Assembly: GCF_027531815.1 (NCBI RefSeq)
Contig: NZ_JAPZSK010000013.1
Coordinates: 1-64,000 of the forward strand
DNA length: 64,000 nucleotides
Reading direction: 5' to 3'
From: Gemmatimonas sp.
GTDB lineage: Bacteria; Gemmatimonadota; Gemmatimonadetes; Gemmatimonadales; Gemmatimonadaceae
Shown here: positions 1 to 64,000 of the stretch, in pieces
How the letters are laid out: each line of letters begins with the position of its first letter
Position numbering within the stretch: position 1 is the stretch's first letter
Notes under the pieces: model-generated
Seen by the model: only the letters and a program-made list of their open reading frames with translations
Databases searched by the model: none
Told to the model about the DNA's origin: nothing
Program-made: the position numbers and the translations under genes

Positions 1-111
1 TTCAACACCCGCCGCATTCTCGAGCCCTTGGGATATGTTTCCCCTGCGGAGTTCGAGGATCAGTATTACCGCACCCAAGCGGCTCCTGCGGAGCGCTTGG
101 CACTCAACTAA
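1..111 (+). CDS. IS3-family transposase OrfB, C-terminal fragment (partial at window edge)
   Basis: The frame is open from the first base and stops at TAA 109-111, giving the last 36 residues of a DDE transposase. The block FNTRRILEPLGYVSPAEFE matches the C-terminal signature found after the catalytic Glu in IS3-family OrfB proteins. The catalytic residues lie outside the window. The protein would cut and join the ends of the surrounding element. Nothing in the visible part shows decay, so the copy may be intact, but this cannot be judged from here. Confidence 0.8.
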   Translation, partial: FNTRRILEPLGYVSPAEFEDQYYRTQAAPAERLALN

Positions 112-141
112 CCGAGTCTCCACGAAAGCCGGTGCGGTTCA
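1..141 (+). mobile_element. Right end of an IS3-family insertion sequence (left part outside window)
   Basis: This is the terminal 141 bases of an IS3-type element: the tail of its transposase (1-111) followed by a short non-coding end that finishes with the inverted-repeat tip gccggtgcggttca at 128-141. Read from outside, that tip is TGAACCGCACCGGC, the TGAACCGC type of end common in one branch of the IS3 family. A related end occurs at 6890-6905, so the island probably received this type of element more than once. The target duplication cannot be assessed because the left end is missing. Confidence 0.75.
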
Positions 142-564
142 TATAGGCTCGGAGGTGACAGAACGTGCTCGCGCCGCAGACGGTGCGAATGGATGGCGCC
201 ACCAAACTTACCTAGCGGACAACGGCGATGCGCGCGCCGCTTGTTTCGCCTAAGCGTTCAAACTTCAGAAGGATTCTGCGGTCAGGGGCAGCGAGTAAAT
301 GGAGCGCGTTGGTGCCAGCCGTGGCAATTGCATCGCTTGGCGCTCTGCTACGCCAAGCCAACACGCCTCGAGCACCTGGCTGAGGTTCATTGTCTGCGGC
401 TTATTTACTCACATCACAGCTGTTCGCTGCAATGTTCCATTTATCGCGCGCCTAGATTCCAAACCACCTGCGCCGCCACAGTGTGTGTTGTGGGGGTGTC
501 TGGCTTGGTTTGAGGTTTTCCGATCTGCCAGATAACTGATTTGCCACTCAGCGACACTATCAAG
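142..564. other. Gene-free stretch beside the insertion sequence
   Basis: I see no convincing gene. The open frames here overlap each other, lack ribosome-binding sites and resemble no family I know. Base composition is more mixed than in the neighbouring genes. It lies between an insertion-sequence end and a bidirectional terminator, which fits old accessory DNA. Confidence 0.5.
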
Positions 565-600
565 ACAGAAGGGAGGCCCAGCGTGGGGCCTCCCTTCTGT
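565..600. terminator. Bidirectional Rho-independent terminator
   Basis: Perfect 15-bp arms (565-579 and 586-600) enclose a 6-nt loop. The outer arm reads ACAGAAGGGAGGCCC. It lies just beyond the 3' end of the minus-strand frame ending at 688 and probably terminates it. Confidence 0.8.
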
Positions 601-687
601 CGCTCTTGGTCGTGAGTGGTTCTCGGCGCCTTTCCGCGGTCGAAGCGTTCGTGGTACACAACTTCGTCGGGTTGGGCCAGACGGCCC

Positions 688-1134
688 CTACTCCGCGAGT
701 GGGGCCCCCGGTGGGAGCATAAGCGGCGCTTGCGCGGGCGGTAGCACTATTGGGATCGCCCCGACCGCGAGCTGCGCAATGATCTGCCCGGCGCCGATCA
801 GCAACGTCACCGTCACCGGGTGCTGCTCGGCCCAGTCGACCACCTTCGCCATCCAGCGGGTGACGCCCAACTTTGGTTGACTCGGCTTCCCGTCGTGTAC
901 GAGATCTGCCCCCCGACAACGCAACAGGGGACATGCGTCACGAAGGCGCGCTTTGTTGATCGCGATACGTGCGAGCGCCATCGCCGGCTCGATAGCGCAT
1001 TCTGTAATCTCGCCGATGCGGACGTGACACGGCGGATCGTCTGCGAGGAACGCCAATCGGTGACTGGCGCGTATGGGCGCTGCGGCGGCGGGTGATAGTT
1101 GTACGTGTGTCATGCCGACGTAGTTCGATGACAC
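688..1134 (-). CDS. Hypothetical protein with C-terminal hydrophobic segment
   Basis: A 148-residue frame I do not recognise. The first two-thirds has no clear domain. Near residues 105-125 there is a stretch able to span a membrane (VTVTLLIGAGQIIAQLAVGA), followed by a Pro-rich tail. Starts at 1134 or 1113 are equally possible, and a shorter product from the internal Met before the hydrophobic part (about 54 residues) is conceivable. Support comes from context: the frame is preceded by a copy of the repeat that also precedes the gene at 2302-2871, and is followed by a strong terminator. An overlapping opposite frame at 820-1095 is the main alternative, so reality is uncertain. Confidence 0.4.
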   Translation of the reverse strand: MSSNYVGMTHVQLSPAAAAPIRASHRLAFLADDPPCHVRIGEITECAIEPAMALARIAINKARLRDACPLLRCRGADLVHDGKPSQPKLGVTRWMAKVVDWAEQHPVTVTLLIGAGQIIAQLAVGAIPIVLPPAQAPLMLPPGAPLAE

Positions 1135-1149
1135 CGCGATAACGTAGAC

Positions 1150-1306
1150 CGCGTATCGTGCGCCATGCGAATAGCCACCGCCCCCCGAGCGTCGCGTGCT
1201 GCGATTCCGGCGCGCGGCCGTCTGCTTATTCGGCCCTCAGGGCTCCGTGACTCACCTGCACTCCTGCGACGCCGCGCTCGGGACCACGCCGGCCGCGGCG
1301 GCGTAG
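1150..1306. repeat. Diverged flanking repeat, copy A
   Basis: About 157 bp that align with 3018-3180 over their whole length at clearly more than chance similarity. The best conserved parts are the block around 1211-1222 (cgcgcggccgtc) and the last 22 bases (1283-1304), which are identical and form a GC-rich hairpin (arms around a CCGCGG core). The copy lies between the hydrolase gene and the hypothetical gene at 688-1134, both on the minus strand. Confidence 0.6.
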
Positions 1307-1334
1307 ATCGGGGCCGACCCCTAGGCTCGTGTCA

Positions 1335-2309
1335 TCAACGACGCAGCTGTACGCCCTGTACGAATGCTGTGACCGCCGCGACCATCTCGCCCACCAGCGG
1401 CACGGTTGGATCGAGATAGAATCGCTGCTGTTCGGCCATCGAGGCGGGCGTGAACTTCAAGACGTGATTCATCCCGACGATCCGTGCGACCTTTGCGCGT
1501 GGCAGTGCAGAGGCGAGTAGGTCCGCTTCCGACGTGGGCGCCTGCAGATCATGGGTTCCCTGCACGATGAGCACGGGCATCGTCAGCTTCGCTATCTCCG
1601 TCACCCCGCTGTACCGAAACCACGAGATCAAATACGGCTGAACGCTCGGCCGGAAAAGGGCCGCCAAGGCCGCCGGCGTGTTCGATACCGTATCGCCGCG
1701 TACGAGACTGGCGAAGACGCTATCCGTTTGCGCCAAGAGCGCTGGCGGGAGCTGCTGTGCGAGCTGGTCATGCAGGACGTGATCCGCACGACGTGCGACG
1801 CCCGCGACAGAGATATAGCCATCGGCTTTTGCGGTCCCGGCGGCCAACATGCCGAGCAACGACCCTTCGCTATGCCCGAGGATGACGATACTCGAGAAGC
1901 GTCGGTCCTTTCGTATCTGCGACACCCAGTCGACAGCGTCGGTGGCGGCCGTCTCGAAACGCAGCGTACGCTCTGGCCCCATGGCACTGGCACTGGCGCC
2001 AACACCGCGCTTGTCGTACCGCAATGAGGCGATGCCCTGAGCGGCCAGGCTGTCCGCCAACAAGCGATACATCTCTGGTCCGGTCGACAGGCCGACGGTG
2101 TTCCCGTTGCGATCCGTCGGGCCGGAACCGGCGATGATGAGCACGAGTGGATATGGTGCCCCACCGCCCACCGGAAGCTGCAGGGTGCCGGAGAGGACGC
2201 CGGACGGTGTCGTCAGTGTCGCCGGCTCCACGCTCTGCGCGCTGAGACGGGGGGTAAGAAGCACGAGCGCGCCACAGGCGAAAGCAACGCGGCGCCAGAA
2301 ATCACGCAT
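1335..2309 (-). CDS. Exported alpha/beta hydrolase (S33/dienelactone-hydrolase-like)
   Basis: A 324-residue serine hydrolase. The start at 2309 (MRDFWRR...) gives a signal peptide: basic N-terminus, hydrophobic core, and a Leu-Ser-Ala-Gln cleavage region near residue 24. The nucleophile elbow is GHSEGS, the acid is probably the Asp in GTHDLQAP, and the catalytic His is in GMNHV close to the C-terminus. The cap region contains long helices. An upstream extension of the frame is rejected because it would run deep into the PH-domain gene. The start overlaps the stop of that gene (2302) by 8 bases, so the two are probably translationally coupled. The substrate is unknown; ester or peptide substrates in the periplasm are likely from the fold. 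Confidence 0.85.
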   Translation of the reverse strand: MRDFWRRVAFACGALVLLTPRLSAQSVEPATLTTPSGVLSGTLQLPVGGGAPYPLVLIIAGSGPTDRNGNTVGLSTGPEMYRLLADSLAAQGIASLRYDKRGVGASASAMGPERTLRFETAATDAVDWVSQIRKDRRFSSIVILGHSEGSLLGMLAAGTAKADGYISVAGVARRADHVLHDQLAQQLPPALLAQTDSVFASLVRGDTVSNTPAALAALFRPSVQPYLISWFRYSGVTEIAKLTMPVLIVQGTHDLQAPTSEADLLASALPRAKVARIVGMNHVLKFTPASMAEQQRFYLDPTVPLVGEMVAAVTAFVQGVQLRR

Positions 2310-2871
2310 GTGAAACATTGCTAAGGGCAAGTAACGGAGCACGTTCGATGGTGATCGGACGCGCCTCGGAGTCATGGGGGCTCGCCGCGCCCGTTCCTGT
2401 GAGGTCCGCGAACAGGCGGTGCGTCGCGGCCGGCGTGGCACCATTCACCATGACCACACCGTCCCGTGAGAAGATGGTCACGTACGGCGGTCGGCTGACA
2501 TTCACGAACAACCGGACCGTGCCGTATGGCCGCATCGCAAACGTGCCCGCGTACGCGCTGCCGCCTTGAAAGCCGCCCATCTTCGATCCGAGTCCTGAAA
2601 TCTTCGACGTTAGTCGCACGCTGTCGATGCGGCTTCGCGCGATCTCGGAGGTGTATCCAGCCGCGCGGACTGAGAACGACGACGGCGTCACCGTGATCTT
2701 TGCCGGGCGCGAACCAAGGATGAGCATGGCAGCGATGAGCAGGAAGGACGCGAAGATGATGCCGAGCGCCAACTGCCCCCGGCCTTCGGTCGCTGCATCC
2801 CCTCCGTGGTCGCGTACCGGCTTTGCATCAGCCGGCTCACCGTCCTGCAGGGGTACGTCCAGCGATGTCAT
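2302..2871 (-). CDS. Membrane-anchored bacterial PH-domain protein
   Basis: A 189-residue protein started at the Met in MTSLDVPL. Residues 1-35 are polar. One transmembrane helix follows (LALGIIFASFLLIAAMLILG), then an extracytoplasmic or cytoplasmic domain of about 120 residues. The conserved pattern in the second half (a GGFQGGSAYAGTF turn, then GTVRLFVN, PPYVTIF and VMVNG strands) is typical of bacterial PH-like domains. It is the first gene of a two-gene unit with the hydrolase downstream, which it overlaps. The pairing suggests that the hydrolase and the PH protein act together at the membrane; that is inference. Confidence 0.7.
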   Translation of the reverse strand: MTSLDVPLQDGEPADAKPVRDHGGDAATEGRGQLALGIIFASFLLIAAMLILGSRPAKITVTPSSFSVRAAGYTSEIARSRIDSVRLTSKISGLGSKMGGFQGGSAYAGTFAMRPYGTVRLFVNVSRPPYVTIFSRDGVVMVNGATPAATHRLFADLTGTGAASPHDSEARPITIERAPLLALSNVSHA

Positions 2872-3017
2872 TCGTTCCTCGCGATCAGTGTGACCGAAGA
2901 CCCAGCTCAATGAAAATCTACTCGCGGTACACGCACGATCAACATCATTGTACGCTGATGGCCGTGTTGGCGACTGCGCGCACGCTGACTGCGAGAAAGG
3001 CGATGACTGTGAGGTGA

Positions 3018-3180
3018 CGCGTAGAGTGCATGATGCCGCATGCGCCTACCCACCGCCTCCGGGCGCCGTGTTCTACTGCTTCAGCGCGCGGCCGTCGCTT
3101 TGTTCAGTCCCCGTGCTTCCGTGATCTACCTACACTCCCATGTCCCGACGCTGGGTACCACGCCGGCCGCGGCGGCGTGG
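3018..3180. repeat. Diverged flanking repeat, copy B
   Basis: This copy aligns with 1150-1306 in the same orientation. The final 22 bases (3157-3178) are identical to copy A and fold into a hairpin of CCACGCCG against CGGCGTGG. It lies upstream of the PH-domain gene, as copy A lies upstream of the hypothetical gene at 688-1134. Confidence 0.6.
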
Positions 3181-3311
3181 AGTGGGGGCGAGGAAGCCCG
3201 CCGGGCGGGGGTGCAGTTAAGGACCATGGCCGTCGGCGCGGCGGCCGACGCGGCCTCCGCCAAGGTCAATCGCCCCTGACAGACGCCGTCAAATGCTTTT
3301 CACGGCCTAAC

Positions 3312-3382
3312 TGTCAACTTCTTTTCCGAGCGGCTGTCAGCGAATTCTCCGAAACGGCACCGCGAATTGTCCGAAACGGCAC
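3312..3382. repeat. Three related short direct repeats, probable IS21-type terminal fragment
   Basis: Two near-identical 21-mers lie at 3340-3360 and 3362-3382 (GCGAATT[C/G]TCCGAAACGGCAC, differing at one base). A third, shorter relative begins with TGTCAACTT at 3312 and shares the TTTTCCGA core. Nested direct repeats of this length starting with TGTCA are typical of IS21-family ends. No istA or istB gene is present, so only a terminal stub remains. Confidence 0.5.
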
Positions 3383-3431
3383 AGAAGGCTTTCGCATCAC
3401 GGCAATAGAACCCTAAACCGCCGGCGCGGCG

Positions 3432-4022
3432 CTACCGATGCGCATCCCGGGAGGTCGCCACCCGCTTCGTGCGCGCCAGGACCGTCGTGTCCTCCGCAGC
3501 GGCACGCAGCGCCGCCCAGTCCTTAGGCGGGGTGCCGTCGGCGACCATGTCGCGAAACACGGCGTACGCGTCGGTGCGGCTGCCGTAGGTCCGCAGATTC
3601 TGCTCGTCGTTCACCCACGCGTACACAATGAGGCGCGCCGTCGAGTCGAAGCGGTAGAACAAGCGGTAGCGGCCGTTCCCGGTCTTTCCGCGGAACCAGC
3701 CGGCAGGCAATGCATCCCCGCCGCGATAGATCGGGTCGCCTGGCCGCTGGGGGATCTTGTCGAACATGAGGTCCAGGAGGTGCCCCAGCAGCTTCGCGTT
3801 GGGGCCCGGCGCGCCGTGCGGCTCCTTCGCCCGCTCCCGCGCGACGACCGCAGTGAGCGTCTCGATCTTCTCGAGCAGCAGCGGGTGCATCAGAATCGAC
3901 CAGCCGTGCGCAGCGGGGAGCGTCGTCGCCGCTGCGGACGCATCCGCTGCGCCCTGCCGCTGCTCCCCAGCGCGGCCCGCGCCTGCCTTGCCCCCCTTCG
4001 TCTTCGGCTTCCGGTCGATCAT
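3432..4022 (-). CDS. yhaV: YhaV-family ribonuclease toxin
   Basis: A 196-residue toxin of the YhaV group. YhaV proteins are translation-linked endoribonucleases with a RelE-like fold, neutralised by PrlF. Family blocks visible are HPLLLEKIETL near residues 46-56, IPQRPGDPIYR, RYRLFYRF, and the strongly conserved YAWVNDEQNLRTYGS followed by TDAYAVFRDM. The C-terminus has the usual PP.DW motif. Length is about 40 residues more than the Escherichia coli protein, all in a Lys/Gly/Ala-rich N-terminal extension before the catalytic domain. It starts 9 bases after the stop of the antitoxin gene (4032), so the pair forms an operon with the antitoxin first. Confidence 0.9.
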   Translation of the reverse strand: MIDRKPKTKGGKAGAGRAGEQRQGAADASAAATTLPAAHGWSILMHPLLLEKIETLTAVVARERAKEPHGAPGPNAKLLGHLLDLMFDKIPQRPGDPIYRGGDALPAGWFRGKTGNGRYRLFYRFDSTARLIVYAWVNDEQNLRTYGSRTDAYAVFRDMVADGTPPKDWAALRAAAEDTTVLARTKRVATSRDAHR

Positions 4023-4031
4023 GCGCGCGAC

Positions 4032-4586
4032 TCAGAGCCGCATCGCCCCCTCAAGGGGGGCGTCATGGTCGATCTCCACGTCCGCGGTCAGCGCGCGGGC
4101 GTGCTCCAGCAGCGCCGCTGGGAACGCGACGGCGCCGCCCACGGCGGGGCCTGCCGCGATGTGGTGGCCGAGGAGCGCCAGGAACTGCTGGAGGACGGGG
4201 TCCACGTGCTCGCCAACCGCCTGGGGATTCACCAAGCGGACGCCTTCCTGATCGATCACGTAGCCAAGCTCGCCGCCACCCGTGAGGCCGAGCAGTTCGC
4301 GGACGACGGGGGGAATCGTGGTCTGATCGCGAACGGTGATACGCCGGGTGATCATCCCGGGCCGTGCGTCGGTGCGTGAGAACGGGCCCGCCCCGCGGCC
4401 CTCACGGTCGCCGGCGCCGCGCGTGATCGCCGTCTTCCGAACGGAGACGAACTTGCGCATCGTGGCGCGGCCCTTGCCGACCTTCCCCCCCTTGCCCGTG
4501 GACTTCGCCGGCTTTGCGGACTTCGCGGCCGCGCCCGACTTGGCAGGCGTCGGCCCATTCGTGGTCGAGGGCGTCTTCGAGGGCAT
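4032..4586 (-). CDS. prlF: PrlF-type (AbrB-fold) antitoxin with long basic N-terminal tail
   Basis: The antitoxin partner of YhaV. The DNA-binding swapped-hairpin domain sits in the middle of the protein, recognisable from MITRRITVRDQTTIPPVVRE followed by a Leu-Gly-Leu turn and GYVIDQEGVRL. The C-terminal third should bind the toxin. The chosen start, ATG at 4586, gives 184 residues against about 110 in Escherichia coli PrlF. The extra residues are a 70-odd-residue tail rich in Lys, Ala, Pro and Thr, resembling histone-like tails. A shorter product from the internal Met before RKFVSV or ITRRIT is possible. Two palindromes immediately upstream (4620-4633 and 4653-4666) suggest autoregulation. 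Confidence 0.8.
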   Translation of the reverse strand: MPSKTPSTTNGPTPAKSGAAAKSAKPAKSTGKGGKVGKGRATMRKFVSVRKTAITRGAGDREGRGAGPFSRTDARPGMITRRITVRDQTTIPPVVRELLGLTGGGELGYVIDQEGVRLVNPQAVGEHVDPVLQQFLALLGHHIAAGPAVGGAVAFPAALLEHARALTADVEIDHDAPLEGAMRL

Positions 4587-4619
4587 GGATCGCTCCGGAT
4601 TGGGTGACCAGTGTAAGGT

Positions 4620-4666
4620 AATGCATTTGCATTGTGCCAGCAACCCGCAAGCAATGCAGTGGCATT
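4620..4666. promoter_or_regulatory. Paired palindromic operators upstream of prlF-yhaV
   Basis: The first site, AATGCA-TT-TGCATT (4620-4633), is a perfect 6-2-6 palindrome. The second, AATGCA-GT-GGCATT (4653-4666), differs by one base in the right half. Their centres are 33 bp apart, about three helical turns, so proteins bound at both would lie on the same face. They lie 34-80 bp upstream of the prlF start, where autorepression would act. Confidence 0.65.
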
Positions 4667-4781
4667 GTACCGGCCGGGTGCCGCCCCCGCGCTGACAGTG
4701 GTCGCGACAACGCGCCGCCGATGCAGACCGGGGGGGGCAGTCTGCCGTCGCCCGAGGCGGCGCGAACGCCTGGGCGGGGTA

Positions 4782-4811
4782 AGTCCAATTCGGAATAGTC
4801 CAATCCGGACT
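4782..4811. promoter_or_regulatory. Direct/inverted repeat upstream of XRE-type regulator
   Basis: AGTCCAATTCGGA (4782-4794) is repeated as AGTCCAATCCGGA (4797-4809). The second copy is part of a 5-5-5 inverted repeat, AGTCC-AATCC-GGACT (4797-4811). It lies just before the ATG at 4826 and about 120 bp before the in-frame GTG of the regulator, a plausible operator for that protein. Confidence 0.5.
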
Positions 4812-4934
4812 CGATTCTCCCCGCCATGCCGAAACCGGGGACGGGCGTGGGAAAGGGCGCGCGGCCGAAGCCGACCGCAACGGCAGGAGGCCCGCGCTGC
4901 AGAGGAGCGGGCGGCGCGCCGCGGTCTCGGACTC

Positions 4935-5297
4935 GTGCTTGGCGAACGCCCGAAAGACTTTTCGCAGTCGGGTGTGGCGTCCCGGCTCGGCTTCAGTCAG
5001 AGCTGGTTGGCGGACATCGAGCAGGGCAACCGCACGTTGACGGTCTTCGAGGCCCACCACATCGCCCAGGGGCTCAACGCGACGCCCGACGTGCTGCTGC
5101 AGGCGCCGTCGGCCGAGGAGCGGAAAGAGATGGACCGCGTGGTTCGGGACATTCAGCGCGCTCGAGCGCGTGAGGGGATCACCGCGGAACAACTCGCTGC
5201 CGTCCGAGCGGACGCGCAGAATCGGCGCATGCGGTCGTCACCACGGAGCCGACGCGAGCAGAGGCCCGGCGGACGGCAAACGAGGCCGACCGTCTGA
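4935..5297 (+). CDS. XRE-family helix-turn-helix regulator, start uncertain, possibly frameshifted
   Basis: The frame encodes a Cro/cI-type helix-turn-helix: DFSQSGVASRLGFSQSWLAD, then IEQGNRTLTVFEAHHIAQGL and TPDVLL, followed by a charged helical tail. The only start in frame near the domain is GTG 4935, which leaves helix 1 unusually short. A well-placed ATG at 4826, after an operator-like repeat, opens a different frame whose product starts MPKPGTGVGKG, and a one-base shift before about 4920 would join it to the helix-turn-helix. The gene may therefore be a frameshifted copy, or start at the GTG. It lies divergently from prlF-yhaV and might help regulate it. Confidence 0.6.
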   Translation: MLGERPKDFSQSGVASRLGFSQSWLADIEQGNRTLTVFEAHHIAQGLNATPDVLLQAPSAEERKEMDRVVRDIQRARAREGITAEQLAAVRADAQNRRMRSSPRSRREQRPGGRQTRPTV

Positions 5298-5567
5298 TCG
5301 GGAGTGGGCTCCTCTTCGCGGCTGTCGGCTGATCATCCGCACGGCGGCCCCGGATGGGCGAGTGATTCGTATCGCTGGCCGCCGACATGGCATTCGCATG
5401 TGCCTGGGCGCATGGGCCGTCAGCGGCGCTCGTGCGAGCATGTACGCTTGCGCCTGCACGACAACGCAGATACGCTCTGGTGGTATCGCGGACGATGGCC
5501 ACACACGAGATCAAGCCCCCGTTCACCGACAGCACCGCGCTCCGGACATTCCAACCGAAGAAGCCCA
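5298..5567. other. Short gene-free spacer
   Basis: About 270 bases between the regulator and the small membrane protein. Overlapping open frames on both strands have no family resemblance and no ribosome-binding site. I see no repeat or terminator here. Confidence 0.4.
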
Positions 5568-5945
5568 ATGATCAATCAGGGATTGCAGCGAAACCGATCC
5601 AGCGGCCTTGTGGCGGCCGTGGTCGTAATGGCCGTCGTCATTGCGACCTATCTCGTTCTCCCCGAAGCGTTGCGGTCATCGACCAAGGTGGTCCTTTCGC
5701 TGCAGGCGGCCTCGGTCGCGATCTTTGGGCTCAGCGTGGTGGGCCTGCGGGGCCTTCCGCCGGTGTCGGCCCCCCGTGCGGTGGGCATCGCGATCTTCCT
5801 CGGATTCGCGGCGCTCTTCATCGGCCGACTGTGTGAGGTGTTGTTTCCCGCGTCGGTGGCGCAGTTGGACTGGCCGGGCGTGATCTATCTACTCGGCGTC
5901 ACGGCATTCGCTTGGGCGGCGCTTCGCGCGAAGGCGATCATCTAG
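5568..5945 (+). CDS. Small integral membrane protein of unknown function
   Basis: A 125-residue protein starting at ATG 5568. Hydropathy read by eye gives four transmembrane helices: residues about 12-32 (LVAAVVVMAVVIATYLVL), 40-62, 72-95 and 103-121. Loops are short and the C-terminus is basic (LRAKAII). This pattern is shared by many uncharacterised DUF-type small membrane proteins and I cannot name a family. It is followed by a strong terminator at 6034-6063. Confidence 0.7.
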   Translation: MINQGLQRNRSSGLVAAVVVMAVVIATYLVLPEALRSSTKVVLSLQAASVAIFGLSVVGLRGLPPVSAPRAVGIAIFLGFAALFIGRLCEVLFPASVAQLDWPGVIYLLGVTAFAWAALRAKAII

Positions 5946-6238
5946 GTCGAGCCTGGGCGGGTAGGCGCATGGGCGAGTGGGTAGCGATGCGGGATGCCCG
6001 TCCAGCAGAAGCGCGGAATCGTCACGGTAAACACGAAGGCCCCGGAGCAATCCGGGGCCTTCGTCGTTATGTCGGGTGTCGCGATGGTGAAGGCAAGAGG
6101 GTTTCAAGTAAACCGGAAGATTGCAAACCAAGGCAGACAGGCTCACGCCGCTTGGCGGGCGTTTGGCTCACACTCCGCGGCGGGATTGGCTCACGCCGAT
6201 TGGCGGTGGGGCGGAAGCCAGGCGGCTCAGGCCTCCCG
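5946..6238. other. Gene-free spacer with terminator
   Basis: No gene is supported between the membrane protein and higA apart from the hairpin at 6034-6063. The stretch 6130-6235 contains repeated short motifs of the type ttggc/cggcgg (tcacgccgctt, tcacgccgatt) but no open frame that looks real. Confidence 0.4.
6034..6063. terminator. Rho-independent terminator (works in both directions)
   Basis: A perfect stem with arms CGAAGGCCCCGGA (6034-6046) and its complement (6051-6063) and a GCAA loop. It lies between the plus-strand membrane-protein gene and the minus-strand higA and could end both transcripts. Confidence 0.85.
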
Positions 6239-6535
6239 TCAGGCTGCAACAGTTGGTCGAAACGGCTTCAGGCGGAGCTTCGACTGTTCGCGTCGCACTT
6301 TTGCCTCATCATACGCCGACTGCATCGCCAGCATCGTGCTCATCTCCAGGCCGAACACCTGCTCGAGGCGCAACGCCATTTCAGCCGAGAGGTCAGCGTG
6401 ACCATTGAGCAGCTTGGAAAGCGTCGGGCGGGCCACGCCAAGCAGCGTGGCGGCGTCGGTCACGGCGAGCGCATTGGCGTCAAGAACCTCTTCACGAAGA
6501 AACGAACCCGGATGTGGTGGTGAATGCATCGGCAT
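6239..6535 (-). CDS. higA: HigA-family antitoxin (XRE helix-turn-helix)
   Basis: A 98-residue antitoxin started at MPMHSPPHPG. The opening HPGSFLREEVLD is the hallmark of the HigA group, followed by a helix-turn-helix (VTDAATLLGVARPTLSKLLNG) and the ADLSAEMALRLEQVFG helix. The protein binds its own operator and neutralises HigB. Its gene lies 29 bases after the end of the broken toxin frame, in the toxin-first order normal for higBA. The antitoxin frame is intact. Confidence 0.92.
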   Translation of the reverse strand: MPMHSPPHPGSFLREEVLDANALAVTDAATLLGVARPTLSKLLNGHADLSAEMALRLEQVFGLEMSTMLAMQSAYDEAKVRREQSKLRLKPFRPTVAA

Positions 6536-6564
6536 CACGATTCTCCTTTGCGACCTTCGGACTG

Positions 6565-6855
6565 TTAGTGATAGTCTTCGAGGTTGAGGTTGCACAAACG
6601 CCCGTGCGCGTCCACCCTGAACGACTAGCGCCAGTTTCCCGTCACGTACAACGCCCACGTGCCGCCCCGATTTCCCGACAAGCGATGGGCTTTCCACTTC
6701 AGCACGGGTGCGAGCAGTTCCCGCGTGTCGCTCATCGCATCGAGAAATCCCAACATGTTCCGCAGTTTCTGGGCGGAGCGCGCGGGTACCCCGTGATCAC
6801 TGTTCTGGTGATACAGCTGGCGGAGCCCCTTGTGCGCGAACGACGCAATCCGCAT
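6565..6855 (-). pseudogene. higB: HigB (RelE-superfamily) toxin interrupted by an in-frame amber codon
   Basis: From ATG 6855 the frame reads as a normal HigB: FAHKGLRQLYHQ, SAQKLRNMLGFLDAM, HRLSGNRGGTWALYV and TGNWR. It then meets TAG at 6625-6627. In the same frame it continues SFRVDAHGRLCNLNLEDYH and stops at TAA 6565-6567, exactly the C-terminal strand and tail expected of the family. HigB proteins normally have a hydrophobic residue, often Leu, after GNWR, so one base change (TTG to TAG) explains the break. No other frameshift is needed. The truncated product would lack the conserved C-terminal catalytic residues and is probably inactive. A sequencing error is the main alternative. Confidence 0.85.
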
Positions 6856-6869
6856 TTCGAGTGTAGCCT

Positions 6870-6879
6870 GTAACGTTAC
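6870..6879. promoter_or_regulatory. Palindrome upstream of higBA, candidate HigA operator
   Basis: GTAACGTTAC is a perfect 10-bp palindrome, 15 bases upstream of the higB ATG. Its position within the promoter region suits autorepression by HigA. Confidence 0.45.
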
Positions 6880-6889
6880 GGGCGTCAAG

Positions 6890-6905
6890 TGAACCGCCCC
6901 GGGTG
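6890..6905 (+). repeat. Fossil IS3-type end
   Basis: TGAACCGCCCCGGGTG resembles the outer end of the element at 1-141 (TGAACCGCACCGGC) and the common TGAACCGC-type IS3 ends. No matching transposase follows directly, so it is either a relic of a left end or a chance match. Confidence 0.4.
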
Positions 6906-6982
6906 ATACAGTTCAGCGCATCCTCGTCGCAACATACGACGCAGCGTCAGTCCGCTGTCACCTTCACGTTTACCGCGCGTAG

Positions 6983-7991
6983 TGGAGTTACCAGACTTTC
7001 GTGGCGGGTGCTAAAGTCAAGCACCTCAACGAGAGGGGGAGCCCGTGCCAGCGAAGCCCAGGGCAGATCGTGTCCGTCGGAAGTATGAGTTCATCAAAGC
7101 GCATCGGAAGCAATTTCCGACCGAGGTGATGTGTCGGGAGCTGGGTGTCGCGCCCAGTGGGTACTACCAGTGGCTGAAGTGTCCGTTGTCAGCGCGAGCG
7201 GTCGAAGACGCGCGCTTGCTGCGGTGGATTCAAGCATCGTTCAAGGCGAGTCGGGGGATCTACGGGGCGCCGAGGGTGTTCCTCGATCTCCGGGAGGCGG
7301 GCGAGACGTGTAGCAAGCATCGTGTGGCCCGCCTGATGCGAGAAAAGGGCTGCGGGCGCTACACGGCTATCGCACGCGCCGCTGGGAGGTCGGCAAGCCG
7401 GCGGTGCTGACTCCGAACCTGCTCAAGCGCCAGTTCTCGCCGACGAAGCGCAATGTGGCCTGGGCGACGGACATCACGTACATCCGAACGTGGCAAGGCT
7501 GGCTCTACCTCGCCGTCGTCATCGATCTGTTCTCCCGTAAGGTCGTCGGGTGGGCCGCTGGCCCGACGATCCACCGCGAGCTGGTCTTGGACGCACTGGC
7601 ATCGGCAGTAAAGCAGCGGCGGCCGCGTGGCACCCTGATTCACTCCGATCAGGGCGTGCAATTCGGCAGTGACGCCTGGCGGCGCTTCTGCCGCGCCAAC
7701 CACCTCGAGCCGAGCATGAGTCGCAAGGGCAACTGCTGGGACAATGCCGTGGTCGAGTCCTTCTTCAGCAGCTTGAAGAAGGAGCGCATCAAGAAGCGGA
7801 TCTACACGAGCCGTGACGCCGCGCTGGCAGACATCGCTGACTACATCGATAATTTCTACAATCGCACCCGGCGGCACAGCCACCTTGGCGGCATCAGCCC
7901 CGAGGAATTCGAGGCGGCCCACAAGCGGGCGCGAGGCCGTAAAGCGTCGTAATTTGGTCACTCGACTCTCCACTCAAGTCTGGTAACTCCA
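6983..7991 (+). mobile_element. IS3-family element, single-ORF form, 1009 bp
   Basis: The ends carry identical 16-bp inverted repeats, TGGAGTTACCAGACTT at 6983-6998 and its complement at 7976-7991. The flanking triplets are TAG and TGC, so there is no target duplication. Only 46 bases lie between the left repeat and the OrfB start, leaving no room for the usual OrfA. The right end directly abuts the remnant of yoeB. Lack of duplication plus a truncated neighbour suggests a deletion promoted by the element after insertion. Confidence 0.85.
7045..7952 (+). pseudogene. IS3-family transposase OrfB, frameshifted
   Basis: GTG 7045, preceded by GAGAGGGGGA, begins an OrfB-type protein with the usual N-terminal block (YEFIKAHRKQFPTEVMCREL then GVAPSGYYQW). 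The frame is lost just after VARLMREKG near 7350. One base later the sequence continues as LHGYRTRRWEVGKP and runs through an intact DDE domain: WATDITYIRT (first Asp), HSDQGVQF (second Asp), DNAVVESFFSSLK (Glu), ending FYNRTRRHSHLGGISPEEF. Restoring a single C in GGC-TGCGG to give GGC-CTG-CGG would rejoin the frame, and the 908-base span is one short of a whole number of codons. As written the transposase is inactive. Confidence 0.88.
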
Positions 7992-8164
7992 TGCACCTGA
8001 TGGCACAGGTGATCCGTGATCCGTTCGCGGGGACAGGGAAGCCGGAGCCACTCAAGGGGCTCGGCACCAACGTCGGGTCGCGTCGAATCACCCAAGAGCA
8101 TCGCCTCGTGTACAAGGTCTCGGACGACCGCATCGACTTCCTTCAGGCGCGGTACCACTACTGA
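7992..8164 (+). pseudogene. yoeB: YoeB toxin, 3' fragment truncated by the insertion sequence
   Basis: From the edge of the insertion sequence the frame encodes the last 57 or so residues of YoeB: RDPFAGTGKPEPLKG, GSRRITQEHRLVYKV and the catalytic C-terminus ARYHY. YoeB cleaves mRNA at the ribosomal A site, and the C-terminal His-Tyr is part of its active site. The N-terminal 25-30 residues are gone, and no YefM antitoxin gene is visible on either side. The bases just left of the element (VTFTFTAR in one frame) could be the start of the same gene, but that cannot be settled by eye. An ATG happens to lie at the junction (7991), but the product would lack strand 1. Confidence 0.85.
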
Positions 8165-8368
8165 GGCCTTCATGCCGTCGTCTCGTGAGTCGAAATCTGA
8201 ACAGGACGACCGCCAATCGGGTTGCGCCATCCGCGCCAATTGGCGTGAGCCCTCAGCGGAATAGGGGCGCACCCTGCACGCTACCGCCCGGTCGCCGTTC
8301 GGCGGAACCGCGGCCGCACATGCGACGTATGCAGAGGGTCACGCTCTTCCTCGACTATCTTCCCTCCT

Positions 8369-9004
8369 GTGCTCACCCTCCTGTCCCCGCGCGCCCGTAT
8401 CGGGCGCGGCTTGCGCGCCACCACCGTGCTGCTTGCCGCTGTCTGTCTGCCTTGCTGGTCCGCGACCTCGCTCGAGGCGCAGCGCCGACCGGGTGTGGGC
8501 ATGGGCTTCTATACGTACACCGGGCTCGTCTCGGCCGAACTGGAAGGGGGCAGCGTGGTGGCCTCTTCGGCGTTCGTGGAGGCCGCAACGGTTGCGATTT
8601 CCGGAATGGGCACCGTGCCGCTGTGGCGCGTCCCCAAGCGCGCATGGATTGCCGCCGCGCGGGTCACCCCGCTCAACCTCGGCAACCGCGGCTCCTGCGT
8701 GGTGATTCCAGAAGCCGTGGGATGTCAGGACACGCGCTTCGAGGAGCGCGCCTCCGTCATGACCGGCGGCGCCTTCGACATTCGCGCCACACTGCTGCGT
8801 GTGATGGTGGGCGGCGCCTATGTGTCCGCGGAGAACAGCGCAGCGCGCTTCGGCCCCATCGTACGCGTCGACTTCACGGCGCCCCGCCAGGGCGGTTCGT
8901 CACCCACGTTGTTTCTCACCCGCACCTTTCTCGGCACGGTGCGGGGAGAGAGCGCCGGGCTCACCACCGTTGGCGCCGGCTTTCGTTGGGTGCGCAAGCG
9001 CTGA
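8369..9004 (+). CDS. Secreted protein, probable small outer-membrane or periplasmic barrel
   Basis: A 211-residue protein starting at GTG 8369 with a typical signal peptide (basic start, LLAAVCLPC core, cleavage near SLEAQ). The mature part has alternating hydrophobic strands rich in Gly, Thr and aromatic residues, and ends GLTTVGAGFRWVRKR, which suggests beta-strands of an envelope protein. No family recognised. The gene starts 200 bases after the yoeB remnant and marks the resumption of core-like sequence. Confidence 0.65.
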   Translation: MLTLLSPRARIGRGLRATTVLLAAVCLPCWSATSLEAQRRPGVGMGFYTYTGLVSAELEGGSVVASSAFVEAATVAISGMGTVPLWRVPKRAWIAAARVTPLNLGNRGSCVVIPEAVGCQDTRFEERASVMTGGAFDIRATLLRVMVGGAYVSAENSAARFGPIVRVDFTAPRQGGSSPTLFLTRTFLGTVRGESAGLTTVGAGFRWVRKR

Positions 9005-9005
9005 C

Positions 9006-9122
9006 CTACGGCACCAGCTCCACATGGGCGACCGACACGCCGCCCATTACGCGGACGCTGAACGCACTCCAGTTTCCCGCGACCGCCGCCGTGTCGCGAA
9101 AGTCATCGAGCAGGTGGATCAC
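9006..9122 (-). other. Short open frame, possible remnant
   Basis: From GTG 9122 a frame of 38 residues runs IHLLDDFRDTAAVAGNWSAF to VELVP. It reads like protein rather than chance sequence but is too short to assign, and could be the tail of a lost gene downstream of the TPR-like gene. Confidence 0.2.
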
Positions 9123-9129
9123 CGTGGCA

Positions 9130-9867
9130 TTACCGCAGCGTGCGCAGCAACTCGGCCCCTTCGCGCTTGCGCAGCTCGTCGCCAGGTTCCTGCTCGGCCA
9201 ACGACGGCAGCTGCTGCAGCACGGCGCGCGCATCGGCCACGCGCTCGTTGGCCACCAGGGCACGCGCGTATTCCAGCTGGAACATCACGAACCCGGCGCG
9301 CAGCTCGGTGGCCCGGCGTACATGCGTGAGCGCATCGGCCGCGTTGCCGAAGCCCAGCCCCAGCGGCATGCGTAGCGGCCGCGGCGTTTCCGACAGCTTG
9401 AGGTGGGCTCGCCCCAGGATGTAATGCGCCGACGCCAGCGTCAGCGGCGGTACGCCGCGCATGGCGATGACCTTTTCGGTGTCTTCCTTGGTCTGGATGA
9501 CATAGTCGGCAGCGTCGAGCACGCCGGCAAAGAGCGCCACCTTGCCGTTCGCGGCGGCGCGCCGCAGGTACCCGTCGGGCGCCGCGCTGTTGGCCTTGAT
9601 GGCGCGCTCGGCCAGCGCCAGCGCCTCGCGATACAGCCGGTCCTGTGCCTTGCTCTTCTCGGGCTGCGCGTCCCCCTGCAGCAGCCGCACGCGCGAAACG
9701 CGCCAGAGCACCTCGTAGTCGCGCGGCGTGGCGGCCAGCGCCTGATCGGCCAGGGCCACCGCGGGCGCCAGTTGATTGGCCGCCAGGAGCGTGTCCACGC
9801 GGAGAATGGACTGGGCCCCCAGTACACCGGGGACGAGCAGAGCGCAAAGCAGGGCGAGAGGTCGCAT
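9130..9867 (-). CDS. Exported TPR-like repeat protein
   Basis: A 245-residue protein from MRPLALLCALLV, a signal peptide with cleavage likely at VLGAQ. The rest is helical, in paired helices of about 34 residues with TPR-like positions (AVALADQALAATPRDYEVLW, AHYILGRAHLKL, MFQLEYARALVANERVADA). It probably acts as a periplasmic scaffold. An alternative start 36 bases upstream (MLIKSVGK) is less likely because it moves the signal peptide inward. It is divergent from the gene at 9998. Confidence 0.7.
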   Translation of the reverse strand: MRPLALLCALLVPGVLGAQSILRVDTLLAANQLAPAVALADQALAATPRDYEVLWRVSRVRLLQGDAQPEKSKAQDRLYREALALAERAIKANSAAPDGYLRRAAANGKVALFAGVLDAADYVIQTKEDTEKVIAMRGVPPLTLASAHYILGRAHLKLSETPRPLRMPLGLGFGNAADALTHVRRATELRAGFVMFQLEYARALVANERVADARAVLQQLPSLAEQEPGDELRKREGAELLRTLR

Positions 9868-9997
9868 GGGCTGGTTGAGTTTACCGACCGACTTTATCAG
9901 CATTATGCCTGAGTCTGTCTCTTCCCGCCGGTACCCGCAAGACGCGTGGTGCCCCGACCGACTGCTGGCACACCGGCTCCCTCTCGACGCCCTCCTC

Positions 9998-10888
9998 ATG
10001 CGCATCCCTGCTGCTCGTCCTGCGGCAACGACTGTTGCCCTCGCCGCTGGTCTCCTCGCCGCTGCGCCGGCCACGGTGCACGCGCAACGCGAGCGGGTCA
10101 TTGTGCGCGCCGAGTCGTTTGGCGGCACGACGGTCGAGCGTCCTGCGGGCACGGTGGGGCGTGACTCGTACACCCAGCAGGGGGTGCAGGTGCAACTCTC
10201 GCACCGCGTGGTGCGTGAGCAGGGGCGGAGCATCGTGCTGCTGGGCGGGCAGTGGCGTGGCGTGCAGGTGGCGCTGCCGCGGGCCAGTGCGACGCTCAAC
10301 ACGGACGCCTTCACCACGCTGCACGTGGCCACGGCCGATCTCATGCTGCTGCGCACCGTGGGAGAGCGACACACCGTGGTGGGCGTGCTGCGGCCGGGAC
10401 TGTACGGCGAATCGGTGCGCGCCGAGGGGGCGCTGTTCGTGGACCGCATCGTGTCGCCCCGCACGACGGTGGGTGCCGGGCTGAGTTACGGATCGGCCTA
10501 CGGCAAGCTGCTCCCCATTCCCGTGGTGCACGTGCTGTCCCGTGTGTCGCGCCGTGTGCTGGTGGATGCGCTGCTGCCGGCTCGTGGCGACGTGTGGTGG
10601 ATGCCGCGCCGCGGTCTCGACCTGGGGGTGAATGCCTCCCTGGCCGGTGCGCAGTACGGGCTCTCCCCTGCGCAGCAGATTGCCGGCGCCACTCAGCTGT
10701 GGCTCGCCAACGCCACCGTGGGTCCGCAGGCTCGCTGGTCGCCGGGCGGCGGCAAGTGGCAGGTCACGGCCGATGCCGGGTTCACGGTGCTGCGCCGGCT
10801 CGAGTACGCGCGCGATGGGCGCAGTGTGGCCGATCTCGCCCCCGGCAACGTGCCGTACGCCCGCCTGGGATTGCAGCGGCTCTTCTGA
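9998..10888 (+). CDS. Secreted beta-barrel-like protein of unknown function
   Basis: A 296-residue protein from ATG 9998 with a signal peptide (MRIPAARPAATTVALAAGLL, cleavage near VHAQ). The mature region consists of alternating beta-strands with Gly and aromatic girdles (VQVQLSHRVV, VVGVLRPGLYGES, TTVGAGLSYGSAYGK) and ends with Phe (LGLQRLF), the usual last residue recognised by the outer-membrane assembly machine. I therefore favour an outer-membrane barrel. The family is not recognised. Confidence 0.65.
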   Translation: MRIPAARPAATTVALAAGLLAAAPATVHAQRERVIVRAESFGGTTVERPAGTVGRDSYTQQGVQVQLSHRVVREQGRSIVLLGGQWRGVQVALPRASATLNTDAFTTLHVATADLMLLRTVGERHTVVGVLRPGLYGESVRAEGALFVDRIVSPRTTVGAGLSYGSAYGKLLPIPVVHVLSRVSRRVLVDALLPARGDVWWMPRRGLDLGVNASLAGAQYGLSPAQQIAGATQLWLANATVGPQARWSPGGGKWQVTADAGFTVLRRLEYARDGRSVADLAPGNVPYARLGLQRLF

Positions 10889-10942
10889 CCGACCAGCCGT
10901 TCATGCGGCGGCAAGCGGAATGGAACTGATCAAAAGAGAATC

Positions 10943-10988
10943 GGGGAAAAGGAGAACCTGGGCACACGCTCCGGTTCTCCTGTTCCCC
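10943..10988. terminator. Stem-loop between convergent genes
   Basis: Arms GGGGAAAAGGAGAACC (10943-10958) and GGTTCTCCTGTTCCCC (10973-10988) pair at 15 of 16 positions around a 14-nt loop. It lies between the convergent genes ending at 10888 and 11023 and can terminate either. Confidence 0.7.
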
Positions 10989-11022
10989 GATTGTCCCGGC
11001 ATCGGTTCTACTCCACCAGCCG

Positions 11023-11697
11023 TCAGCGAAAGACCGCAATTTCAGCCAGCGGTTTGCGCGAAATCGCGGGCACCTGCGCGTCGGCCGCCGGATACCCCAC
11101 CGGCAAGACGAGGAAGGCCTTCTCGTTGGCCGGCCGCCCGAGCAGTTCCCCGAGGAAGCCCATGGGGCTCGGGGTGTGCGTGAGCGTGACCAGCCCCATG
11201 GTATGCACCGCCGTGATGAACAGCCCGGCCGCAATGCCGCAGCTTTCCTGCGTGTAGTAGAACGTGCGCTTGCTGCCGTCGGCGTTCACGCCGTGCGAGT
11301 GCCGGAAGAGCACCACCACCCACGGCGCGTCGGTGAGGTGCGTCTTCACCGCGTCGGTGCCCAGCGGCTCCAGCGCCGCCCGCCACTCGGGGGTGATGCG
11401 ATCGGCGTAGAAGCGGCGTTCCTCCTCCTCGGCGGCCTCGCGCAGGCGCTGCTTGAGTTCCGGGTCGCTCACCGCCACGAAGGTCCACGGCTGCTGGTGC
11501 GCCCCGCTGGGGGCCGTCCCGCCGGCGCGAATGGCGTGCTCGATCCACGCACGCGGAACTGGCTCAGGTGAGAAATGCCGCGTGGTGCGCCGCGTGTCGG
11601 CGTGCGCAGCGAACTCGACGCCGCGGCGGGCCGACTCGGTGGGAGCGAGGCGCTGATGCCGGAGCGTCACGAATGGGGAAGCAGAGGGCGTCGTCAT
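11023..11697 (-). CDS. Nitroreductase-family FMN oxidoreductase
   Basis: A 224-residue flavoprotein of the nitroreductase superfamily, started at MTTPSASP. FMN-binding landmarks are RRTTRHFSPEPVPR near the N-terminus, AGGTAPSGAHQQPW (phosphate and isoalloxazine contacts) and GLVTLTHTPSP with GRPANEKAFLVLPVGYP. These features are closest to the iodotyrosine-deiodinase/BluB-like branch. The natural substrate is unknown. The gene is divergent from a TetR regulator, with a 15-bp palindrome between them, so it is a likely target of that repressor. Confidence 0.85.
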   Translation of the reverse strand: MTTPSASPFVTLRHQRLAPTESARRGVEFAAHADTRRTTRHFSPEPVPRAWIEHAIRAGGTAPSGAHQQPWTFVAVSDPELKQRLREAAEEEERRFYADRITPEWRAALEPLGTDAVKTHLTDAPWVVVLFRHSHGVNADGSKRTFYYTQESCGIAAGLFITAVHTMGLVTLTHTPSPMGFLGELLGRPANEKAFLVLPVGYPAADAQVPAISRKPLAEIAVFR

Positions 11698-11761
11698 AAT
11701 GCACCAAACTGCGCGGACCGTGCGCGCATGGCAATGCGGAGGCATCGCTTCGGCGGGGGGC

Positions 11762-11776
11762 AGTTGACAGTCAACT
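11762..11776. promoter_or_regulatory. Palindromic operator between nitroreductase and TetR genes
   Basis: AGTTGAC-A-GTCAACT is a perfect 7-1-7 palindrome 22 bases before the TetR start. Overlapping TGACA/TGTCA half-sites continue to 11798. The position fits a site through which the TetR protein represses both divergent genes. Confidence 0.65.
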
Positions 11777-11798
11777 GACATGGTGGCAGTGTACTGTC

Positions 11799-12395
11799 AT
11801 GAGCGACGAACGCCCCCGCGACCGTCTGCGCGCCGATACGGCCGAGCGCATACTGCGCGCCGCGTTCGAGCGGCTCCGGGAGCACCCGCAGGCGCCGTTC
11901 TCGCACGAAATCGTCGCCGAGCAGGCGGGCGTGTCGGCCCGGACCGTGTACCGGCACTTCCCCACGCAGGCCGATCTCGTGCGCGGCGTGTGGCAGCAGC
12001 TGCGCGATCGGACTGGCACCACCTGGCCCCGCACGCTGGAGGCCATCGTGCCCGAGTTGCGCGCCCTCTTCGCCCAGTTCGAACGCAACGGGGCGCTCAC
12101 CAGGGCCATGCTCGCGGCCGCGCCACGGGCCAACTACGCCAGGGCCGGCTCGGCCGAAGGGCGCGCGGCGTTTCGCGAGGCGCTGGCGCCGCTGCTCGCC
12201 GGACGCCCGCCGGCGGCGCAGCGGCAGCTCGTGGCCCAGTGCCTCGCCATTTACAGCGCTCCCTTCTGGCAGCTGCTGCGTGAGCGCGGGCCGCTGTGTG
12301 CCGGCGCGGCCGCCGACGCCGCGGTGGCGGCCATGCAGGCAGTGCTCGACGCGGCACGCGCATCCGTGCCGTCGCCAACCCCTCCCCCACGCTGA
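11799..12395 (+). CDS. TetR-family transcriptional regulator
   Basis: A 198-residue regulator. The N-terminal helix-turn-helix is clear: RILRAAFERLREH, then FSHEIVAEQAGVSARTVYRH and FPTQADLVRGVW. The C-terminal ligand domain is helical and poorly conserved, as usual. It is transcribed divergently from the nitroreductase across a palindrome and is followed 17 bases later by a small cupin-derived gene. The inducer is unknown. Confidence 0.9.
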   Translation: MSDERPRDRLRADTAERILRAAFERLREHPQAPFSHEIVAEQAGVSARTVYRHFPTQADLVRGVWQQLRDRTGTTWPRTLEAIVPELRALFAQFERNGALTRAMLAAAPRANYARAGSAEGRAAFREALAPLLAGRPPAAQRQLVAQCLAIYSAPFWQLLRERGPLCAGAAADAAVAAMQAVLDAARASVPSPTPPPR

Positions 12396-12412
12396 CCCGC
12401 GAGACGCTCCCC

Positions 12413-12634
12413 ATGCCCACTGCCATCGTACTCCCGGCCGGCGCCACGCGCACGCCCTTGCCGCTCAACATCGTGGGCGAAACCACGCACGTGCTGGTGG
12501 ATGCGCGTGACAGCCAGGCCACCATGGCCTGCTTCCACCTGGTGGCGCCGCCCATGGAGCAGCTGGTGGCGCTCGACGCCGAGTACGGCCTCACGACGAT
12601 GGGTCCGCCCATGGGCCCGGGAGACCAGCCGTGA
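12413..12634 (+). CDS. Cupin-derived mini-protein (core barrel apparently deleted)
   Basis: A 73-residue frame. Residues 1-47 resemble the N-terminus of small cupins (LPLNIVGETTHVLV, then a FHLVAPP strand). Residues 48-70 resemble their C-terminal helix and tail (MEQLVALDAEYGLTTMGPP). The metal-binding core with its two His-rich motifs, normally 70-90 residues in between, is absent. The frame is continuous, so an in-frame deletion is the simplest explanation. It can hardly bind a metal in the usual way. Co-directional with the TetR gene. Confidence 0.55.
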   Translation: MPTAIVLPAGATRTPLPLNIVGETTHVLVDARDSQATMACFHLVAPPMEQLVALDAEYGLTTMGPPMGPGDQP

Positions 12635-12652
12635 CGGCCACCGTGCCGCCGG

Positions 12653-13897
12653 TCAGTTGGCGGCCGCCATGCCCGCCGCCCGCCCGGTGGCCCATGCCCA
12701 CAGAAAGTTATAGCCGCCAATAGGGCCGAAGGCATCGAGCACTTCGCCGCACAGGTAGAGCCCCGGGTGGCGCCGACTCTCCATGGTCACCGGGTGGATC
12801 TCCGACAACGCCACGCCGCCGCCCGTCACCTCGGCCTTCTTGTACCCCTCGTCGCCGTGCCACGGGAGCGCCCCGCGCACCAGCACGTCAATCATGCGGC
12901 GGCGCTCATCGCGCGTGAGCTCGGCCAGCTTGCGGGTGGGTTCCACCGCGGCCTGGGCCATGAGCACATCGGCCAGGCGGTCGGGAAGCTCCTGGCGGAT
13001 CACCGTGGACAGCTGCCGTGCGCCGTGCGGTTGCAGCAGCGTCTGCCATGCCGCGTCGTCGTGTGCCGTCCACTGCACCCGCACGTCGGCGGCGGGTGAC
13101 TCTCCGCGCCCGGCCTCGGCACGAGCGCGCACCACGACGTGCGACACGTTGAGCACCGACGGACCGCTGTAGCCGGCGTGCGTAAACAGGAAGCCGCCGG
13201 TGTGCGTGGCGCGCCGCGCCGGCGAGGCGGCCGTGAGCGAGACGCGCAGCGAGACCCCCGACAGCGCGCTGAAGGCATTCTCCGGTGCCGTCACCGGCGT
13301 GAGCGCCGCATACGTGGGGTGCAGGGTGTGCCCCAGCGCCTCGAGCATGCGCAACCCGGCGCCGTCGCTGCCGGTGTTGGGGACCGACAGGCCACCGGTG
13401 GCCACGATCACGGCGTCGGCATCGAGCGTGTCCGCGGCGAGCGTGTCCACATCCTCCACGCCAATGCGCCAGCGGCCGGCATGCGGGGCGATGCTGATGA
13501 CGCGGCAGCCGAAGCGCGCGGCCACGCCGTGCCGCCGCGCGAGTGCCAGCAAGCCGTCGCGCACATCGCGCGCCTTGTGCGAGGCAGGGAAGAGCTTGGC
13601 CGATTCCACCTCCTCTTCGAGCACGAGGCCCACCTCGTCCTCGAAGAACCGGATCTGCTCGGCCAGCGGCCAGCTGCGCACGATCTTGCGCAGCGTATTG
13701 GGTGAGGAGTCGGTCACGAAGCGCGACTCGTCCACGCGAGACGGCAGCACGTTGCAGCGTCCACCGCCGCTGATGAGGATCTTGCGCCCCCCGTCCCGGG
13801 TGCGTTCCAGCAGCACCGTCTCCGCCCCACCACGGGCGGCGAAGATCGCCGCCATCGTGCCGGCGGCCCCGGCGCCGATCACCACCACTCGTTGCAT
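12653..13897 (-). CDS. FAD-dependent oxidoreductase, HI0933/BaiN family
   Basis: A 414-residue flavoprotein. The N-terminal dinucleotide fold starts VVVIGAGAAGTMAAIFAARG, followed by the family motif GRKILISGGGRCNVL and the middle VIVATGGLSVPNTGSDG. The C-terminal FAD-contacting end reads LYLCGEVLDAFGPIGGYNF then LWAWATGRAAG. These are diagnostic of the HI0933 group, annotated as aminoacetone oxidase-like or BaiN reductases; the cellular substrate is not known. Length is normal. It ends 18 bases from the cupin remnant in convergent orientation. Confidence 0.9.
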   Translation of the reverse strand: MQRVVVIGAGAAGTMAAIFAARGGAETVLLERTRDGGRKILISGGGRCNVLPSRVDESRFVTDSSPNTLRKIVRSWPLAEQIRFFEDEVGLVLEEEVESAKLFPASHKARDVRDGLLALARRHGVAARFGCRVISIAPHAGRWRIGVEDVDTLAADTLDADAVIVATGGLSVPNTGSDGAGLRMLEALGHTLHPTYAALTPVTAPENAFSALSGVSLRVSLTAASPARRATHTGGFLFTHAGYSGPSVLNVSHVVVRARAEAGRGESPAADVRVQWTAHDDAAWQTLLQPHGARQLSTVIRQELPDRLADVLMAQAAVEPTRKLAELTRDERRRMIDVLVRGALPWHGDEGYKKAEVTGGGVALSEIHPVTMESRRHPGLYLCGEVLDAFGPIGGYNFLWAWATGRAAGMAAAN

Positions 13898-13980
13898 CTG
13901 TCTCGTCCTGCAGCGGGAAGGCCGTACCGCGGCACTGCGCCGCCATGATGGAAGTATGCCCTGCTGTTAGCTTTGGGGCC

Positions 13981-15372
13981 ATGACTGCCGACGCTGCCGC
14001 CGTGGCCAACCCCGAGGCGCTCGCCCGCCGCCGCCTCCTCACGGTGCTCTTCGCGGGGGTGTTCATGGCGGCGATGGACGCCGCGGTCATCGCGCCGGCG
14101 ATTCCGGCGCTGCGCGAGGCGTTCGGGGTGGACAATCGGCAGATCGGCCTGGTCACGATCGTCTTCAGTCTCTGCTCCCTCACGAGCACGGCGCTCATGG
14201 CGGCGCTGAGTGACCGGTTCGGGCGGCGCACCATCTACCTGCTGGACATTGCCGGCTTCGCGCTGGGGTCGCTCGTCATCGCGTGGTCGTCGAGCTTCGG
14301 CGTGCTGCTGCTGGGGCGCGCGATTCAGGGGTTGAGTGCGGGGGGCATTACCCCCACGGCGAGCGCGGTGGTGGGCGATACGTTCCCCGCCGACCAGCGC
14401 GGGCGGATCCTGGGGCTGATCGGCGCGACGTTCGGCATGGCCTTCGTGTTCGGCCCCATCCTCGCGTCGGCGCTGCTCGTGGTCGCCAGCTGGGAGTGGA
14501 TCTTCCTCATCAACCTGCCGTTCGCGGGCATCGTGTTCGTCATGGGCTATCGCGCGCTGCCGCGGGTGACGCGCCCGGCCGCGCTGCCGCCGTTCGACTA
14601 CGCCGGCATCACGACGCTGGCCGTCATGCTGGCCAGCCTCACGCTGGGGATCAACCGCGCGGCGGATACGCTCACCGGGCGCACGGTGTGGCCGGCGCTG
14701 CTGGCCACGGCGGTGCTGGCGCTGCCGGTGCTGCTGTGGGCGGAGCGCCGCGCCGCGCAGCCGATCGTGCCGCTGACCCTGTTCGGCACGACGCAGCTGC
14801 GCACCACATGGGTCCTGTGCACGGGGGCCGGCTTCGGCATGGGGAGCGTGATCTTCATCTCGTCGGTGGCGGTGGCGGCGTTCGCCACGCCGGCCGATCA
14901 GGCCGGGCTGCTGCTGCTGCCGCTCGTGCTCTGCTCGTCGGTGGCGTCGGCGCTGTTCGGCCGGCTGCAGAACCGGCTCGGGCCGCGCCGCATCATGCTG
15001 GCCGGTTTCGGAACCCTGGCCGTGGGGGCGCTGCTCATCGGCGTGGCGGCGCCGACGTTCTGGCTGTTCATCACGGCCACGCTGTTCGTGGGGGCCGGGG
15101 TCGGCATCGTGGTCGGCGGCACGCTGCGCACGGTGGTGCTCGACGAGGTCGATGCCACGCAGCGGACCGCCGCGCAGGCCCTCGTGAACATTGGCATCGC
15201 CATCGGGAACCTCATGGTCGTGGCGGTGCTGAGTGCGTTGGCCGATCGTGCCGGCGGTGGGCTGGCCGGGTTGCAGGTGGCCTACCTGTTCGCCGCCGGG
15301 GTGATGGTGGCAATGATGGCCATGAGCTTGCGGCTGCAGCCGACGCGGGTGCAGGTGCTGGCCGCGGGGTGA
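13981..15372 (+). CDS. Major facilitator superfamily drug/solute transporter
   Basis: A 463-residue transporter starting at ATG 13981. About 12-14 helices can be read. Family motif A is DRFGRRTIYLLD between helices 2 and 3, and the helix-5 region GPILASALL follows. It resembles drug:proton antiporters. The C-terminus is short and cytoplasmic. The first ATG upstream (13945) is less likely because it adds a polar tail without a ribosome-binding site. It is divergent from the flavoprotein gene, with 83 bases between them. Confidence 0.85.
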   Translation: MTADAAAVANPEALARRRLLTVLFAGVFMAAMDAAVIAPAIPALREAFGVDNRQIGLVTIVFSLCSLTSTALMAALSDRFGRRTIYLLDIAGFALGSLVIAWSSSFGVLLLGRAIQGLSAGGITPTASAVVGDTFPADQRGRILGLIGATFGMAFVFGPILASALLVVASWEWIFLINLPFAGIVFVMGYRALPRVTRPAALPPFDYAGITTLAVMLASLTLGINRAADTLTGRTVWPALLATAVLALPVLLWAERRAAQPIVPLTLFGTTQLRTTWVLCTGAGFGMGSVIFISSVAVAAFATPADQAGLLLLPLVLCSSVASALFGRLQNRLGPRRIMLAGFGTLAVGALLIGVAAPTFWLFITATLFVGAGVGIVVGGTLRTVVLDEVDATQRTAAQALVNIGIAIGNLMVVAVLSALADRAGGGLAGLQVAYLFAAGVMVAMMAMSLRLQPTRVQVLAAG

Positions 15373-15385
15373 AGCGCCCGCCGGG

Positions 15386-16306
15386 TCAGCCCATGCGTTC
15401 GGAGTACCGCTCCCGCGCACTGTATTTGTCGAGCCGCCACGGCGGGGAGGTCAACCCGCCGTAGGCGTGCTCGCGCAGCCACGCCTGCTCCGCCTCCACG
15501 TCGTTTTCGTCGAGGTCGCGGAACCAGGTCTTGGGGCGCGCGGGAGACCCGTTGAACCAGCGGTAGCCGCGGGCCTTGAGCAGCTCCTTGGTCTCGATGG
15601 GGGTGCCGATCGCCCACAGGCGCACGGTGTTGCGGCGCGCCCGCTCGAGCAGGCGCGTGAGCGGCGTGGCCTCACCATCGCGCGGGGTGGCCAGCACGTG
15701 CAGTGTGGCCAGGCAGTCGTCACCCGCCCGGTGCCCGGTGTGAAAGGCGCTGCACAGCTGGAAGAGCAGGTAATCGAGTTTGGCGCCACGACAGCCGAAC
15801 TGCGACCAGGGCACATCGTGCAGCGAGCACCCCCAGTGTTTGGTGGCGAAGGCGGGAAAGCGGCGCTCGAGCATGCGACGGTCGAAGTTCGCGTTGTGCG
15901 CAATGACGAGGTGTGCCGCCTCGATCTCGGCCGCGACGGCGGCGTCATCGATGCGCTGGCCGCGCACCATGTCGTCGGTGATGCCGGTGATCTCCACCGC
16001 CTCGATGGGGATGGGAATGCCCGGATCCTCGAACCAGTCGCGCATGGGGTGTACGCCGTACACGCGCCCCGCCGAGTCGAATTCGAACGCCACCAGGCCC
16101 AGCTCGATGATGCGATCGTTGGTGGTATCGAGCCCCGTGGTTTCCACATCCACGATGAGCCCGCGGCGCACCCCCGTGGACGGCGTGGGGGCCGCATAGT
16201 GCGTGCGCGCCTCGAAGCGCTGCAGCACCCGATAGTCGCCGGTGGCTTCGAGCGCCGAGATCAGGGCGGCGTGCTCCGGCAGCACGCCCGTGCGGATTTC
16301 CGGCAT
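15386..16306 (-). CDS. DnaQ-type 3'-5' exonuclease (DEDDh)
   Basis: A 306-residue exonuclease. Exo motif I is IVDVETTGLD, motif II is IAHNANFDRRML, and motif III follows FHTGHRAGDDCLATLHVL, with the His and Asp of the DEDDh type. The C-terminal part of about 110 residues (KELLKARGYRWFNG, WLREHAYG) is typical of longer epsilon-like exonucleases and is probably an accessory or DNA-contacting region. A start at 16336 would overlap the thioredoxin start by two bases on the other strand, so the choice of 16306 is tentative. Confidence 0.85.
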   Translation of the reverse strand: MPEIRTGVLPEHAALISALEATGDYRVLQRFEARTHYAAPTPSTGVRRGLIVDVETTGLDTTNDRIIELGLVAFEFDSAGRVYGVHPMRDWFEDPGIPIPIEAVEITGITDDMVRGQRIDDAAVAAEIEAAHLVIAHNANFDRRMLERRFPAFATKHWGCSLHDVPWSQFGCRGAKLDYLLFQLCSAFHTGHRAGDDCLATLHVLATPRDGEATPLTRLLERARRNTVRLWAIGTPIETKELLKARGYRWFNGSPARPKTWFRDLDENDVEAEQAWLREHAYGGLTSPPWRLDKYSARERYSERMG

Positions 16307-16334
16307 GTGGCCCGGGGTGACTAGGTTTCCCGAC

Positions 16335-17105
16335 ATGAACGCTTCCGATTTTCCTGCTGAGTTGACCGATGCCGAATTCACGGCCCGGGTTCTTCAGTCA
16401 CCGCTGCCCGTCCTGGTGGATGTGTGGGCCGCCTGGTGCCAGCCGTGCGTGACCCTCAAGCCGGTCATGCAACGCCTGTCGGAAAGCTATCGTGACCGGG
16501 TGACAGTGCTCATGCTCGACGCCGATCGCAACCTCGAAACGGTAACCCGTTTCGACGTGCGTGCCCTCCCCACGGTCCTGCTCTTCGATCAGGGCGCGCT
16601 GGTCGCCCGCCAGACGGGAGCGCAGTCGCTCGCCACCTACGCGCAGCTCCTCGACGCGCGACTCGCCGCGCGGGCGGCTGGCGAAGCGGCGCAGCCCGTG
16701 GCCCACACCACCCCGGTCGCCCCCGCTCCCACAGGCGACACGCCGGCGGTGCGTGAGGCGCGTGCGCTCGTCCAGGCGAGTACCCCGACGGTGCTCTTCA
16801 AGCACAGCGCCACCTGCTCCATCTCGATCGACGTGAAGCGCCAGTACGATGCCTTTGTGCAGGCCCACCCGCAGGTCGCCACACGGCTCGTGGTTGTGCA
16901 GCAGGAGCGCCCGCTGTCCACGGCCATCGAGACGGTCACCGCGGTCCGCCACGAGTCACCGCAGGCGCTGGTGGTGCGGGACGGGCAGGTGCTCTGGCAT
17001 GCGTCGCATCACCGCATCACGGCCGAGCGACTGGCGCAGGCCGTGCGCACGGCCGAGGCGACCCCAGGCGTGAGCGGCGCGGCGCCCACGCCGTCGGCGC
17101 ACTGA
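16335..17105 (+). CDS. Thioredoxin fused to a BrxC/YtxJ-type monothiol domain
   Basis: A 256-residue two-domain protein. Residues 8-108 are a thioredoxin with the redox motif WCQPC at 34-38 and the cis-Pro turn ALPTVLLF. A Pro/Ala linker follows. Residues 138-245 match the BrxC/YtxJ (DUF2847) fold, the bacilliredoxin-like domain of the bacillithiol system: VLFKHSATCSIS (Cys at 161), then VQQERPLSTAIE, VRHESPQALVV and LWHASHHRITAERL. The single Cys with a following Ser fits a monothiol enzyme that removes bacillithiol or another low-molecular-weight thiol from proteins. The fused thioredoxin could reduce it. This functional reading is inference. Confidence 0.85.
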   Translation: MNASDFPAELTDAEFTARVLQSPLPVLVDVWAAWCQPCVTLKPVMQRLSESYRDRVTVLMLDADRNLETVTRFDVRALPTVLLFDQGALVARQTGAQSLATYAQLLDARLAARAAGEAAQPVAHTTPVAPAPTGDTPAVREARALVQASTPTVLFKHSATCSISIDVKRQYDAFVQAHPQVATRLVVVQQERPLSTAIETVTAVRHESPQALVVRDGQVLWHASHHRITAERLAQAVRTAEATPGVSGAAPTPSAH

Positions 17106-17227
17106 TCCGTTCGCCGTGATGCAGCCGCGCGGCTGCATTGTGGGGGCGGCACGGGAGCTCTACTCTCCGGGAGATCGTTCGCAGAGCAGGTATCTCGCAA
17201 TCACGTCTTGCTTCGACGAGTCCGGTC

Positions 17228-17614
17228 ATGAGCGCCCTTGCTGCTGCACGGCACGTGCTGGTGGTGGACGACAACGCGGATGCCGCCGAAAGCCTGGCGC
17301 TGCTGCTGCAGCGTGAGGGGCATAGTGTTGACGTGGCCCATGATGGCCGGGATGCGCTGGAGCAGTACGATCGCGCGCACCACGATGCCGTAATCATGGA
17401 CATCGGCCTGCCGGTACTCGACGGACACGAATGCGCGCGCGCCATGCGCCGTGCGCAGGGGGACCGGGCGCTGCTCATCATCGCGCTCACCGGGTGGGGG
17501 CACCCGGAGGACCGCCGCCGGAGCGAGGCGTCGGGGTTCGATCATCACCTGGTCAAGCCGGTCCTCCCCTCCGAGCTCAACGCCTTGCTGGTGGCGGCCC
17601 AACGGACCGAGTAG
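17228..17614 (+). CDS. Single-domain response regulator (REC only)
   Basis: A 128-residue receiver domain with no output domain. The acidic pocket is VVDDNADA, the phosphorylation site is the Asp in VIMDIGLPVLDG, the Thr switch is in IALTGWG, and the conserved Lys is in HHLVKPVLPSELNALL. It should relay phosphate or act by protein contact, CheY-like. The start at 17228 follows a suitable spacing from an upstream purine-rich stretch. The kinase partner is unknown; none is adjacent. Thirty bases separate it from the downstream peptidase gene. Confidence 0.9.
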   Translation: MSALAAARHVLVVDDNADAAESLALLLQREGHSVDVAHDGRDALEQYDRAHHDAVIMDIGLPVLDGHECARAMRRAQGDRALLIIALTGWGHPEDRRRSEASGFDHHLVKPVLPSELNALLVAAQRTE

Positions 17615-17643
17615 CGTTCGGGGTCCACCAACCCCGAGTGTCC

Positions 17644-19779
17644 ATGAGCTCGACCATTCGCACACCGCTGCTGCTTGCCGCTGCGGTCCTGCTTCCGGCG
17701 GCCCCGGCCGCATCCGGCGCCCAGCCGCGTGCCACGGTGTCGGCCTCGGCGCCCGCAACCGTCGCCGCCGTGCCGCCGCGCGCCATCCGCCGCGACGTCC
17801 CCATGACCAACGCCATCCGGCGCGCCATGGCCGCGGGGAGCCGCGATTCCACGGGACGTCCGACCGCCCGGTACTGGCAGCTGCGCACCGATTACGACAT
17901 CGATGTGTCGCTCGATCCCGGCAGCGCGCGGCTCACGGGGACGGCGCGCATCACGGTGCACAACACCAGCCCCGACCCCCTGCGTGAGATCGGACTGCGG
18001 CTGCACCCCAACCACTTCATCGGCACCGCGCCGCACAGTGCGCCGTGGACCCCCGCCGAGGTGACCGATGGCATCGCCATCGCGCGCATGTCCGTGAACG
18101 GTGCCGCCGTCAACATCGCCTCCAACGCGGCACCCAACGCGCTGGCCGCCGAAGGCGCGCGGGCCATCCAGAACGCGCAGGCGGCCGCCGCCAATGCGGC
18201 CAGTGGCAACACGCTGCTCAACGGGCGCTCTACCAATGCGCGCGTCCGCCTGGCCACCCCCATTGCCCCCGGTGCGAAGGCGCAGCTCGAGATCGCGTGG
18301 TCGCACAAGCTGCCCGGCGGTCCCGGCACCGGGCACCGCATGACGCAGCGCTGGGCCGACACGCTCTTTCAGCCCACGCAGTGGTTCCCGCGCGTGGCCA
18401 TGTACGACGACCTGCGCGGCTGGGACACCGAGCTGTACCTCGGGCCGAGCGAGTTCTACAACGCCTTCGGCCGCTACGATGTGCGCATCGACGTGCCGGC
18501 GGGATGGATCGTGAGCGGCACGGGGCTGCTGCAGAATCCGCAGCAGGTGCTCACCGACAAGGCGCGCGCGCAGCTGGCGAAGGCCACGCAAAGCGACGAC
18601 ATCACCACCATCGTGGGGTCGGACGAGGTGGGGCCGGGGCAGTCCACCGCCATCAGCGCCAACGGGCGTCTCACGTGGCACTACGTGGCGGACAACGTCA
18701 ACGACTTCGCGTGGGCCACCGCGAAGCAGTACGTGTGGCAGACCACGCGCGCCACCATTCCGGGCAAGGGGGTGGTGCCGGTACACATGGTCTATCTGCC
18801 CGGTCGCGCCAGCCTGTATGCCAAGGCCGGCCCCGTGTCCCGGCATGCCCTCGAGTTCTATTCGAAGCTCTGGTTCCCTTATCAGTTCCCGCAGCTCACC
18901 CTGCAGGATGGGCCCAGCGCCGGCATGGAGTACCCCATGGTGATCAACTCCAACGTGGGCGCCGCCGATCATGAGGCGGGGCACATGTGGTGGCCCATGG
19001 TGGTGGCCAACAACGAGACGTGGTACGGCTGGATGGACGAGGGCTTCAATCAGTACATGAACATCCTCTCCGACGCCGATGCCGCGGGGAAGCCCGCGGT
19101 GCTCGATGGGCTTGGGCAGAGCTACGGCCGGACGGCCAACAACGAGGCCGAGCCGCCCATGATGTGGAACGCCAACTACGCCGGCCCGCAGTTCTACGGC
19201 TTCACCACCTACAGCAAGACGCCGCTCATGCTCTCCGCCCTGGGTGGCATCGTTGGCGACAGCGCGGTGCAGCGCGCCCACCGCGAGTTCGGCACCGCCT
19301 GGATGTTCCGGCATCCCTCGCCCTGGGACTGGATGTTCTTCATGGAGCGCGCGCTCGGCCGTGACCTGGGGTGGTTTTGGAACGCGTGGCTCTTTGGCAA
19401 CGAGAGCGTGGACCACCGGGTGGCCAAGGTCGTCACGCAGGGGATCCGCACGCGCGTCACGGTGGCGCAGGAGGGGCAGATGCCCGCACCGATCGTGCTC
19501 GACGTGACGTTCGCCGCCGCCGGGCCGGCCATTCGGCCGATGAAGAACGCCGTCATGCTCGACGCCACCACGGCACGGGTGACCGTTCCGGTGGACGTCT
19601 GGTTCGACGGCCGGCGCGAGCACGTGGTGGAGTTGGTCTTCGGCGGGCGCCGGATCGAGAAGGTGACGCTCGACGCGCAGGGGCGTTTCCCCGACCGCGT
19701 GCCCGCCGACAACAGCTGGTCTGCCAAGGCCGATGTGGGAGGGGCAGGGATCGGGCGCTCGGGTTCGACCCGTCCCTGA
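17644..19779 (+). CDS. M1-family zinc metallopeptidase, exported
   Basis: A 711-residue gluzincin with a signal peptide (MSSTIRTPLLLAAAVLLPAA). The catalytic block is AADHEAGHMWWPMVVANNE: HEAGH supplies two zinc ligands and the base, and the Glu about 19 residues later (NNETWYGWMDEG) the third. The substrate-binding GMEYP stretch, counterpart of GAMEN in aminopeptidase N, precedes it. The beta-rich N-terminal domain (GTARITVHNTSPDPLRE) fits the family. It probably trims peptides in the periplasm or outside the cell. The C-terminal 100 residues form a beta domain. Confidence 0.88.
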   Translation: MSSTIRTPLLLAAAVLLPAAPAASGAQPRATVSASAPATVAAVPPRAIRRDVPMTNAIRRAMAAGSRDSTGRPTARYWQLRTDYDIDVSLDPGSARLTGTARITVHNTSPDPLREIGLRLHPNHFIGTAPHSAPWTPAEVTDGIAIARMSVNGAAVNIASNAAPNALAAEGARAIQNAQAAAANAASGNTLLNGRSTNARVRLATPIAPGAKAQLEIAWSHKLPGGPGTGHRMTQRWADTLFQPTQWFPRVAMYDDLRGWDTELYLGPSEFYNAFGRYDVRIDVPAGWIVSGTGLLQNPQQVLTDKARAQLAKATQSDDITTIVGSDEVGPGQSTAISANGRLTWHYVADNVNDFAWATAKQYVWQTTRATIPGKGVVPVHMVYLPGRASLYAKAGPVSRHALEFYSKLWFPYQFPQLTLQDGPSAGMEYPMVINSNVGAADHEAGHMWWPMVVANNETWYGWMDEGFNQYMNILSDADAAGKPAVLDGLGQSYGRTANNEAEPPMMWNANYAGPQFYGFTTYSKTPLMLSALGGIVGDSAVQRAHREFGTAWMFRHPSPWDWMFFMERALGRDLGWFWNAWLFGNESVDHRVAKVVTQGIRTRVTVAQEGQMPAPIVLDVTFAAAGPAIRPMKNAVMLDATTARVTVPVDVWFDGRREHVVELVFGGRRIEKVTLDAQGRFPDRVPADNSWSAKADVGGAGIGRSGSTRP

Positions 19780-19927
19780 CCGATGCCCTGAGCTGCGGTG
19801 GGTCCCGTGCACGCGCCGTGCGACGCCCCCATAATCCAGACGCCGCAGACGACCAACGAATTTCTTTCCCGGGGGCGGGCCATGCTCGACGGTCCCCCCA
19901 ACGCGCCTCTCGCCGCATCAGTGACGC

Positions 19928-22900
19928 ATGACATCTCCCGAACAGGTTAGCGGCGCACACGACGCGCCCTCCTTCGCCGACGCCCAGCCCCTCGCGGTCT
20001 GTGCGATCGGGGCCAGCGCCGGCGGGCTCGAGGCGCTGCAGCAGTTCTTCGACAACGCGGATCCCACGCGCGGCATCTCGTACGTGGTCGTGCAGCACCT
20101 CTCGCCCGATCACAAGTCGCTCATGGTGGAGCTGCTGCGGCGACACACCACGCTCAAGGTGGTGCGCGCCGAAGACGGCATGCGCATCGAACCGGACACG
20201 GTGTATCTCAACCCGCCCAAGACGAACCTCACCATCGAGAGCGGCGTGTTGCGCATGGCCGAGCAGCCGGCCGGTCACGGGCTGCATCTGCCCATCGACG
20301 TCTTCTTCGCCTCGCTCGCCCTCGCCATGGGCGAACACGCGGTGGGGATCGTGCTGTCCGGAACAGGCAGCGATGGCACCCGCGGGGCGCGGGAGCTGAA
20401 GGCGGAGGGGGGGCTGGTGCTCGTGCAGGACCCCACGGAAGCGCAGTTCGACGGCATGCCGCGCAGCGTTGTGGCCACGGGGCTCGCCGACCAGGTGCTG
20501 TCGGTGGCCGATATGCCCGGCACCGTGGCGCAGTTCTTTCTGCGCCGGGGGGGCGGCCGCGCCTTCAGCAGCAGCGAACAGGCGGCGGGCACCGCCTCGC
20601 AAGTGCAGCGTGTGCTGGGGCTGCTCCGCGATCGCCTTGGTACCGACTTCACCGGCTACAAGCCCAACACCATCGTGCGGCGCATCGAGCGCCGGGTGCT
20701 CATGCACCCCGGGCTCGGCTGGGACGACTACGTCCGTCTGCTCGAGGACTCCAAGCCGGAGCTGGTGCAGCTGCATCGCGACCTGCTCATCAACGTCACG
20801 CGCTTCTTCCGTGACGAGGAGGCCTTCCGCCTGCTCGAGCAACGCGTCATCCCGCAACTCGTGATGGACACGCCCCCCGACAGCGAATTGCGCGTCTGGG
20901 TGCCGGCCTGCTCCACGGGTGAGGAACCGTACTCGATCGTCATCCTCATCCTCGAGGCGCTCGACCGCGAGAAGCTGAGCCGCAACGTGCGCGTCTTCGC
21001 CACCGACGTGGATCAGGATGCGGTGGAGTTCGCGGCCGCCGGGCGCTACGGCGACTCCATTGCCGCCGACATGACCCCCGAGCGCCTCTCGCGCTGGTTC
21101 GTGGCCGACGGCGACGGGTACAAGGTAAGCCGCGCCTTGCGCGACCGGGTGATCTTTGCACGGCACAACCTGCTCAAGGATCCGCCGCTCACGCGCATGG
21201 ACTTCGTGTCCTGTCGCAACATGCTCATTTACCTGGGTACCGACCTGCAGCGCCGCGTCATTGCGCTGCTGGCGTACGCGCTGCGCGCGCGCGGCTTCCT
21301 CTTCCTGGGGTCGAGCGAGACCGTGGGGACGCTGTCCACGCTCTTCGATGTGGTCGACCAGAAGTGGAAGCTCTTCCAGGCGCTGCAGCCGGGGCGGCAC
21401 ACCCTGGCCGAGGCGCTTCCTGCACGCCCGCGGCGATCGCTGATGCAGTCGTTCTCGGCCGCCACCGCCGCCGAACAGGCGGTGCTGGCCACGCGCTCGG
21501 GGGCGCCGCGGACGGCGACCGAAGACGGGCTGCTGGAGCGGGTGTTCCAGGAGCTCACCGACGTGCTCAAGCTGCGCTGCGTCGTCCTCGACTCGGAGTA
21601 CCAGCTGCTGCACACCTTCGGTGATGTCAGTACACTGCTCAAGGTGCCGGCCGGGCGCTCCACGCTGGAGATCTTCAAGCTGCTGCCGCGCCCGTTGAGC
21701 GCGGCGCTGCGGGCCGCGCTGGGGCGCGTGGCCAAGGAGCACCGCGAGATCCTGTACGAAGGCATCGAGGTGGCCCCCGACGAGCCCACCGTTCGCATGC
21801 ACGTGCGGCCCCTCGATGTGGGCCCCGACCGCGCCCGGGCCTACGTCATCTTCTTCGAAAGCGGTCCCAGGCCGCTGGCGGGAGGCATTGCCGACCGCTT
21901 CGCCATGGACGACTCGTCGGCGCTCCGGCTCTCGCAGCTGGAGCACGAACTGCAGTACACCAAGGAGAACCTGCAGGCCACCATCGAGGAGCTCGAAACC
22001 TCCAACGAGGAGCTGCAGGCCACCAACGAGGAGCTGCTGGCGTCGAACGAGGAGCTGCAAAGCACGAACGAGGAGCTCCAGTCGGTGAACGAGGAGCTGC
22101 AGACGGTCAATGCCGAGTACCAGGAGAAGATCGCGGAACTCATCAGCCTCAACAACGACATCGAGAACCTGCTCCGGACCACCGGCGTGGGCACCCTGTT
22201 CGTGGATGGCTCGCTGCGCATCCGCAAGTTCACCGACGCGGCACTGCGCCTGCTCAACGTGATGCCGCAGGACATCGGCCGCCCGCTCGATCATATCGCC
22301 GCCAAGATCCCGGGCGTGGATCTCGTGGCCATGTGCCGTCGGGTCATGAGCGCCAACGGGCCCGAATCGCACGAGGTGCAGGCCCCCGACGGATCGCATC
22401 TGCACGTGAAGGTGTTGCCGTATCTCACCGGGGAGATCGGGGTGCACGGCGTCATCGTGAGTGTGATCGACGTGACCGAGGTCAAGCGGGGCGAGGAGCG
22501 GCTGCAGCACATCCTCGATTCCATTCCGTCGTCGATTGCCGTGCTGGGGCCCGATGGCACCATCGTCCAGACGAACGCCGAGTGGGCGCGCTTCGCCGAG
22601 GTCAACGAGGCCCCGCCGGCGCTCGTTTCGGGGATTGGCCTCAACTACGTCGCCACCTGCATGGCGGCCACCGACGACGCCATGGCGCATGCGGTGGGAC
22701 GAGGGCTGCGCGAAGTGCTCGGTGGCAAGCGCGACCGGTTCGAGTTGCAGTACCCCTGCCACTCGCCCGACAAGCGGCGCTTCTTCCTGCTGCAGGCCAC
22801 GGCGCTCACCGCCACGGCCCCGCGGGGGGCGCTCGTGCAGCACTTCGACATCTCGTCACAGGCGCTGCGCCTCGAGCAGCTCACGCAGTGGGTGGAGCAG

Positions 22901-22948
22901 GTGCAGGCGCTGCAGCTCGACGGGGTGCCGACGCTCCCCGAATCCTGA
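19928..22948 (+). CDS. CheB-CheR-PAS chemotaxis-type methylation protein
   Basis: A 1006-residue fusion. Residues 22-205 are a CheB methylesterase with Ser in GASAGG (S30), His in VVQHLSPDHKS and Asp in SGTGSDGT. Residues 220-490 are a CheR methyltransferase with the arginine-rich start IVRRIERRVL, the SAM site ACSTGEEPYSIVI, and FVSCRNMLIYL. A heptad-rich coiled coil near residues 670-740 (ETSNEELQATNEEL repeats) precedes two PAS domains. No histidine kinase or receiver domain is present at the C-terminus, although many relatives carry one. The protein probably both adds and removes methyl groups on a glutamate-bearing receptor. No receptor gene is nearby. A long opposite-strand frame here is a composition shadow. 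Confidence 0.93.
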   Translation: MTSPEQVSGAHDAPSFADAQPLAVCAIGASAGGLEALQQFFDNADPTRGISYVVVQHLSPDHKSLMVELLRRHTTLKVVRAEDGMRIEPDTVYLNPPKTNLTIESGVLRMAEQPAGHGLHLPIDVFFASLALAMGEHAVGIVLSGTGSDGTRGARELKAEGGLVLVQDPTEAQFDGMPRSVVATGLADQVLSVADMPGTVAQFFLRRGGGRAFSSSEQAAGTASQVQRVLGLLRDRLGTDFTGYKPNTIVRRIERRVLMHPGLGWDDYVRLLEDSKPELVQLHRDLLINVTRFFRDEEAFRLLEQRVIPQLVMDTPPDSELRVWVPACSTGEEPYSIVILILEALDREKLSRNVRVFATDVDQDAVEFAAAGRYGDSIAADMTPERLSRWFVADGDGYKVSRALRDRVIFARHNLLKDPPLTRMDFVSCRNMLIYLGTDLQRRVIALLAYALRARGFLFLGSSETVGTLSTLFDVVDQKWKLFQALQPGRHTLAEALPARPRRSLMQSFSAATAAEQAVLATRSGAPRTATEDGLLERVFQELTDVLKLRCVVLDSEYQLLHTFGDVSTLLKVPAGRSTLEIFKLLPRPLSAALRAALGRVAKEHREILYEGIEVAPDEPTVRMHVRPLDVGPDRARAYVIFFESGPRPLAGGIADRFAMDDSSALRLSQLEHELQYTKENLQATIEELETSNEELQATNEELLASNEELQSTNEELQSVNEELQTVNAEYQEKIAELISLNNDIENLLRTTGVGTLFVDGSLRIRKFTDAALRLLNVMPQDIGRPLDHIAAKIPGVDLVAMCRRVMSANGPESHEVQAPDGSHLHVKVLPYLTGEIGVHGVIVSVIDVTEVKRGEERLQHILDSIPSSIAVLGPDGTIVQTNAEWARFAEVNEAPPALVSGIGLNYVATCMAATDDAMAHAVGRGLREVLGGKRDRFELQYPCHSPDKRRFFLLQATALTATAPRGALVQHFDISSQALRLEQLTQWVEQVQALQLDGVPTLPES

Positions 22949-22983
22949 TCGGTGATGGCCGCGCAACGCGGCCACCGCGTGCG

Positions 22984-24162
22984 TTACGAGGAGTAGTACG
23001 CGGCGTTTTCCTCGATGTACCCCTTCGTGAAGTCGCAGCCGTAGGCCGTGGCGTGTGCCTCTCCCGCACCCAGCGCCACGGCGATGTCCACCACCTCGCG
23101 CGCGAGCGTCTCCCGCACGATCGCATCGTCGAAGGTCAGGCGCTCGCCACGCCCCACCACCTGAAAGCCGTTGATCCACGCGTCGGTCCGATCAGGGTGG
23201 ATGGTGCAGTCGAAACACTTGCCCACCGCCATGAGCAGACGTCCCACGTTCGGGTCGGCGCCGTGCACCATGGTCTTCACCAGCGGCGAGTTCACGATGG
23301 ACTTGGCCACGGTGTACGCCTCACGCGCATTCTTCGCCCCGCGCACGTGCACCCGCAGCAGATGCTCGGCCCCCTCACCGTCGCGGGCCAGAATCTCGGT
23401 CATGCGCGTGCACCCCGCCACGAGCAGTTGCAGGAACTCGGCTTCGTCCACCGGGCCCGCCAGCCCGTTGGCGAGAATGGCGCAGGTATCCGAGGTGCTG
23501 GTGTCGGTATCCACCGACAGCATGTTGAACGAAGGGGCCACGGCCGCACGCAACAGACGGTCCAGCGTGGGTGCATCGAAGGCGGCATCGGTGAAGATGT
23601 ACGACAGCATGGTGGCCATGTTCGGTTCGATCATGCCCGAGCCCTTGGCCACCCACGTGATCGTGGCCTCTCCCACCGACGCCGAGAGCGCCTTGGGGTG
23701 CGAGTCGGTCGTCATGATCCCCTCGGCGCCCACCATGGGGTTGTCCTGCAGTTCGGCCGCCATGCCCACCACGCCCGTCTCGATCTTCTCGATTGGCAGT
23801 GGTACCCCGATCACTCCGGTCGAGCTCACCAGCATGCGGTCGGCACTCGTGCCCAGTTCGGCGGCCGCGGCGCGCGCCATGCGTCGCGCGTGCTGTACGC
23901 CGGTCGCTCCGGTGGCCACGTTGCTCACCTTGCTGTTGGCAATCACGCCGCGCAGGATGCCACCGGCGATCGTTTCACGCCCGAGAATGATGGGGGCGCC
24001 CGGAAAGTGATTGCGCGTGAATACCGCCGCGGCGGCGGCGTCCACGTCGCTGGCAAAGAGCGTCAGGTCGCGTGCGGTGGGCTTGAGACCCACATTGCGG
24101 CTGGCGCAGCGGAAGCCGCGCGGAAAGACCGGCGTCTCGTGAAATGTGATGGCGTGTGACAT
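22984..24162 (-). CDS. argJ: Bifunctional ornithine acetyltransferase / N-acetylglutamate synthase
   Basis: A 392-residue ArgJ. It moves acetyl groups from N-acetylornithine to glutamate in the cyclic arginine pathway and may also start it from acetyl-CoA. The chain splits itself at the Ala-Thr bond of the conserved NMATMLSYIFTDA, here preceded by KGSGMIEP, and Thr becomes the nucleophile. Other blocks are SSTGVIGVPLP and the C-terminal GYIEENAAYYSS, a family signature. The start at MSHAITFHETP gives the usual length. No other arg genes adjoin, and it is monocistronic. Confidence 0.95.
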   Translation of the reverse strand: MSHAITFHETPVFPRGFRCASRNVGLKPTARDLTLFASDVDAAAAAVFTRNHFPGAPIILGRETIAGGILRGVIANSKVSNVATGATGVQHARRMARAAAAELGTSADRMLVSSTGVIGVPLPIEKIETGVVGMAAELQDNPMVGAEGIMTTDSHPKALSASVGEATITWVAKGSGMIEPNMATMLSYIFTDAAFDAPTLDRLLRAAVAPSFNMLSVDTDTSTSDTCAILANGLAGPVDEAEFLQLLVAGCTRMTEILARDGEGAEHLLRVHVRGAKNAREAYTVAKSIVNSPLVKTMVHGADPNVGRLLMAVGKCFDCTIHPDRTDAWINGFQVVGRGERLTFDDAIVRETLAREVVDIAVALGAGEAHATAYGCDFTKGYIEENAAYYSS

Positions 24163-24423
24163 CCAGCAAAGCTGGAAGCGGCGGATACGCTGCGCCAGCG
24201 GTTTGGTGGCGTGAGCGCACCATCCCGTTCGGGGAGGACGAGGCGGGATTGAGTCGACTTTAGCGGAATCGGTCCCAACCGTACATAATAGACGCAAACG
24301 GTGCAATACAGGTGTGTAAAGGTGTATTCGCGGGACGGCACGTTTTGTACCGCAATCACAATTGGGAAAGCCGAATGTACACTGTAACGTCCGCTTCGCC
24401 CTGTCACCTCGTCCCCGACGCTC
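24163..24423. promoter_or_regulatory. Divergent promoter region of argJ and winged-helix gene
   Basis: An unusually AT-rich 261-base stretch for this window. It contains TACATAAT at 24282-24289, the paired motif AGGTGT at 24310-24315 and 24320-24325, and a TGTACACTGTAACG stretch close to the downstream gene. These are promoter-like features of both divergent genes, but I cannot assign exact -35/-10 boxes or an arginine operator by eye. Confidence 0.35.
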
Positions 24424-24951
24424 GTGCCTTCGCAACCTTCGCTCCGGCCGTTCGACATCGCTGTCGCTCTCCGTCTGGTTCTCGTGCCTGAAGACCGCTA
24501 CGAGCCGCTCGCGATTGCCCTGGCGACCAGCACCAGCGCCGTACACCGCTCGGTAGCTCGCTTGCAGCACGCGGGCATCTGCGGTCCAGGCAGCCGCACC
24601 GTGGCCGAACCGGCCTTGCACGAATTCCTCGTGCACGGCGCGCGCTACGCGTTTCCAGCGGTGCACGGCCCCGAGCGGGTAGGGCTTCCCACCGCCGGGG
24701 CCCATCCGGACCTCGCCGCGGTCTTTGGCGCTGATGAGGCGGTGCGGACGCTCGTCTGGCCCATGGAGGGGGGGGCGGTGCGCGGCGAAACGCTCGTGCC
24801 CCTTTTCAACGGCCTCACCAAGGTGGTGACCCGTGACGCGCGGCTGCACCGGATGCTCGCCTGTGTCGACGGAATTCGTGTGGGCACGACGCGCCAGCGC
24901 GGTGCCGCCGCGGAGCTGCTGCGGCACCTGATTGCGTCGCGCGCCAACTGA
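24424..24951 (+). CDS. Winged-helix (MarR-like) DNA-binding protein
   Basis: A 175-residue protein from GTG 24424. The N-terminus carries a winged-helix pattern (YEPLAIALATSTSAVHRSVARL, QHAGICG). The rest (EFLVHGARYAFPAV, RTLVWPMEGGAVRG, LACVDGIRVG, then an Ala/Leu helix) follows a recurrent but functionally unassigned family of small regulators found in several soil phyla. Members often sit beside a nucleotidyltransferase-type gene; none adjoins here. A regulatory role is likely, and the target is unknown. Confidence 0.6.
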   Translation: MPSQPSLRPFDIAVALRLVLVPEDRYEPLAIALATSTSAVHRSVARLQHAGICGPGSRTVAEPALHEFLVHGARYAFPAVHGPERVGLPTAGAHPDLAAVFGADEAVRTLVWPMEGGAVRGETLVPLFNGLTKVVTRDARLHRMLACVDGIRVGTTRQRGAAAELLRHLIASRAN

Positions 24952-25156
24952 GCCTGCGCCCCCTTGACCCGGCGCCATCCCGCCGGCTCGGGGAAACGCA
25001 TTGGCATTCATTCACTCAGTCGACTGCAGTCTGCTGCCCCGTCAGAGCGCGCTCATTACCGCGACGCGGTCGGTACTCCCGACGGCAACATAATTCGTGA
25101 GGCGGTGTCATCTGGGCGTCATTTCGTCGATTCTTTGGTGGTAGGACGTGCAAAAA

Positions 25157-25183
25157 CGTGGTCAGCCGTACCGGCTGACCACG
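25157..25183 (-). terminator. Rho-independent terminator of the MBL-rhodanese gene
   Basis: 12-bp arms (25157-25168 and 25172-25183, cgtggtcagccg type) enclose a 3-nt loop. Read on the minus strand the stem is followed by five T residues (25156-25152). Confidence 0.88.
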
Positions 25184-25190
25184 CGGAGCA

Positions 25191-26612
25191 CTAGCTCCCC
25201 GGCGCGGCGCGTACCCACGCCGCGTAGCCGCCCTGCAGGTCGATGGCGTTCGTGCGCCCCAAGCGGTGCAGCAGACTGGTGGCGATCGCCGAGCGGGCCC
25301 CCGCCTGGCAGTGAACCCCCACGGCGCCTGCGGGAATCTCGTGCACGCGCTCAGCCAACTCGCCAAGCGGAATGTGCACGGCGTGGGGCAGGTGGCCGCC
25401 CTCCCACTCGGTGCGCCCGCGCACATCGATCACCGGAAGCGACCCGTCGCGAACGGCCGCGGAGGTGATGGCCTGCTGAGGCAGCGGCACGGCGAGGCTG
25501 CCGCTGGCGTCGAGGAGCGTGAGCAGCGCGTCGGCGTCCACCCACCCCACGATTCCGTCGAAGCCGATCTGCCGCAGATCGTGGCGGGCCGCCTCCACAA
25601 GCGCTCCCACCGCCTCTCCCGGCGGCGCCAGCAGTAGCAGCGGCGCGCTCACTGGCACCAGCGAACCCACCCAGGTGCTGAAGCTGCGCCCGTAGGGCAC
25701 GGAGAGGCTGCCCGTGGCGTGTCGCGCGGCGAAAGCCGCGACGGGGCGCAGATCGATCGGCCACAGCGCCGAGCGCGCCAGCAGCGCGGCGCCCTCGCCG
25801 GCCGAAAGCTGCGGCAGCGGCGACAGCGGACCCAGCACCGGTGGCCCGTCACGGTTGATCCGCTTCATGTCCGCAAAATAGCGCGGGGGTTCTGGCTGCC
25901 CCTCCAGCACCATCCGCACGAACTCGCCCTCGTTGGTGGTCGCGACCCCCCAGTTGGCGCGCTTCTCGTAGCCCACCGTGCTCGATGGTACCGCGCCCAG
26001 CGCCTTGCCGCAGGCCGACCCGGCGCCATGTCCCGGCCACACCTGCAGGTGGTCGGGAAGGGCGCGGAATCGCTCAAGTGAATGGAACAGCGTGCGGGCC
26101 CCGGCTTCCATCGTGTTCGCCACCTTGGCGGCCTTTTCGAGCAGGTCCGGCCTTCCCACGTCGCCCACGAACACGAAGTCGCCCGTGAGCACGCCCATGG
26201 GGCCCGCCGCGCGTGGTGTATCGGTGACGACAAAGCTCAGATGTTCGGGGGTGTGCCCCGGTGTATGCAGCACGTCGAGCCGGATGTTGCCCACCATGAT
26301 CACATCCCCGTCGTGGAGCAGCGTCGCCCCGTCGTGTGCCGCAAACGCGTACTGCCAGTCGGCGCCGCCTTCAGCGGACAGGAAGAGCCGCGCGCCGGTC
26401 GCGGCGCGCAGTTCGCGCCCCCCCGAAATGAAATCGGCGTGGATGTGCGTTTCCGTCACGTGCGTAATGCGCAGCCCCTCGCGTGCCGCGACGTCGAGGT
26501 AGGGGCGGGGATCGCGCAGCGGATCCACCACGATGGCCTCACCGGTGGCCTGACAGCCGATGAGATAGCTCGCCTGGGCGAGCGACGTGTCGTAGAACTG
26601 GCGGAAGTACAT
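25191..26612 (-). CDS. MBL-fold hydrolase with two rhodanese domains (persulfide dioxygenase/CstB-like)
   Basis: A 473-residue enzyme. Residues 1-240 are a metallo-beta-lactamase fold with metal motif THIHADFISGG, LHTPGHTPEHLS and WPGHGAGSACG, the arrangement of ETHE1-type persulfide dioxygenases. Two rhodanese domains follow. The first (around residues 280-345) lacks a catalytic Cys loop. The second has VHCQAGARSAIATS, an intact active-site loop. Such fusions oxidise sulfane sulfur and pass it to the Cys of the rhodanese. The role is detoxification of reactive sulfur in the cytoplasm. It has its own terminator. Confidence 0.88.
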   Translation of the reverse strand: MYFRQFYDTSLAQASYLIGCQATGEAIVVDPLRDPRPYLDVAAREGLRITHVTETHIHADFISGGRELRAATGARLFLSAEGGADWQYAFAAHDGATLLHDGDVIMVGNIRLDVLHTPGHTPEHLSFVVTDTPRAAGPMGVLTGDFVFVGDVGRPDLLEKAAKVANTMEAGARTLFHSLERFRALPDHLQVWPGHGAGSACGKALGAVPSSTVGYEKRANWGVATTNEGEFVRMVLEGQPEPPRYFADMKRINRDGPPVLGPLSPLPQLSAGEGAALLARSALWPIDLRPVAAFAARHATGSLSVPYGRSFSTWVGSLVPVSAPLLLLAPPGEAVGALVEAARHDLRQIGFDGIVGWVDADALLTLLDASGSLAVPLPQQAITSAAVRDGSLPVIDVRGRTEWEGGHLPHAVHIPLGELAERVHEIPAGAVGVHCQAGARSAIATSLLHRLGRTNAIDLQGGYAAWVRAAPGS

Positions 26613-26752
26613 GGCAACAAGCTAAAGGGGCGAAAGGGAACGCCGAGGGGCTGGTGACGAATCGTGCGATGCTGGGGATGTTCACAACAATGCCGAGGCC
26701 GTGACGCTCCACGGCGCGACCGCCATGGTCTGCCGTTCGTCCAATTTGTACA

Positions 26753-27418
26753 ATGAGTGAAATGCCCAGTCCACCGCCCCGCCGTCGCCCCTCGACGCTG
26801 GCCGCCAGTCGGATGCTGCAGGCGCAGCGTCCTCTGGGCGCGGCGCCGCTGCCGCCGTTGGGGCGTGGCGCACCGGCGAAGGGTGGGATGCCGCCGGACC
26901 CGCGTGGCCGTGGGACGGCGTCGTCTACGCTAAGTGCCCGCACGGAGCCCGCATCAGGGAAACCCGTACCCCGCCCGGGGGGCGCGGCGAAGTCGCCGGT
27001 TGCGAGCGCACCGGCGCGTCCGCCCGCCACGAGGCACGTCGACCGGGATCAGGTGCTGGTGAGCAGCGTGGTCGTGGCCTTCCTGCTGCTCACGGTGGCC
27101 GCGGTCGGCCTACAGGTAAACGGCAACGCGCGCACCGACCGCAGCGTCGGTCAGGTGACGGGCACCCTGACCCGCGTGTACGATCAGCAGACCGCGTTCC
27201 GGCTCATCAATCAGCGCTTCGCCACCTGGCCGGAGCTCAAGGCGCAGGGAATGGCCCTGCCCATGTCGCATCGGGTGCTCGCCTCCAACGCCTCCCCGTC
27301 GCATTGGTTCATCAAGGTACGTGACACCCAGACCGGGATCGTCTGTTCCCGCACGGGGGAGCTGTTCGACGAGGGGCCGCTTGAACGGCCGCCCAGCTGC
27401 AGCACCGGCGCACGATAG
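26753..27418 (+). CDS. Membrane-anchored protein with proline-rich N-terminus and pilin-like C-terminal region
   Basis: A 221-residue protein. Residues 1-100 are rich in Pro, Arg and Ala and look disordered and cytoplasmic. A single hydrophobic helix follows (VLVSSVVVAFLLLTVAAVGLQ). The last 90 residues (LTRVYDQQTAFRLINQRFAT, then PSHWFIKVRDTQTGIVC) have the helix-then-strands outline of the pilin-type globular domains seen at 62789-63743, but with no prepilin cleavage motif before the helix. The resemblance is remote and may be convergent. Start 26753 or the Met three codons later. Confidence 0.55.
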   Translation: MSEMPSPPPRRRPSTLAASRMLQAQRPLGAAPLPPLGRGAPAKGGMPPDPRGRGTASSTLSARTEPASGKPVPRPGGAAKSPVASAPARPPATRHVDRDQVLVSSVVVAFLLLTVAAVGLQVNGNARTDRSVGQVTGTLTRVYDQQTAFRLINQRFATWPELKAQGMALPMSHRVLASNASPSHWFIKVRDTQTGIVCSRTGELFDEGPLERPPSCSTGAR

Positions 27419-27466
27419 TCACCGAACGGGGATTCCCTCCGTCCACCCGCGGCGATAGATCGGAGA

Positions 27467-29614
27467 GTGCTCCGATCCTCTCCGTTCCGATTCGTTCGCG
27501 GGCTGCTGCTGGTGGCGGTCCTGGGCCAGAGCGCCGACCTCTCGGCCCAATCCCGCCCCGCCGCCGACTCCCTGCGGCGCGACCGTGCGCAAGCGCTGCG
27601 CTCCCTGCGGGTGAGTGTCACCCGCGACGTCGAACGGACGCCCTTCGAACTGCCCTTCGCGCTTTCCACCGCTCCGCTGTCGGCGCGGCCGGCACTGCGA
27701 CGCACCGGCGCCAATGAACTGCTGCTGGCCGTCCCCGGTGTGCAGGTACAGGATCGCGCCAATCCGTCGCAGGACCAGCGCATCGCCATCCGTGGTTTCG
27801 GTGCACGCTCGGCCTTCGGGGTGCGTGGCGTGCGCGTGCTGCGCGACGGCGTGCCGGTATCGCTTCCCGACGGGCAGACGCCCACCGACTGGATCGACCT
27901 CGAGACCATCGACCGTATCGACATCGTGCGCGGTACGGCCGCCGCGCTGTATGGCAATGCGGCCGGCGGCGTGATCGACATGCGGTCGCGCGCGCCGGCG
28001 GCGGTGCCGTTCACGGCGCAGGCGCGCGTGTGGGACGGCGGGGGGGTGCAGCGCGGCAACCTGCAGCTGTCGGGCAGTCAGGCAGACAGTACCGGGTGGT
28101 GGCAACGCGCCGGCTGGCTGCTGTCGGCCACCCGCACCCAGGGCGACGGACCGCGACGCTGGTCGCGGCTCGATGCGTCGAGCCTCTTCGCGCGCGGCCT
28201 CGCCACCGTGGCGGGGACGCGCCTTGAGTTGCAGGCCACGCACTACGACGCCCCGCGTGCCGAGAACACCGGCGCGCTCACGGCCGAGGAGTTGGCGCGC
28301 GATCCGCGCCTCCCCGACTCGCTCAACATCACACGGCGGTCACGCAAGGCCGTGGTGCAGACGCAGCTGGCGCTGCTCGGCGAACGGGAGGTGGCGGGCG
28401 GCACGGTACGCGGCTCGCTCTTCACGAGTGCCCGCACGCTCGACAATCCGCTCCCGTTTGCCATGGTGGCGGTGGACCGGAAGGTGATGGGCGGAGGAGT
28501 GCACGGCGCGTGGCGCGTGGCACGGCTCGCGTGGCCGGTGCGTCTGGGGGCGGGTGTCGATGCGCAACGGGTGCTGGACGAGCGCTACAACTACGAGAAT
28601 TGCGCCGCCGTTGCCGCGGCGGCACCGGCCACGGCGCTCTGTCCGCAGCCCGGCACCGAGCGCGGGGCCACGCGGCTCGATCAGCAGGAGCGCGCCGCCA
28701 GCGTGGGGGCGTATGGGCGCGTCGAAGTGGAAGCGCCGCACGGCCTGCTTGCGAGTGCCGCGCTGCGCCACGATCAGGTGCAGTTCCGTGTGCGCGATCG
28801 CTTCATCACGCCGCGCAACGCCGACGATTCCGGCGATCGGTCGCTGCAGGCGGTGAGCCCCATGCTGGGGCTGGTCTGGCGCGTCCGTCCGCAGTGGTCG
28901 CTGTACGGCAACCTCTCCACCGCCTTCGAAACGCCCACGATCACCGAACTCACGAATCAGGAAACGGGCGCGGCAGGACTCAACGCGACGCTCGAACCAC
29001 AGCGCACACGAACGTCGGAGATGGGCGCGCAGGCGCTGCTGGGCGGTCGGGTGCGCGCCGATCTGGCGCTCTTCCGCGCCGTCGTGCTCGATGAGCTGGT
29101 GCCCTTCGACGTGCCCAATCAGCCGGGGCGCCGGGCTTTCCGCAATGCCGGCCGCTCCACCCGTACGGGTGCGGAAACCAGTGTGCGCGCCGCATGGCAG
29201 GCGTTCGAGGCGGGAGCGGCGTACACCTGGTCGCGCTTCCGCTTTGACCGCTACGTCGTGGGGAACACCTCCTTTGCCGGGAAAGCCATTCCCGGCGTGC
29301 CCGCGCATTACCTGCAGGCGTTCGGTACCGCACGGCGTGGCCCGCTCTGGAGCAGTGTCGAAGTCACCGCGGCGTCGTCGGCCAGCGCGAACGACGGCGG
29401 TACGGTGACCGCTGCCGGCTACGCGGTGTGGAACTGGCGCGCCGGACTCGATGCCGTCGTGGGCAGCGTCCGCCTGCAGCCCACCGTGTCGCTCGAAAAC
29501 GCCTTCGATCGGCGCCATGCCGGCAGCCTCGTGATCAATGCCACGCGCAATCGTTTCTTCGAGCCGGGGCTGCCGCGCCGCCTCACCGTCCTGACCAGTC
29601 TCCAGTGGCGGTGA
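27467..29614 (+). CDS. TonB-dependent outer-membrane receptor
   Basis: A 715-residue receptor. GTG 27467 gives a signal peptide (LLLVAVLGQSADLSAQ). The plug domain spans about residues 45-165, with family landmarks VPGVQVQDRANPSQDQRIAIRG (wholly typical; split here by one variable stretch), VRVLRDGVPVSLPDG and IDRIDIVRGTAAALYGNAAGG. The 22-strand barrel follows, ending LTVLTSLQWR. It would import an iron chelate, vitamin or similar ligand using energy from TonB; the ligand cannot be read from the sequence. No regulator or transport gene adjoins. Confidence 0.9.
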   Translation: MLRSSPFRFVRGLLLVAVLGQSADLSAQSRPAADSLRRDRAQALRSLRVSVTRDVERTPFELPFALSTAPLSARPALRRTGANELLLAVPGVQVQDRANPSQDQRIAIRGFGARSAFGVRGVRVLRDGVPVSLPDGQTPTDWIDLETIDRIDIVRGTAAALYGNAAGGVIDMRSRAPAAVPFTAQARVWDGGGVQRGNLQLSGSQADSTGWWQRAGWLLSATRTQGDGPRRWSRLDASSLFARGLATVAGTRLELQATHYDAPRAENTGALTAEELARDPRLPDSLNITRRSRKAVVQTQLALLGEREVAGGTVRGSLFTSARTLDNPLPFAMVAVDRKVMGGGVHGAWRVARLAWPVRLGAGVDAQRVLDERYNYENCAAVAAAAPATALCPQPGTERGATRLDQQERAASVGAYGRVEVEAPHGLLASAALRHDQVQFRVRDRFITPRNADDSGDRSLQAVSPMLGLVWRVRPQWSLYGNLSTAFETPTITELTNQETGAAGLNATLEPQRTRTSEMGAQALLGGRVRADLALFRAVVLDELVPFDVPNQPGRRAFRNAGRSTRTGAETSVRAAWQAFEAGAAYTWSRFRFDRYVVGNTSFAGKAIPGVPAHYLQAFGTARRGPLWSSVEVTAASSASANDGGTVTAAGYAVWNWRAGLDAVVGSVRLQPTVSLENAFDRRHAGSLVINATRNRFFEPGLPRRLTVLTSLQWR

Positions 29615-29758
29615 GCGGCAGGGCGCGAGGAAGTCGGGGGCGGAGCCGGATTCACGGACGCCATTGAGCCAACACGGGAACCGTGGAGCCAACGCGCCGG
29701 CTTGAGCTATGGTGTCGCAACACACCATCTGTTCCGCTCACCTCAACGACCCCACCCC

Positions 29759-30136
29759 ATGAGCATGCACAGCACCGACGGCGCGCTGTCCATCCCCGAA
29801 GACTTCGACGGCTTTCTCCTCGATGCCATTCCCACCACCGACGGTATCTGGGCGCTCTACGGCTTCGACGATGACCGTCCGGTCGACGCCTGGAGCAGCT
29901 ATCACGCGACGCGCTGCGTGGACCAGATGGCCATTGCGCGCGCGCGTGTGAAGGCCGCCGAATGGGCGCTCGCCGATGTGCAGGCGCGCGGGATCGCGCC
30001 GTGCATTGCCAAGGCCGCGGCGCACCTCGCGGGGGCGCGCGCCGAACTGGCCACGTGGGAAGCACAGGCGCGCCGCCTCGAGACCCACCGCAAGGTCACC
30101 TACGGCGCGTGGTCCACGCCGGTCATTGCCGACTGA
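29759..30136 (+). CDS. Small hypothetical helical protein
   Basis: A 125-residue protein from ATG 29759. Residues 1-45 contain acidic and aromatic segments (IPEDFDGFLLDAIPTTDG, WALYGFDDDRP). Residues 50-115 form a long Ala-rich helix pair (ARARVKAAEWALADV, AARAELATWEAQARRLETHRK). No signal peptide or membrane segment and no recognised family. It is convergent with sppA, 27 bases away. Confidence 0.5.
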   Translation: MSMHSTDGALSIPEDFDGFLLDAIPTTDGIWALYGFDDDRPVDAWSSYHATRCVDQMAIARARVKAAEWALADVQARGIAPCIAKAAAHLAGARAELATWEAQARRLETHRKVTYGAWSTPVIAD

Positions 30137-30163
30137 CCGCGCTTCGCGGGTGAGCGCAGCCGG

Positions 30164-32059
30164 TTAGCGCACCCGCAGGATGAAGGGCATCCGCGCGTAC
30201 ACGCCGCGCGGATCGTTGTAGGCCATGAGCGCGCCGAGTTCGCGCGTGATGTCACGCACGAGCTCGGCCGCCGCCCCGCGCGCCCCCAATTGCTGCACCG
30301 CGGCATCGAGCTGTGCCGCCACCGGCGTGGGCTTGTCCTCCACCAGGTCGGACAGCCACTCGGTGGCGGTCTTCACGTGCGGGTACTCGCGCACGTCGTA
30401 GTCACCGGTCAGCTTCGCCCGCGCTGCCGCCGCCTTCACGGCATCCTGCAGGCTGCCCAGGGAGTCCACGAGCCCCAGGCGATGCGCCTGCACCCCGGAC
30501 CACACCCGCCCTTCGGCCAGACCGCGTACGGAATCGAGTGGAAGCCCGCGCGCTGTGCTCACCCGCTGCAGGAAGGCGTCGTACACCATGTCGGTGCCGC
30601 GCTGCAACACGGCGAGTTCCGCCTCGGTGCGCGGACGCGCAATGGTGAAGAGGTCGGCATAGCGCCCCGTCTTCACCGTGTCGAACGTGACGCCCTGCCG
30701 GTTGGCCAGCGCCTGGATGTTCGGCACGAGCGCAAACACGCCGATCGACCCGGTGATGGTGTTGGGTTCGGCGTAAATGCGCGATGCCGCCGTGCTGATC
30801 CAGTACCCACCGCTCGCGGCCAGCGACCCCATCGACACCACGACCGGCTTCACCTTCGCCATGAGGGTGAGCTCCCGCTGAATCTGTTCCGAAGCCACCG
30901 CGCTGCCTCCGGGGCTGTTCACGCGCAGCACCACCGCCTTGATCTTGCGGTCGCTGCGCAGCGCCCGCAGCTCGCGACTGAAGGACATGCCGCCGATCTG
31001 GCCGGCTCCGCCCTCACCGTCCACGATGTCCCCTTCGGCGTACACGATGGCAATCGCCTGGCTGGCCCCCACGAGCCGTTCCTTCGCCACCGCGATCGGC
31101 GCATAGTTGTCGATCGTGATCTGCGGCAGCGTCGGCTGGTCGAGGGCGGCCGCCAGACGGGCCGCGCGGCTGCTGTCGGCTCCTTCTGCCGCGGCGCTGC
31201 CGCTGTCGGCGGGCGCGACTCCCGCCATCTTCTGCAGGTCGGTCAGGACCACGTCGAAATAGGCCACCCGATCGACCAGCCTGGCGGACTGCGCCTCCGC
31301 CGGTGCAATGATGCCCTGGGCGTCGACCAAGGTCTGCAACGCCAGCGTGTCCATACCGCGTGTGCGGGCGATGCCGCGCTTCACCTCGCTCCACAGGTCG
31401 CCAAGGTACGACGCCACCTGCTGCCGGTTTTCGGGGCTCATGTCCCGGCGCGTGAATGGTTCGACCGCCGCCTTGAAGCGCCCCACGCGGCTCACCTGCA
31501 CGCCCACGCCGTACTTCTCAAACAACCCGGTGAGAAAGAGCTGCTCCGACACGAGTCCCGGCAGCAGCAGCGAGCCGAACGGGTCGAGCGTAATCGTGGT
31601 CGCCGCCGACGCCACGTAGTACGTGGCCGCGTCGGGATTCACGAGGTACGCGTGCACCGGCTTCCTTTTCGCCGCGAAGGCCACGAGCGCTTCGCGCAAC
31701 TCGCGCAGCGCGGCGTAGCCGGAACGGGTGCCGTCGCCGGTGACGGTACCGCGCAGCAGAATGCCGCTGATGCGATCGTCGTCGATGGCGGCGCGCACCC
31801 CCACCAGCGCCGAGCGGAGCGGCAGCGCCGTGCCGCCAGGCTCGAAGGCGTCATCGAAGAACCCGCGCCGTTCAGGATGCGCAGGCTGGTCGGAGAGCGG
31901 ACGGTCGAGGTCGATGATGAGCACCGCCCCCTGCCGCACCTCGGTGGCCGGTCGTGATCCGGCGGATGCGGCAATGCCGGCGATCAGTAGCAGGCCGACC
32001 ACCACACACACGGCAATCGTGACGAGATTCGCGGCCAGCGCCGCAAAGAACTGCTTCAT
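30164..32059 (-). CDS. sppA: Signal peptide peptidase SppA, long (67K) type
   Basis: A 631-residue membrane protease that degrades released signal peptides. The N-terminal helix (LVTIAVCVVVGLLLIAGIAAS) anchors it with the bulk in the periplasm. It has the tandem form of Gram-negative SppA. The second half carries the catalytic Ser in VSMGSLAASGGYWIS, preceded by INSPGGSAVASEQI. The first half supplies the Lys of the dyad in the region with VAFAAKRKPVHAYL. The final ITGSIGVFALVPN and RVWSGVQAHRLGLVDSLGSL are standard. Length is normal. Confidence 0.92.
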   Translation of the reverse strand: MKQFFAALAANLVTIAVCVVVGLLLIAGIAASAGSRPATEVRQGAVLIIDLDRPLSDQPAHPERRGFFDDAFEPGGTALPLRSALVGVRAAIDDDRISGILLRGTVTGDGTRSGYAALRELREALVAFAAKRKPVHAYLVNPDAATYYVASAATTITLDPFGSLLLPGLVSEQLFLTGLFEKYGVGVQVSRVGRFKAAVEPFTRRDMSPENRQQVASYLGDLWSEVKRGIARTRGMDTLALQTLVDAQGIIAPAEAQSARLVDRVAYFDVVLTDLQKMAGVAPADSGSAAAEGADSSRAARLAAALDQPTLPQITIDNYAPIAVAKERLVGASQAIAIVYAEGDIVDGEGGAGQIGGMSFSRELRALRSDRKIKAVVLRVNSPGGSAVASEQIQRELTLMAKVKPVVVSMGSLAASGGYWISTAASRIYAEPNTITGSIGVFALVPNIQALANRQGVTFDTVKTGRYADLFTIARPRTEAELAVLQRGTDMVYDAFLQRVSTARGLPLDSVRGLAEGRVWSGVQAHRLGLVDSLGSLQDAVKAAAARAKLTGDYDVREYPHVKTATEWLSDLVEDKPTPVAAQLDAAVQQLGARGAAAELVRDITRELGALMAYNDPRGVYARMPFILRVR

Positions 32060-32276
32060 AAGAGGGGGCTCCGGGGAAGGCGAGCGTACGGACTGCTACA
32101 CATTAACCGGTACGGGGCGGGGCGGCGGCCGGTTCCGGGACAGGACGCGCTCAAGACCGCGTGCGCCGTCGGGGCATGGCCCCCACGGCATAAACATGAC
32201 GCTACCGTCGCAAAACCCCTTGCCGCCGCGTGATCCGGGGCGCAGCTTCCATTCACCTCTTTCCCGAGTCCAGTCC

Positions 32277-34067
32277 ATGCCCGCTTTCCACGCGCCGCTC
32301 GACGACATCCGCTATCTCCTGCACGACGTGCACGACATTGGCCAGCTCGCCGCGCTCCCCGGGTTCGAGGAGGCCACGCCGGAGATGATCGACGAAGTGC
32401 TCCGCGGCGGGGCCCGCTTCTGCGAAGAGGTGCTCTTTCCGCTCAATCAGAGCGGCGACGCCGAGGGGGTCCATCTCGCGAACGGCATCGTGACCACCCC
32501 CGCGGGGTTCAAGGAGGCGTACCAGCGCTATACCGCCGACGGATGGACCGCGATCAGCGCCGAGCCGACGTACGGTGGCACCGGGCTCCCCGAAATGGTG
32601 CGCTTCGTCATGGAGGAGCTGCTCTGCTCGGCCAATCTCTCCTTCTCCATGTACCCCGGGCTTTCGCATGGTGCCTACAGCGCACTCATGAGCCACGGAT
32701 CGGAGGAGCTCAAGCAGCGGTTCCTCCCGCGGCTCATCGATGGCAGCTGGGGCGGCACCATGTGTCTCACCGAGGCGCACGCGGGCACTGATCTGGGCAT
32801 CCTCACCACGCGCGCGGTGCCGAATGCCGATGGCACCCATGCCATCACGGGGCAGAAGATCTTCATCAGCGCCGGGGAGCACGATCTCACGGCGAACATC
32901 GTGCATCTCGTCCTCGCCAAGCTCCCCGACGCGCCCAGCGGCACCAAGGGCATTTCCCTCTTCCTGGTCCCCAAGTTCCTCCCCACGGCAGACGGTGGGC
33001 TGGGGGCCCGCAACGGGGTCACGTGCGGCAGCGTGGAACACAAGATGGGGATCAAGGCCAGTGCCACCTGTGTGCTCGACTTCGATCAGGCCACGGGCTG
33101 GATGGTCGGGGAGCCGCACAAGGGCATGCGCGCCATGTTCGTCATGATGAACGGAGCGCGCCTGGCCGTGGGGCTGCAGGGACTCGGGCTCTCGGAGGTG
33201 GCGTACCAGAACGCGCGCGCGTATGCGCGGGAGCGACTGCAAGGCCGGTCGCTCACCGGTCCCAAGCACCCGGACGGCGTGGCCGACCCCATCCTCGTGC
33301 ACCCGGACGTGCGCAAGGGGCTGTTGCGCATCAAGTCGCTCAACGAGGGCATGCGGTCGCTGGCGTACGCCGTGGGTATTCGCATCGATCTCGAACATCG
33401 GCACCCCGATCCCGCGGTGCGGCAGGATGCTGCCGATCTGGTGGCGCTCATGACGCCGGTCATCAAGGCCTTCCTCACCGATCGTGGCTTCGAGAACACC
33501 AACATCGCCCTGCAAACGCTCGGCGGGCACGGGTACATCAAGGAGTACGGCATTGAGCAGTACGTGCGCGATGCCCGTATCGCGCAAATCTACGAAGGCA
33601 CCAATGCCGTGCAGGCGCTCGATCTGGTGGGGCGCAAGCTGCCCATGGAGGGCGGTCGTCTGGTGCGGCGCTTCTTCGAGCTGGTCAAGACCGACGTGGA
33701 TGCCGCCGCGGCGGTGGCGGGGCTTGAGGAGTTCGCCAAGGCACTGGGGGCGTCGCTGTACCAGCTGCAGAAAGCCACCATGCTGCTCGCCGAGCGCGGC
33801 TTCGCCAACCCCGATGAAGTGGGCGCCGCGGCCACCGAATATCTCGATCTCATGGGCTACACGGCGGTGGGGTGGCAGTGGCTGCGCATGGCCACGGTCT
33901 CGCAACAGCAGCTGGCGGCGGGTGCGGAGGACCGGCGGTTCCACGAGGCCAAGCTCAAGACCGCCCGCTTCTACTTCGGGCGCGTCCTTCCCGGCACGGC
34001 AGCGCTGCTGACGGCCATCCAGGCAGGGAGCGCGCCGGTCATGGCGCTGTCGGCGGACGAGTTCTGA
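32277..34067 (+). CDS. Acyl-CoA dehydrogenase, long form with C-terminal extension
   Basis: A 596-residue flavoenzyme for the first step of fatty-acid beta-oxidation. It oxidises acyl-CoA and passes electrons to ETF. Visible landmarks are MCLTEAHAGTDLGIL (FAD binding), KIFISAGEHDLTANIVHLVL, the Cys-less ARIAQIYEGTNAVQALDLVG block with the catalytic Glu in YEGT, and TLGGHGYIKEYG. The extra 130 residues after the core are the accessory helical domain of long bacterial enzymes of the C-4-like group. The start at 32277 gives the family's usual N-terminus. Monocistronic. Confidence 0.92.
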   Translation: MPAFHAPLDDIRYLLHDVHDIGQLAALPGFEEATPEMIDEVLRGGARFCEEVLFPLNQSGDAEGVHLANGIVTTPAGFKEAYQRYTADGWTAISAEPTYGGTGLPEMVRFVMEELLCSANLSFSMYPGLSHGAYSALMSHGSEELKQRFLPRLIDGSWGGTMCLTEAHAGTDLGILTTRAVPNADGTHAITGQKIFISAGEHDLTANIVHLVLAKLPDAPSGTKGISLFLVPKFLPTADGGLGARNGVTCGSVEHKMGIKASATCVLDFDQATGWMVGEPHKGMRAMFVMMNGARLAVGLQGLGLSEVAYQNARAYARERLQGRSLTGPKHPDGVADPILVHPDVRKGLLRIKSLNEGMRSLAYAVGIRIDLEHRHPDPAVRQDAADLVALMTPVIKAFLTDRGFENTNIALQTLGGHGYIKEYGIEQYVRDARIAQIYEGTNAVQALDLVGRKLPMEGGRLVRRFFELVKTDVDAAAAVAGLEEFAKALGASLYQLQKATMLLAERGFANPDEVGAAATEYLDLMGYTAVGWQWLRMATVSQQQLAAGAEDRRFHEAKLKTARFYFGRVLPGTAALLTAIQAGSAPVMALSADEF

Positions 34068-34164
34068 CGTGCCCGCCGTGTGACAGTCCGGGCCGGAGCC
34101 CGCCCCCGGCCTCAAGCATTGTGTGTGTGGTGCCGAAGCCCTCAGGAAGCCCCTCACCCACACC

Positions 34165-35358
34165 ATGTTCTTCAAGAAAAGCTCCGAACCGTGCTCGGCG
34201 TTTGAAGGAACCCAGGCCACCGGCGTGACCGACGCCGCGGTGCAGACGGCCACGACCGTCCCGGCCGCTGCGCCGGTGGCGGGTTGTGAGCCGTCCGTTC
34301 CGGTCGACGACGGTCTGGGGCTGGTGCTCGATGCGCTTGGCGGTATCCTGGCGGCCCTGTCGCGGTATCCCATCGACCTCCCCGACCGATCGGGGGAGGA
34401 GCTCTCGCGCGAGCTGACCAGATGGCGTCGCCATGCCACCATGGGCTGCGCGCTCTCCGAGCACGACGACGCGTCGGTGGGCGTGGCGGCACGTGACTGG
34501 AGCGGGGTGGTCCGCACCGTCACCGAGCAGCGACGCGACGAGCACCGGTACGTCAAGGCCTCCATCAATGAGCTCCGTGATGCCCTCTGGGCCTGCGTGG
34601 AAACGGTGCACAAGGCCGTGCAGGTGGACCACGCGGTGGATGCCACCACGGAACAGCAGATGGAGCGGGCGAAGACGGCGTTGCAGCGTATGCAGACCGG
34701 TTCCATCAAGCAGGAGGTCCTTGGGGCTGTGATCGCCATCGAGGGAGCGCTACGGACCCGTCGTGAGCAGCAGCAGGAGCAGTACGTGAGCCTCGGTCGC
34801 AAGCTCGAGGGTCTGAGTCAGCAGCTGGAGGAGGCCCGTCGCGAATGCACCACCGATGCGCTCACGGGGCTGGGCAACCGCAAGCACTTCGATATCGTGG
34901 CGTCCCGGGCGCGGCAGATGCATTCCCTCGGGCGGCAGCCGGTGGCGCTGCTCATGGTCGACATCGACCGGCTGAAGCTCGTGAACGACCTGTACGGCCA
35001 TCAGTCGGGTGACGCGGCCATCGTGAACCTCGGTAAGGCCCTCGCCAGGACGTTTCTGCGCTCGAGTGACGTACTCTGCCGTTTGGGGGGCGACGAGTTC
35101 GCGGTGATCCTGTTCAACACCGACTGGAAGATGGCGCTGACGCTGGCCAAGCGGCTGCAGGAGCAGCTCAGTCTCATGCCGGCGCCACACCAGAACATGG
35201 AGTTCGCGATCGGGGCGAGCGTGGGCGTGGCGCAACTCGAGGGGCACGAAGAGGTGGCCGACTGGGTGTCCCGCGCCGACAAGGCGCTGTACAAGGCCAA
35301 GCAGCATGCCCGAGAACGGGTCTGCGTGGCGGACGGTCTCTCACTGCCCACGGACTGA
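34165..35358 (+). CDS. Diguanylate cyclase (GGDEF)
   Basis: A 397-residue cyclase that makes cyclic di-GMP from two GTP. The C-terminal GGDEF domain, about residues 230-390, is intact: TDALTGLGNRKHF, LMVDIDRLKLVND, RLGGDEFAVIL. The inhibitory I-site RSSD lies five residues before GGDEF, so product feedback is expected. The N-terminal 220 residues have no recognised sensor fold; they are helical, with a coiled coil before the catalytic domain (GRKLEGLSQQLEEARRE). A polar start without signal peptide places the protein in the cytoplasm. Confidence 0.92.
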   Translation: MFFKKSSEPCSAFEGTQATGVTDAAVQTATTVPAAAPVAGCEPSVPVDDGLGLVLDALGGILAALSRYPIDLPDRSGEELSRELTRWRRHATMGCALSEHDDASVGVAARDWSGVVRTVTEQRRDEHRYVKASINELRDALWACVETVHKAVQVDHAVDATTEQQMERAKTALQRMQTGSIKQEVLGAVIAIEGALRTRREQQQEQYVSLGRKLEGLSQQLEEARRECTTDALTGLGNRKHFDIVASRARQMHSLGRQPVALLMVDIDRLKLVNDLYGHQSGDAAIVNLGKALARTFLRSSDVLCRLGGDEFAVILFNTDWKMALTLAKRLQEQLSLMPAPHQNMEFAIGASVGVAQLEGHEEVADWVSRADKALYKAKQHARERVCVADGLSLPTD

Positions 35359-35384
35359 GGGGGCCGGCGCCCGTGGGCCCGTTG

Positions 35385-37286
35385 TCAGGTGCTCGCGCGC
35401 GCACCGCTTGACGCGCGCAGTGCATTCAGGATGACGGCCACATCGATCGCTTCCTGGATCAGTGCGCCCGCCACCGGGGTGAGCATACCGGCGGCCGCAA
35501 AGCCCATCCCCACAAGCGACAGCCCGAGTCCCACGCCAATCGATTGCCGGGCGATGAACAGCGCCCGCCGTCCGATCTCCACCGCTTCGGGAATACGCCC
35601 CGGGTCGTCCACGAGCAGTACCACGTCGGCCGCCTCGGCCACCACCCCGCCGCCGTGCCCCGCCAGCGCCACCCCGACGGTGGCGGTACTCAGTGAAGGG
35701 GCATCGTTGGTACCGTCGCCCACCATGAGCACCCGGCGACCTCCCTTCTCGATGGCGCTCACGCGGGAGGCCTTGTCCTGGGCCGTCAGGCCGCCGGCGA
35801 ACTGCGAGATCCCCACCGCTTCCGCAATGGCGCGCACATTCTCCTCCCGGTCGCCCGAGAAGAGGTACAGGTCGCGCAACCCGAGCGCGCGCAGCGCCTC
35901 GAACATGGGAGCGAGCTCCGGGCGTATCTGGTCGGCGAACTCAATGCGCGCCACTTCGCCCCCCGCGGTGGCCACATACGCGCGCAGCCCGGTCGCGTCG
36001 CTTTCCATGGTCGCGAGCAGTCCGGCCGCTGCGGGCACTCGCTCCTGCAGCCGTTCGCGGACGAAGTCCGGTGACCCCACCACCACCCACTCGCCCGCCA
36101 CTTCACCGGTCACTCCGCGGCCGGGCGTTTCGTGCAGTGCCGTGGCCATGGCCAGCGTCGCGCCGCGCGCCTCCGCCTCGGCCACGATCACGCGTGCCAG
36201 CAGGTGCCCCGAGCCCTGCTCCACGGCTGCGGCCTTGGCCAGCACGGTGAGCAGGTCGCTTCCGTCGCCGGCGATCACCCGCGCCACCTGGGGCTTGCCC
36301 ACGGTGAGTGTTCCTGTCTTGTCGAAGACGGCGGTGTCGACCCGCGAGAGCCCCTCCAGCGCCGCGCCATGGCGCACGATGATGGCGCGCCGCGCCGCGC
36401 GATTGATGCCGCCAATGATGGCCACCGGCGCGGCGAGAATGAGCGGGCACGGGGTCGCCACCACCAGTACGGCCAGCACGCGTGTCCAGTCGTGCGACAC
36501 CAGCCACGCCACCAGACAGGCCAGCAGGGTGAGCGGGGTGAACCACACCGCCCACACATCGGCGGTGCGCTGCAACGGACTCTTCGACGCCTGCGCGCTG
36601 CGCACCAGGTCCACGATGCGCGCGTACTGGCTTTCCTGCGAACGACGTTCGGCGCGCATGGTGAACGCGCCTTCCTGGTTCACGCTTCCCGAGAGCAGTC
36701 GGGCACCGACCGCCGTTCGCACCGGCACGGGCTCGCCGGTAAGACGCGACGTGTCCACATGCGACGTGCCGTCGAGCACCACGCCGTCGGCCGGTACCAG
36801 CTCCCCCGGGCGAATCAGCAGGGCGTCACCGGGTTCGATGATGCCGGCATCGATGTCCTCCACGCGCCCCTTGCGCACGCGGTGCGCGGTCCGCGGGGCA
36901 TCAGCCTCAAGGGCCGCCACCGCATTCGAGGCGCGCGCGACCGCATAGGCATCGAGCGCCTCGCCCCCCGTCTGCATGAGCACGACGACGAGACCGGCCA
37001 GTGGTTGCCCCAGCAGCAGCGCTCCCACGATGGCCAGCATGGCGACCACGTCGGCGGCAAACTCGCCGCGCAACATGCCGCGCAATGTACGCCACGCCAC
37101 CGGCACCCCGGTGACAAGCAGCCCCAGCAGCCACACGCGATCGCGCCACGGATCGGCCGACAGCACGAGCGGCGTGGCGAACCCGGCCAGCAGGAACGCG
37201 AGCGCGATCAGCGGCGGAGGCGATATGGGGAAGGACAATCGGGTTTTCGCATGAGGGTGGCAGAATCGCCCGGCGCACGCTCTCAT
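35385..37286 (-). CDS. P1B-type heavy-metal ATPase without N-terminal metal-binding domain
   Basis: A 633-residue metal pump. Transmembrane metal motif is VVATPCPLILAAP (TPC at 278-280, in place of the CPC of copper or zinc pumps). The phosphorylated Asp is D322 in DKTGTLT, the actuator loop is TGEP at 183-186, and the ATP site is LMVGDGTNDAPSL. It lacks the usual ferredoxin-like or His-rich N-terminal metal domains. The TPCPLIL form is found in a branch of P1B pumps whose metal I cannot assign from sequence alone. It is convergent with the cyclase gene. Confidence 0.9.
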   Translation of the reverse strand: MRACAGRFCHPHAKTRLSFPISPPPLIALAFLLAGFATPLVLSADPWRDRVWLLGLLVTGVPVAWRTLRGMLRGEFAADVVAMLAIVGALLLGQPLAGLVVVLMQTGGEALDAYAVARASNAVAALEADAPRTAHRVRKGRVEDIDAGIIEPGDALLIRPGELVPADGVVLDGTSHVDTSRLTGEPVPVRTAVGARLLSGSVNQEGAFTMRAERRSQESQYARIVDLVRSAQASKSPLQRTADVWAVWFTPLTLLACLVAWLVSHDWTRVLAVLVVATPCPLILAAPVAIIGGINRAARRAIIVRHGAALEGLSRVDTAVFDKTGTLTVGKPQVARVIAGDGSDLLTVLAKAAAVEQGSGHLLARVIVAEAEARGATLAMATALHETPGRGVTGEVAGEWVVVGSPDFVRERLQERVPAAAGLLATMESDATGLRAYVATAGGEVARIEFADQIRPELAPMFEALRALGLRDLYLFSGDREENVRAIAEAVGISQFAGGLTAQDKASRVSAIEKGGRRVLMVGDGTNDAPSLSTATVGVALAGHGGGVVAEAADVVLLVDDPGRIPEAVEIGRRALFIARQSIGVGLGLSLVGMGFAAAGMLTPVAGALIQEAIDVAVILNALRASSGARAST

Positions 37287-37359
37287 CCATGCGGCTCGGT
37301 ACCGCGCCCCGCAAGGGTGAAATCACGGACTGGATGAATCCTGATTAGCTTGCTCTGGT

Positions 37360-38985
37360 ATGACCAATACACATTCTCACGCGGCGCTTGCCGCGATCGT
37401 TGACATTGCCGCCGACGCGATCATCGCGCTCGATGACAACTTCCGCATCGTGCGCTTCAATCGTGGTGCCGAGCAGATCTTTCAATGGCAGGAGGCCGAC
37501 ATGCTGGGGCAGCCGCTCGACCGGCTGCTCCCCATGAGTGCGCGCGCGGTGCATCGCGGCCATATGCGCACCTTCGCCGAGGGTCCGGCGGATGCGCGAA
37601 TCATGGCCCATCGCCGCGCCATTGCCGGGCTGCGCCGGAACGGGGAGATGTTCCCCGCCGAAGCGTCCATTGCCCGCGTCACGATGGACGGCGAACGCAC
37701 CTTCATGGTGACGTTGCGTGATGTGAGTGAACGCGTGAAGAGCGAAGAGCGACAGAAGTTGCTCTCGACTGCCGGGTGGGTGCTGGCGGCCTCGCTCGAC
37801 GTGGAGTCCACGATGGCCACCATCGCCGAGCTGCCTGTACCGCTGCTTGGGGAATGGAGCCTGCTCGAGCTGCTCACCCCCGACGGCGCCATGCGGCGGG
37901 CGGCCGCCGTGCACACGGACCTGCAGCGTCACGAGGACACGGCGGCGCTCCTGTCGCGCGTGGCGGAGCCGCTCGAGCTCGATCCGCTGCCCACGAGTGG
38001 TGCACGGGTGGCTCACGAAGCGGAGGCGCAGCGCATCACCGATGTTGGCGCCTGGCTCAAGGCGAACTTCCACGATGCCCCGTCGCGCGCGCGCGCCGAA
38101 TCACTTGGCGTGAGCGCGGTGCTGCTCGTGCCACTGCGCGCAGGCGGACGCGCGCTCGGTGCCCTGCACCTCGTGCGCACCCGCCCCGCGGCCACGCACT
38201 CGCTCGAGGAGCAGCAGGTAGCCGACCAGTTCGCCGGCCTGGCGGCGCTCGCCCTCGAGAATGCCCGGCTGTATCAGCAGTCGCGCAGCGCCGTGCGTGA
38301 GCGCGACGAGATGCTCGCCATTGTCTCGCATGACCTGCGCAATCCGGTCAATGCCATCGTGATGCTCACCGGGGCGGTGCTCAAGCGGGACGTCGACGCC
38401 ATCGCCCCCGAGGTGGAGCAGGCGCACATGGCGCGCGACGAGGTCGAGGCGGTGCGCGCCGCTGCGCGTCAGGCCGACGGGCTCATTCAGGATCTGCAGG
38501 ATGTCTCGCGCATCTCGGCGGGACGCCTGCGCGTGGAACGCCGACGCGTGCCCGCGGCGGAGATCCTCAAGGAATGCGCCGACATGTTCGAGCCGGTCAT
38601 GGTCGATGCGGCACTGCGCTTCGTGCGCCGTTTCGACGAGGACCTGCCGGTGCTGCTGGCCGATCGCCATCGTCTGCAGCAGGTGCTCTCCAATCTGCTG
38701 GGAAACGCCGTGCGGTTCACGCCGCACGGTGGTGAAATCGTGCTCGCCGCGGCGCGGCACGACGACATGCTGCGCATCAGCGTACGGGACACGGGGCCGG
38801 GCGTCGCCATCGACGACGTCCCGCGCCTCTTCGAGCGCTACTTCCAGGCCCCGCGCCTGTTGCGCGCAGGGTCGGGGCTCGGCCTCTACATCGCCAAGGG
38901 CATCGTCGAGGCCCACGGCGGCGAGATCGGCGTGGACTCGGAAGTGGGGAAGGGGGCCGAGTTCTGGTTTACCGTGCCGGCGTAG
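37360..38985 (+). CDS. PAS-GAF sensor histidine kinase, soluble
   Basis: A 541-residue kinase. Residues 5-128 are a PAS domain (AIIALDDNFRIVRFNRGAEQ, then GEMFPAEASIARV). Residues 140-300 are a GAF domain. The dimerisation and phosphotransfer block holds His in AIVSHDLRNPVNAIVML, then the ATPase: NLLGNAVRFTPHGG (N box), VRDTGPGVA (G1) and GSGLGLYIAKGIVEAHGG (G2). No transmembrane helix is present, so it senses a cytoplasmic signal. No cognate regulator adjoins; the neighbouring genes are an ATPase and an inverted LysR gene. Confidence 0.92.
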   Translation: MTNTHSHAALAAIVDIAADAIIALDDNFRIVRFNRGAEQIFQWQEADMLGQPLDRLLPMSARAVHRGHMRTFAEGPADARIMAHRRAIAGLRRNGEMFPAEASIARVTMDGERTFMVTLRDVSERVKSEERQKLLSTAGWVLAASLDVESTMATIAELPVPLLGEWSLLELLTPDGAMRRAAAVHTDLQRHEDTAALLSRVAEPLELDPLPTSGARVAHEAEAQRITDVGAWLKANFHDAPSRARAESLGVSAVLLVPLRAGGRALGALHLVRTRPAATHSLEEQQVADQFAGLAALALENARLYQQSRSAVRERDEMLAIVSHDLRNPVNAIVMLTGAVLKRDVDAIAPEVEQAHMARDEVEAVRAAARQADGLIQDLQDVSRISAGRLRVERRRVPAAEILKECADMFEPVMVDAALRFVRRFDEDLPVLLADRHRLQQVLSNLLGNAVRFTPHGGEIVLAAARHDDMLRISVRDTGPGVAIDDVPRLFERYFQAPRLLRAGSGLGLYIAKGIVEAHGGEIGVDSEVGKGAEFWFTVPA

Positions 38986-39003
38986 GGCCTTCGGCCCACC
39001 ACC

Positions 39004-39918
39004 TCACCCGAACAGCCGCGTCCGCGCTGCTTCGCTCAGCGCCACCACCGCCGGGTGCGCCAGCTTGCGCTCGGCACTGATGGCGTAGAAGCGCTCCCGG
39101 ACGTCGGGGAGTCGGCCCACCACACGCACATGATAGGCGCGCCGGATCTGCGCCTCCACCACCGATGGCGCGGCGAAGAGGCCCATGCCCTCCTGGCCGA
39201 ACACCTGGAGGAGCGCCACGTCTTCGGCCTCGCACACCACGTCGGGGCGCACGTCCTGCGCCACACACCATGCGTCGAGGGAGCGGCGCATGGCGGTGTT
39301 GCTGGTCGGCATGATGAAGGGCGCACCGTCCAACGACGCCGGGAACTTGCGTCGATGCTTGTTCGCCAGCGCCTCCGTGCCGAACACGGTGAGGCCGCAT
39401 TCGCCAAGCAGGTGCGTGAACAGCGTGATGGGCAACCCCGGCGATGCGGGCGTATCGGTGAGGACCACGTCCAGCGCGTGCACCGCCAGGTCGGCGAGCA
39501 GCCGCTCCGTCTTGTCGATACGGCAGGTGAGGCGTAGCCCCGGCAGGGCGTCGAGCGCCGGGCGCAGCAGCCGCCAGGTGGTGAGCTTGGGGAGCGAGTC
39601 GGAGATCCCCACGACCAGTTTGGCGGGGAGTCGTGCATCACCGCGCGCAAGCGCTTCCGTGAGTTCGCGGCCCGTGCGGAACATGTCGTCGGCATAGTGG
39701 AAGACGAGATGCCCCGTTTCGGTGAGCACGAGATTGCGCCCGCGCTTGTCGAACAGCGCCGCGCCCAGAGAGCGCTCCAGCTGCTTGAGCTGCGTGCTGA
39801 TGGTGGGCTGCGTGAGGTGCAACACTTCCGTGGCGCGCGTGATGCTTCCTTCGCGCGCCACCACCCAGAAGTACAGCAGATGCTGGTAGTTGAGGGTGTT
39901 GAGGGAGAGCGGCGCCAT
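39004..39918 (-). CDS. LysR-type regulator of the NhaR group, fourth gene of the bicarbonate operon
   Basis: A 304-residue activator. The N-terminal helix-turn-helix (LNYQHLLYFWVVAREGSITR then TQPTISTQLKQLERSLG) and LFDKRGRNLVLTETGHLV match the NhaR subfamily, named after the Escherichia coli regulator of a sodium/proton antiporter. Its ATG overlaps the carbonic-anhydrase stop (TGATG), so translation is coupled. A T-N11-A palindrome at 42066-42088, upstream of the first gene of this run, is the likely binding site. Sodium-linked bicarbonate uptake by SbtA makes an NhaR-like sensor sensible. The ligand is unknown. Confidence 0.85.
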   Translation of the reverse strand: MAPLSLNTLNYQHLLYFWVVAREGSITRATEVLHLTQPTISTQLKQLERSLGAALFDKRGRNLVLTETGHLVFHYADDMFRTGRELTEALARGDARLPAKLVVGISDSLPKLTTWRLLRPALDALPGLRLTCRIDKTERLLADLAVHALDVVLTDTPASPGLPITLFTHLLGECGLTVFGTEALANKHRRKFPASLDGAPFIMPTSNTAMRRSLDAWCVAQDVRPDVVCEAEDVALLQVFGQEGMGLFAAPSVVEAQIRRAYHVRVVGRLPDVRERFYAISAERKLAHPAVVALSEAARTRLFG

Positions 39919-40649
39919 CACACGGAGACCGGCATCACCTTGCCGGTGTCGAGGTCATACACACCACCGGCAATGACGAGTGTGCCTGCCTTCACCCGTC
40001 GTGCAAGCACCGGTGATGCTTCCTTGAGAATCTCCGCCTGCAACTCGACGTTGCGCGCAATGGCCCGGTTCACGTCGCCGCCGCTTTCCTTGGCTGCGCG
40101 CCGGATGTGCTGGTACAGGGTGGAGATCTGTCCCGGCACCTCGGTCCCCGCCATGGTGGCCGACACGGCGCCGCACTTCGTGTGCCCCAGCACATACAGC
40201 ACCTGCGCCCCCAGCACCTCCGTGCCGAACTCCAGCGACCCGATGATGGCCGGATCCGCCACGTTGCCGGCGATGCGCGTCACGAAGATGTCGCCGAATC
40301 CCTGGTCGAAGACGATCTCGATGGGCACACGCGAGTCGGCGCAGCCAAGAAAGGCGGCGAAGGGCTTCTGGCCGGCCGCCACTTCCTTGAGTCGCGCCAT
40401 GTTGCGGTTGGGCGCCATGACCTGACCTTGCACGAATCGTGCGTTGCCCTCGTACAGCGCCGCGAGCGCCGCTGTGGGATCGGCATACGGGTGCGACACC
40501 GACCGCGGGGCACCGTGGCCCCACGCCGGTGTGGCCAGTGCGCCGGACGCCACACCGCCGCCCAGCAAGGCCGCCCCGGCCATCGTGGCTGAATGCAGGA
40601 AGGCGCGACGCGACGGTGTGGCTGCAGGGGGAACGTTCGAGGTGCACAT
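39918..40649 (-). CDS. Tat-exported beta-class carbonic anhydrase
   Basis: A 243-residue enzyme that interconverts carbon dioxide and bicarbonate. Zinc ligands and partners are C103 and D105 in GCADSRVP, and H156 and C159 in GHTKCGAV. The start at 40649 gives an N-terminus with twin arginines in SRRAFLHS (R14, R15), followed by a hydrophobic Ala/Gly stretch and a cleavage region near ATPAWG, so a Tat route to the periplasm is likely. It is the third gene in the sbtA-sbtB-cah-LysR run, one base from sbtB, and overlaps the LysR start. Confidence 0.92.
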   Translation of the reverse strand: MCTSNVPPAATPSRRAFLHSATMAGAALLGGGVASGALATPAWGHGAPRSVSHPYADPTAALAALYEGNARFVQGQVMAPNRNMARLKEVAAGQKPFAAFLGCADSRVPIEIVFDQGFGDIFVTRIAGNVADPAIIGSLEFGTEVLGAQVLYVLGHTKCGAVSATMAGTEVPGQISTLYQHIRRAAKESGGDVNRAIARNVELQAEILKEASPVLARRVKAGTLVIAGGVYDLDTGKVMPVSV

Positions 40650-40650
40650 G

Positions 40651-40977
40651 TCAGAGGCCTCCGGTAGGGGTGGACTGGCGGTATTTGTCACCGCGAACCA
40701 CGGCGACGTCGGACAGGTAGGCAATCACCTCGTAGTCGGTGAAGTAGCTGCGGGCGATGTGGGCGACGATGCGCTCCGCCACGTCGGGCGGGACGATGGT
40801 TTCGATGCGCACATTGATCCCCGGGATCTCCGCGGCATGCAGCGCCCGCGATCCCTGACCGCGCCCTTCGACGACGGTGAACCCGGTCGCCCCCAGGCGG
40901 CGAAGCTCCTGCGTGATACGAGGCTCCAGCACCGGCTCGGCGATGATCGTGACCAGCTTGAACGGAAAGGTGAGCAT
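40651..40977 (-). CDS. sbtB: SbtB-type PII-like regulator
   Basis: A 108-residue PII-superfamily protein. Core strands FKLVTIIAEPVLEPRITQEL, the GATGFTVVEGRGQGSR turn, VRIETIVPP and SYFTDYEVIAYLSDVAVV follow SbtB of cyanobacteria. SbtB proteins bind adenylyl nucleotides (cAMP, AMP, ATP) and gate the SbtA transporter. The C-terminal CGPxGC redox loop of cyanobacterial SbtB is missing here; the protein ends RGDKYRQSTPTGGL. It is 10 bases downstream of sbtA and one base before the carbonic anhydrase. Confidence 0.82.
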   Translation of the reverse strand: MLTFPFKLVTIIAEPVLEPRITQELRRLGATGFTVVEGRGQGSRALHAAEIPGINVRIETIVPPDVAERIVAHIARSYFTDYEVIAYLSDVAVVRGDKYRQSTPTGGL

Positions 40978-40987
40978 GACGGGAACC

Positions 40988-41980
40988 TCAGGCGGCAAGG
41001 CGCTGCGCGAGCGCGTAGTAGAGGGGAATACCGGCGAGGATGTTGAACGGGAAGGTGATCGCGAGCGCCGCCGTGAGTGAGTACGTGGGGTTCGCTTCCG
41101 GCAGGGTGAGGCGCACGGCCGGCGGTGCGGCGATGTAGCTCGCACTCGCCGCCATCGTGCCAAGCACCGCCGCGCCACTCGGCGACAGCCCCGCCCACTC
41201 ACCAAGCACCACGCCCAGCGCGCCGTGCGCGAGCGGCAGCACAATCCCGTAGCCCAGCAGGAACGGCCCCACCTTCTTGAGGTCACCGAGGCGATCGCCG
41301 GCCACCACCCCCATCTCCAACAGGAAGAGCATCAACGCTCCCTTGAAGCCGCTGTCGAAGAACGGCGATACGGCCTTCCACCCGGCTTCACCCATGAAGA
41401 AGCCGACGATCAGGCCACCCACCAGCAGAATCATCGTGCGCCCGGTGAGCACCTCGTGCAGCACGTCCTTCATACTTCCCTGAGCGGCCGCGTGGCCGCC
41501 CGCGGCGATGAGCTGCTTGTTGCGCTGAATGGCGCCAATCGCGAGCGCAATGTGAATACCGGGGCTTTCGAGCAGCGTGAGCAGCGTGGGCATGTACCCT
41601 TCCGCCGGCGCTCCCACGCGCACCATGAACTGCTGCGCGGCAATAAACGTCACGGCGCTCACCGACCCGTAGTGGGCCGCCATCCCGGCGGAGTCGCTGG
41701 CATTGAAGCGGCCCACGTACCGCATGGCCGCGTAGGCCGTCAGCGGCGTGATGCACCCCAGCAGCAGCGTCACCCCCGCGGGCGCGACGATGGCAGCGAA
41801 GCTGGCGTGTGAAAGCTCCACGCCGCCCTTCAGGCCGAGGGCGAACAGGAGGTAGATGGACAGCGCGCTGTAGATGTCCTTCGGCAGCGAGAACTCGCTC
41901 TTCACCAGGCGCGCGAAGATGCCCAGCGCGAAAGCCAGGGGAATGGGCGAGAGCAGGTTGGCCTTGAGCGTTTCGATCAT
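40988..41980 (-). CDS. sbtA: SbtA-type sodium-dependent bicarbonate transporter
   Basis: A 330-residue polytopic protein of the SbtA (DUF897) family. About ten helices in two inverted five-helix halves are visible, with short loops. Repeated motifs include SIYLLFALGLKGGVELSH in the first half and LFLLEMGVVAGDRLGD in the second, plus AAHYGSVSAVTFIAA and MAASASYIAAPPAVR, which form the substrate and sodium sites of the family. The start at 41980 is the Met before IETLKANLL. It heads a four-gene operon with SbtB, carbonic anhydrase and an NhaR-like regulator. Confidence 0.88.
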   Translation of the reverse strand: MIETLKANLLSPIPLAFALGIFARLVKSEFSLPKDIYSALSIYLLFALGLKGGVELSHASFAAIVAPAGVTLLLGCITPLTAYAAMRYVGRFNASDSAGMAAHYGSVSAVTFIAAQQFMVRVGAPAEGYMPTLLTLLESPGIHIALAIGAIQRNKQLIAAGGHAAAQGSMKDVLHEVLTGRTMILLVGGLIVGFFMGEAGWKAVSPFFDSGFKGALMLFLLEMGVVAGDRLGDLKKVGPFLLGYGIVLPLAHGALGVVLGEWAGLSPSGAAVLGTMAASASYIAAPPAVRLTLPEANPTYSLTAALAITFPFNILAGIPLYYALAQRLAA

Positions 41981-42065
41981 GGGGGGAATGGAGGGGGACG
42001 CCGGCGCCAGCAGGTGCGATCTATCACGGCCGTAGTCTGCGCAAACCCGGTGCATAATCCAAATC

Positions 42066-42088
42066 GAATGTTAGTCGCAAACACATTC
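42066..42088. promoter_or_regulatory. LysR-type operator upstream of the sbtA operon
   Basis: GAATGT-N11-ACATTC is a perfect inverted repeat with the T-N11-A spacing of LysR-family sites (T 42071, A 42083). It lies 86-108 bp upstream of the sbtA ATG, the usual distance. The last gene of the operon encodes a LysR protein, so this is probably its site. Confidence 0.75.
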
Positions 42089-42120
42089 AAAAAGCCTATA
42101 GATAAAACGCGCAAGAAAAA

Positions 42121-42141
42121 AGGCGCCACGACGTGGCGCCT
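42121..42141 (-). terminator. Rho-independent terminator of the His-rich protein gene
   Basis: 9-bp arms (AGGCGCCAC) around a 3-nt loop, with a run of A residues on the plus strand at 42116-42121, so the minus-strand transcript ends in U residues. It separates the small His-rich gene from the sbtA promoter region. Confidence 0.88.
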
Positions 42142-42167
42142 CTCTTCGGTGCAACCGGCCGCTGGGG

Positions 42168-42431
42168 CTAGTGCTTCTCGCCCGCGGGAGCCGCTGCCGG
42201 CGCGTGATCCCCACCGCCGCCATGGTCGGCGGCGGCACTGTGATCGCCGCCCGCGGCATGCTTGGCCTGATCGCGCTCGTAGTACACCTGCTGCGCCATC
42301 GGATCGCGCGGGTGACGGTAGGTGTTCTTGTGGATGGTCCACGCGCCGAAACCGAGCGCCGCCGTGAAGACGCAGGTCACGAGGGCCGCGCCCCACCCCA
42401 ACTTGTTCGGATCGTACTGCTGAGCACTCAT
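42168..42431 (-). CDS. Single-span membrane protein with His-rich tail
   Basis: An 87-residue protein from ATG 42431. A short N-terminus is followed by one transmembrane helix (WGAALVTCVFTAALGFGAW). The tail is rich in His, Asp, Ala and Gly (GGDHSAAADHGGGGDHAPAA, ending GEKH), a composition that suggests weak metal binding. The region between helix and tail (HPRDPMAQQVYYERDQ) may contact a partner. I recognise no family. It has its own terminator and the next upstream gene is dinB. Confidence 0.7.
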   Translation of the reverse strand: MSAQQYDPNKLGWGAALVTCVFTAALGFGAWTIHKNTYRHPRDPMAQQVYYERDQAKHAAGGDHSAAADHGGGGDHAPAAAPAGEKH

Positions 42432-42549
42432 GAAGACACCCTGAGCAGGTTGTGATTGCCATCGGCGACACGCGGCACCAGCGCCTGCCGGCGCACCATC
42501 CACCGGGGAGCTGGTCCGTCGCAACGGGGGGAACCTAGTGGGACCCGGA

Positions 42550-43893
42550 TCATTCTTCCACCCTTGGCCCCGTCTCGTGCGCCGGGTCCACCAGCCGAGC
42601 CGGAAGAATGGCCTCGCTGCCATAACGATCCCGGATGCGATCCAGTGCCCGGGTGAGGGCCCGGTCCCGCTCCGACTCCGTGGGGTCGGGGAAGGGGAGG
42701 CCCTCGCCACCCTCCCCCTTCCCCTCTCCACCGCCACCGCGGGAGACCCCGGGGCTGGCCGATGCCGTCGGCTCGGCGAACAGCCCAAGCTGGGTGGCTG
42801 GGAGGGGGGCGCCCCGGTCGTCGTCGTCGAAGTGCGACAGCGCGATCCCCAGCAGCCGCAGCGGCACGCGGCGCTTGCGGCGCAGCTGACGGAGCAGGGG
42901 GCGGGCGGCCTTGAGCACCGCCCCTTCCGATTCGATGAATCCGCCCAGGGTGCGCTGCGCCGACCGCACCCGGAAATCCGCGTCCTTCACCTTCACCGTG
43001 ACCGTGCGCGCTCGCAGCGCCTGCCGACGCAGGTCGCTGCTCACGCGCACGGCCAGCCGCAGCAACTCCCGCTCCAGCAGGTCGTCGTCATCCAGATCGC
43101 GGGCGAAGGTGTCCTCGCGGCTCACCTGTTTCTGGCGCTCCCGGGGCGACACGATGCTGTCGTCCACACCGCGAACCCGCCGTGCGAGCCACCGCCCCGT
43201 GCGCTCACCCAGCCGGCTCACGAGCGCCTCCTCCGGCCAGCGCTGGGCCTCCCGCACGGTCTCCAGTCCCATGCGGGCCAGCGTCTCTGCCAGCCGCGGT
43301 CCCACCATGGGCAGTTCCGCCAGCTGGAATCGGCCGAGAAACTCGGCTTCCTCGCCGGGGGCCACGCAGTGCACGCCAGTGGCACCGCTCCCCGGCTTCG
43401 GTTTCCCCACCTCCACTGCCATCTTCGCCACGAGGCGCGAGGTGCCGCCGCCAATGGAGACATACAATCCCGTGGCCTCGAAGACCGCCTCGCGGATGCG
43501 CCGCGCCGTGTCGGCGAGGGATTCGTGGCCATAGAGCGCTTCGGTGCCGGCGAGGTCGCAATACCACTCGTCAATGCTGGAGGCCTGCACGACGGGAGCA
43601 AACCGCCCGAGCACCCCCTGGATGGCGCGGCTCCGTTCACTGCAGGCCGCACGCGGCACGGGGACGCACAGGGCGTCGGGGCAAAGCGCCAGCGCTCGCG
43701 CAATGGGCATGGCCGAGCGGACCCCATAGCGGCGGCACTCGTACGAGGCACTGCACACGACCCCGCGTGACCCGGGGCGGCCACCCACGATGAGCAGGGC
43801 GGCGCGTCCGGCCCCCTCCGGATCGACCTGGCGTGCCACCGCCACGAAAAACGCGTCGGCGTCCACGAGCAGAATGCGGCGAGCGGGGGTCAT
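42550..43893 (-). CDS. dinB: DNA polymerase IV, Y family
   Basis: A 447-residue translesion polymerase. The metal-binding start ILLVDADAFFVAV carries the first catalytic Asp residues and the steric-gate Phe. The second catalytic motif reads SSIDEWYCDL, where most DinB proteins have SIDEAYLD; the catalytic Asp-Glu pair is kept. GPRLAETLARMG is the helix-hairpin-helix, and the little-finger domain follows, with VSREDTFARD and TVTVKVKDADFRVR. A Gly-rich linker precedes a C-terminal stretch that should hold the clamp contacts (LGLFAEP). Confidence 0.9.
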   Translation of the reverse strand: MTPARRILLVDADAFFVAVARQVDPEGAGRAALLIVGGRPGSRGVVCSASYECRRYGVRSAMPIARALALCPDALCVPVPRAACSERSRAIQGVLGRFAPVVQASSIDEWYCDLAGTEALYGHESLADTARRIREAVFEATGLYVSIGGGTSRLVAKMAVEVGKPKPGSGATGVHCVAPGEEAEFLGRFQLAELPMVGPRLAETLARMGLETVREAQRWPEEALVSRLGERTGRWLARRVRGVDDSIVSPRERQKQVSREDTFARDLDDDDLLERELLRLAVRVSSDLRRQALRARTVTVKVKDADFRVRSAQRTLGGFIESEGAVLKAARPLLRQLRRKRRVPLRLLGIALSHFDDDDRGAPLPATQLGLFAEPTASASPGVSRGGGGEGKGEGGEGLPFPDPTESERDRALTRALDRIRDRYGSEAILPARLVDPAHETGPRVEE

Positions 43894-43928
43894 GGCGGAA
43901 AGCTACCGCACGCGTGCAACGTGCATGG

Positions 43929-44399
43929 GTGACACCCGCCATCCTTCTCGCCCGGAAATCCGGCGTGCCGCACGACGTGCTCAGCTACGAGCACGATCCG
44001 CGTGCGGCCTCATTCGGCCTCGAGGCCGCCACTCTTCTGGGGCTCGACCCCGCGTCGGTCTTCAAGACGCTGGTGGCCGACGTGGACGGGGTGGGGCTGG
44101 CCTGCGCGGTCGTCCCCGTGAGTGCCACGCTCGATCTCAAGGCGCTTGCCGACACCGTGGGTGGCCGTCGTGCCCGCATGGCCGACCCTCAGGCCGCGGA
44201 ACGTGCCACGGGCTACGTGGTGGGGGGCATCAGCCCGTTGGCGCAGAAGAAACGGCTGCCGCTGGTGCTCGACGACAGTGCGCAACACTTCCCGCGCATT
44301 CACGTGAGTGCCGGGCGCCGTGGACTCGAAATCGCGCTGTCCGCGGACGACCTGCTGGTGTTGACGGGCGGGGCGACGGCGGCCATTGCCCGCCGCTGA
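43929..44399 (+). CDS. ybaK: YbaK/EbsC-type Cys-tRNA(Pro) deacylase
   Basis: A 156-residue editing domain that hydrolyses Cys-tRNA(Pro). Family blocks are ARKSGVPHDVLSYEHDP, GLDPASVFKTLVADVD with the catalytic-site Lys, VVPVSATLDLKAL, and the conserved ATGYVVGGISPLAQKKRLP. The start GTG at 43929 gives the normal length. Upstream in-frame codons are rejected because they reach into the promoter of dinB on the other strand. It is divergent from dinB, 35 bases apart. Confidence 0.92.
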   Translation: MTPAILLARKSGVPHDVLSYEHDPRAASFGLEAATLLGLDPASVFKTLVADVDGVGLACAVVPVSATLDLKALADTVGGRRARMADPQAAERATGYVVGGISPLAQKKRLPLVLDDSAQHFPRIHVSAGRRGLEIALSADDLLVLTGGATAAIARR

Positions 44400-44452
44400 G
44401 CCTCGCACAGTCGGCGACGGGTGAACGGGCGACGGGAGAATCGGCGACGCGG

Positions 44453-45589
44453 CTAGACGGCGCGCGGCCCGCTTGGCGCGCGGTCCAGCTCCCGGTTGGA
44501 GTCGCGTCCGCGTGCCGTCACCGGCCAGCGCGTTTCCACCGCATGGCCGCGCACCCCGATGATCTCGTCGAAGAGGTGCACCACGATGCACACATGGTTG
44601 GGTACGATGCGCACCTGATCGCCCAGGCGCGGGCGCCACGAGGAACGCGAAAGGTCGAGGATCCCATGCTCCTCCGACATGCGCGACACGATCACATCGG
44701 GGTGATCGAGCAGCACGCCGTAGCCGTCCCCCTCGGCGCGCAGCGGTTCACGACCCAGCGCCTTGGTGCCCGCGTCCACCACCGCCTGCCCCTTCACCGA
44801 CACGCTCACCACCGTGGCGAGCACGGTGAGGGCACAGTCTTCCCAGTCGCAGGCGCCGATCTCCGCGGTCGTGCGGTCGTTGTACACGTACGTCCCCGGA
44901 CGCACCTCGTTCACGCCGGGCACCTCGTGCATGCGCCACGCCAGCGGGGTGGATCCCCCGCTGACGGTATGCGGCGGCAATCCGGCCGCCGTGAGCGCCT
45001 CGATGTACGCCGCGAGATCGTGCCCCACCTGCGCCAGCCCCGCGTCCTGATCCTTGACATGCGCCCGCACATGGCCGGGATAGAACTGGAGGCCGGCGAA
45101 GCGCAACGAGGAGGCCCGGTCAATGTGGCGCGCCATGGCCACCGCCTTCTCCGGCGAGGTCACGCCCACCCGATGCATGCCAAGATCGGCTTCCACAAGA
45201 ACGTCGATCGAACGCTGGCCAAGTCGGGCGGCCACGGAGAGCGCGTCGAGGGCCTGCACATCGTCCGCCGCCACCGCCAGCCGAACATGAGACGGTAGCC
45301 GCGCCATGCGCTCGAGGCGCGCCGCCCCCACCGGCGGATACGCCACGAGCAGGTCGCGGCACACCTCCGCCATCACCTCCGCCTCACGCAGCGTCGCGCA
45401 CGCGAGCCCCACGGCCCCCAGGCGTAGCTGCTCGGCGGCGATGCGCGGCGACTTGTGCGTCTTCACATGTGGCCGCAATCGCAGCCCGTGCAGGGTGGCG
45501 TATGCCGCCATGCGGTCCAGATTGTGGGCAACCCGGTCGAGATCCACGACCGGAACCGGTGTCTCGAGTTGCTCGAGATACGTTGCCAA
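44453..45589 (-). CDS. DSD1-family PLP enzyme (D-threonine aldolase/D-serine dehydratase type)
   Basis: A 378-residue fold-type III PLP enzyme. The Schiff-base Lys is in RPHVKTHKSPRIAAEQL. Other blocks are GSTPLAWRM and YVYNDRTTAEIG. Near the C-terminus NHVCIVVHL brings a His and a Cys typical of the metal site of DSD1 enzymes. It should cleave or dehydrate D-hydroxy amino acids such as D-threonine or D-serine. I choose TTG 45589 as start because a strong GGAGGT lies about 6 bases upstream; no in-frame ATG gives a complete N-terminus. It is divergent from ridA, 24 bases apart. Confidence 0.85.
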   Translation of the reverse strand: MATYLEQLETPVPVVDLDRVAHNLDRMAAYATLHGLRLRPHVKTHKSPRIAAEQLRLGAVGLACATLREAEVMAEVCRDLLVAYPPVGAARLERMARLPSHVRLAVAADDVQALDALSVAARLGQRSIDVLVEADLGMHRVGVTSPEKAVAMARHIDRASSLRFAGLQFYPGHVRAHVKDQDAGLAQVGHDLAAYIEALTAAGLPPHTVSGGSTPLAWRMHEVPGVNEVRPGTYVYNDRTTAEIGACDWEDCALTVLATVVSVSVKGQAVVDAGTKALGREPLRAEGDGYGVLLDHPDVIVSRMSEEHGILDLSRSSWRPRLGDQVRIVPNHVCIVVHLFDEIIGVRGHAVETRWPVTARGRDSNRELDRAPSGPRAV

Positions 45590-45613
45590 CGCCCCACCTC
45601 CGCCAACCTGAGA

Positions 45614-46039
45614 ATGTCCGAACCCCAGCACACCCCGGCACCTGCGCGCCAATGGACGCCTGTCGTTCTTCCAGACCTGCCCCCGCCAGCGGGAGCTTAC
45701 TCTCCGGGGGTGCGAACCGCAAATGGCGCGCAGCTGCTCTTCGTCTCCGGACAGACGCCGCGCGATCCGGCCACCGGCGAGATCGTGGGTGCCACGGTGG
45801 AGGAGCAGACGCGCGTGACGTTGGCCAACCTCGAACGCATCCTGCGCACTGGCGGCGCGACGCTGGCCGATGTCGTGAGCGTCACGGTGTATCTCGCGGA
45901 CGAAAACGACTGGGGGACATTCAACGAGGTGTATCGCACCGTGTTCTCGCCGCCATTTCCCACGCGGGCGGTCGTGGGGGCGCAGCTGCGCGGCATCCTC
46001 GTGGAGATTGCCGCCATCGCGGCGGTGCCGGCGGCGTGA
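45614..46039 (+). CDS. RidA family deaminase (YjgF/YER057c/UK114)
   Basis: A 141-residue Rid protein. RidA enzymes hydrolyse the reactive enamines and imines released by PLP-dependent amino-acid dehydratases. Family features are GAYSPGVRTANGAQLLFVSG, TRVTLANLERIL and VTVYLADENDWGTFNEVY, with FPTRAVVGAQLRGILVEI containing the conserved Arg. The trimeric enzyme acts in the cytoplasm. It is transcribed divergently from the DSD1-type gene, which would make exactly such intermediates. The start ATG 45614 is chosen over the longer frame because that would cover the neighbour's promoter. Confidence 0.88.
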   Translation: MSEPQHTPAPARQWTPVVLPDLPPPAGAYSPGVRTANGAQLLFVSGQTPRDPATGEIVGATVEEQTRVTLANLERILRTGGATLADVVSVTVYLADENDWGTFNEVYRTVFSPPFPTRAVVGAQLRGILVEIAAIAAVPAA

Positions 46040-46070
46040 GCCCGCGTATGGCCGGGCCGGTGAGGGCCGC

Positions 46071-46346
46071 ATGATCGCCCTGTTCAGCACCGATCGCGGC
46101 TGGCGCCAGCCCGTCGAGGCCGCGCTGCGTGAACGCGGCCACGAGGTGCGCAGCGCCAGCCGCCCCGCCGAACTCGCCAAGTGTCTTGGCGATGGCCGAG
46201 TGCGACTCGTCGTCGCCGGCCCGCTGTCCGGCGAGGTCGAGACGGCGAAACGCACCGCTGGCTGCTGCCCCGTGATCAGCACGACGCCCGATGACACGAT
46301 GGAGCGCATCGTGCACCGGGCGGAGGCGGTTCTGGGGGGGGATTGA
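46071..46346 (+). CDS. Small hypothetical protein, degenerate receiver-like
   Basis: A 91-residue frame from ATG 46071, 31 bases after ridA. The outline ALFSTDRGWRQPVEAALRER, GHEVRSASRPAEL, RVRLVVAGPLSG recalls a receiver domain in its strand and helix order, but the phosphorylatable Asp is absent. It is probably a pseudo-receiver or an unrelated small protein. Co-directional with ridA. Confidence 0.45.
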   Translation: MIALFSTDRGWRQPVEAALRERGHEVRSASRPAELAKCLGDGRVRLVVAGPLSGEVETAKRTAGCCPVISTTPDDTMERIVHRAEAVLGGD

Positions 46347-46429
46347 GGCGCGCGAGCGCGCGCACAACGTCGGCCGTGGTGTCGTGCGCCGTGGCCACGA
46401 CCATGGGCGTGGAGGGGGCGCCACGCCAA

Positions 46430-46861
46430 CTACCAGTCGGTGCCGCCTTTCAGCCGACGCAGGGCGCGCCGGTCGCGCTTTCCGGGTTTGCTGTCACCGT
46501 GCGAGAACGCCGTGGGCATCTGCCGCAGCTGCTCCGTCACGACCTCGCGCTTGCGACGCCCGTCGGCCGTTTCCTCGTACAAACCGCGCGCAATGTCCGC
46601 CGATCCGCGGCGCTCCGCCACGTCCCGCACCGCGAGCACCCACTCCACCGGCCCCTGCCGCAGGCGTACCACATCGCCGGCCTGCACCTGCTTGGCGCGT
46701 TTGGCCCGGTCGCCGTTCACGTCCACCTTGCCGCCGTCGATGGCGTCGGCAGCGAGCGCCCGCGTCTTGAAGAACCGTGCGGCCCACAGCCACTTGTCGA
46801 GGCGGACCTTGCCCGCCGCCGCTGGCACATTGTCATCCGGCACGTCGTGTGCCCCGCTCAT
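46430..46861 (-). CDS. hslR: S4-domain RNA-binding protein, Hsp15 type
   Basis: A 143-residue protein with an S4 RNA-binding domain: VRLDKWLWAARFFKTRALAA, then GKVDVNGDRAKRAKQVQAGD and VVRLRQGPVEWVL. Hsp15 rescues stalled large ribosomal subunits carrying nascent chain-tRNA. The C-terminal tail is basic (KREVVTEQLRQM, KRDRRALRRLKGG). Its start overlaps the stop of the Asp-repeat gene by four bases (ATGA), so it is the last gene of the long operon. Confidence 0.88.
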   Translation of the reverse strand: MSGAHDVPDDNVPAAAGKVRLDKWLWAARFFKTRALAADAIDGGKVDVNGDRAKRAKQVQAGDVVRLRQGPVEWVLAVRDVAERRGSADIARGLYEETADGRRKREVVTEQLRQMPTAFSHGDSKPGKRDRRALRRLKGGTDW

Positions 46862-47313
46862 GCCTCGTCGTCCTCCCTCGCCCATGCCACCCGGTCGTCA
46901 TCAGCATCGCCATCATCAGCATCGCCATCGTCAGCATCGCCATCGTCAGCGTCACCAGCATCGGCCGCCGCTGGCGCCGCACGCTGCTCCACGGCCTCCA
47001 CTTCGCGAATGCGGGTGGCCGCACCGGCGAACACGGCGCGCACCGGCGGCGACGCGGCGTGGCCCCTGGCGTGCTGTTCGAGCACGGGGATCAGCGCCAC
47101 CAGGGCAGACAACCCGGCGGCGGATTCCTGGTGCGGAGCGATGGCCTCGAGCAGGCCTACCACGGTATCGCACGCCGACGCCATCTGACGGGACGTGGGG
47201 AGGTCAGGCCCCGGGACCTTCGTGCCGCGTTGCAGCACCTCACAGCGGGAGCGCAGCGCCTGCGCGTCGCCGCGAAAGCGATGGATCAGGTACTCGCGTG
47301 CCGTTTCGGCCAT
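46858..47313 (-). CDS. Helical protein with a C-terminal Asp-rich pentapeptide repeat
   Basis: A 151-residue protein. Residues 1-115 are helical and charged (YLIHRFRGDAQALRSRCEVL, ALVALIPVLEQHARGH). The C-terminus repeats DADDG four times (15-bp DNA repeat, 46900-46956), followed by an acidic tail. I recognise no family. It lies between the HDOD gene and the Hsp15 gene, overlapping the latter's start. Confidence 0.6.
   Translation of the reverse strand: MAETAREYLIHRFRGDAQALRSRCEVLQRGTKVPGPDLPTSRQMASACDTVVGLLEAIAPHQESAAGLSALVALIPVLEQHARGHAASPPVRAVFAGAATRIREVEAVEQRAAPAAADAGDADDGDADDGDADDGDADDDRVAWAREDDEA
46900..46956. repeat. 15-bp tandem repeat inside the Asp-rich gene
   Basis: About four copies of a 15-bp unit (catcgccatcgtcag type), coding Asp-Ala-Asp-Asp-Gly on the minus strand. 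Unit length is a multiple of three, so copy number can change without breaking the frame. Confidence 0.75.
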
Positions 47314-47329
47314 GTCTGCTCCGGTGCCA

Positions 47330-48538
47330 TCAGAAAGAATCAGTGCGGGCGATACCCAGTTCGTCGCGCGAGCTCTTCCAGGTTTCGAGCCACGCGTCGG
47401 CCACCACCTGCGGCCGGATACCCAGACGTCGGCAACGCATCACGAGATCATCCCACCAGCCGTATTCCATGGCGTCCACCACGTCGAGCAACTGCCCCAG
47501 TGGCTGCTCGCGCGCGTCCAGCACGTCGCGCAACGCTGGCGGGAGCCCCAGCCGCTGCGCGATGAGGGGGGAGGGGGAAGCCAGGGCGAATTCGAGCGTG
47601 GACAGCAGCCCGGCCACCACACGCGCCCGGGGGTGCGGGGCCGCGTCGAGCGCCGTCCCCACCCGGTCGCAGAGGCGCGCCCGGCGCAGCGCGGCAAGCG
47701 CGAGCTCCGGGTCCTGAGCGGCCTCCCCGATGAGGCGCGCCGTCACGGCGACGAGCCGTTCAATGATGACATCACGGCCGAGCAGCGTAATGGCGTGCGA
47801 CACACTGCGCGGACCACGCACCCCCAGCGCGGCCGACGATATGGCCTTGAGCAGCGACGCCGCCACATGCGGGTCCTCGCGCACGAAGCTGTCGAACGAT
47901 CCATCGGGAGGCCGCCCATCGCTGAACGCGGCCAGTATGGCCATCGCGCGCAGGATGCTGTCCTCGGTCGGGCGGTCGGCCGCCACCGCCGCGCCGCGGG
48001 TCAGCTGGCGTCCGGTGTACATCAGCACCCCGGCGGAGAGCACGCGATGTCGGGTCGCCCGGTCGTCCACGCCGCGCACGAGCGGACGCAGCCCCGCCTC
48101 CAGCAGCGCGCGAACATGGCGTTCCAGCAGCCGCGCCGGCGTGCGGGCCGCATCCAGGACAATGGCGCTGCCGGCGAGCGACGGGGGCAGGGGCTCGCCC
48201 TCGGGAAAGCCCTGCAGCGCGAAGTGAAGTCCGGAGCCGATGAGCCGGTCCATGGCGCGTCGCGTCGTGGCATCGTCGAGCGCTTCCGACGCGACCAGCC
48301 AGACCGCGTCGAGGGAGGCGAAGCGGGTCATCGTGCCGTCGCGCACCAGTGCCGGCGTGACCGGCACCAGCAGGCTGCGCCCCACCATGCGGCTCAGCTG
48401 CGGTATCTGTTCAAGCGTTCGCCGTGCTTCGTCGTCGGGGCTCAACGGCGCGCCGCGCGTCTCAGCGGGATACGCGCTCAGGGCGTAGCCCATCACGCGA
48501 TCCCGGCGATCGCGCAGCGGCGCGAGGGAGATCAGCAT
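47330..48538 (-). CDS. Degenerate EAL-HDOD domain protein
   Basis: A 402-residue protein. The C-terminal HDOD domain is recognisable from FVREDPHVAASLLKAISSAA, VSHAITLLGRDVIIERL and the following helices. The N-terminal 190 residues follow the outline of YuxH-type EAL domains (RDRRDRVMGYALSAYP, LDAVWLVASEAL) but lack the EAL motif and metal ligands, so no c-di-GMP hydrolysis is expected. HDOD proteins act as signalling scaffolds. Start overlaps the CHAD-CYTH stop by a few bases; the gene at 46858 follows 16 bases later. Confidence 0.75.
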   Translation of the reverse strand: MLISLAPLRDRRDRVMGYALSAYPAETRGAPLSPDDEARRTLEQIPQLSRMVGRSLLVPVTPALVRDGTMTRFASLDAVWLVASEALDDATTRRAMDRLIGSGLHFALQGFPEGEPLPPSLAGSAIVLDAARTPARLLERHVRALLEAGLRPLVRGVDDRATRHRVLSAGVLMYTGRQLTRGAAVAADRPTEDSILRAMAILAAFSDGRPPDGSFDSFVREDPHVAASLLKAISSAALGVRGPRSVSHAITLLGRDVIIERLVAVTARLIGEAAQDPELALAALRRARLCDRVGTALDAAPHPRARVVAGLLSTLEFALASPSPLIAQRLGLPPALRDVLDAREQPLGQLLDVVDAMEYGWWDDLVMRCRRLGIRPQVVADAWLETWKSSRDELGIARTDSF

Positions 48539-50022
48539 GGGCCGTTGACTGGGCCGGCCGGCCGCGCGAGCGTCGCGTTGAAGTACGCCGGATCGCCCGT
48601 CACATCGCGATCCAGATATGGCGCCAGCCACGGCGGCAGCGTGACCGCCTCGTTCACATCACCCAGCTCCACCTCGGCCAGCACGAGGTCGCGATCGAGG
48701 AAGACGTCGATCTCCCAGGTGTGTGCGCCGTGGGGCACGACATACCGGTCTTTGAGCACGCGCGCCGAGTGCGTGAGCTCCCACATGGCTCCGAAGAGCT
48801 CGGGCTGGGCAATCTCCTCCACCTCCACGCGTGCTTCGGCCGGCCCCAGCTTCACCGTGCGCCAGCAGCTGACGGTGCCGTCGGGGGCGATCCGTCGGCG
48901 CAGGCGCTCCCGCAGCGCCTGACCGGGGATCCATCCCTGTTCGATCCGCACCGGCGCCACCGCGCGCGCCGCTGGCGGGCAGGCGCGCAGCAGGTACTTG
49001 CGCTCGATCTCCAGGGGCAGCCCGCTGGCCGTCATTGGCGACCCCTCGGCCCGTAAGGCGTTGGCCGCAGCGTCGAGGGTGCGCAGCACATCGTCGAGGC
49101 GCTCGCACCAGTCGTGCTGGAAGAGCTGGAAGTGCGCCAGCACGATGTCCTGTAGGGCGCGCTCCAGCACCGGCAATCCGGCCTTGTGGGCGCGCCGCGC
49201 GAGGAGGTGGGCGTCCCGCAGGGCGCCCAACAGATCCTGCCCACGGGTGGCCAGGTCGAACCAGCCCCCGATGGCCGGGCGGGTCTTCGCGAACGGCGAC
49301 AGGAGCGCGCGCTGCCGCTTCAGTCGAATGCGCACCTCGTGCATGGCGTCCTGCGCGTGCACATCGGTGACCCGTTCGATGTCATGCCGCAGCCGGTTCC
49401 CGGCGCGGACGATGCGGGTGGCCAGGTGGCGGGCAAACGGCATGGGCGCCGAATCGATGCCGACGCGCCGGAGCAGTTCGTAGCGCCCCAGTCGGGCGAA
49501 CAGCCGGTCCTCGATCGGGTCGAAGTGCTCCGCAAAGGCGCGCTCCACCGACTCGAACGAGGGCGACGTACGGCGGGCCAGCCATGTGCGCAGTACCGCG
49601 GCTTCCGCACGGGCAGCGGCCGGCAGTCGCGACTCCTCCGTCTCGAGCCACGCGCGCTGCACATCGGCATCGCGCACCGCATTGGTGACCTGACCGAGCG
49701 CCCGCAGCGATCGGGCGGCCCGTCGATCGATTGCGCCGTCGAGCACGCGGGCGTTCTCGCGCGCTGTTGCCCGCAGGCGCCGGAGCGCCACGCGCGCCTT
49801 GTGCAGCAGTTCGGTGGCATCCACGCCGCCCGCCACGCTCGATGACGACGCGGTGCCCGCCAGCTGCTCGCGCTGCATCGCGCGCCAGGTGGCGCGGGTC
49901 GCCGCCAGCTGGTGCAGCCAATGCAACGCCACCAGTCGCGCGCCCTCCTGCGCTGGCCGACGCAGGCCGTCGATGAGCAGTTGGCGCACGTCGTCCGCCG
50001 ACGGCGTGCGCACGTCAGTCAT
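48532..50022 (-). CDS. CHAD-CYTH fusion protein (polyphosphate/triphosphate-related)
   Basis: A 496-residue protein. Residues 10-320 are a CHAD domain, helical with conserved His and Arg (VDATELLHKARVALRRLRAT, MHEVRIRLKRQRALLSPF), which binds polyphosphate. Residues 335-480 are a CYTH triphosphate tunnel domain: LEIERKYLLRACP, VRIEQGWIP, LRERLRRRIAPD, VELGDV. CYTH enzymes hydrolyse triphosphate or make cAMP. The order here, CHAD before CYTH, reverses the common CYTH-CHAD arrangement. The start ATG 50022 overlaps the CPXCG stop. Confidence 0.88.
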   Translation of the reverse strand: MTDVRTPSADDVRQLLIDGLRRPAQEGARLVALHWLHQLAATRATWRAMQREQLAGTASSSSVAGGVDATELLHKARVALRRLRATARENARVLDGAIDRRAARSLRALGQVTNAVRDADVQRAWLETEESRLPAAARAEAAVLRTWLARRTSPSFESVERAFAEHFDPIEDRLFARLGRYELLRRVGIDSAPMPFARHLATRIVRAGNRLRHDIERVTDVHAQDAMHEVRIRLKRQRALLSPFAKTRPAIGGWFDLATRGQDLLGALRDAHLLARRAHKAGLPVLERALQDIVLAHFQLFQHDWCERLDDVLRTLDAAANALRAEGSPMTASGLPLEIERKYLLRACPPAARAVAPVRIEQGWIPGQALRERLRRRIAPDGTVSCWRTVKLGPAEARVEVEEIAQPELFGAMWELTHSARVLKDRYVVPHGAHTWEIDVFLDRDLVLAEVELGDVNEAVTLPPWLAPYLDRDVTGDPAYFNATLARPAGPVNGPC

Positions 50023-50395
50023 CGTGCTCGTCGTGATCGTCGCTGGCATCCACGAACACCTGCGCGGTACCGTCGTCGTCGTAGCTCACGGACACCACCC
50101 ACGGACGGCAGCACACCTGGCAGTCCTCGATGTACTGCTGGTTGGCGCCGCCGCCAGGATCGAGCGCGATCTCCACGGACTCACCGCAGTACGGGCAGAA
50201 CACCACCCCCGACGAGTCCGCCGCGCCGTCGCCGGCGGGAAACTCCTCGTCGAGCATGTCGTCGTCATCCGTGTCCTCGTCCGAGTCATCCTCGGCGTCC
50301 TCATCTCCGTATGCCTCGTCGAGGTCGTCCTCCTCCTGCTCCTCGTCAAGCTCGCCGGAGAAGTCGGCATCGTCATCCCAGATCCGTTCGGCCAT
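50015..50395 (-). CDS. CPXCG-type Cys-rich small protein with acidic N-terminus
   Basis: A 126-residue protein. Residues 1-55 are a highly acidic low-complexity tail (Asp/Glu runs). Residues 65-110 match the CPXCG family: FCPYCGESVEIAL then QQYIEDCQVCCRPWVV, with two pairs of Cys that probably bind zinc. The function of the family is unknown. It lies between tolC and the CHAD-CYTH gene in the same operon, with 8 bases to the former and an 8-base overlap with the latter. Confidence 0.88.
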   Translation of the reverse strand: MAERIWDDDADFSGELDEEQEEDDLDEAYGDEDAEDDSDEDTDDDDMLDEEFPAGDGAADSSGVVFCPYCGESVEIALDPGGGANQQYIEDCQVCCRPWVVSVSYDDDGTAQVFVDASDDHDEHDD

Positions 50396-50403
50396 GCTCC
50401 AAT

Positions 50404-51903
50404 CTAGCGCGGATCCGTGATGAGCGTTCGGTCGCCCGTGGCCAGCGCCAACGCCCCGCGCGCGGACGCCACCTTGGCCTCCAGCGCCGCCAGTTTGGTC
50501 GCCTCGTCCAGCACCAGCCGTTCCCGCAGGTTGAGAATCAGCAGGGTGCTTTCACCGTTCTCGAAGCGCACCTGCTCCGCATCGCGCAAGAGGCGCGCGT
50601 TGCGCACATTGGCGGCCTGACGGTCGAGCAGCCGCTGCAGGTTGGCGAGCTCGAAGATGGCGGCCCGCGCGTCGAACTCCACGTCGCGGCGCAGGCGGTC
50701 GCGCTCGAACTCCTGAAACTCGAGCTTGGCGCCGGTGGCGGCAAACTTGCCCGACTCCTTGAGGAAGAGCAGCGGCGTGCTGAACGTGAGCGCGGCCTTG
50801 TAGTTGTTGTCCAGCCGCTCGCGATTGAAGAAGGCGGCGTCGCTTCCACGTTCGGTCAGCCCGGCCAGCTTGGCCTCCGCCAGCGGAATGAGCCCCTGGG
50901 TGGCGAGCAGTCGCTCCGCCTCCGCCTGCTGCACCTTGGCCTGCACCTTGAGCAGGTCGGGGTTGCGCCGGGTGGCCAGCGCCAGCAGGCCATCGAGGCG
51001 CAGCGAGTCGATGCCACCCCGCCCAATGCCGTCAAGCACCGGCTTGGCATTCTCCGGCAACGCCGCGGGGCGACCGGCGTCGTCCCACAGGTACGCCATC
51101 AGGTTGAGCGTGGCCACGTAGAACGAGGCCTCGGTTTCGAAGCGCGTGACCTGACGGCGCTGCAGCTCCAAGAGCGCCTCGACCGTATCGATGGGCGCGC
51201 TTTCGCCGTTGGCCACCCGCTGGCGCACGGCGCGCAGGCGGAAGTCGGCCAGTGCCTCTCCCTCCTGGGCGATGGCGCGCCGTCGCCACATCTCGTACCA
51301 GGTGCCGTAATCCTTGGCCGACGAAAACAGCAGCTTGTTGAGGATGCCGATGCGCTCGGCGTCGCCCGCATCACGCGCGGCCCGTGCCTGCCGCAGCGCC
51401 GTGCGCCGCTCGTCGGTGATGATGCGTTGCCCCAGGGGGAGCGAGATGCCGGCCGAGAAGGTGCCGTTCCCTACCGTACGACGATCGGGGTTGAAGTAGC
51501 GCCCCATGGTGCGGTCGAACGCCAGCGTCACGTCGGCGCCAATGGGCAGCGGCATCTTGAGTTCGGCATCGAAGTACTTGAAGTACTCCGTGCCGGCGTA
51601 GCGCTTCTGATCCCACGAAGCCATGAGCTTGGGGTCGAACGCCCCCCACGCCTGACGCAGCTCGGCCCGGGCCTGCTCCGAGACGAGTCGCGCCTGCTGC
51701 GCCACCGGGTGATTGGCCAGCACGAGGTCTACAAAAGCCGGGAAGGTGAACGGCGTGCCGGATGTATCCACCACGATGCCAATGAGCGCGCTGGTGCGGA
51801 GGCGTGCGCTGTCGGCGGCGGACATGGCCTGAGCGCCCGCTGTGCGGCCGTGCAGCGCCGTTCCCAGCAGCAGCAGGGCTGCCAGTCGCCACGTCGCCGT
51901 CAC
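50404..51903 (-). CDS. TolC-family outer-membrane efflux/secretion channel
   Basis: A 499-residue protein with a signal peptide (MTATWRLAALLLLGTALHG). Two long helical repeats of the TolC fold are visible: AFVDLVLANHPVAQQARLVSE then QARAELRQAWG, and the second half beginning LLALATRRNPDLLKVQAKVQ. It forms the outer-membrane exit duct of a type I secretion or efflux system. Its first four bases overlap the end of the HlyD-type gene (51900-51903). It is the third gene of a run whose first two are the ABC transporter and the adaptor. Confidence 0.9.
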   Translation of the reverse strand: MTATWRLAALLLLGTALHGRTAGAQAMSAADSARLRTSALIGIVVDTSGTPFTFPAFVDLVLANHPVAQQARLVSEQARAELRQAWGAFDPKLMASWDQKRYAGTEYFKYFDAELKMPLPIGADVTLAFDRTMGRYFNPDRRTVGNGTFSAGISLPLGQRIITDERRTALRQARAARDAGDAERIGILNKLLFSSAKDYGTWYEMWRRRAIAQEGEALADFRLRAVRQRVANGESAPIDTVEALLELQRRQVTRFETEASFYVATLNLMAYLWDDAGRPAALPENAKPVLDGIGRGGIDSLRLDGLLALATRRNPDLLKVQAKVQQAEAERLLATQGLIPLAEAKLAGLTERGSDAAFFNRERLDNNYKAALTFSTPLLFLKESGKFAATGAKLEFQEFERDRLRRDVEFDARAAIFELANLQRLLDRQAANVRNARLLRDAEQVRFENGESTLLILNLRERLVLDEATKLAALEAKVASARGALALATGDRTLITDPR

Positions 51904-53246
51904 TTCTTGCCTCCGCCGTCCTTGCCCTTGCCGCCCGCCACTTCATCGCCGGACAGCGCGTCGCCGGGCTTGATCGACAGCGGGAAGCCGTTCAGCTGAC
52001 GCCACAACTCCCACCCCACGGTCACGTTGTCGAGCATCGCCCAACCTTCGGCACCGGTACCCAGCCGCAACTGGGCGGGCCAGTCTTCATCGTGTGTGGT
52101 GTCGGGTACCAGCAGCACGCGGAAGCGACCGTCGGCGCTCGGGAACTGGTCGATGACCGCCACCTGCGCGCCGAAGGTCCCCACCGCCACCTGCGGCCAC
52201 CCCGAGATCTGCAGCGCGGGCCACCCATCGAAGAACACGCGCACATGGCGCCCCGGCTTGAGCAGCGCCACGTCCATTGGCTTCACGTACAGCTCCACGG
52301 CCTTGCGGGGGCGCGCCGGCTGGATGCTCACGATCGGCTCACCCGCCTTCACGATTTCCCCCTGGCCGGCGCGCGTGGCCCGCACCACGTACCCATCCTG
52401 CGGGGCCTCGATCATGTAAAACGAGTTGCGCAGGGTGAGCGACCCCACCTTGTCCTTGAGCTTCGCCACATCGGAGCGCCCCTCGCTCACCTCGGCGAGC
52501 GTGGCCGCGCGGTCGGAGCGCGACTTCGCGATCTTCTCGCCGTACTCGGCGGGAATGCTCTGCAGGTCCGTCTGCGTGATGGCCAGCATCTGCTGCTTCT
52601 CCACCAGCTTCGCCGCCGCCGACTGCACGCGAATCTGGAAGGTCTGCAGGTCGTTCACCGAGACGAGTCCCAGCGAGTCGCGAAACAGGCGCTCACGGCG
52701 ACGCAGCTGATCGCGCGCCACCGAATCCTCGAGCGTGGCCTGCCGCACCTCGGCCTGGTACTGCAGCACCTTGTTGGCGGTCTGCTGCAGCTTGAAATCA
52801 CGCTGCTGCTCGAGCTGCACGATCTGCTGCGCCAGTGCGGCGGCCTTGTTGAGCTTCTCGCTGATCGCGCTCTCCTTGGCCGTCTGCTGCTGTTGCGTGA
52901 GGGGCAGGACGCTCGGGTTGAGGTACTCTTCCTTGATCTCGGAGATCCGGACGATCGAGTCCCCCTTCTTCACGAATTGGCCTTCGGACACGAACCATGC
53001 TTCGATGCGCCCGTCGATGCGCGATTGCAGCTGCTGGGGCCGATCGGCCGGACTGAGCGCCGTGACGTTGCCGTTGCCCTGCACGTTCTGCTGCCAGGGC
53101 AGGAACATGATGGCCACGAGCACCAGCAGAATGCCGATCAGCCAGCGGGAGACCACGCGGCCGCTGTCCGCCGCGCCAAGCAGGGTCGTGGTCTCGAGGG
53201 GCAGCGCCTTGAGTTCGCGCTCGATGTTGATGTCGGAGGAGGCCAT
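51900..53246 (-). CDS. HlyD-family membrane-fusion adaptor
   Basis: A 448-residue adaptor. One N-terminal transmembrane helix (WLIGILLVLVAIMFLPWQ) is followed by a lipoyl-type half-motif (IDGRIEAWFVSEGQFVKKGD), a long helical hairpin (residues about 90-260, Gln- and Leu-rich coiled coil), the second lipoyl half and a beta-barrel (VVRATRAGQGEIVKAGEP, VELYVKPMDVALLKPG). It links the inner-membrane ABC exporter to the TolC channel. Three bases separate it from the ABC gene. Confidence 0.92.
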   Translation of the reverse strand: MASSDINIERELKALPLETTTLLGAADSGRVVSRWLIGILLVLVAIMFLPWQQNVQGNGNVTALSPADRPQQLQSRIDGRIEAWFVSEGQFVKKGDSIVRISEIKEEYLNPSVLPLTQQQQTAKESAISEKLNKAAALAQQIVQLEQQRDFKLQQTANKVLQYQAEVRQATLEDSVARDQLRRRERLFRDSLGLVSVNDLQTFQIRVQSAAAKLVEKQQMLAITQTDLQSIPAEYGEKIAKSRSDRAATLAEVSEGRSDVAKLKDKVGSLTLRNSFYMIEAPQDGYVVRATRAGQGEIVKAGEPIVSIQPARPRKAVELYVKPMDVALLKPGRHVRVFFDGWPALQISGWPQVAVGTFGAQVAVIDQFPSADGRFRVLLVPDTTHDEDWPAQLRLGTGAEGWAMLDNVTVGWELWRQLNGFPLSIKPGDALSGDEVAGGKGKDGGGKK

Positions 53247-53249
53247 GAA

Positions 53250-55481
53250 TCAGGCTCCGTTCGCGGCAGAGGATTCGTTCACGTACTCATGCAGGAGGCT
53301 GCGGCAGAGCGGATCGCTGCGAAGCTGCTGGAACGTGCCCTCACGCAGCACCTTGCCGTCGTGCACCACCAGCACCCGGTCGAAGGCTGACAGCAGCTGG
53401 GGATCATGGGACACGGTAATGACCGTCCAGTGCCGCTCCCGATTGGTGAGTAGCCGGATAATGAGCGACCGCGACGACGCGTCGAGGTTCTGGAAGAAGT
53501 CGTCGAGCACGACGAGCCGTGGCCGCCCCGCGATGCCCTGCGCCACCAGCAGTTTGTTGGCCAGGTGGGCCGGCAGGTTGCGGGCACCGTTGGTCAGCTC
53601 CGTCTGGATCCCCTGCGGCAAATGCTGGATCTCGTCGGTCAGCTGCAGAGCGTCGAGCGCCTCGCGCACGTCGAGCGGCGTGATGTGCGCACGACCCACG
53701 CTGATGTTTTCTTCGATGGTGCCATCGAACAGGTCACCCCAGGAGAGCATCTGACCAATGCGCGCGCGCAGCGCCGGCCGGTCGAGATCGCGCAGGGTAA
53801 TGCCGTCGAAGCGGATGGTGCCGTCGTAATCGTCGATGAGCCCGGCCAGCAGCTTCACCAGCGTGCTGCGGCCCGAGCCATCCACGCCCATGATGGCTAC
53901 CCGCTCCCCCGGCGCGATACGCACCGACACGCCATCCACCGAAGGCGACTTGGCACCCGGATAGCGGTAGCGCAGGTCGCGCGTCTCGATGGCCACTCCC
54001 GTGCCGGGCGCGTGAGTGGGGGCCAGGCCGCCGCGCGCCTCGAGCGGCAGATCGGCCACATGCCCCGACTTGTCCACCGACGTGAGCACGTCGTACACGG
54101 TGGACAGGCTCGTCATGAGCTTCTCCACTCCCACCAGCACTGTCACGATCACCACTTCGGCGGCCACGAATTGCCCGAGCAGCAGGCGATTCGTCTGCAC
54201 CAGCGTGGCCCCGATGATGAGCACGGCCGCCGTGATGAACGTCTTGAAGCCGATCAGTGCGATCGTCTGCTTCACCAGCACCGCGAAGTGCTTCTTGCGG
54301 TACTTGATGTACCCCGTGATGACATCGTCCATGCGCTCCACCGGCAACGTGGAGTCGCCGGCATACTTGAAGGCATGGAAGGCGCGTGCGATCTCCTCCA
54401 GCCAATGCACCGCCTTGTACTTGTACTTCGACTCCACGATGGAGGTGGCCAACCCCTCCGGTCCGGTCAGGCGGATGATCATGTACAGGATGAAGATCAC
54501 CACCACCGCGAAGAGCGAGAACCACGGACTGTACACCGTGAGCAGGATGAGCCCGAACAGCACGGTGAGCAGCGCGGTGGGCACATCGATGAGCAGCTTC
54601 TGCATGCCCTTCTGGATGGCCACCGCCTCGAACAGGCGGTTCATCTGCTCCGGCAGGTTCTGCTCGAGCGACGAGGCGTACTTCATGCGCGGCACGCGAA
54701 AGGCGAATTCCAGCGCCATGCGCGCGAAGATGCGCTGCTGGATGCGCTCGACGACCTTGAGAATGCCGATCTGCAGCACACCGGCCATGATCGTGCCAAG
54801 AATGACGAACGAGATGAGCACGACGACGGGCTGCAGGAACAGGCGCCCCTGCACCAGCTGCACGATGCCACCCACCGCCAGCGGCAGGATCAGGCTCAGG
54901 CCACCCGCCAGCGTGGCATAGAAGAACACCGTGGTGATTTCGCGCTTCTCACGCGCCAGCAGCGCGAAGGTGCGGTCGATCGGTGAAAGATGTTCGGCCT
55001 CGTGTGCGCCGTGCCCCTCGAGCGGGCTGTGCGGTGCGCCGTCTCCCTGAATGGCCACCGGTGACCGGAGCGCCATGGGAGCCAGCGCCGGTACGGCACC
55101 CGTGTGCCCCAACCGGCGCACGACCGCGTCGGCCAGCTGGGGCGTATCGGCATCGATGCGCTGCTCGGTGCCATCCGGCTTCACCAGCCAGGCGCGCGCA
55201 CGCCCCTCCTCGTCACGATCCAGAACGATGGCGTCACTGCCATCGCGACTGAGCAACACCAGCGGCAGTTGCCCCTCCGCAATGGCGGTGCGTATCTCCT
55301 CGAGGCTCAGCGTGCGGTCGAGGAACCCGATGTCCACAGCGCCGCCAATGGAGCGGATACGCCCGGGGAGCGGGTCCTGTTGCGAGATCTGGCGCGTCAG
55401 CGCACGCCAGCGGGCTTGCTCGACGTCGAGGCCGAGCGACTCGGAGATGCGTTGGTTGACGCGGGTTGCCTGTGCCGACAT
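53250..55481 (-). CDS. Type I secretion ABC transporter with non-canonical nucleotide-binding domain
   Basis: A 743-residue half-transporter. Residues 1-165 are a cytoplasmic domain without any Cys, so it is not an active C39 leader peptidase. Residues 180-450 hold six membrane helices. The ATPase domain (495-740) has a degenerate Walker A (GVDGSGRST, Lys replaced by Arg 538), no LSGGQ but LTNGARNLPAHLANKLLVAQ at its place, Walker B LVVLDD with Asp 661 in place of the catalytic Glu, and a retained H-loop (SHDPQ, His 692). Some Bacteroidota-type exporters also have an unusual signature, so it may still work with altered chemistry. No obvious substrate is next to it. Confidence 0.88.
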   Translation of the reverse strand: MSAQATRVNQRISESLGLDVEQARWRALTRQISQQDPLPGRIRSIGGAVDIGFLDRTLSLEEIRTAIAEGQLPLVLLSRDGSDAIVLDRDEEGRARAWLVKPDGTEQRIDADTPQLADAVVRRLGHTGAVPALAPMALRSPVAIQGDGAPHSPLEGHGAHEAEHLSPIDRTFALLAREKREITTVFFYATLAGGLSLILPLAVGGIVQLVQGRLFLQPVVVLISFVILGTIMAGVLQIGILKVVERIQQRIFARMALEFAFRVPRMKYASSLEQNLPEQMNRLFEAVAIQKGMQKLLIDVPTALLTVLFGLILLTVYSPWFSLFAVVVIFILYMIIRLTGPEGLATSIVESKYKYKAVHWLEEIARAFHAFKYAGDSTLPVERMDDVITGYIKYRKKHFAVLVKQTIALIGFKTFITAAVLIIGATLVQTNRLLLGQFVAAEVVIVTVLVGVEKLMTSLSTVYDVLTSVDKSGHVADLPLEARGGLAPTHAPGTGVAIETRDLRYRYPGAKSPSVDGVSVRIAPGERVAIMGVDGSGRSTLVKLLAGLIDDYDGTIRFDGITLRDLDRPALRARIGQMLSWGDLFDGTIEENISVGRAHITPLDVREALDALQLTDEIQHLPQGIQTELTNGARNLPAHLANKLLVAQGIAGRPRLVVLDDFFQNLDASSRSLIIRLLTNRERHWTVITVSHDPQLLSAFDRVLVVHDGKVLREGTFQQLRSDPLCRSLLHEYVNESSAANGA

Positions 55482-55595
55482 GCTCGCAATTCAAGGGACT
55501 GAGGAAGGGCGGAGCACGAACGCGGAGGCGCGTTGTGCCTGCCTGCCCACCCGCGGGAAAACGTGCGGGCGGGACGGGCGTTGTCCAGCAGTTCG

Positions 55596-56030
55596 TCAGT
55601 TGTGCGTGGGCGGCGCGCGCGGCGGGGCCGCGAATCGCCCCGTGACACGACCCGCAAGGGCGCCGCGCCGCAGCCATGGCGCACGCGCACGATACAACGC
55701 CACCGGGGCAGGAATGATCCCCGTCCCCCCCGATACGTTGAGTAGGCCGCCGGCGTCCCGCTGGTGGCGGCGGCTGCTGCTGCGGTGCCACGAGCGCGAC
55801 TGGCGGTGCACGGCCGGCTCACTCCCCGACAGCTGCGAGGCGCCGGGAAGCGCCGGGCGCAGTGAGGGCGCGTCCACCGCATTCGGCGCGGCGACTGGCG
55901 CGACCGCATGACGCGCGACCACGGCCTCCACGATCGGCGCACGCGGCGCGATCGCATGGGCAACGCCGGCCGGTGCTCCGCAGAGGAGCGCCAACCAGAG
56001 CCAGAGCGTGGACACGAGGCGGAAAGGCAT
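55596..56030 (-). CDS. Small secreted protein at the head of the secretion operon
   Basis: A 144-residue protein with a signal peptide (MPFRLVSTLWLWLALLCGA, cleavage near VAHA). The mature part is Ala/Val-rich, then has a His/Arg/Ser cluster, and ends GGLLNVSGGTGIIPAPVALY and a Pro-rich tail. I recognise no family. It is 114 bases upstream of the ABC gene on the same strand and could be a substrate or accessory, though type I substrates usually lack Sec signals. Confidence 0.5.
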   Translation of the reverse strand: MPFRLVSTLWLWLALLCGAPAGVAHAIAPRAPIVEAVVARHAVAPVAAPNAVDAPSLRPALPGASQLSGSEPAVHRQSRSWHRSSSRRHQRDAGGLLNVSGGTGIIPAPVALYRARAPWLRRGALAGRVTGRFAAPPRAPPTHN

Positions 56031-56137
56031 AGCTCAGAAGAATGTCGATTCCCTCGGTCGGGATTCAAGGGACGCTCTCGGAAACTTTCGGGAGCCCGAC
56101 CGTGACACCTCTGCGCCCCTTCGGCGTATAGGCAGGT

Positions 56138-56866
56138 ATGCGCCTCCATCACCTCATGCTTGCCGCCGCCGTCCTCGTCAGTGGACGGGCCGCCGCCCAG
56201 GATAGTCCGCGCCCCCGCGCCAACGATGAGCGAGTCTCGTCGGGCCTCGGAGCAGTCGGCCTCCATTTTCAAGTCACCGAACCCAAGGGTGAATTCGCCG
56301 CCAATACCAACAACGGCTTCGGGCTGGGCGGATACGTCATCCGCGCGCTCGACCCCAACAAGATCCTCAACCTGCGCGCGGACTTCTCCTTCGTCTCCTA
56401 CGCCAACAGTCGCCGGCGTATTCCGCTGGCAGGAACCGGGGGGCTCGTGCAGCTCGACCTGCGCACGTCCAGCAACATCGTGTCGGTCGTGGCCGGCCCG
56501 CAGCTGCTCGGGCCAACGGGCGCCTTTACGCCCTACGCGACGGCGCTCGGTGGCTTCTCGGTCTTCTGGACCGAGAGCAATGTCGAAGGGTCACAGAACG
56601 TCAACTCGCCTTTCGCTCGCACCACGAACGCCAGTGATGCCGTCTGGGCCTATGGTGGGGCGGTGGGCAGCTACGTGCGCGTTACCGGCGGCAACTTCCC
56701 CGTCCGCCTCGACCTCGGGGCCCGCTTTCTCCGCCATGACGACGCGCGCTACCTGACCTCCGATCGCGTCCGGCAGGCCTTCGAGAACGACGCGACGCCG
56801 GTGCCCGTTCGCGGGCGTGCCGACTTCATTACCAACGACCTCGGCGCCAACATCATCGCGTTCTGA
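56138..56866 (+). CDS. Outer-membrane beta-barrel protein
   Basis: A 242-residue protein from ATG 56138 with a signal peptide (MRLHHLMLAAAVLVSGRAAA). The mature part shows eight or so alternating strands (GLGAVGLHFQVTEPKGEFAA, LNLRADFSFVSYA, GLVQLDLRTSS, YATALGGFSVFW) and ends with Phe (NIIAF), the signal for outer-membrane assembly. It resembles OmpW/OmpA-like small barrels in layout, without an assignable family. Divergent from the secretion operon. Confidence 0.75.
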   Translation: MRLHHLMLAAAVLVSGRAAAQDSPRPRANDERVSSGLGAVGLHFQVTEPKGEFAANTNNGFGLGGYVIRALDPNKILNLRADFSFVSYANSRRRIPLAGTGGLVQLDLRTSSNIVSVVAGPQLLGPTGAFTPYATALGGFSVFWTESNVEGSQNVNSPFARTTNASDAVWAYGGAVGSYVRVTGGNFPVRLDLGARFLRHDDARYLTSDRVRQAFENDATPVPVRGRADFITNDLGANIIAF

Positions 56867-56875
56867 GCCACCGGC

Positions 56876-56902
56876 GCGGCGGCCGCGGCGGCCGCGGCGG
56901 CC
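56876..56902. repeat. 9-bp tandem repeat between convergent genes
   Basis: Three exact copies of GCGGCGGCC, at 56876-56884, 56885-56893 and 56894-56902. The tract is self-complementary and could act as a weak terminator for the converging genes. Confidence 0.7.
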
Positions 56903-56929
56903 GGGGTGCCGCGCTCGAACGCCCGGCCG

Positions 56930-57397
56930 TCAATCGTCCAGCGGCCGACGTCGCTGTCGCTTGGTTTCCGCGCGCTGCCGCTTCGTGCTCAGCCGCTCCT
57001 GCACCGAGCCAAAGGTGGGCTTGGTGGCCTTGCGCGCGCGCGGCACCACCAGCGCCCGCGCCACGAGTTGACGCAGTCGATCGAGGGCTGCTCGGCGATT
57101 CTGCAGCTGGCTGCGATACTCCCCGGCCACGATGCGCAGCGCCCCGTCGCCATCCAGACGGGACGCCAGCTTCTCCAGCACTCGCTCCCGCTGCTCGGCG
57201 CGCAACGCCCGGGTGGAGCGCACGTTCCACTGCAGCACCACGCGAGTGGCACTGCGGTTCACATGCTGTCCCCCCGGGCCACCGCCGGCGATCGCCGACA
57301 GCTGCAGCTCGGCCACGGGAATGTGTACCCCCGGCGCCACCGTCACGCCGTCCAGCTCCTCGCCACGCGGCGGTCGTGAACTGTCGGCGTCGCTCAT
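56930..57397 (-). CDS. arfB: ArfB-type peptidyl-tRNA hydrolase / release factor-like protein
   Basis: A 155-residue protein with the GGQ catalytic motif in GGGPGGQHVNRSATRV. It resembles domain 3 of release factors and the rescue factor ArfB (YaeJ), which frees ribosomes stalled at mRNA ends. The basic C-terminus (KATKPTFGSVQ, KRQRAETKRQRRR) is the tail that enters the empty mRNA channel. The start ATG 57397 overlaps the stop of the methyltransferase (ATGA). Confidence 0.9.
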   Translation of the reverse strand: MSDADSSRPPRGEELDGVTVAPGVHIPVAELQLSAIAGGGPGGQHVNRSATRVVLQWNVRSTRALRAEQRERVLEKLASRLDGDGALRIVAGEYRSQLQNRRAALDRLRQLVARALVVPRARKATKPTFGSVQERLSTKRQRAETKRQRRRPLDD

Positions 57398-58203
57398 GGC
57401 GATCGGCACGGCGAGCGCCGAAGCGACGCCGAAACCGCGGCCGGTGTGGGGCGCTGTGCTGGCGTCGGCGCGACATAGATCGCCACGTACTCTTCCGGAC
57501 CCGTCTCGCGCCGCGACAGCCGCCGGTACCCCACGCGCGACAGCTCGCAGTCGAGCAGCGACGGTGGCGTGCCGTGTCCATAGGTGGGGCGATCGAGGTC
57601 GAGAATCACCAGGCGTCCTCCCGGCTTCATTGACGAGGCAAGATTCCACAGCAGGGCAAACGGCTGGGAAATCTCGTGGTACATGTGAATCATGAGCGCG
57701 ACATCCACGCTGGCAGCCGGAAGCCGCGGATCGTGCGCCTCTCCCAGCACCACGCGCACGTTGGAGAGCCCGTCGCGCACGACGCGCCGCTGCAGCAGGG
57801 CCAGATATTCGGGCATGATATCCTGTCCGAATACCACACCGTCGCTCCCCACCAGGGGGGACAGCCGGGCCACGTAGTAGCCGTCGCCGGCGCCGATGTC
57901 CGCCACCGCCTGCCCGCGGGTGATCCGTGCCAGCTTCACCACCGTGTCGAACTCTCCCGCGTTGTCGCGGTCATCCTCGGCGGTCCAGCGCGGCGCTACG
58001 ATGTCGGCCACCTCTCTCGCCGGAGGCGGGAAGTCCGCCGCCTGGGCACCAGCCTGGGCGGCGGGGGTGACGGTATCCGAACCCACGGCCACGCCTGGCG
58101 TGCCGTTCCCCAGCACCACGCGCTCCCCTGCCGGGCGGCACGCCGCCACCAAGGTTGTCCCCAGCCACAGGACGGTCCACAGCTCGTGTCGCCGTGTCAT
58201 CAT
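57394..58203 (-). CDS. SAM-dependent methyltransferase with lipoprotein-type signal
   Basis: A 269-residue protein. The N-terminus carries a signal peptide ending in a lipobox (LVAAC, Cys 22), so the enzyme is predicted to be a lipoprotein outside the cytoplasm. The methyltransferase core follows: AVADIGAGDGYYVARLSPLV (SAM motif I), VVFGQDIMPEYLALL, ASVDVALMIHMYHEI and MKPGGRLVILDLDRP. Such enzymes with export signals are annotated in several phyla, but SAM is cytoplasmic, so location or activity needs explanation. Its gene overlaps the CNNM stop and the ArfB start. Confidence 0.85.
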   Translation of the reverse strand: MMTRRHELWTVLWLGTTLVAACRPAGERVVLGNGTPGVAVGSDTVTPAAQAGAQAADFPPPAREVADIVAPRWTAEDDRDNAGEFDTVVKLARITRGQAVADIGAGDGYYVARLSPLVGSDGVVFGQDIMPEYLALLQRRVVRDGLSNVRVVLGEAHDPRLPAASVDVALMIHMYHEISQPFALLWNLASSMKPGGRLVILDLDRPTYGHGTPPSLLDCELSRVGYRRLSRRETGPEEYVAIYVAPTPAQRPTPAAVSASLRRSPCRSP

Positions 58204-59558
58204 GGCACTCCGGCAGCGGGTTCCGCCCGACGGTGAACACGCAGGGCGGCGACTCGGCGGCCATCCATGGCCACCACCTCCAGCTCGCCGCCGGGATACC
58301 CCACCCGGTCCCCCACGCGGGGGAGACGCCCCAGGGCGGCGAACGCGTAGCCGCCCAGCGTGCTCCAGTCTCCCTCGGGGATCGGCAGCTTGTGATCCGA
58401 TCGCACGTCTACCAGCGACATCGAGCCCGCCAGTTCGAGGACCCCGTCGAACATCAGGGCGTCCCGCGACAAGGGATCATACTCGTCGGCGATGTCCCCC
58501 ACCACCTCCTCCACCAGGTCTTCCATCGTCACGATGCCGGCTGTGCCTCCGTACTCGTCCAGCACCACGGCCAGATGGGCCCGGGTACGTCGCAGGTCGT
58601 CGAGCACCCGCTCGGCGGCTCGGGTAGCCGGAACGAACAGCGGCTCGCGCAAATGCTCCCGCAGGGCGAAGGCCTCGGGATGGTCCGCCAGCCAGAAGTC
58701 CTTGGCCAGAAACACCCCCACGATATCGTCGGCCGTGTCCCGATAGACCGGATACCGGGAGTACCGCTCCCGGCGCATGATCTCCCGCAGCTCTTCCAGC
58801 TCGACGTCCTCGGCAATGGCCACCATTTCCGTCCGTGGTCGCATTACGTCCAGCGCGCGCTTGTTGTGAAAGTCGAAAACGCCCGCCAGCATGGCCGAGT
58901 CGCTTTCATCGAGCGTGCCGTGCGCCCGGGCCTGCATGACCAGCAGGCGCAACTCCTCGGGGCTGTGCACATGCCCCCCCTCCGACACCGGCTCGATCCC
59001 GCCCAGCGCCAGCAGCCGGTTGGCCGTGCCGTTGAGCATGGCAATGAACGGGGACATGGCCTGCGAAAACAGCATGAGCGGCCGGGCGACCAGGCGGCTT
59101 ACCCCTTCGGGGCGCGCCAGCGCCACCGACTTCGGGGCCAGTTCGCCCAGCACGATGTGCAGGAAGGTGATGACGAGGAATGCCATGGCGATCCCGGCGC
59201 CGGTGTGTTCCGCCCCGGGATCAGGCACGATCCCCACCTGCCGCAGGGCCATGTCCACCAGCACGGCAAAGGCCGGCTCGCCTATCCATCCCAAGGCGAG
59301 CGACGCCAGCGTAATCCCCAGCTGGGTGCCGGAGATGTACCGATCCAGCTGGGAAAGGGCGCGCTGGACGACCGCGGCGCTGCGGTCCCCCTCGGCGGCC
59401 ATCTGGTCGATCTTGCTGCGGCGCACGGCCACCAGGGCAAACTCGGCTGCCACGAAGAAGGCATTGAGCAGCACCAGGACCAGCACAAACAGCAGCCGGA
59501 TCGAAATGGTCCCGATCGACAGGGCGGGTTCTGGAGACAACGGAGCGTCGGCGAACAT
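58200..59558 (-). CDS. CNNM/CorC-type transporter (DUF21-CBS pair-CorC_HlyC)
   Basis: A 452-residue membrane protein. Residues 15-200 are the DUF21 transmembrane domain (LLFVLVLVLLNAFFVAAEFA, GTQLGITLASLALGWIG). Two CBS domains follow (MRPRTEMVAIAEDVELEEL, then HLAVVLDEYGGTAGIVTMED) and the CorC_HlyC C-terminal domain. This architecture belongs to magnesium and cobalt efflux or resistance proteins (CNNM, MpfA, YfjD). The start at 59558 removes a poor N-terminal extension. It is the first gene of a three-gene operon with overlapping stops and starts. A plus-strand kinase gene is divergent from it. Confidence 0.9.
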   Translation of the reverse strand: MFADAPLSPEPALSIGTISIRLLFVLVLVLLNAFFVAAEFALVAVRRSKIDQMAAEGDRSAAVVQRALSQLDRYISGTQLGITLASLALGWIGEPAFAVLVDMALRQVGIVPDPGAEHTGAGIAMAFLVITFLHIVLGELAPKSVALARPEGVSRLVARPLMLFSQAMSPFIAMLNGTANRLLALGGIEPVSEGGHVHSPEELRLLVMQARAHGTLDESDSAMLAGVFDFHNKRALDVMRPRTEMVAIAEDVELEELREIMRRERYSRYPVYRDTADDIVGVFLAKDFWLADHPEAFALREHLREPLFVPATRAAERVLDDLRRTRAHLAVVLDEYGGTAGIVTMEDLVEEVVGDIADEYDPLSRDALMFDGVLELAGSMSLVDVRSDHKLPIPEGDWSTLGGYAFAALGRLPRVGDRVGYPGGELEVVAMDGRRVAALRVHRRAEPAAGVP

Positions 59559-59665
59559 GACCCAAAGGAAACGGGCGGGCGGCTGATTCGTCAGGGTAGT
59601 GCAATCTGCAAGACTCGGGACCTTCCCCTCCCCTGCAATCTGCACGACCCCGCAACGATTCGCGC

Positions 59666-61402
59666 GTGCGACATACGCCTGCCCTTCTGCACGACCCTAT
59701 CCAGGAGCTGCTCGACCCCCGGCGCATGTTGCGCTGGGTCTGGCTCGCGCGCGTGGCGCTGGCGTGTGCGATCCTCGTGGCGGCCGTATTCGTCTGGAGC
59801 CAGGCGGCCCCCACCGACACCCTCATTGCCACGCTGGCCTTTGCCGTGGCGACACTCGTCACGGTCGGATCGGCCTTTTACGCGCAGTTGAAGCCGCAGG
59901 CCCTCGGACTCGGGTACTACGCCGCGCAGTGCGCGCTCGATCTGCTCCTCGTCACAGCCGTCGTGCACATCACCGGCGGCTGGAGTTCCCAGTTCGCGGC
60001 ACTCTACATTCTGGTCATCGCGGGCGCGTCCCTGCTGCTGCCGTTCCGTGGCGGCCTTGCCGTGGCCGCGGCGGCCTGCGTGCTGTACGCCATCGATGTC
60101 CTCTGGCTACGCCCGGGAACGGGTACCCTTTTTGTCGGCGTTGGGGTGCAGGTCGCGGTCTTTGCGGTCGTCGCGGTGGGGGCCGGATTCGTGGCGGCGC
60201 GGCTGCGACTGGCCGGGTCGGGCCGTGAAGCGCTCGCCGCACAGCTGGCGAAGGTGCAGCTCGAAGCCGCGGAGATACTCCGTACCATCCGATCCGGCAT
60301 CATTACCGTGGACGCCCGCGAGCGGCTGCTCTACGCCAACCCGGCGGCCTCCGAGTTGCTCGGCATCGAGCTGCGGGCATTCACCGGCAAGCCACTGCTT
60401 CCGTCGCTGCGGGCGGTGTCGCCGCTGCTGGTGGACCTGCTCGAACGGAGCGCGCGCGACGGTCTGCGCACCACGCGTGCCGAAGGGTTCATTCGCCGCG
60501 GCACCGAAGAGGTGTCCATCGGCGTGTCGACGACGGTGGCCGACGGGGTGCGCCCCGATGGCGGCGTCACGGCGACCGCCATCTTCCAGGACATCTCCGA
60601 CAGCAAGCGCCTGCAGGCGCTGCATATCCGCGCCGAGCGGCTGGAGGCCGTCGCCGAGCTGAGTGCCTCGCTCGCGCACGAGATCCGCAATCCGCTGGCC
60701 GCCATCCGCAGCGCCACCGAGCAGCTCTCGCGGCTGCGCCTTCCGGATGGGGCGCCGGAACATGATGACGAGCAGCTTCTCCATGCGCTGATCATGCGCG
60801 AGGCCGACCGGCTCAGCCGACTGCTGGCTGACTTTCTCGACTTTGCGCGGGCGCGTGTCACACGCCTCGGTACGCTGGATGTGGGCGCGCTCGTGCACAC
60901 GGCCGCGATGCTGGCGGCGTCGCACCCCGATCGTCACGTCGGCGTACAGGTGCAGGTGAGTGTCAGCCCCGATCTTCCGCGGCTTCACGGTGACGAGGAT
61001 CTGCTGCATCGCGCGGTCTTCAATCTCGTGCTCAACGCGATCCAGGCGGTGGGCGAGTCGGGACACGTCTTCGTCGAGGTCGAGCGGCGGGCGTCCGACG
61101 ACCGGCAGGGGGCGTCGGCGGCCATCACCGGGGAACTCGTCACCATCGCCGTGACCGACGACGGGCCGGGGATCCCCGACGAGCTCAGGGATCGGCTCTT
61201 CGAACCGTTCGTGTCCGGCAAGGTAGGTGGGACCGGTCTCGGACTCCCCGTTGTGCACCGGGCAGTCGAGGCACACCGCGGTGTGGTGCTCGTCGATCGC
61301 CTACCGCACGGCACGCAATTCTCGATCCTGCTTCCCGTTGCTCCGGCCGCGGTCGGAGCCTCTTTCCCTTCTGGTTCCGGTTTGTCCGGAGTGACCTCGT
61401 AA
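59666..61402 (+). CDS. pilS: PilS-type membrane sensor histidine kinase
   Basis: A 578-residue kinase from GTG 59666. Six transmembrane helices occupy residues 20-190. A PAS domain follows (RTIRSGIITVDARERLLYAN), then the phosphotransfer His in SASLAHEIRNPLAAIRSA and the ATPase domain: NLVLNAIQAVGE, VTDDGPGIPDEL, GGTGLGLPVVHRAVEAHRG. PilS controls type IV pilin transcription through PilR. Its TAA overlaps the PilR ATG by one base, so the pair is co-translated. It lies divergently from the CNNM operon. Confidence 0.9.
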   Translation: MRHTPALLHDPIQELLDPRRMLRWVWLARVALACAILVAAVFVWSQAAPTDTLIATLAFAVATLVTVGSAFYAQLKPQALGLGYYAAQCALDLLLVTAVVHITGGWSSQFAALYILVIAGASLLLPFRGGLAVAAAACVLYAIDVLWLRPGTGTLFVGVGVQVAVFAVVAVGAGFVAARLRLAGSGREALAAQLAKVQLEAAEILRTIRSGIITVDARERLLYANPAASELLGIELRAFTGKPLLPSLRAVSPLLVDLLERSARDGLRTTRAEGFIRRGTEEVSIGVSTTVADGVRPDGGVTATAIFQDISDSKRLQALHIRAERLEAVAELSASLAHEIRNPLAAIRSATEQLSRLRLPDGAPEHDDEQLLHALIMREADRLSRLLADFLDFARARVTRLGTLDVGALVHTAAMLAASHPDRHVGVQVQVSVSPDLPRLHGDEDLLHRAVFNLVLNAIQAVGESGHVFVEVERRASDDRQGASAAITGELVTIAVTDDGPGIPDELRDRLFEPFVSGKVGGTGLGLPVVHRAVEAHRGVVLVDRLPHGTQFSILLPVAPAAVGASFPSGSGLSGVTS

Positions 61403-62781
61403 TGGCTTTCGCTTCTGCCGCCACCGCCCCGCGCGTCCTCGTTATTGACGACGAAACAGGCATTCTCGACACCCTGCGCATTCTCCTCAAGACCGAGGGC
61501 TTCCAGCCCATCACCGCCCATGGCGGCCGCCAGGGAATTGAGAAGTTCGACGAGCTGAAGCCGGACATCGTGCTCACCGATGTGCGCATGCCCGACGTGA
61601 CCGGCGTACAGGTGTTGAGTCATGCGCGACAGGCGGACGGCGAAGTGCCGGTCATCCTCATGACTGCGCAGGCCACGCTGCAGTCGGCCATGCAGGCGGT
61701 AAACGAAGGCGCGTTCTACTACATCCAGAAGCCGTTCCGTAACGACGAACTGGTGGCCATTCTCAATCGTGCCGCCGAGCACCGGCGCCTGCGGGTGGAA
61801 AACCACTCGCTGCACCAGGAACTCAAGCGGCGCGACAGGCGCATCGACTCCCGTCCCGTTGGTCGCAGCCGGAGTTGGTTGGACGTGCTGCAACTGGCCG
61901 AGACCGTGGCCCCGACGGATTCCACGGTGCTCATCACCGGCGAATCGGGCACCGGCAAGGAAGTCATCGCTCGCTATATCCACGACCTGAGTGCGCGCAC
62001 CGATCACAGTTTCCTGTCGATCAATTGCGGTGCGCTCCCCGAATCGCTGCTTGAAAGCGAATTGTTCGGGCACGTGAAGGGGTCGTTTACCGGCGCCGTG
62101 AAGGACAAGGCTGGCCTCTTTGCGGCCGCCGACCACGGGACCTTTTTCCTTGACGAAATCGGCGAAACCACGCCATCCACCCAGGTGAAGCTGCTGCGCG
62201 TGCTGCAGCAGCGGGAAGTCATTCCCGTGGGCGCCACCGAGGCAATGCCGGTGAACACCCGCGTGCTCGCGGCCACGAACCGTGATCTCGAAGAGGAGAT
62301 CAAGCGTGGGGCCTTCCGCGCTGATCTGTTCTATCGCCTGAACGTCATTGCCGTGCACCTGCCGCCACTGCGCCAACGCACCGACGACATTCCACTCCTC
62401 GCCGAGAGCTTCCTCGCCCGCTCGGCGCAGCTGCGACAGGAACCGGTCAAGGAGCTGGCCGACGACACGCTCGACGCACTCATGGCGTATGCGTGGCCGG
62501 GCAACGTGCGCGAACTCGAAAACGCCCTCGAGCGGGCCGTCATTCTCTCGCCGGGCGACCGCATTCGTTCCGACGCGCTCCCCGAGCGGGTCACCGCGCG
62601 CCGCGCCGAACCGTTCGTTTCGGAGCGCACCCCCGTGTCCCCCACGCTCGAATCCGTCGAGCGCGCGTACATCCAGTGGGTCCTCCAAAACGAAGGCGGC
62701 AACAAGAGTCGCGCCGCCGACATGCTCGGCATCGATCCCTCGACGCTGTACCGGAAACTGGCGCGGTACGGGGATGCGTAG
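61402..62781 (+). CDS. pilR: PilR-type sigma-54-dependent response regulator
   Basis: A 459-residue NtrC-type activator. Residues 10-125 are the receiver with Asp in DIVLTDVRMPDVTG. The AAA+ core has GESGTGKE (Walker A), the L1 loop GSFTGA in place of GAFTGA (a common variant), and FLDEIGE (Walker B). The C-terminal Fis-type helix-turn-helix is NKSRAADMLGIDPSTLYRKL. It should activate a sigma-54 promoter such as that at 63279-63294, upstream of the main pilin. Confidence 0.93.
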   Translation: MAFASAATAPRVLVIDDETGILDTLRILLKTEGFQPITAHGGRQGIEKFDELKPDIVLTDVRMPDVTGVQVLSHARQADGEVPVILMTAQATLQSAMQAVNEGAFYYIQKPFRNDELVAILNRAAEHRRLRVENHSLHQELKRRDRRIDSRPVGRSRSWLDVLQLAETVAPTDSTVLITGESGTGKEVIARYIHDLSARTDHSFLSINCGALPESLLESELFGHVKGSFTGAVKDKAGLFAAADHGTFFLDEIGETTPSTQVKLLRVLQQREVIPVGATEAMPVNTRVLAATNRDLEEEIKRGAFRADLFYRLNVIAVHLPPLRQRTDDIPLLAESFLARSAQLRQEPVKELADDTLDALMAYAWPGNVRELENALERAVILSPGDRIRSDALPERVTARRAEPFVSERTPVSPTLESVERAYIQWVLQNEGGNKSRAADMLGIDPSTLYRKLARYGDA

Positions 62782-62788
62782 CGCCCCC

Positions 62789-63154
62789 ATGCTCCGCGCG
62801 CCCCGTCGCCGGGGGTTCACCCTCATCGAGTTGTTTGCCGTGGTGGTGCTCTTTGCCATCCTCACGACCATCGCCATAGCGAAGTTCGGGCAATCCAAAC
62901 GGCGGGCGTACCTCGTGTCCATGAAGGCCGACCTGCGCAACATCGCGACCATGGCCGAAACGCACTTCACGACAGAAAGCTCCTACGCTGACGTCCGGAT
63001 TCCGGCGCAGGGCAGTTCGGGCACCCTGATCTCGTTTCGGAGCACCGTCAACGAATGGTCGGCCACGGCCACCCACCCCGGCCTGCCGGGAATAACCTGC
63101 CAACTCGAGTCGGGTGGGGGCTCACAGCCCACCTGCCTCGAGGCGGGGTGGTGA
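62789..63154 (+). CDS. Type IV pilin-like protein
   Basis: A 121-residue prepilin. After a short basic leader (MLRAPRRRG) comes the prepilin peptidase site G|FTLIE and a hydrophobic helix (LFAVVVLFAILTTIAIAKFG). The globular part resembles that of the next pilin (KADLRNIATMAETHFTTESS, WSATATHPGLPG) and ends with a Cys pair. The start at 62789 lies 8 bases after pilR; an upstream Met at 62774 is possible. This is probably a minor pilin or a diverged duplicate of the major pilin. Confidence 0.88.
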   Translation: MLRAPRRRGFTLIELFAVVVLFAILTTIAIAKFGQSKRRAYLVSMKADLRNIATMAETHFTTESSYADVRIPAQGSSGTLISFRSTVNEWSATATHPGLPGITCQLESGGGSQPTCLEAGW

Positions 63155-63278
63155 GACGCGGCACCGCTTGCACGCTGCAACACTTCTTGCGAAACGCGAG
63201 GTGCGGAAGATCGGCCCCGACGTCGTAGAAATGGTGTAACCAATTATTTGACAATGTCTTACAGTTTCGACGCCGAAG

Positions 63279-63294
63279 TGGCAAGCCTGTTGCC
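63279..63294 (+). promoter_or_regulatory. Sigma-54 promoter upstream of the main pilin gene
   Basis: TGGCAAGCCTGTTGCC has the -24 GG (63280-63281) and the -12 GC (63292-63293) separated by exactly 10 bases, and matches the consensus TGGCAYR-N4-TTGCW closely. Transcription should start near 63305, leaving a leader of about 60 bases before pilA. A TGACAATGTC palindrome lies at about 63249-63258 and could bind PilR. Confidence 0.8.
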
Positions 63295-63365
63295 ATAGAT
63301 GCTGGTGTCGCGAGACCCGCCACTTCCGGCGTCCCGGCAATCCCCCCACTTGGAGATCCCCACCA

Positions 63366-63743
63366 ATGCAGCATCGTACGCGCAAGGGCTTCACGCTCAT
63401 CGAACTCCTGATCGTCGTCGTCATCATCGGCATTCTCGCCGCCATCGCGATCCCGAAGTTCGCCCAGACGAAGGAGAAGGCGTATATCACCGCCATGAAG
63501 TCGGACCTGAAGAACCTCGTGTCGGCCAACGAGGCCGTGTACTCCGACGCCAACAGCTACGCGGGCATCCCGGGCACGCCTCCGGGCTCGTCGGGCGTGT
63601 CGATCACGCAGACCGGCACGGCCACCGGCTGGTCGGCGAACGCGTCGCACGGGTCGACCGCGGTGACCTGCACGATCGGCGTCGGCACGGCAGCGGGTGC
63701 CAACCCGGAAGGCGAGCCGGTCTGCACGACGCCCGCGCCGTAA
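63366..63743 (+). CDS. pilA: Type IV major pilin
   Basis: A 125-residue prepilin with leader MQHRTRKG, cleavage before FTLIELLIVVVIIGILAAIA and the conserved Glu at position 5 of the mature protein. The globular domain is small (KSDLKNLVSANEAVYSDANS, then WSANASHGSTAVTCTIGVG and a C-terminal Cys forming the pair). Expected to form surface pili for twitching, attachment or uptake. Own sigma-54 promoter and own terminator, so it is controlled separately from pilSR. Confidence 0.93.
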   Translation: MQHRTRKGFTLIELLIVVVIIGILAAIAIPKFAQTKEKAYITAMKSDLKNLVSANEAVYSDANSYAGIPGTPPGSSGVSITQTGTATGWSANASHGSTAVTCTIGVGTAAGANPEGEPVCTTPAP

Positions 63744-63776
63744 CGTCGACAGCAGTTCCAGCAGGACGAATGGGGG

Positions 63777-63804
63777 AAGGGGTCGGGCGATTGCCCGGCC
63801 CTTT
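63777..63804. terminator. Terminator of the pilin gene
   Basis: Arms AAGGGGTCGGGC (63777-63788) and GCCCGGCCCTTT (63793-63804) pair at 10 of 12 positions with further G-U pairs and a GATT loop, 34 bases after the pilA stop, ending in a T run. Confidence 0.8.
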
Positions 63805-63853
63805 CGCCGTTTCCCCGGTTGCGGCTGCAGCGCCGTGAGCGCATCCTCCGCCC

Positions 63854-64000
63854 GTGCCCGAGATCAAGCGACCCAGCATCCATGATCGTCTGCAACGCGT
63901 ACTCACTGCCGCGAGCGCCGGACTGATCATCGCGATCATCACCACCATGTGGTTCACCGAAGCGTTGCCCGCCGGCATCCGGTGGCCCCTCGTGGTGACC
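63854..64000 (+). CDS. Membrane protein, N-terminal fragment (runs off window)
   Basis: GTG 63854 opens a frame that runs to the window edge: 49 residues beginning PEIKRPSIHDRLQRVL, then a membrane segment (AGLIIAIITTMWFTEALP). The rest is missing. A membrane or secretion function is possible, but the family cannot be judged. Confidence 0.45.
   Translation, partial: MPEIKRPSIHDRLQRVLTAASAGLIIAIITTMWFTEALPAGIRWPLVVT

Follow-up and report, generated by a model that had tools for sequence, protein, structure and literature searches.

A compact sbtA–sbtB–carbonic anhydrase–LysR operon with a conserved upstream palindrome in a Gemmatimonas genome carrying reaction-centre genes

The operon and its upstream palindrome

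In the window (the whole 64,000-nucleotide stretch of Gemmatimonas sp. DNA analysed), a head-to-tail set of sbtA, sbtB, a beta-carbonic anhydrase (CA) gene and a LysR-type regulator gene occupies 39004–41980 of the minus strand. A 10-base gap separates sbtA from sbtB, a 1-base gap separates sbtB from the CA gene, and the LysR gene overlaps the CA stop codon; these coordinates bear out the four-gene arrangement described in the earlier note, and the operon is a compact and probably self-regulated gene set. Its features, in the direction of transcription, are as follows.

42121–42141, minus strand: terminator-like hairpin AGGCGCCACGTCGTGGCGCCT, with a T run after it on that strand (sequence; listed inverted repeat)
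42067–42087, unstranded: inverted repeat AATGT-N11-ACATT, a candidate LysR-type T-N11-A site (conservation and window scan)
40988–41980, minus strand: sbtA, Na+-dependent bicarbonate transporter family, 330 aa, non-cyanobacterial subfamily (Pfam Sbt_1)
40651–40977, minus strand: sbtB, PII-like, 108 aa, without the CGPxGC R-loop (Pfam P-II, 1.5e-21)
39918–40649, minus strand: beta-CA, 243 aa, with twin-arginine leader MCTSNVPPAATPSRRAFLHSATMAGAALLGGGVASGALATPAWGHGA (Pfam Pro_CA, 5e-34)
39004–39921, minus strand: LysR-type regulator, NhaR-like (Pfam HTH_1, 1e-20, and LysR_substrate, 2e-17)

The terminator-like hairpin separates the sbt promoter from a gene for a small membrane protein further upstream. 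At the other end of the set, the ATG at 39918, within a TGATG overlap, is the likelier start of the LysR gene, because homologues align from LysR residue 2. Gemmatimonas relatives carry the identical four genes in the identical order, and the module is reordered in other Gemmatimonadota families and in Planctomycetota; Myxococcota probably also carry rearranged versions. The CA gene is missing from the operon in four close relatives (G028, G003, G011, and G015) and carries an in-frame deletion inside the catalytic region in G006, so the operon does not depend on the CA.

The palindrome, which reads AATGTTAGTCGCAAACACATT on the plus strand, is preceded by CTATAG and followed by CGATTTG on the minus strand. 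A scan of the window with one mismatch allowed gives two matches, compared with 0.28 expected from shuffles; 42067–42087 is the sole exact match in the window, and the palindrome together with its conserved flank is unique within the host genome. Across eleven relatives, the arms are conserved at 1.8 and 1.9 bits and the spacer at 0.7, and the distance from the palindrome to sbtA varies between 39 and 93 bases, so that the T-N11-A palindrome claimed earlier for the first gene is also found upstream of homologous operons. In Planctomycetota and other distant loci, a search tolerating one mismatch turned up no copy of it next to sbtA.

The carbonic anhydrase, predicted to be exported, with SbtA and SbtB

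The CA matches PDB 1YM3 (1e-37) and contains the zinc-ligand motifs CADSRVP (Cys-x-Asp-x-Arg) and GHTKCGAV (His-x-x-Cys), with ligand positions that at least 90% of 63 sequences share. In its leader (SRRAFLHSATMAGAALLGG...), SRRAFLHS is followed by a hydrophobic segment and then by an AxA site. The Pfam TAT models score 12.8 bits at best against a cut-off of 24, and 16.4 against 22.7 on a close homologue; the twin-arginine n-region, hydrophobic h-region, and AxA site are conserved in homologues, and the host genome encodes TatC, in agreement with the Tat-type signal that had been proposed. The CA is thus predicted to be exported outside the cytoplasmic membrane; a CA of cytoplasmic type would dissipate imported bicarbonate and would count against an uptake reading. 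The cyanobacterial external beta-CAs EcaB and CahB1 are likewise exported enzymes in an inorganic-carbon context. EcaB, compared here by description, has a lipoprotein attachment site and is found mostly at thylakoid membranes, where it is tied to NDH-1 (PMC10096703), whereas the window CA has a Tat-type leader and is encoded in an sbtAB operon.

The module probably scavenges bicarbonate with the aid of this CA of predicted export. An alternative, which we consider unlikely, is that the CA mainly aids diffusive CO2 entry or pH balance and that its linkage to sbtA reflects shared low-CO2 induction. Such a role has a precedent in the extracellular CA of R. palustris, which helps CO2 uptake (PMC10880623), and cyanobacteria have homologues, predicted to be exported, in loci that lack sbtA. 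A CA also occupies the same chromosomal slot without sbtA in G004 and G007, which speaks for this alternative, though the enzyme is leaderless there. Against the alternative, all 26 assessable CAs of sbtA loci carry a twin-arginine leader, compared with 9 of 14 in loci without sbtA, and the CA gene, sbtB, and sbtA are set apart by gaps of only a few bases.

SbtA matches Pfam Sbt_1 over its full length (1e-107, 360 bits, profile positions 1–308 of 308) and the solved SbtA structure PDB 7CYE (1.4e-24), and SbtB matches PDB 2CZ4 (1e-26) and the SbtB structure 6N4A (5e-10). No NCBIfam SbtA or SbtB model matched; the profile search nevertheless supports the earlier assignment of both proteins, through Sbt_1 and P-II. 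As in the Synechocystis pair slr1512–slr1513, a PII-like gene lies directly beside a transporter gene of the Sbt_1 fold family. The window operon differs from the cyanobacterial SbtA–SbtB systems in adding a predicted exported CA and a regulator, and in residing in a genome without carboxylating Rubisco.

Four residues of Synechocystis SbtA contact docked bicarbonate. Two are kept in the window SbtA, as Ser108 and Ser281 (Synechocystis Ser114 and Ser324), and two are replaced, with Leu134 and Ala284 standing in place of Tyr140 and Ser327. The window SbtA, which also has a shorter cytoplasmic loop, belongs in this respect to the non-cyanobacterial subfamily: Leu for Tyr140, Ala for Ser327, and SASYIA for SSSDIS are the rule among the non-cyanobacterial homologues examined. 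In Synechocystis SbtA, mutation of such contact residues to alanine lowers transport (PMC8352866). The replaced contacts would therefore count against bicarbonate transport by the window SbtA, and are a caveat to bicarbonate as its presumed substrate.

Some plasmid relatives of SbtA adjoin TerC genes and peroxide-type LysR genes. This setting and the replaced residues would both fit a protein that carries another small anion, or one that exports, a reading that we regard as somewhat less likely still than a diffusive or pH role of the CA. The linkage to SbtB, to a CA, and to a LysR type whose relatives adjoin SulP and DabBA argues for bicarbonate instead, as do the position of the Cereibacter sphaeroides SbtA relative, one gene away from cbbL–cbbS, and the complementary distribution of sbtA and dabA among phototrophs (see below).

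SbtB lacks both CGPxGC and a C-terminal cysteine, ending in ...VVRGDKYRQSTPTGGL, and its T-loop is about 5 residues shorter than that of cyanobacterial SbtB. The absence of CGPxGC pointed out in the earlier note is real but unremarkable, as natural SbtB proteins without it are known, among them Cyanobium SbtB, and R-loop-less SbtB responds mainly to energy state (PMC10991534).

The regulator and the carbon metabolism of the host

The best NCBIfam model for the LysR protein is NhaR (NF008284), as its description as NhaR-like would suggest, but the score of 215 bits falls just under the equivalog cut-off of 219. By profile and tree, the protein shares a LysR subgroup with E. coli NhaR, whose long branch falls inside the broad clade; the window gene differs in its sub-cut-off score and in having no adjoining nhaA. 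According to gene neighbourhoods and the tree, the LysR clade adjoins SbtA and CA genes, one orthologue neighbours SulP, and a sister clade is divergent from dabB–dabA. These neighbourhoods point to a probable role of the regulator in inorganic carbon and give no support to one in sodium. Of the two signals suggested earlier, sodium or carbon, the default sodium reading was dropped for this reason. Sensing of Na+ as by NhaR, with the operon serving sodium or pH homeostasis, is accordingly improbable: the profile match and the tree position of E. coli NhaR speak for it, and against it stand the recurrent carbon-gene neighbours and the absence of NhaA relatives, searched with E. coli NhaA, from the loci scanned, which did not include the window.

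The best PDB match of the LysR protein is 5Y2V, a Rubisco operon regulator that we take to be NdhR/CcmR (57 bits, mostly in the N-terminal half). NdhR/CcmR and CmpR are LysR-type regulators of sbtA and other cyanobacterial carbon-uptake genes (PMC10096703). The window protein is of the same type, and its profile match places it on another branch of the LysR family; its role therefore looks like a separate recruitment. A literature search of incomplete coverage found nothing relevant on NhaR-like LysR proteins with DabA, or on SbtA in Gemmatimonas or Planctomycetes.

The host, a lake-type Gemmatimonas, is likely a photoheterotroph, because its genome carries type-2 reaction centre genes. The earlier description of a heterotroph thus holds as to the lack of carboxylating Rubisco, but these genes set the host apart from an ordinary heterotroph. 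The candidate Rubisco, a 156-bit match, is a form IV-like protein with MPGFGDRMM in place of the loop-6 lysine (K334) loop, and all curated Rubisco models score below cut-off on it; a Rubisco-like protein of the IV-Photo group has been reported in G. phototrophica (PMC7844134). No phosphoribulokinase-type match was found in the host genome, where the strong PRK-family match is a sequence of uridine-kinase type, and the genome-wide check for carbon-fixation genes suggested earlier thus found neither enzyme. The genome contains a PEP carboxylase gene and a second CA without apparent signal, and lacks DabA. Within the genus, PEP carboxylase accompanies sbtA in most, not all, sbtA genomes searched, and no linkage is claimed. 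That the CO2 supplied by the module goes into an autotrophic pathway and not into anaplerosis is the most doubtful alternative, as the searches for Rubisco and phosphoribulokinase found just the Rubisco-like protein in the host and no phosphoribulokinase-type match, even though G007, of the same genus, has form II Rubisco, phosphoribulokinase and bisphosphatase genes, and dabA, and the C. sphaeroides sbtA lies near cbbL–cbbS.

Within the genus, sbtA and/or dabA is present in all 23 reaction-centre genomes and in 2 of the 7 others (Fisher 1.5e-4, kinship ignored), and the two transporter genes are complementary among phototrophs (p 0.003, kinship ignored). Outside the genus, sbtA is associated with the reaction centre at p 0.005, again with kinship ignored. 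In G180, sbtA lies about 7 kb from pufL–pufM with other genes intervening, and no cluster is claimed. DAB (DabB–DabA) replaces sbtA in sister species, and a related LysR gene is divergent from dabB. The DAB complex is a transporter of a kind unrelated to SbtA, and CO2 is described as what it acts on.

A probable bicarbonate module in a likely light-using heterotroph

Considering the gene content, its conservation, the leader type, the conserved palindrome, and the genome context, we favour, as the probable reading, an uptake and CO2-recapture module that feeds anaplerotic carboxylation in a photoheterotroph. The Tat-exported CA would equilibrate CO2 and bicarbonate beyond the cytoplasmic membrane, including CO2 leaked or respired by the cell, and SbtA would import the bicarbonate together with Na+. 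The basal-type, R-loop-less SbtB would bind adenine nucleotides and close SbtA when the energy charge falls, while the LysR protein, presumably with an effector, would bind the T-N11-A palindrome and place the operon under the control of carbon supply. Imported bicarbonate may then flow to PEP carboxylase and other bicarbonate-using carboxylases, so that light energy would pay for anaplerotic carbon in a cell with reaction centres and without Rubisco fixation. Measurements in a different aerobic phototroph, one that lacks the Calvin cycle, have documented anaplerotic CO2 fixation (PMC2749216).

A broader proposal, which we put forward tentatively, is that active uptake of inorganic carbon, unaccompanied by autotrophic fixation, may be an obligate companion of chlorophototrophy in the genus, that SbtAB with exported CA and DAB may be interchangeable, and that one NhaR-derived LysR lineage may regulate inorganic carbon generally across these phyla.

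SbtA, SbtB, and external CAs are known mainly from CO2-concentrating mechanisms, whose purpose is to supply Rubisco. In this phototroph, which does not fix carbon through Rubisco, they form a single unit with its own putative regulator. The operon offers a system for studying the role of an external beta-CA alongside one transporter, and the NhaR-like LysR annotations in these phyla may hide further carbon regulators. The genus-wide pattern suggests that bicarbonate import is needed by light-using heterotrophs, and light-driven anaplerotic CO2 assimilation becomes testable with defined genes.

The operon and its predicted products

The host genome (4.3 Mb, 27 contigs), to which a Gemmatimonas MAG (G005, locus L031; LysR identity 98%) is the nearest of the named relatives, carries the following features in the region.

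40988–41980 (−): sbtA (Pfam Sbt_1, 1e-107)
40651–40977 (−): sbtB (P-II, 1.5e-21)
39918–40649 (−): beta-carbonic anhydrase (CA) gene (Pro_CA, 5e-34)
39004–39921 (−): LysR gene (LysR HTH, 1e-20)
42067–42087: palindrome AATGT-N11-ACATT, upstream of sbtA
42121–42141: terminator-like hairpin, between the operon and the small upstream gene
42168–42431 (−): small membrane protein gene (87 aa, no Pfam match), kept just 5′ of the sbt slot in relatives

The four operon genes are spaced by 10 bases, 1 base, and an overlap of the CA stop with the LysR start, the tight arrangement described in the earlier note, and its SbtA and SbtB assignments are borne out by the profile matches. Solved relatives are SbtA (PDB 7CYE), TTHA0516 (2CZ4) and cyanobacterial SbtB for the window SbtB, 1YM3 for the CA, and the Rubisco operon regulator 5Y2V for LysR, with a score limited to the N-terminal half.

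In Synechocystis SbtA, docked HCO3− touches Ser114, Tyr140, Ser324, and Ser327 (PMC8352866). The window SbtA retains Ser114 and Ser324, and has Leu and Ala in place of Tyr140 and Ser327; replacement of these two residues is general in the aligned non-cyanobacterial homologues, some with Val, Met, or Ala, whereas both additional cyanobacterial sequences compared have the Synechocystis pattern. By this split in contact residues, the window SbtA, a candidate bicarbonate transporter, is a member of a distinct non-cyanobacterial subfamily. The Cereibacter sphaeroides relative has cbbL-cbbS one gene away, which favours inorganic carbon as the subfamily's cargo; TerC genes adjoin or lie near other plasmid relatives and do not favour it. 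The Cereibacter locus (L216, plasmid CP031752.1, 2989–6731) places sbtA beside a LysR gene and the genes for both the large and the small subunit of form I Rubisco.

As noted earlier, the window SbtB lacks the CGPxGC loop (R-loop), and its T-loop falls about five residues short of the T-loop in cyanobacterial SbtB. It shares the missing R-loop with Cyanobium SbtB, which naturally lacks it; R-loop-less SbtBs, termed basal, respond mainly to the energy state (PMC10991534).

In the CA leader, SRRAFLHS precedes a hydrophobic segment and an AxA site is present; the host genome encodes TatC. A twin-arginine motif with a hydrophobic stretch is present in all 26 assessable CAs of sbtA-holding loci, compared with twin-arginine leaders in 9 of 14 CAs from loci without sbtA (p 0.03, with L047, which has an internal deletion, and L057, which has a frameshift, entered as negatives because the script could not score them). 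The solitary CAs of genomes G004 and G007 have no leader. Judged by its leader motif, CA export via Tat, as first proposed, is well supported though not proven, the leader scoring under the cut-offs of the Pfam TAT models. The CA gene at locus L148 (G006:C9:70300–71700) is missing about 43 codons, in frame, from the stretch that separates its CADSR and GHTKCG motifs; because that MAG's PEP carboxylase gene contains stops, an assembly error is possible.

The regulator and its candidate site

Upstream regions of twelve homologous operons (the window and eleven others) were aligned, and the palindrome predicted earlier to recur there has conserved arms (1.79 and 1.92 bits per column, against 0.69 in the spacer and 0.80 in the 5′ flank), perfect in nine operons, with one mismatch in two and two mismatches in one. 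It lies anywhere between 39 and 93 bases from the sbtA start, and its conservation thus does not depend on a fixed spacing to the gene. The element also includes a conserved CAT-containing piece upstream and C-N2-TTTG immediately past the right arm. In the host genome, AATGT-N11-ACATTCNATTTG with at most two mismatches occurs once, upstream of sbtA, and the reversed-pattern control gives no match. The palindrome looks as a LysR T-N11-A site should, making it a candidate site.

The description of the regulator as NhaR-like stands in that NhaR is the nearest NCBIfam model, yet the window protein scores under the equivalog cut-off. In a tree of 54 sequences, it belongs to a well-supported 38-member clade, encoded for the most part beside SbtA or this CA, which is partly an effect of sampling, as most members were collected via the CA; E. 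coli NhaR is placed in the clade too, uncertainly and with a very long branch. The G025 orthologue adjoins a convergent SulP transporter gene, and four of the five LysRs in the sister clade are divergent from dabB-dabA, with DabA above 830 Pfam bits in both cases tested. One LysR lineage thus accompanies inorganic-carbon transporters, known or candidate, of three kinds. The second NhaR-like lineage, divergent from dabB-dabA, occurs in Gemmatimonas genomes G024, G001, G021, and G029 (L145, L147, L194, and L199). At L193, L195, L196, L197, and L198, another type of DabA (about 760 bits) clusters with a SulP-family match and, where the contig reaches far enough, a DabB-like gene.

Distribution and the link to phototrophy

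Scanning bacterial genomes with the CA protein retrieved loci from Gemmatimonadota, Planctomycetota, cyanobacteria, and a few MAGs labelled Myxococcaceae or Gammaproteobacteria, possibly misassigned. At many of the non-cyanobacterial loci, one or more of sbtA, sbtB, and a related LysR gene lie no more than a few kb away; the gene order takes several forms, and LysR is either in the operon or divergent. Because these loci were retrieved through the CA, they cannot alone test linkage, and searches for LysR orthologues and sbtA loci served as independent tests. LysR orthologues in 61 related genomes are mostly beside sbtA. Outside the genus, 17 sbtA loci were compared (one also known from an earlier search): sbtB is present at most of them, a related LysR at about six, and a match to the CA at about four, in one case a weak match. 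Within the genus, the slot, flanked by a histidine kinase gene on one side and the small membrane protein gene on the other, holds the full four-gene set, a set without CA (G028, G003, G011, and G015), CA alone (G004 and G007), or LysR alone (G010). At L028 (G012:C69), two tandem sbtA copies lie behind a more divergent LysR, with no sbtB match at the locus.

The earlier note found no Rubisco gene in the window and considered an anaplerotic role in a heterotroph possible; this holds in that the host's Rubisco-family protein has no loop-6 lysine and falls under the cut-off of every curated Rubisco model, and needs amending in that reaction-centre L and M genes are present. The host also encodes PEP carboxylase and one further beta-CA with no apparent signal; DabA was not found in its genome. 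The form IV Rubisco-like gene (L094, contig C14, 5010–6323, −) adjoins a MoeB/sulfurtransferase-type gene, and Rubisco-family matches occur in 8 of 13 genus genomes with sbtA versus 1 of 17 without. Of the PRK-family matches, one is a protein of uridine-kinase type and the other is weak.

Across 30 genus genomes searched for sbtA, the reaction centre, and dabA, all 23 with a reaction centre have sbtA and/or dabA, versus two of seven without (p 1.5e-4, kinship ignored). Of these phototrophs, 13 have sbtA (one cut by a contig end) and 15 dabA, with only five holding both, the minimum possible (p 0.003, kinship ignored). Among genomes at least 90% complete, the association remains (12/12 versus 1/5; p 0.002, kinship ignored) and the complementarity weakens (p 0.06, kinship ignored). 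Outside the genus, 5 of 17 sbtA genomes have a reaction centre, versus 16 of 265 without sbtA (p 0.005, kinship ignored). One of the two transporter-holding genomes lacking a reaction-centre match, G007, has form II Rubisco, bisphosphatase, and phosphoribulokinase genes in that order, an apparent Calvin-cycle operon (L095, G007:C337, 586–3963). Another phototrophic Gemmatimonadota genome (L225, G180:C26, 203–11291) has pufL-pufM and a cytochrome-like gene with sbtA about 7 kb downstream of them.

A probable module for inorganic-carbon uptake and recapture

The best-supported account is a module for uptake and recapture, in which the external CA would interconvert CO2 and HCO3− in the periplasm, SbtA would import HCO3− with Na+, SbtB would shut SbtA when the energy charge is low, and LysR would control transcription at the palindrome. 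As Rubisco fixation is absent, the imported HCO3− would likely go to PEP carboxylase and other bicarbonate-using carboxylases; we infer this sink, the direction of the CA in vivo, and the LysR effector. In the aerobic phototroph Roseobacter denitrificans, anaplerotic CO2 fixation supplies 10–15% of protein carbon and is not enhanced by light (PMC2749216). The individual parts of the module were already known; what is new is their joining in a single regulated unit, found in a phototroph without Rubisco fixation, the association of the regulator with several carbon transporters, and the link to phototrophy across the genus.
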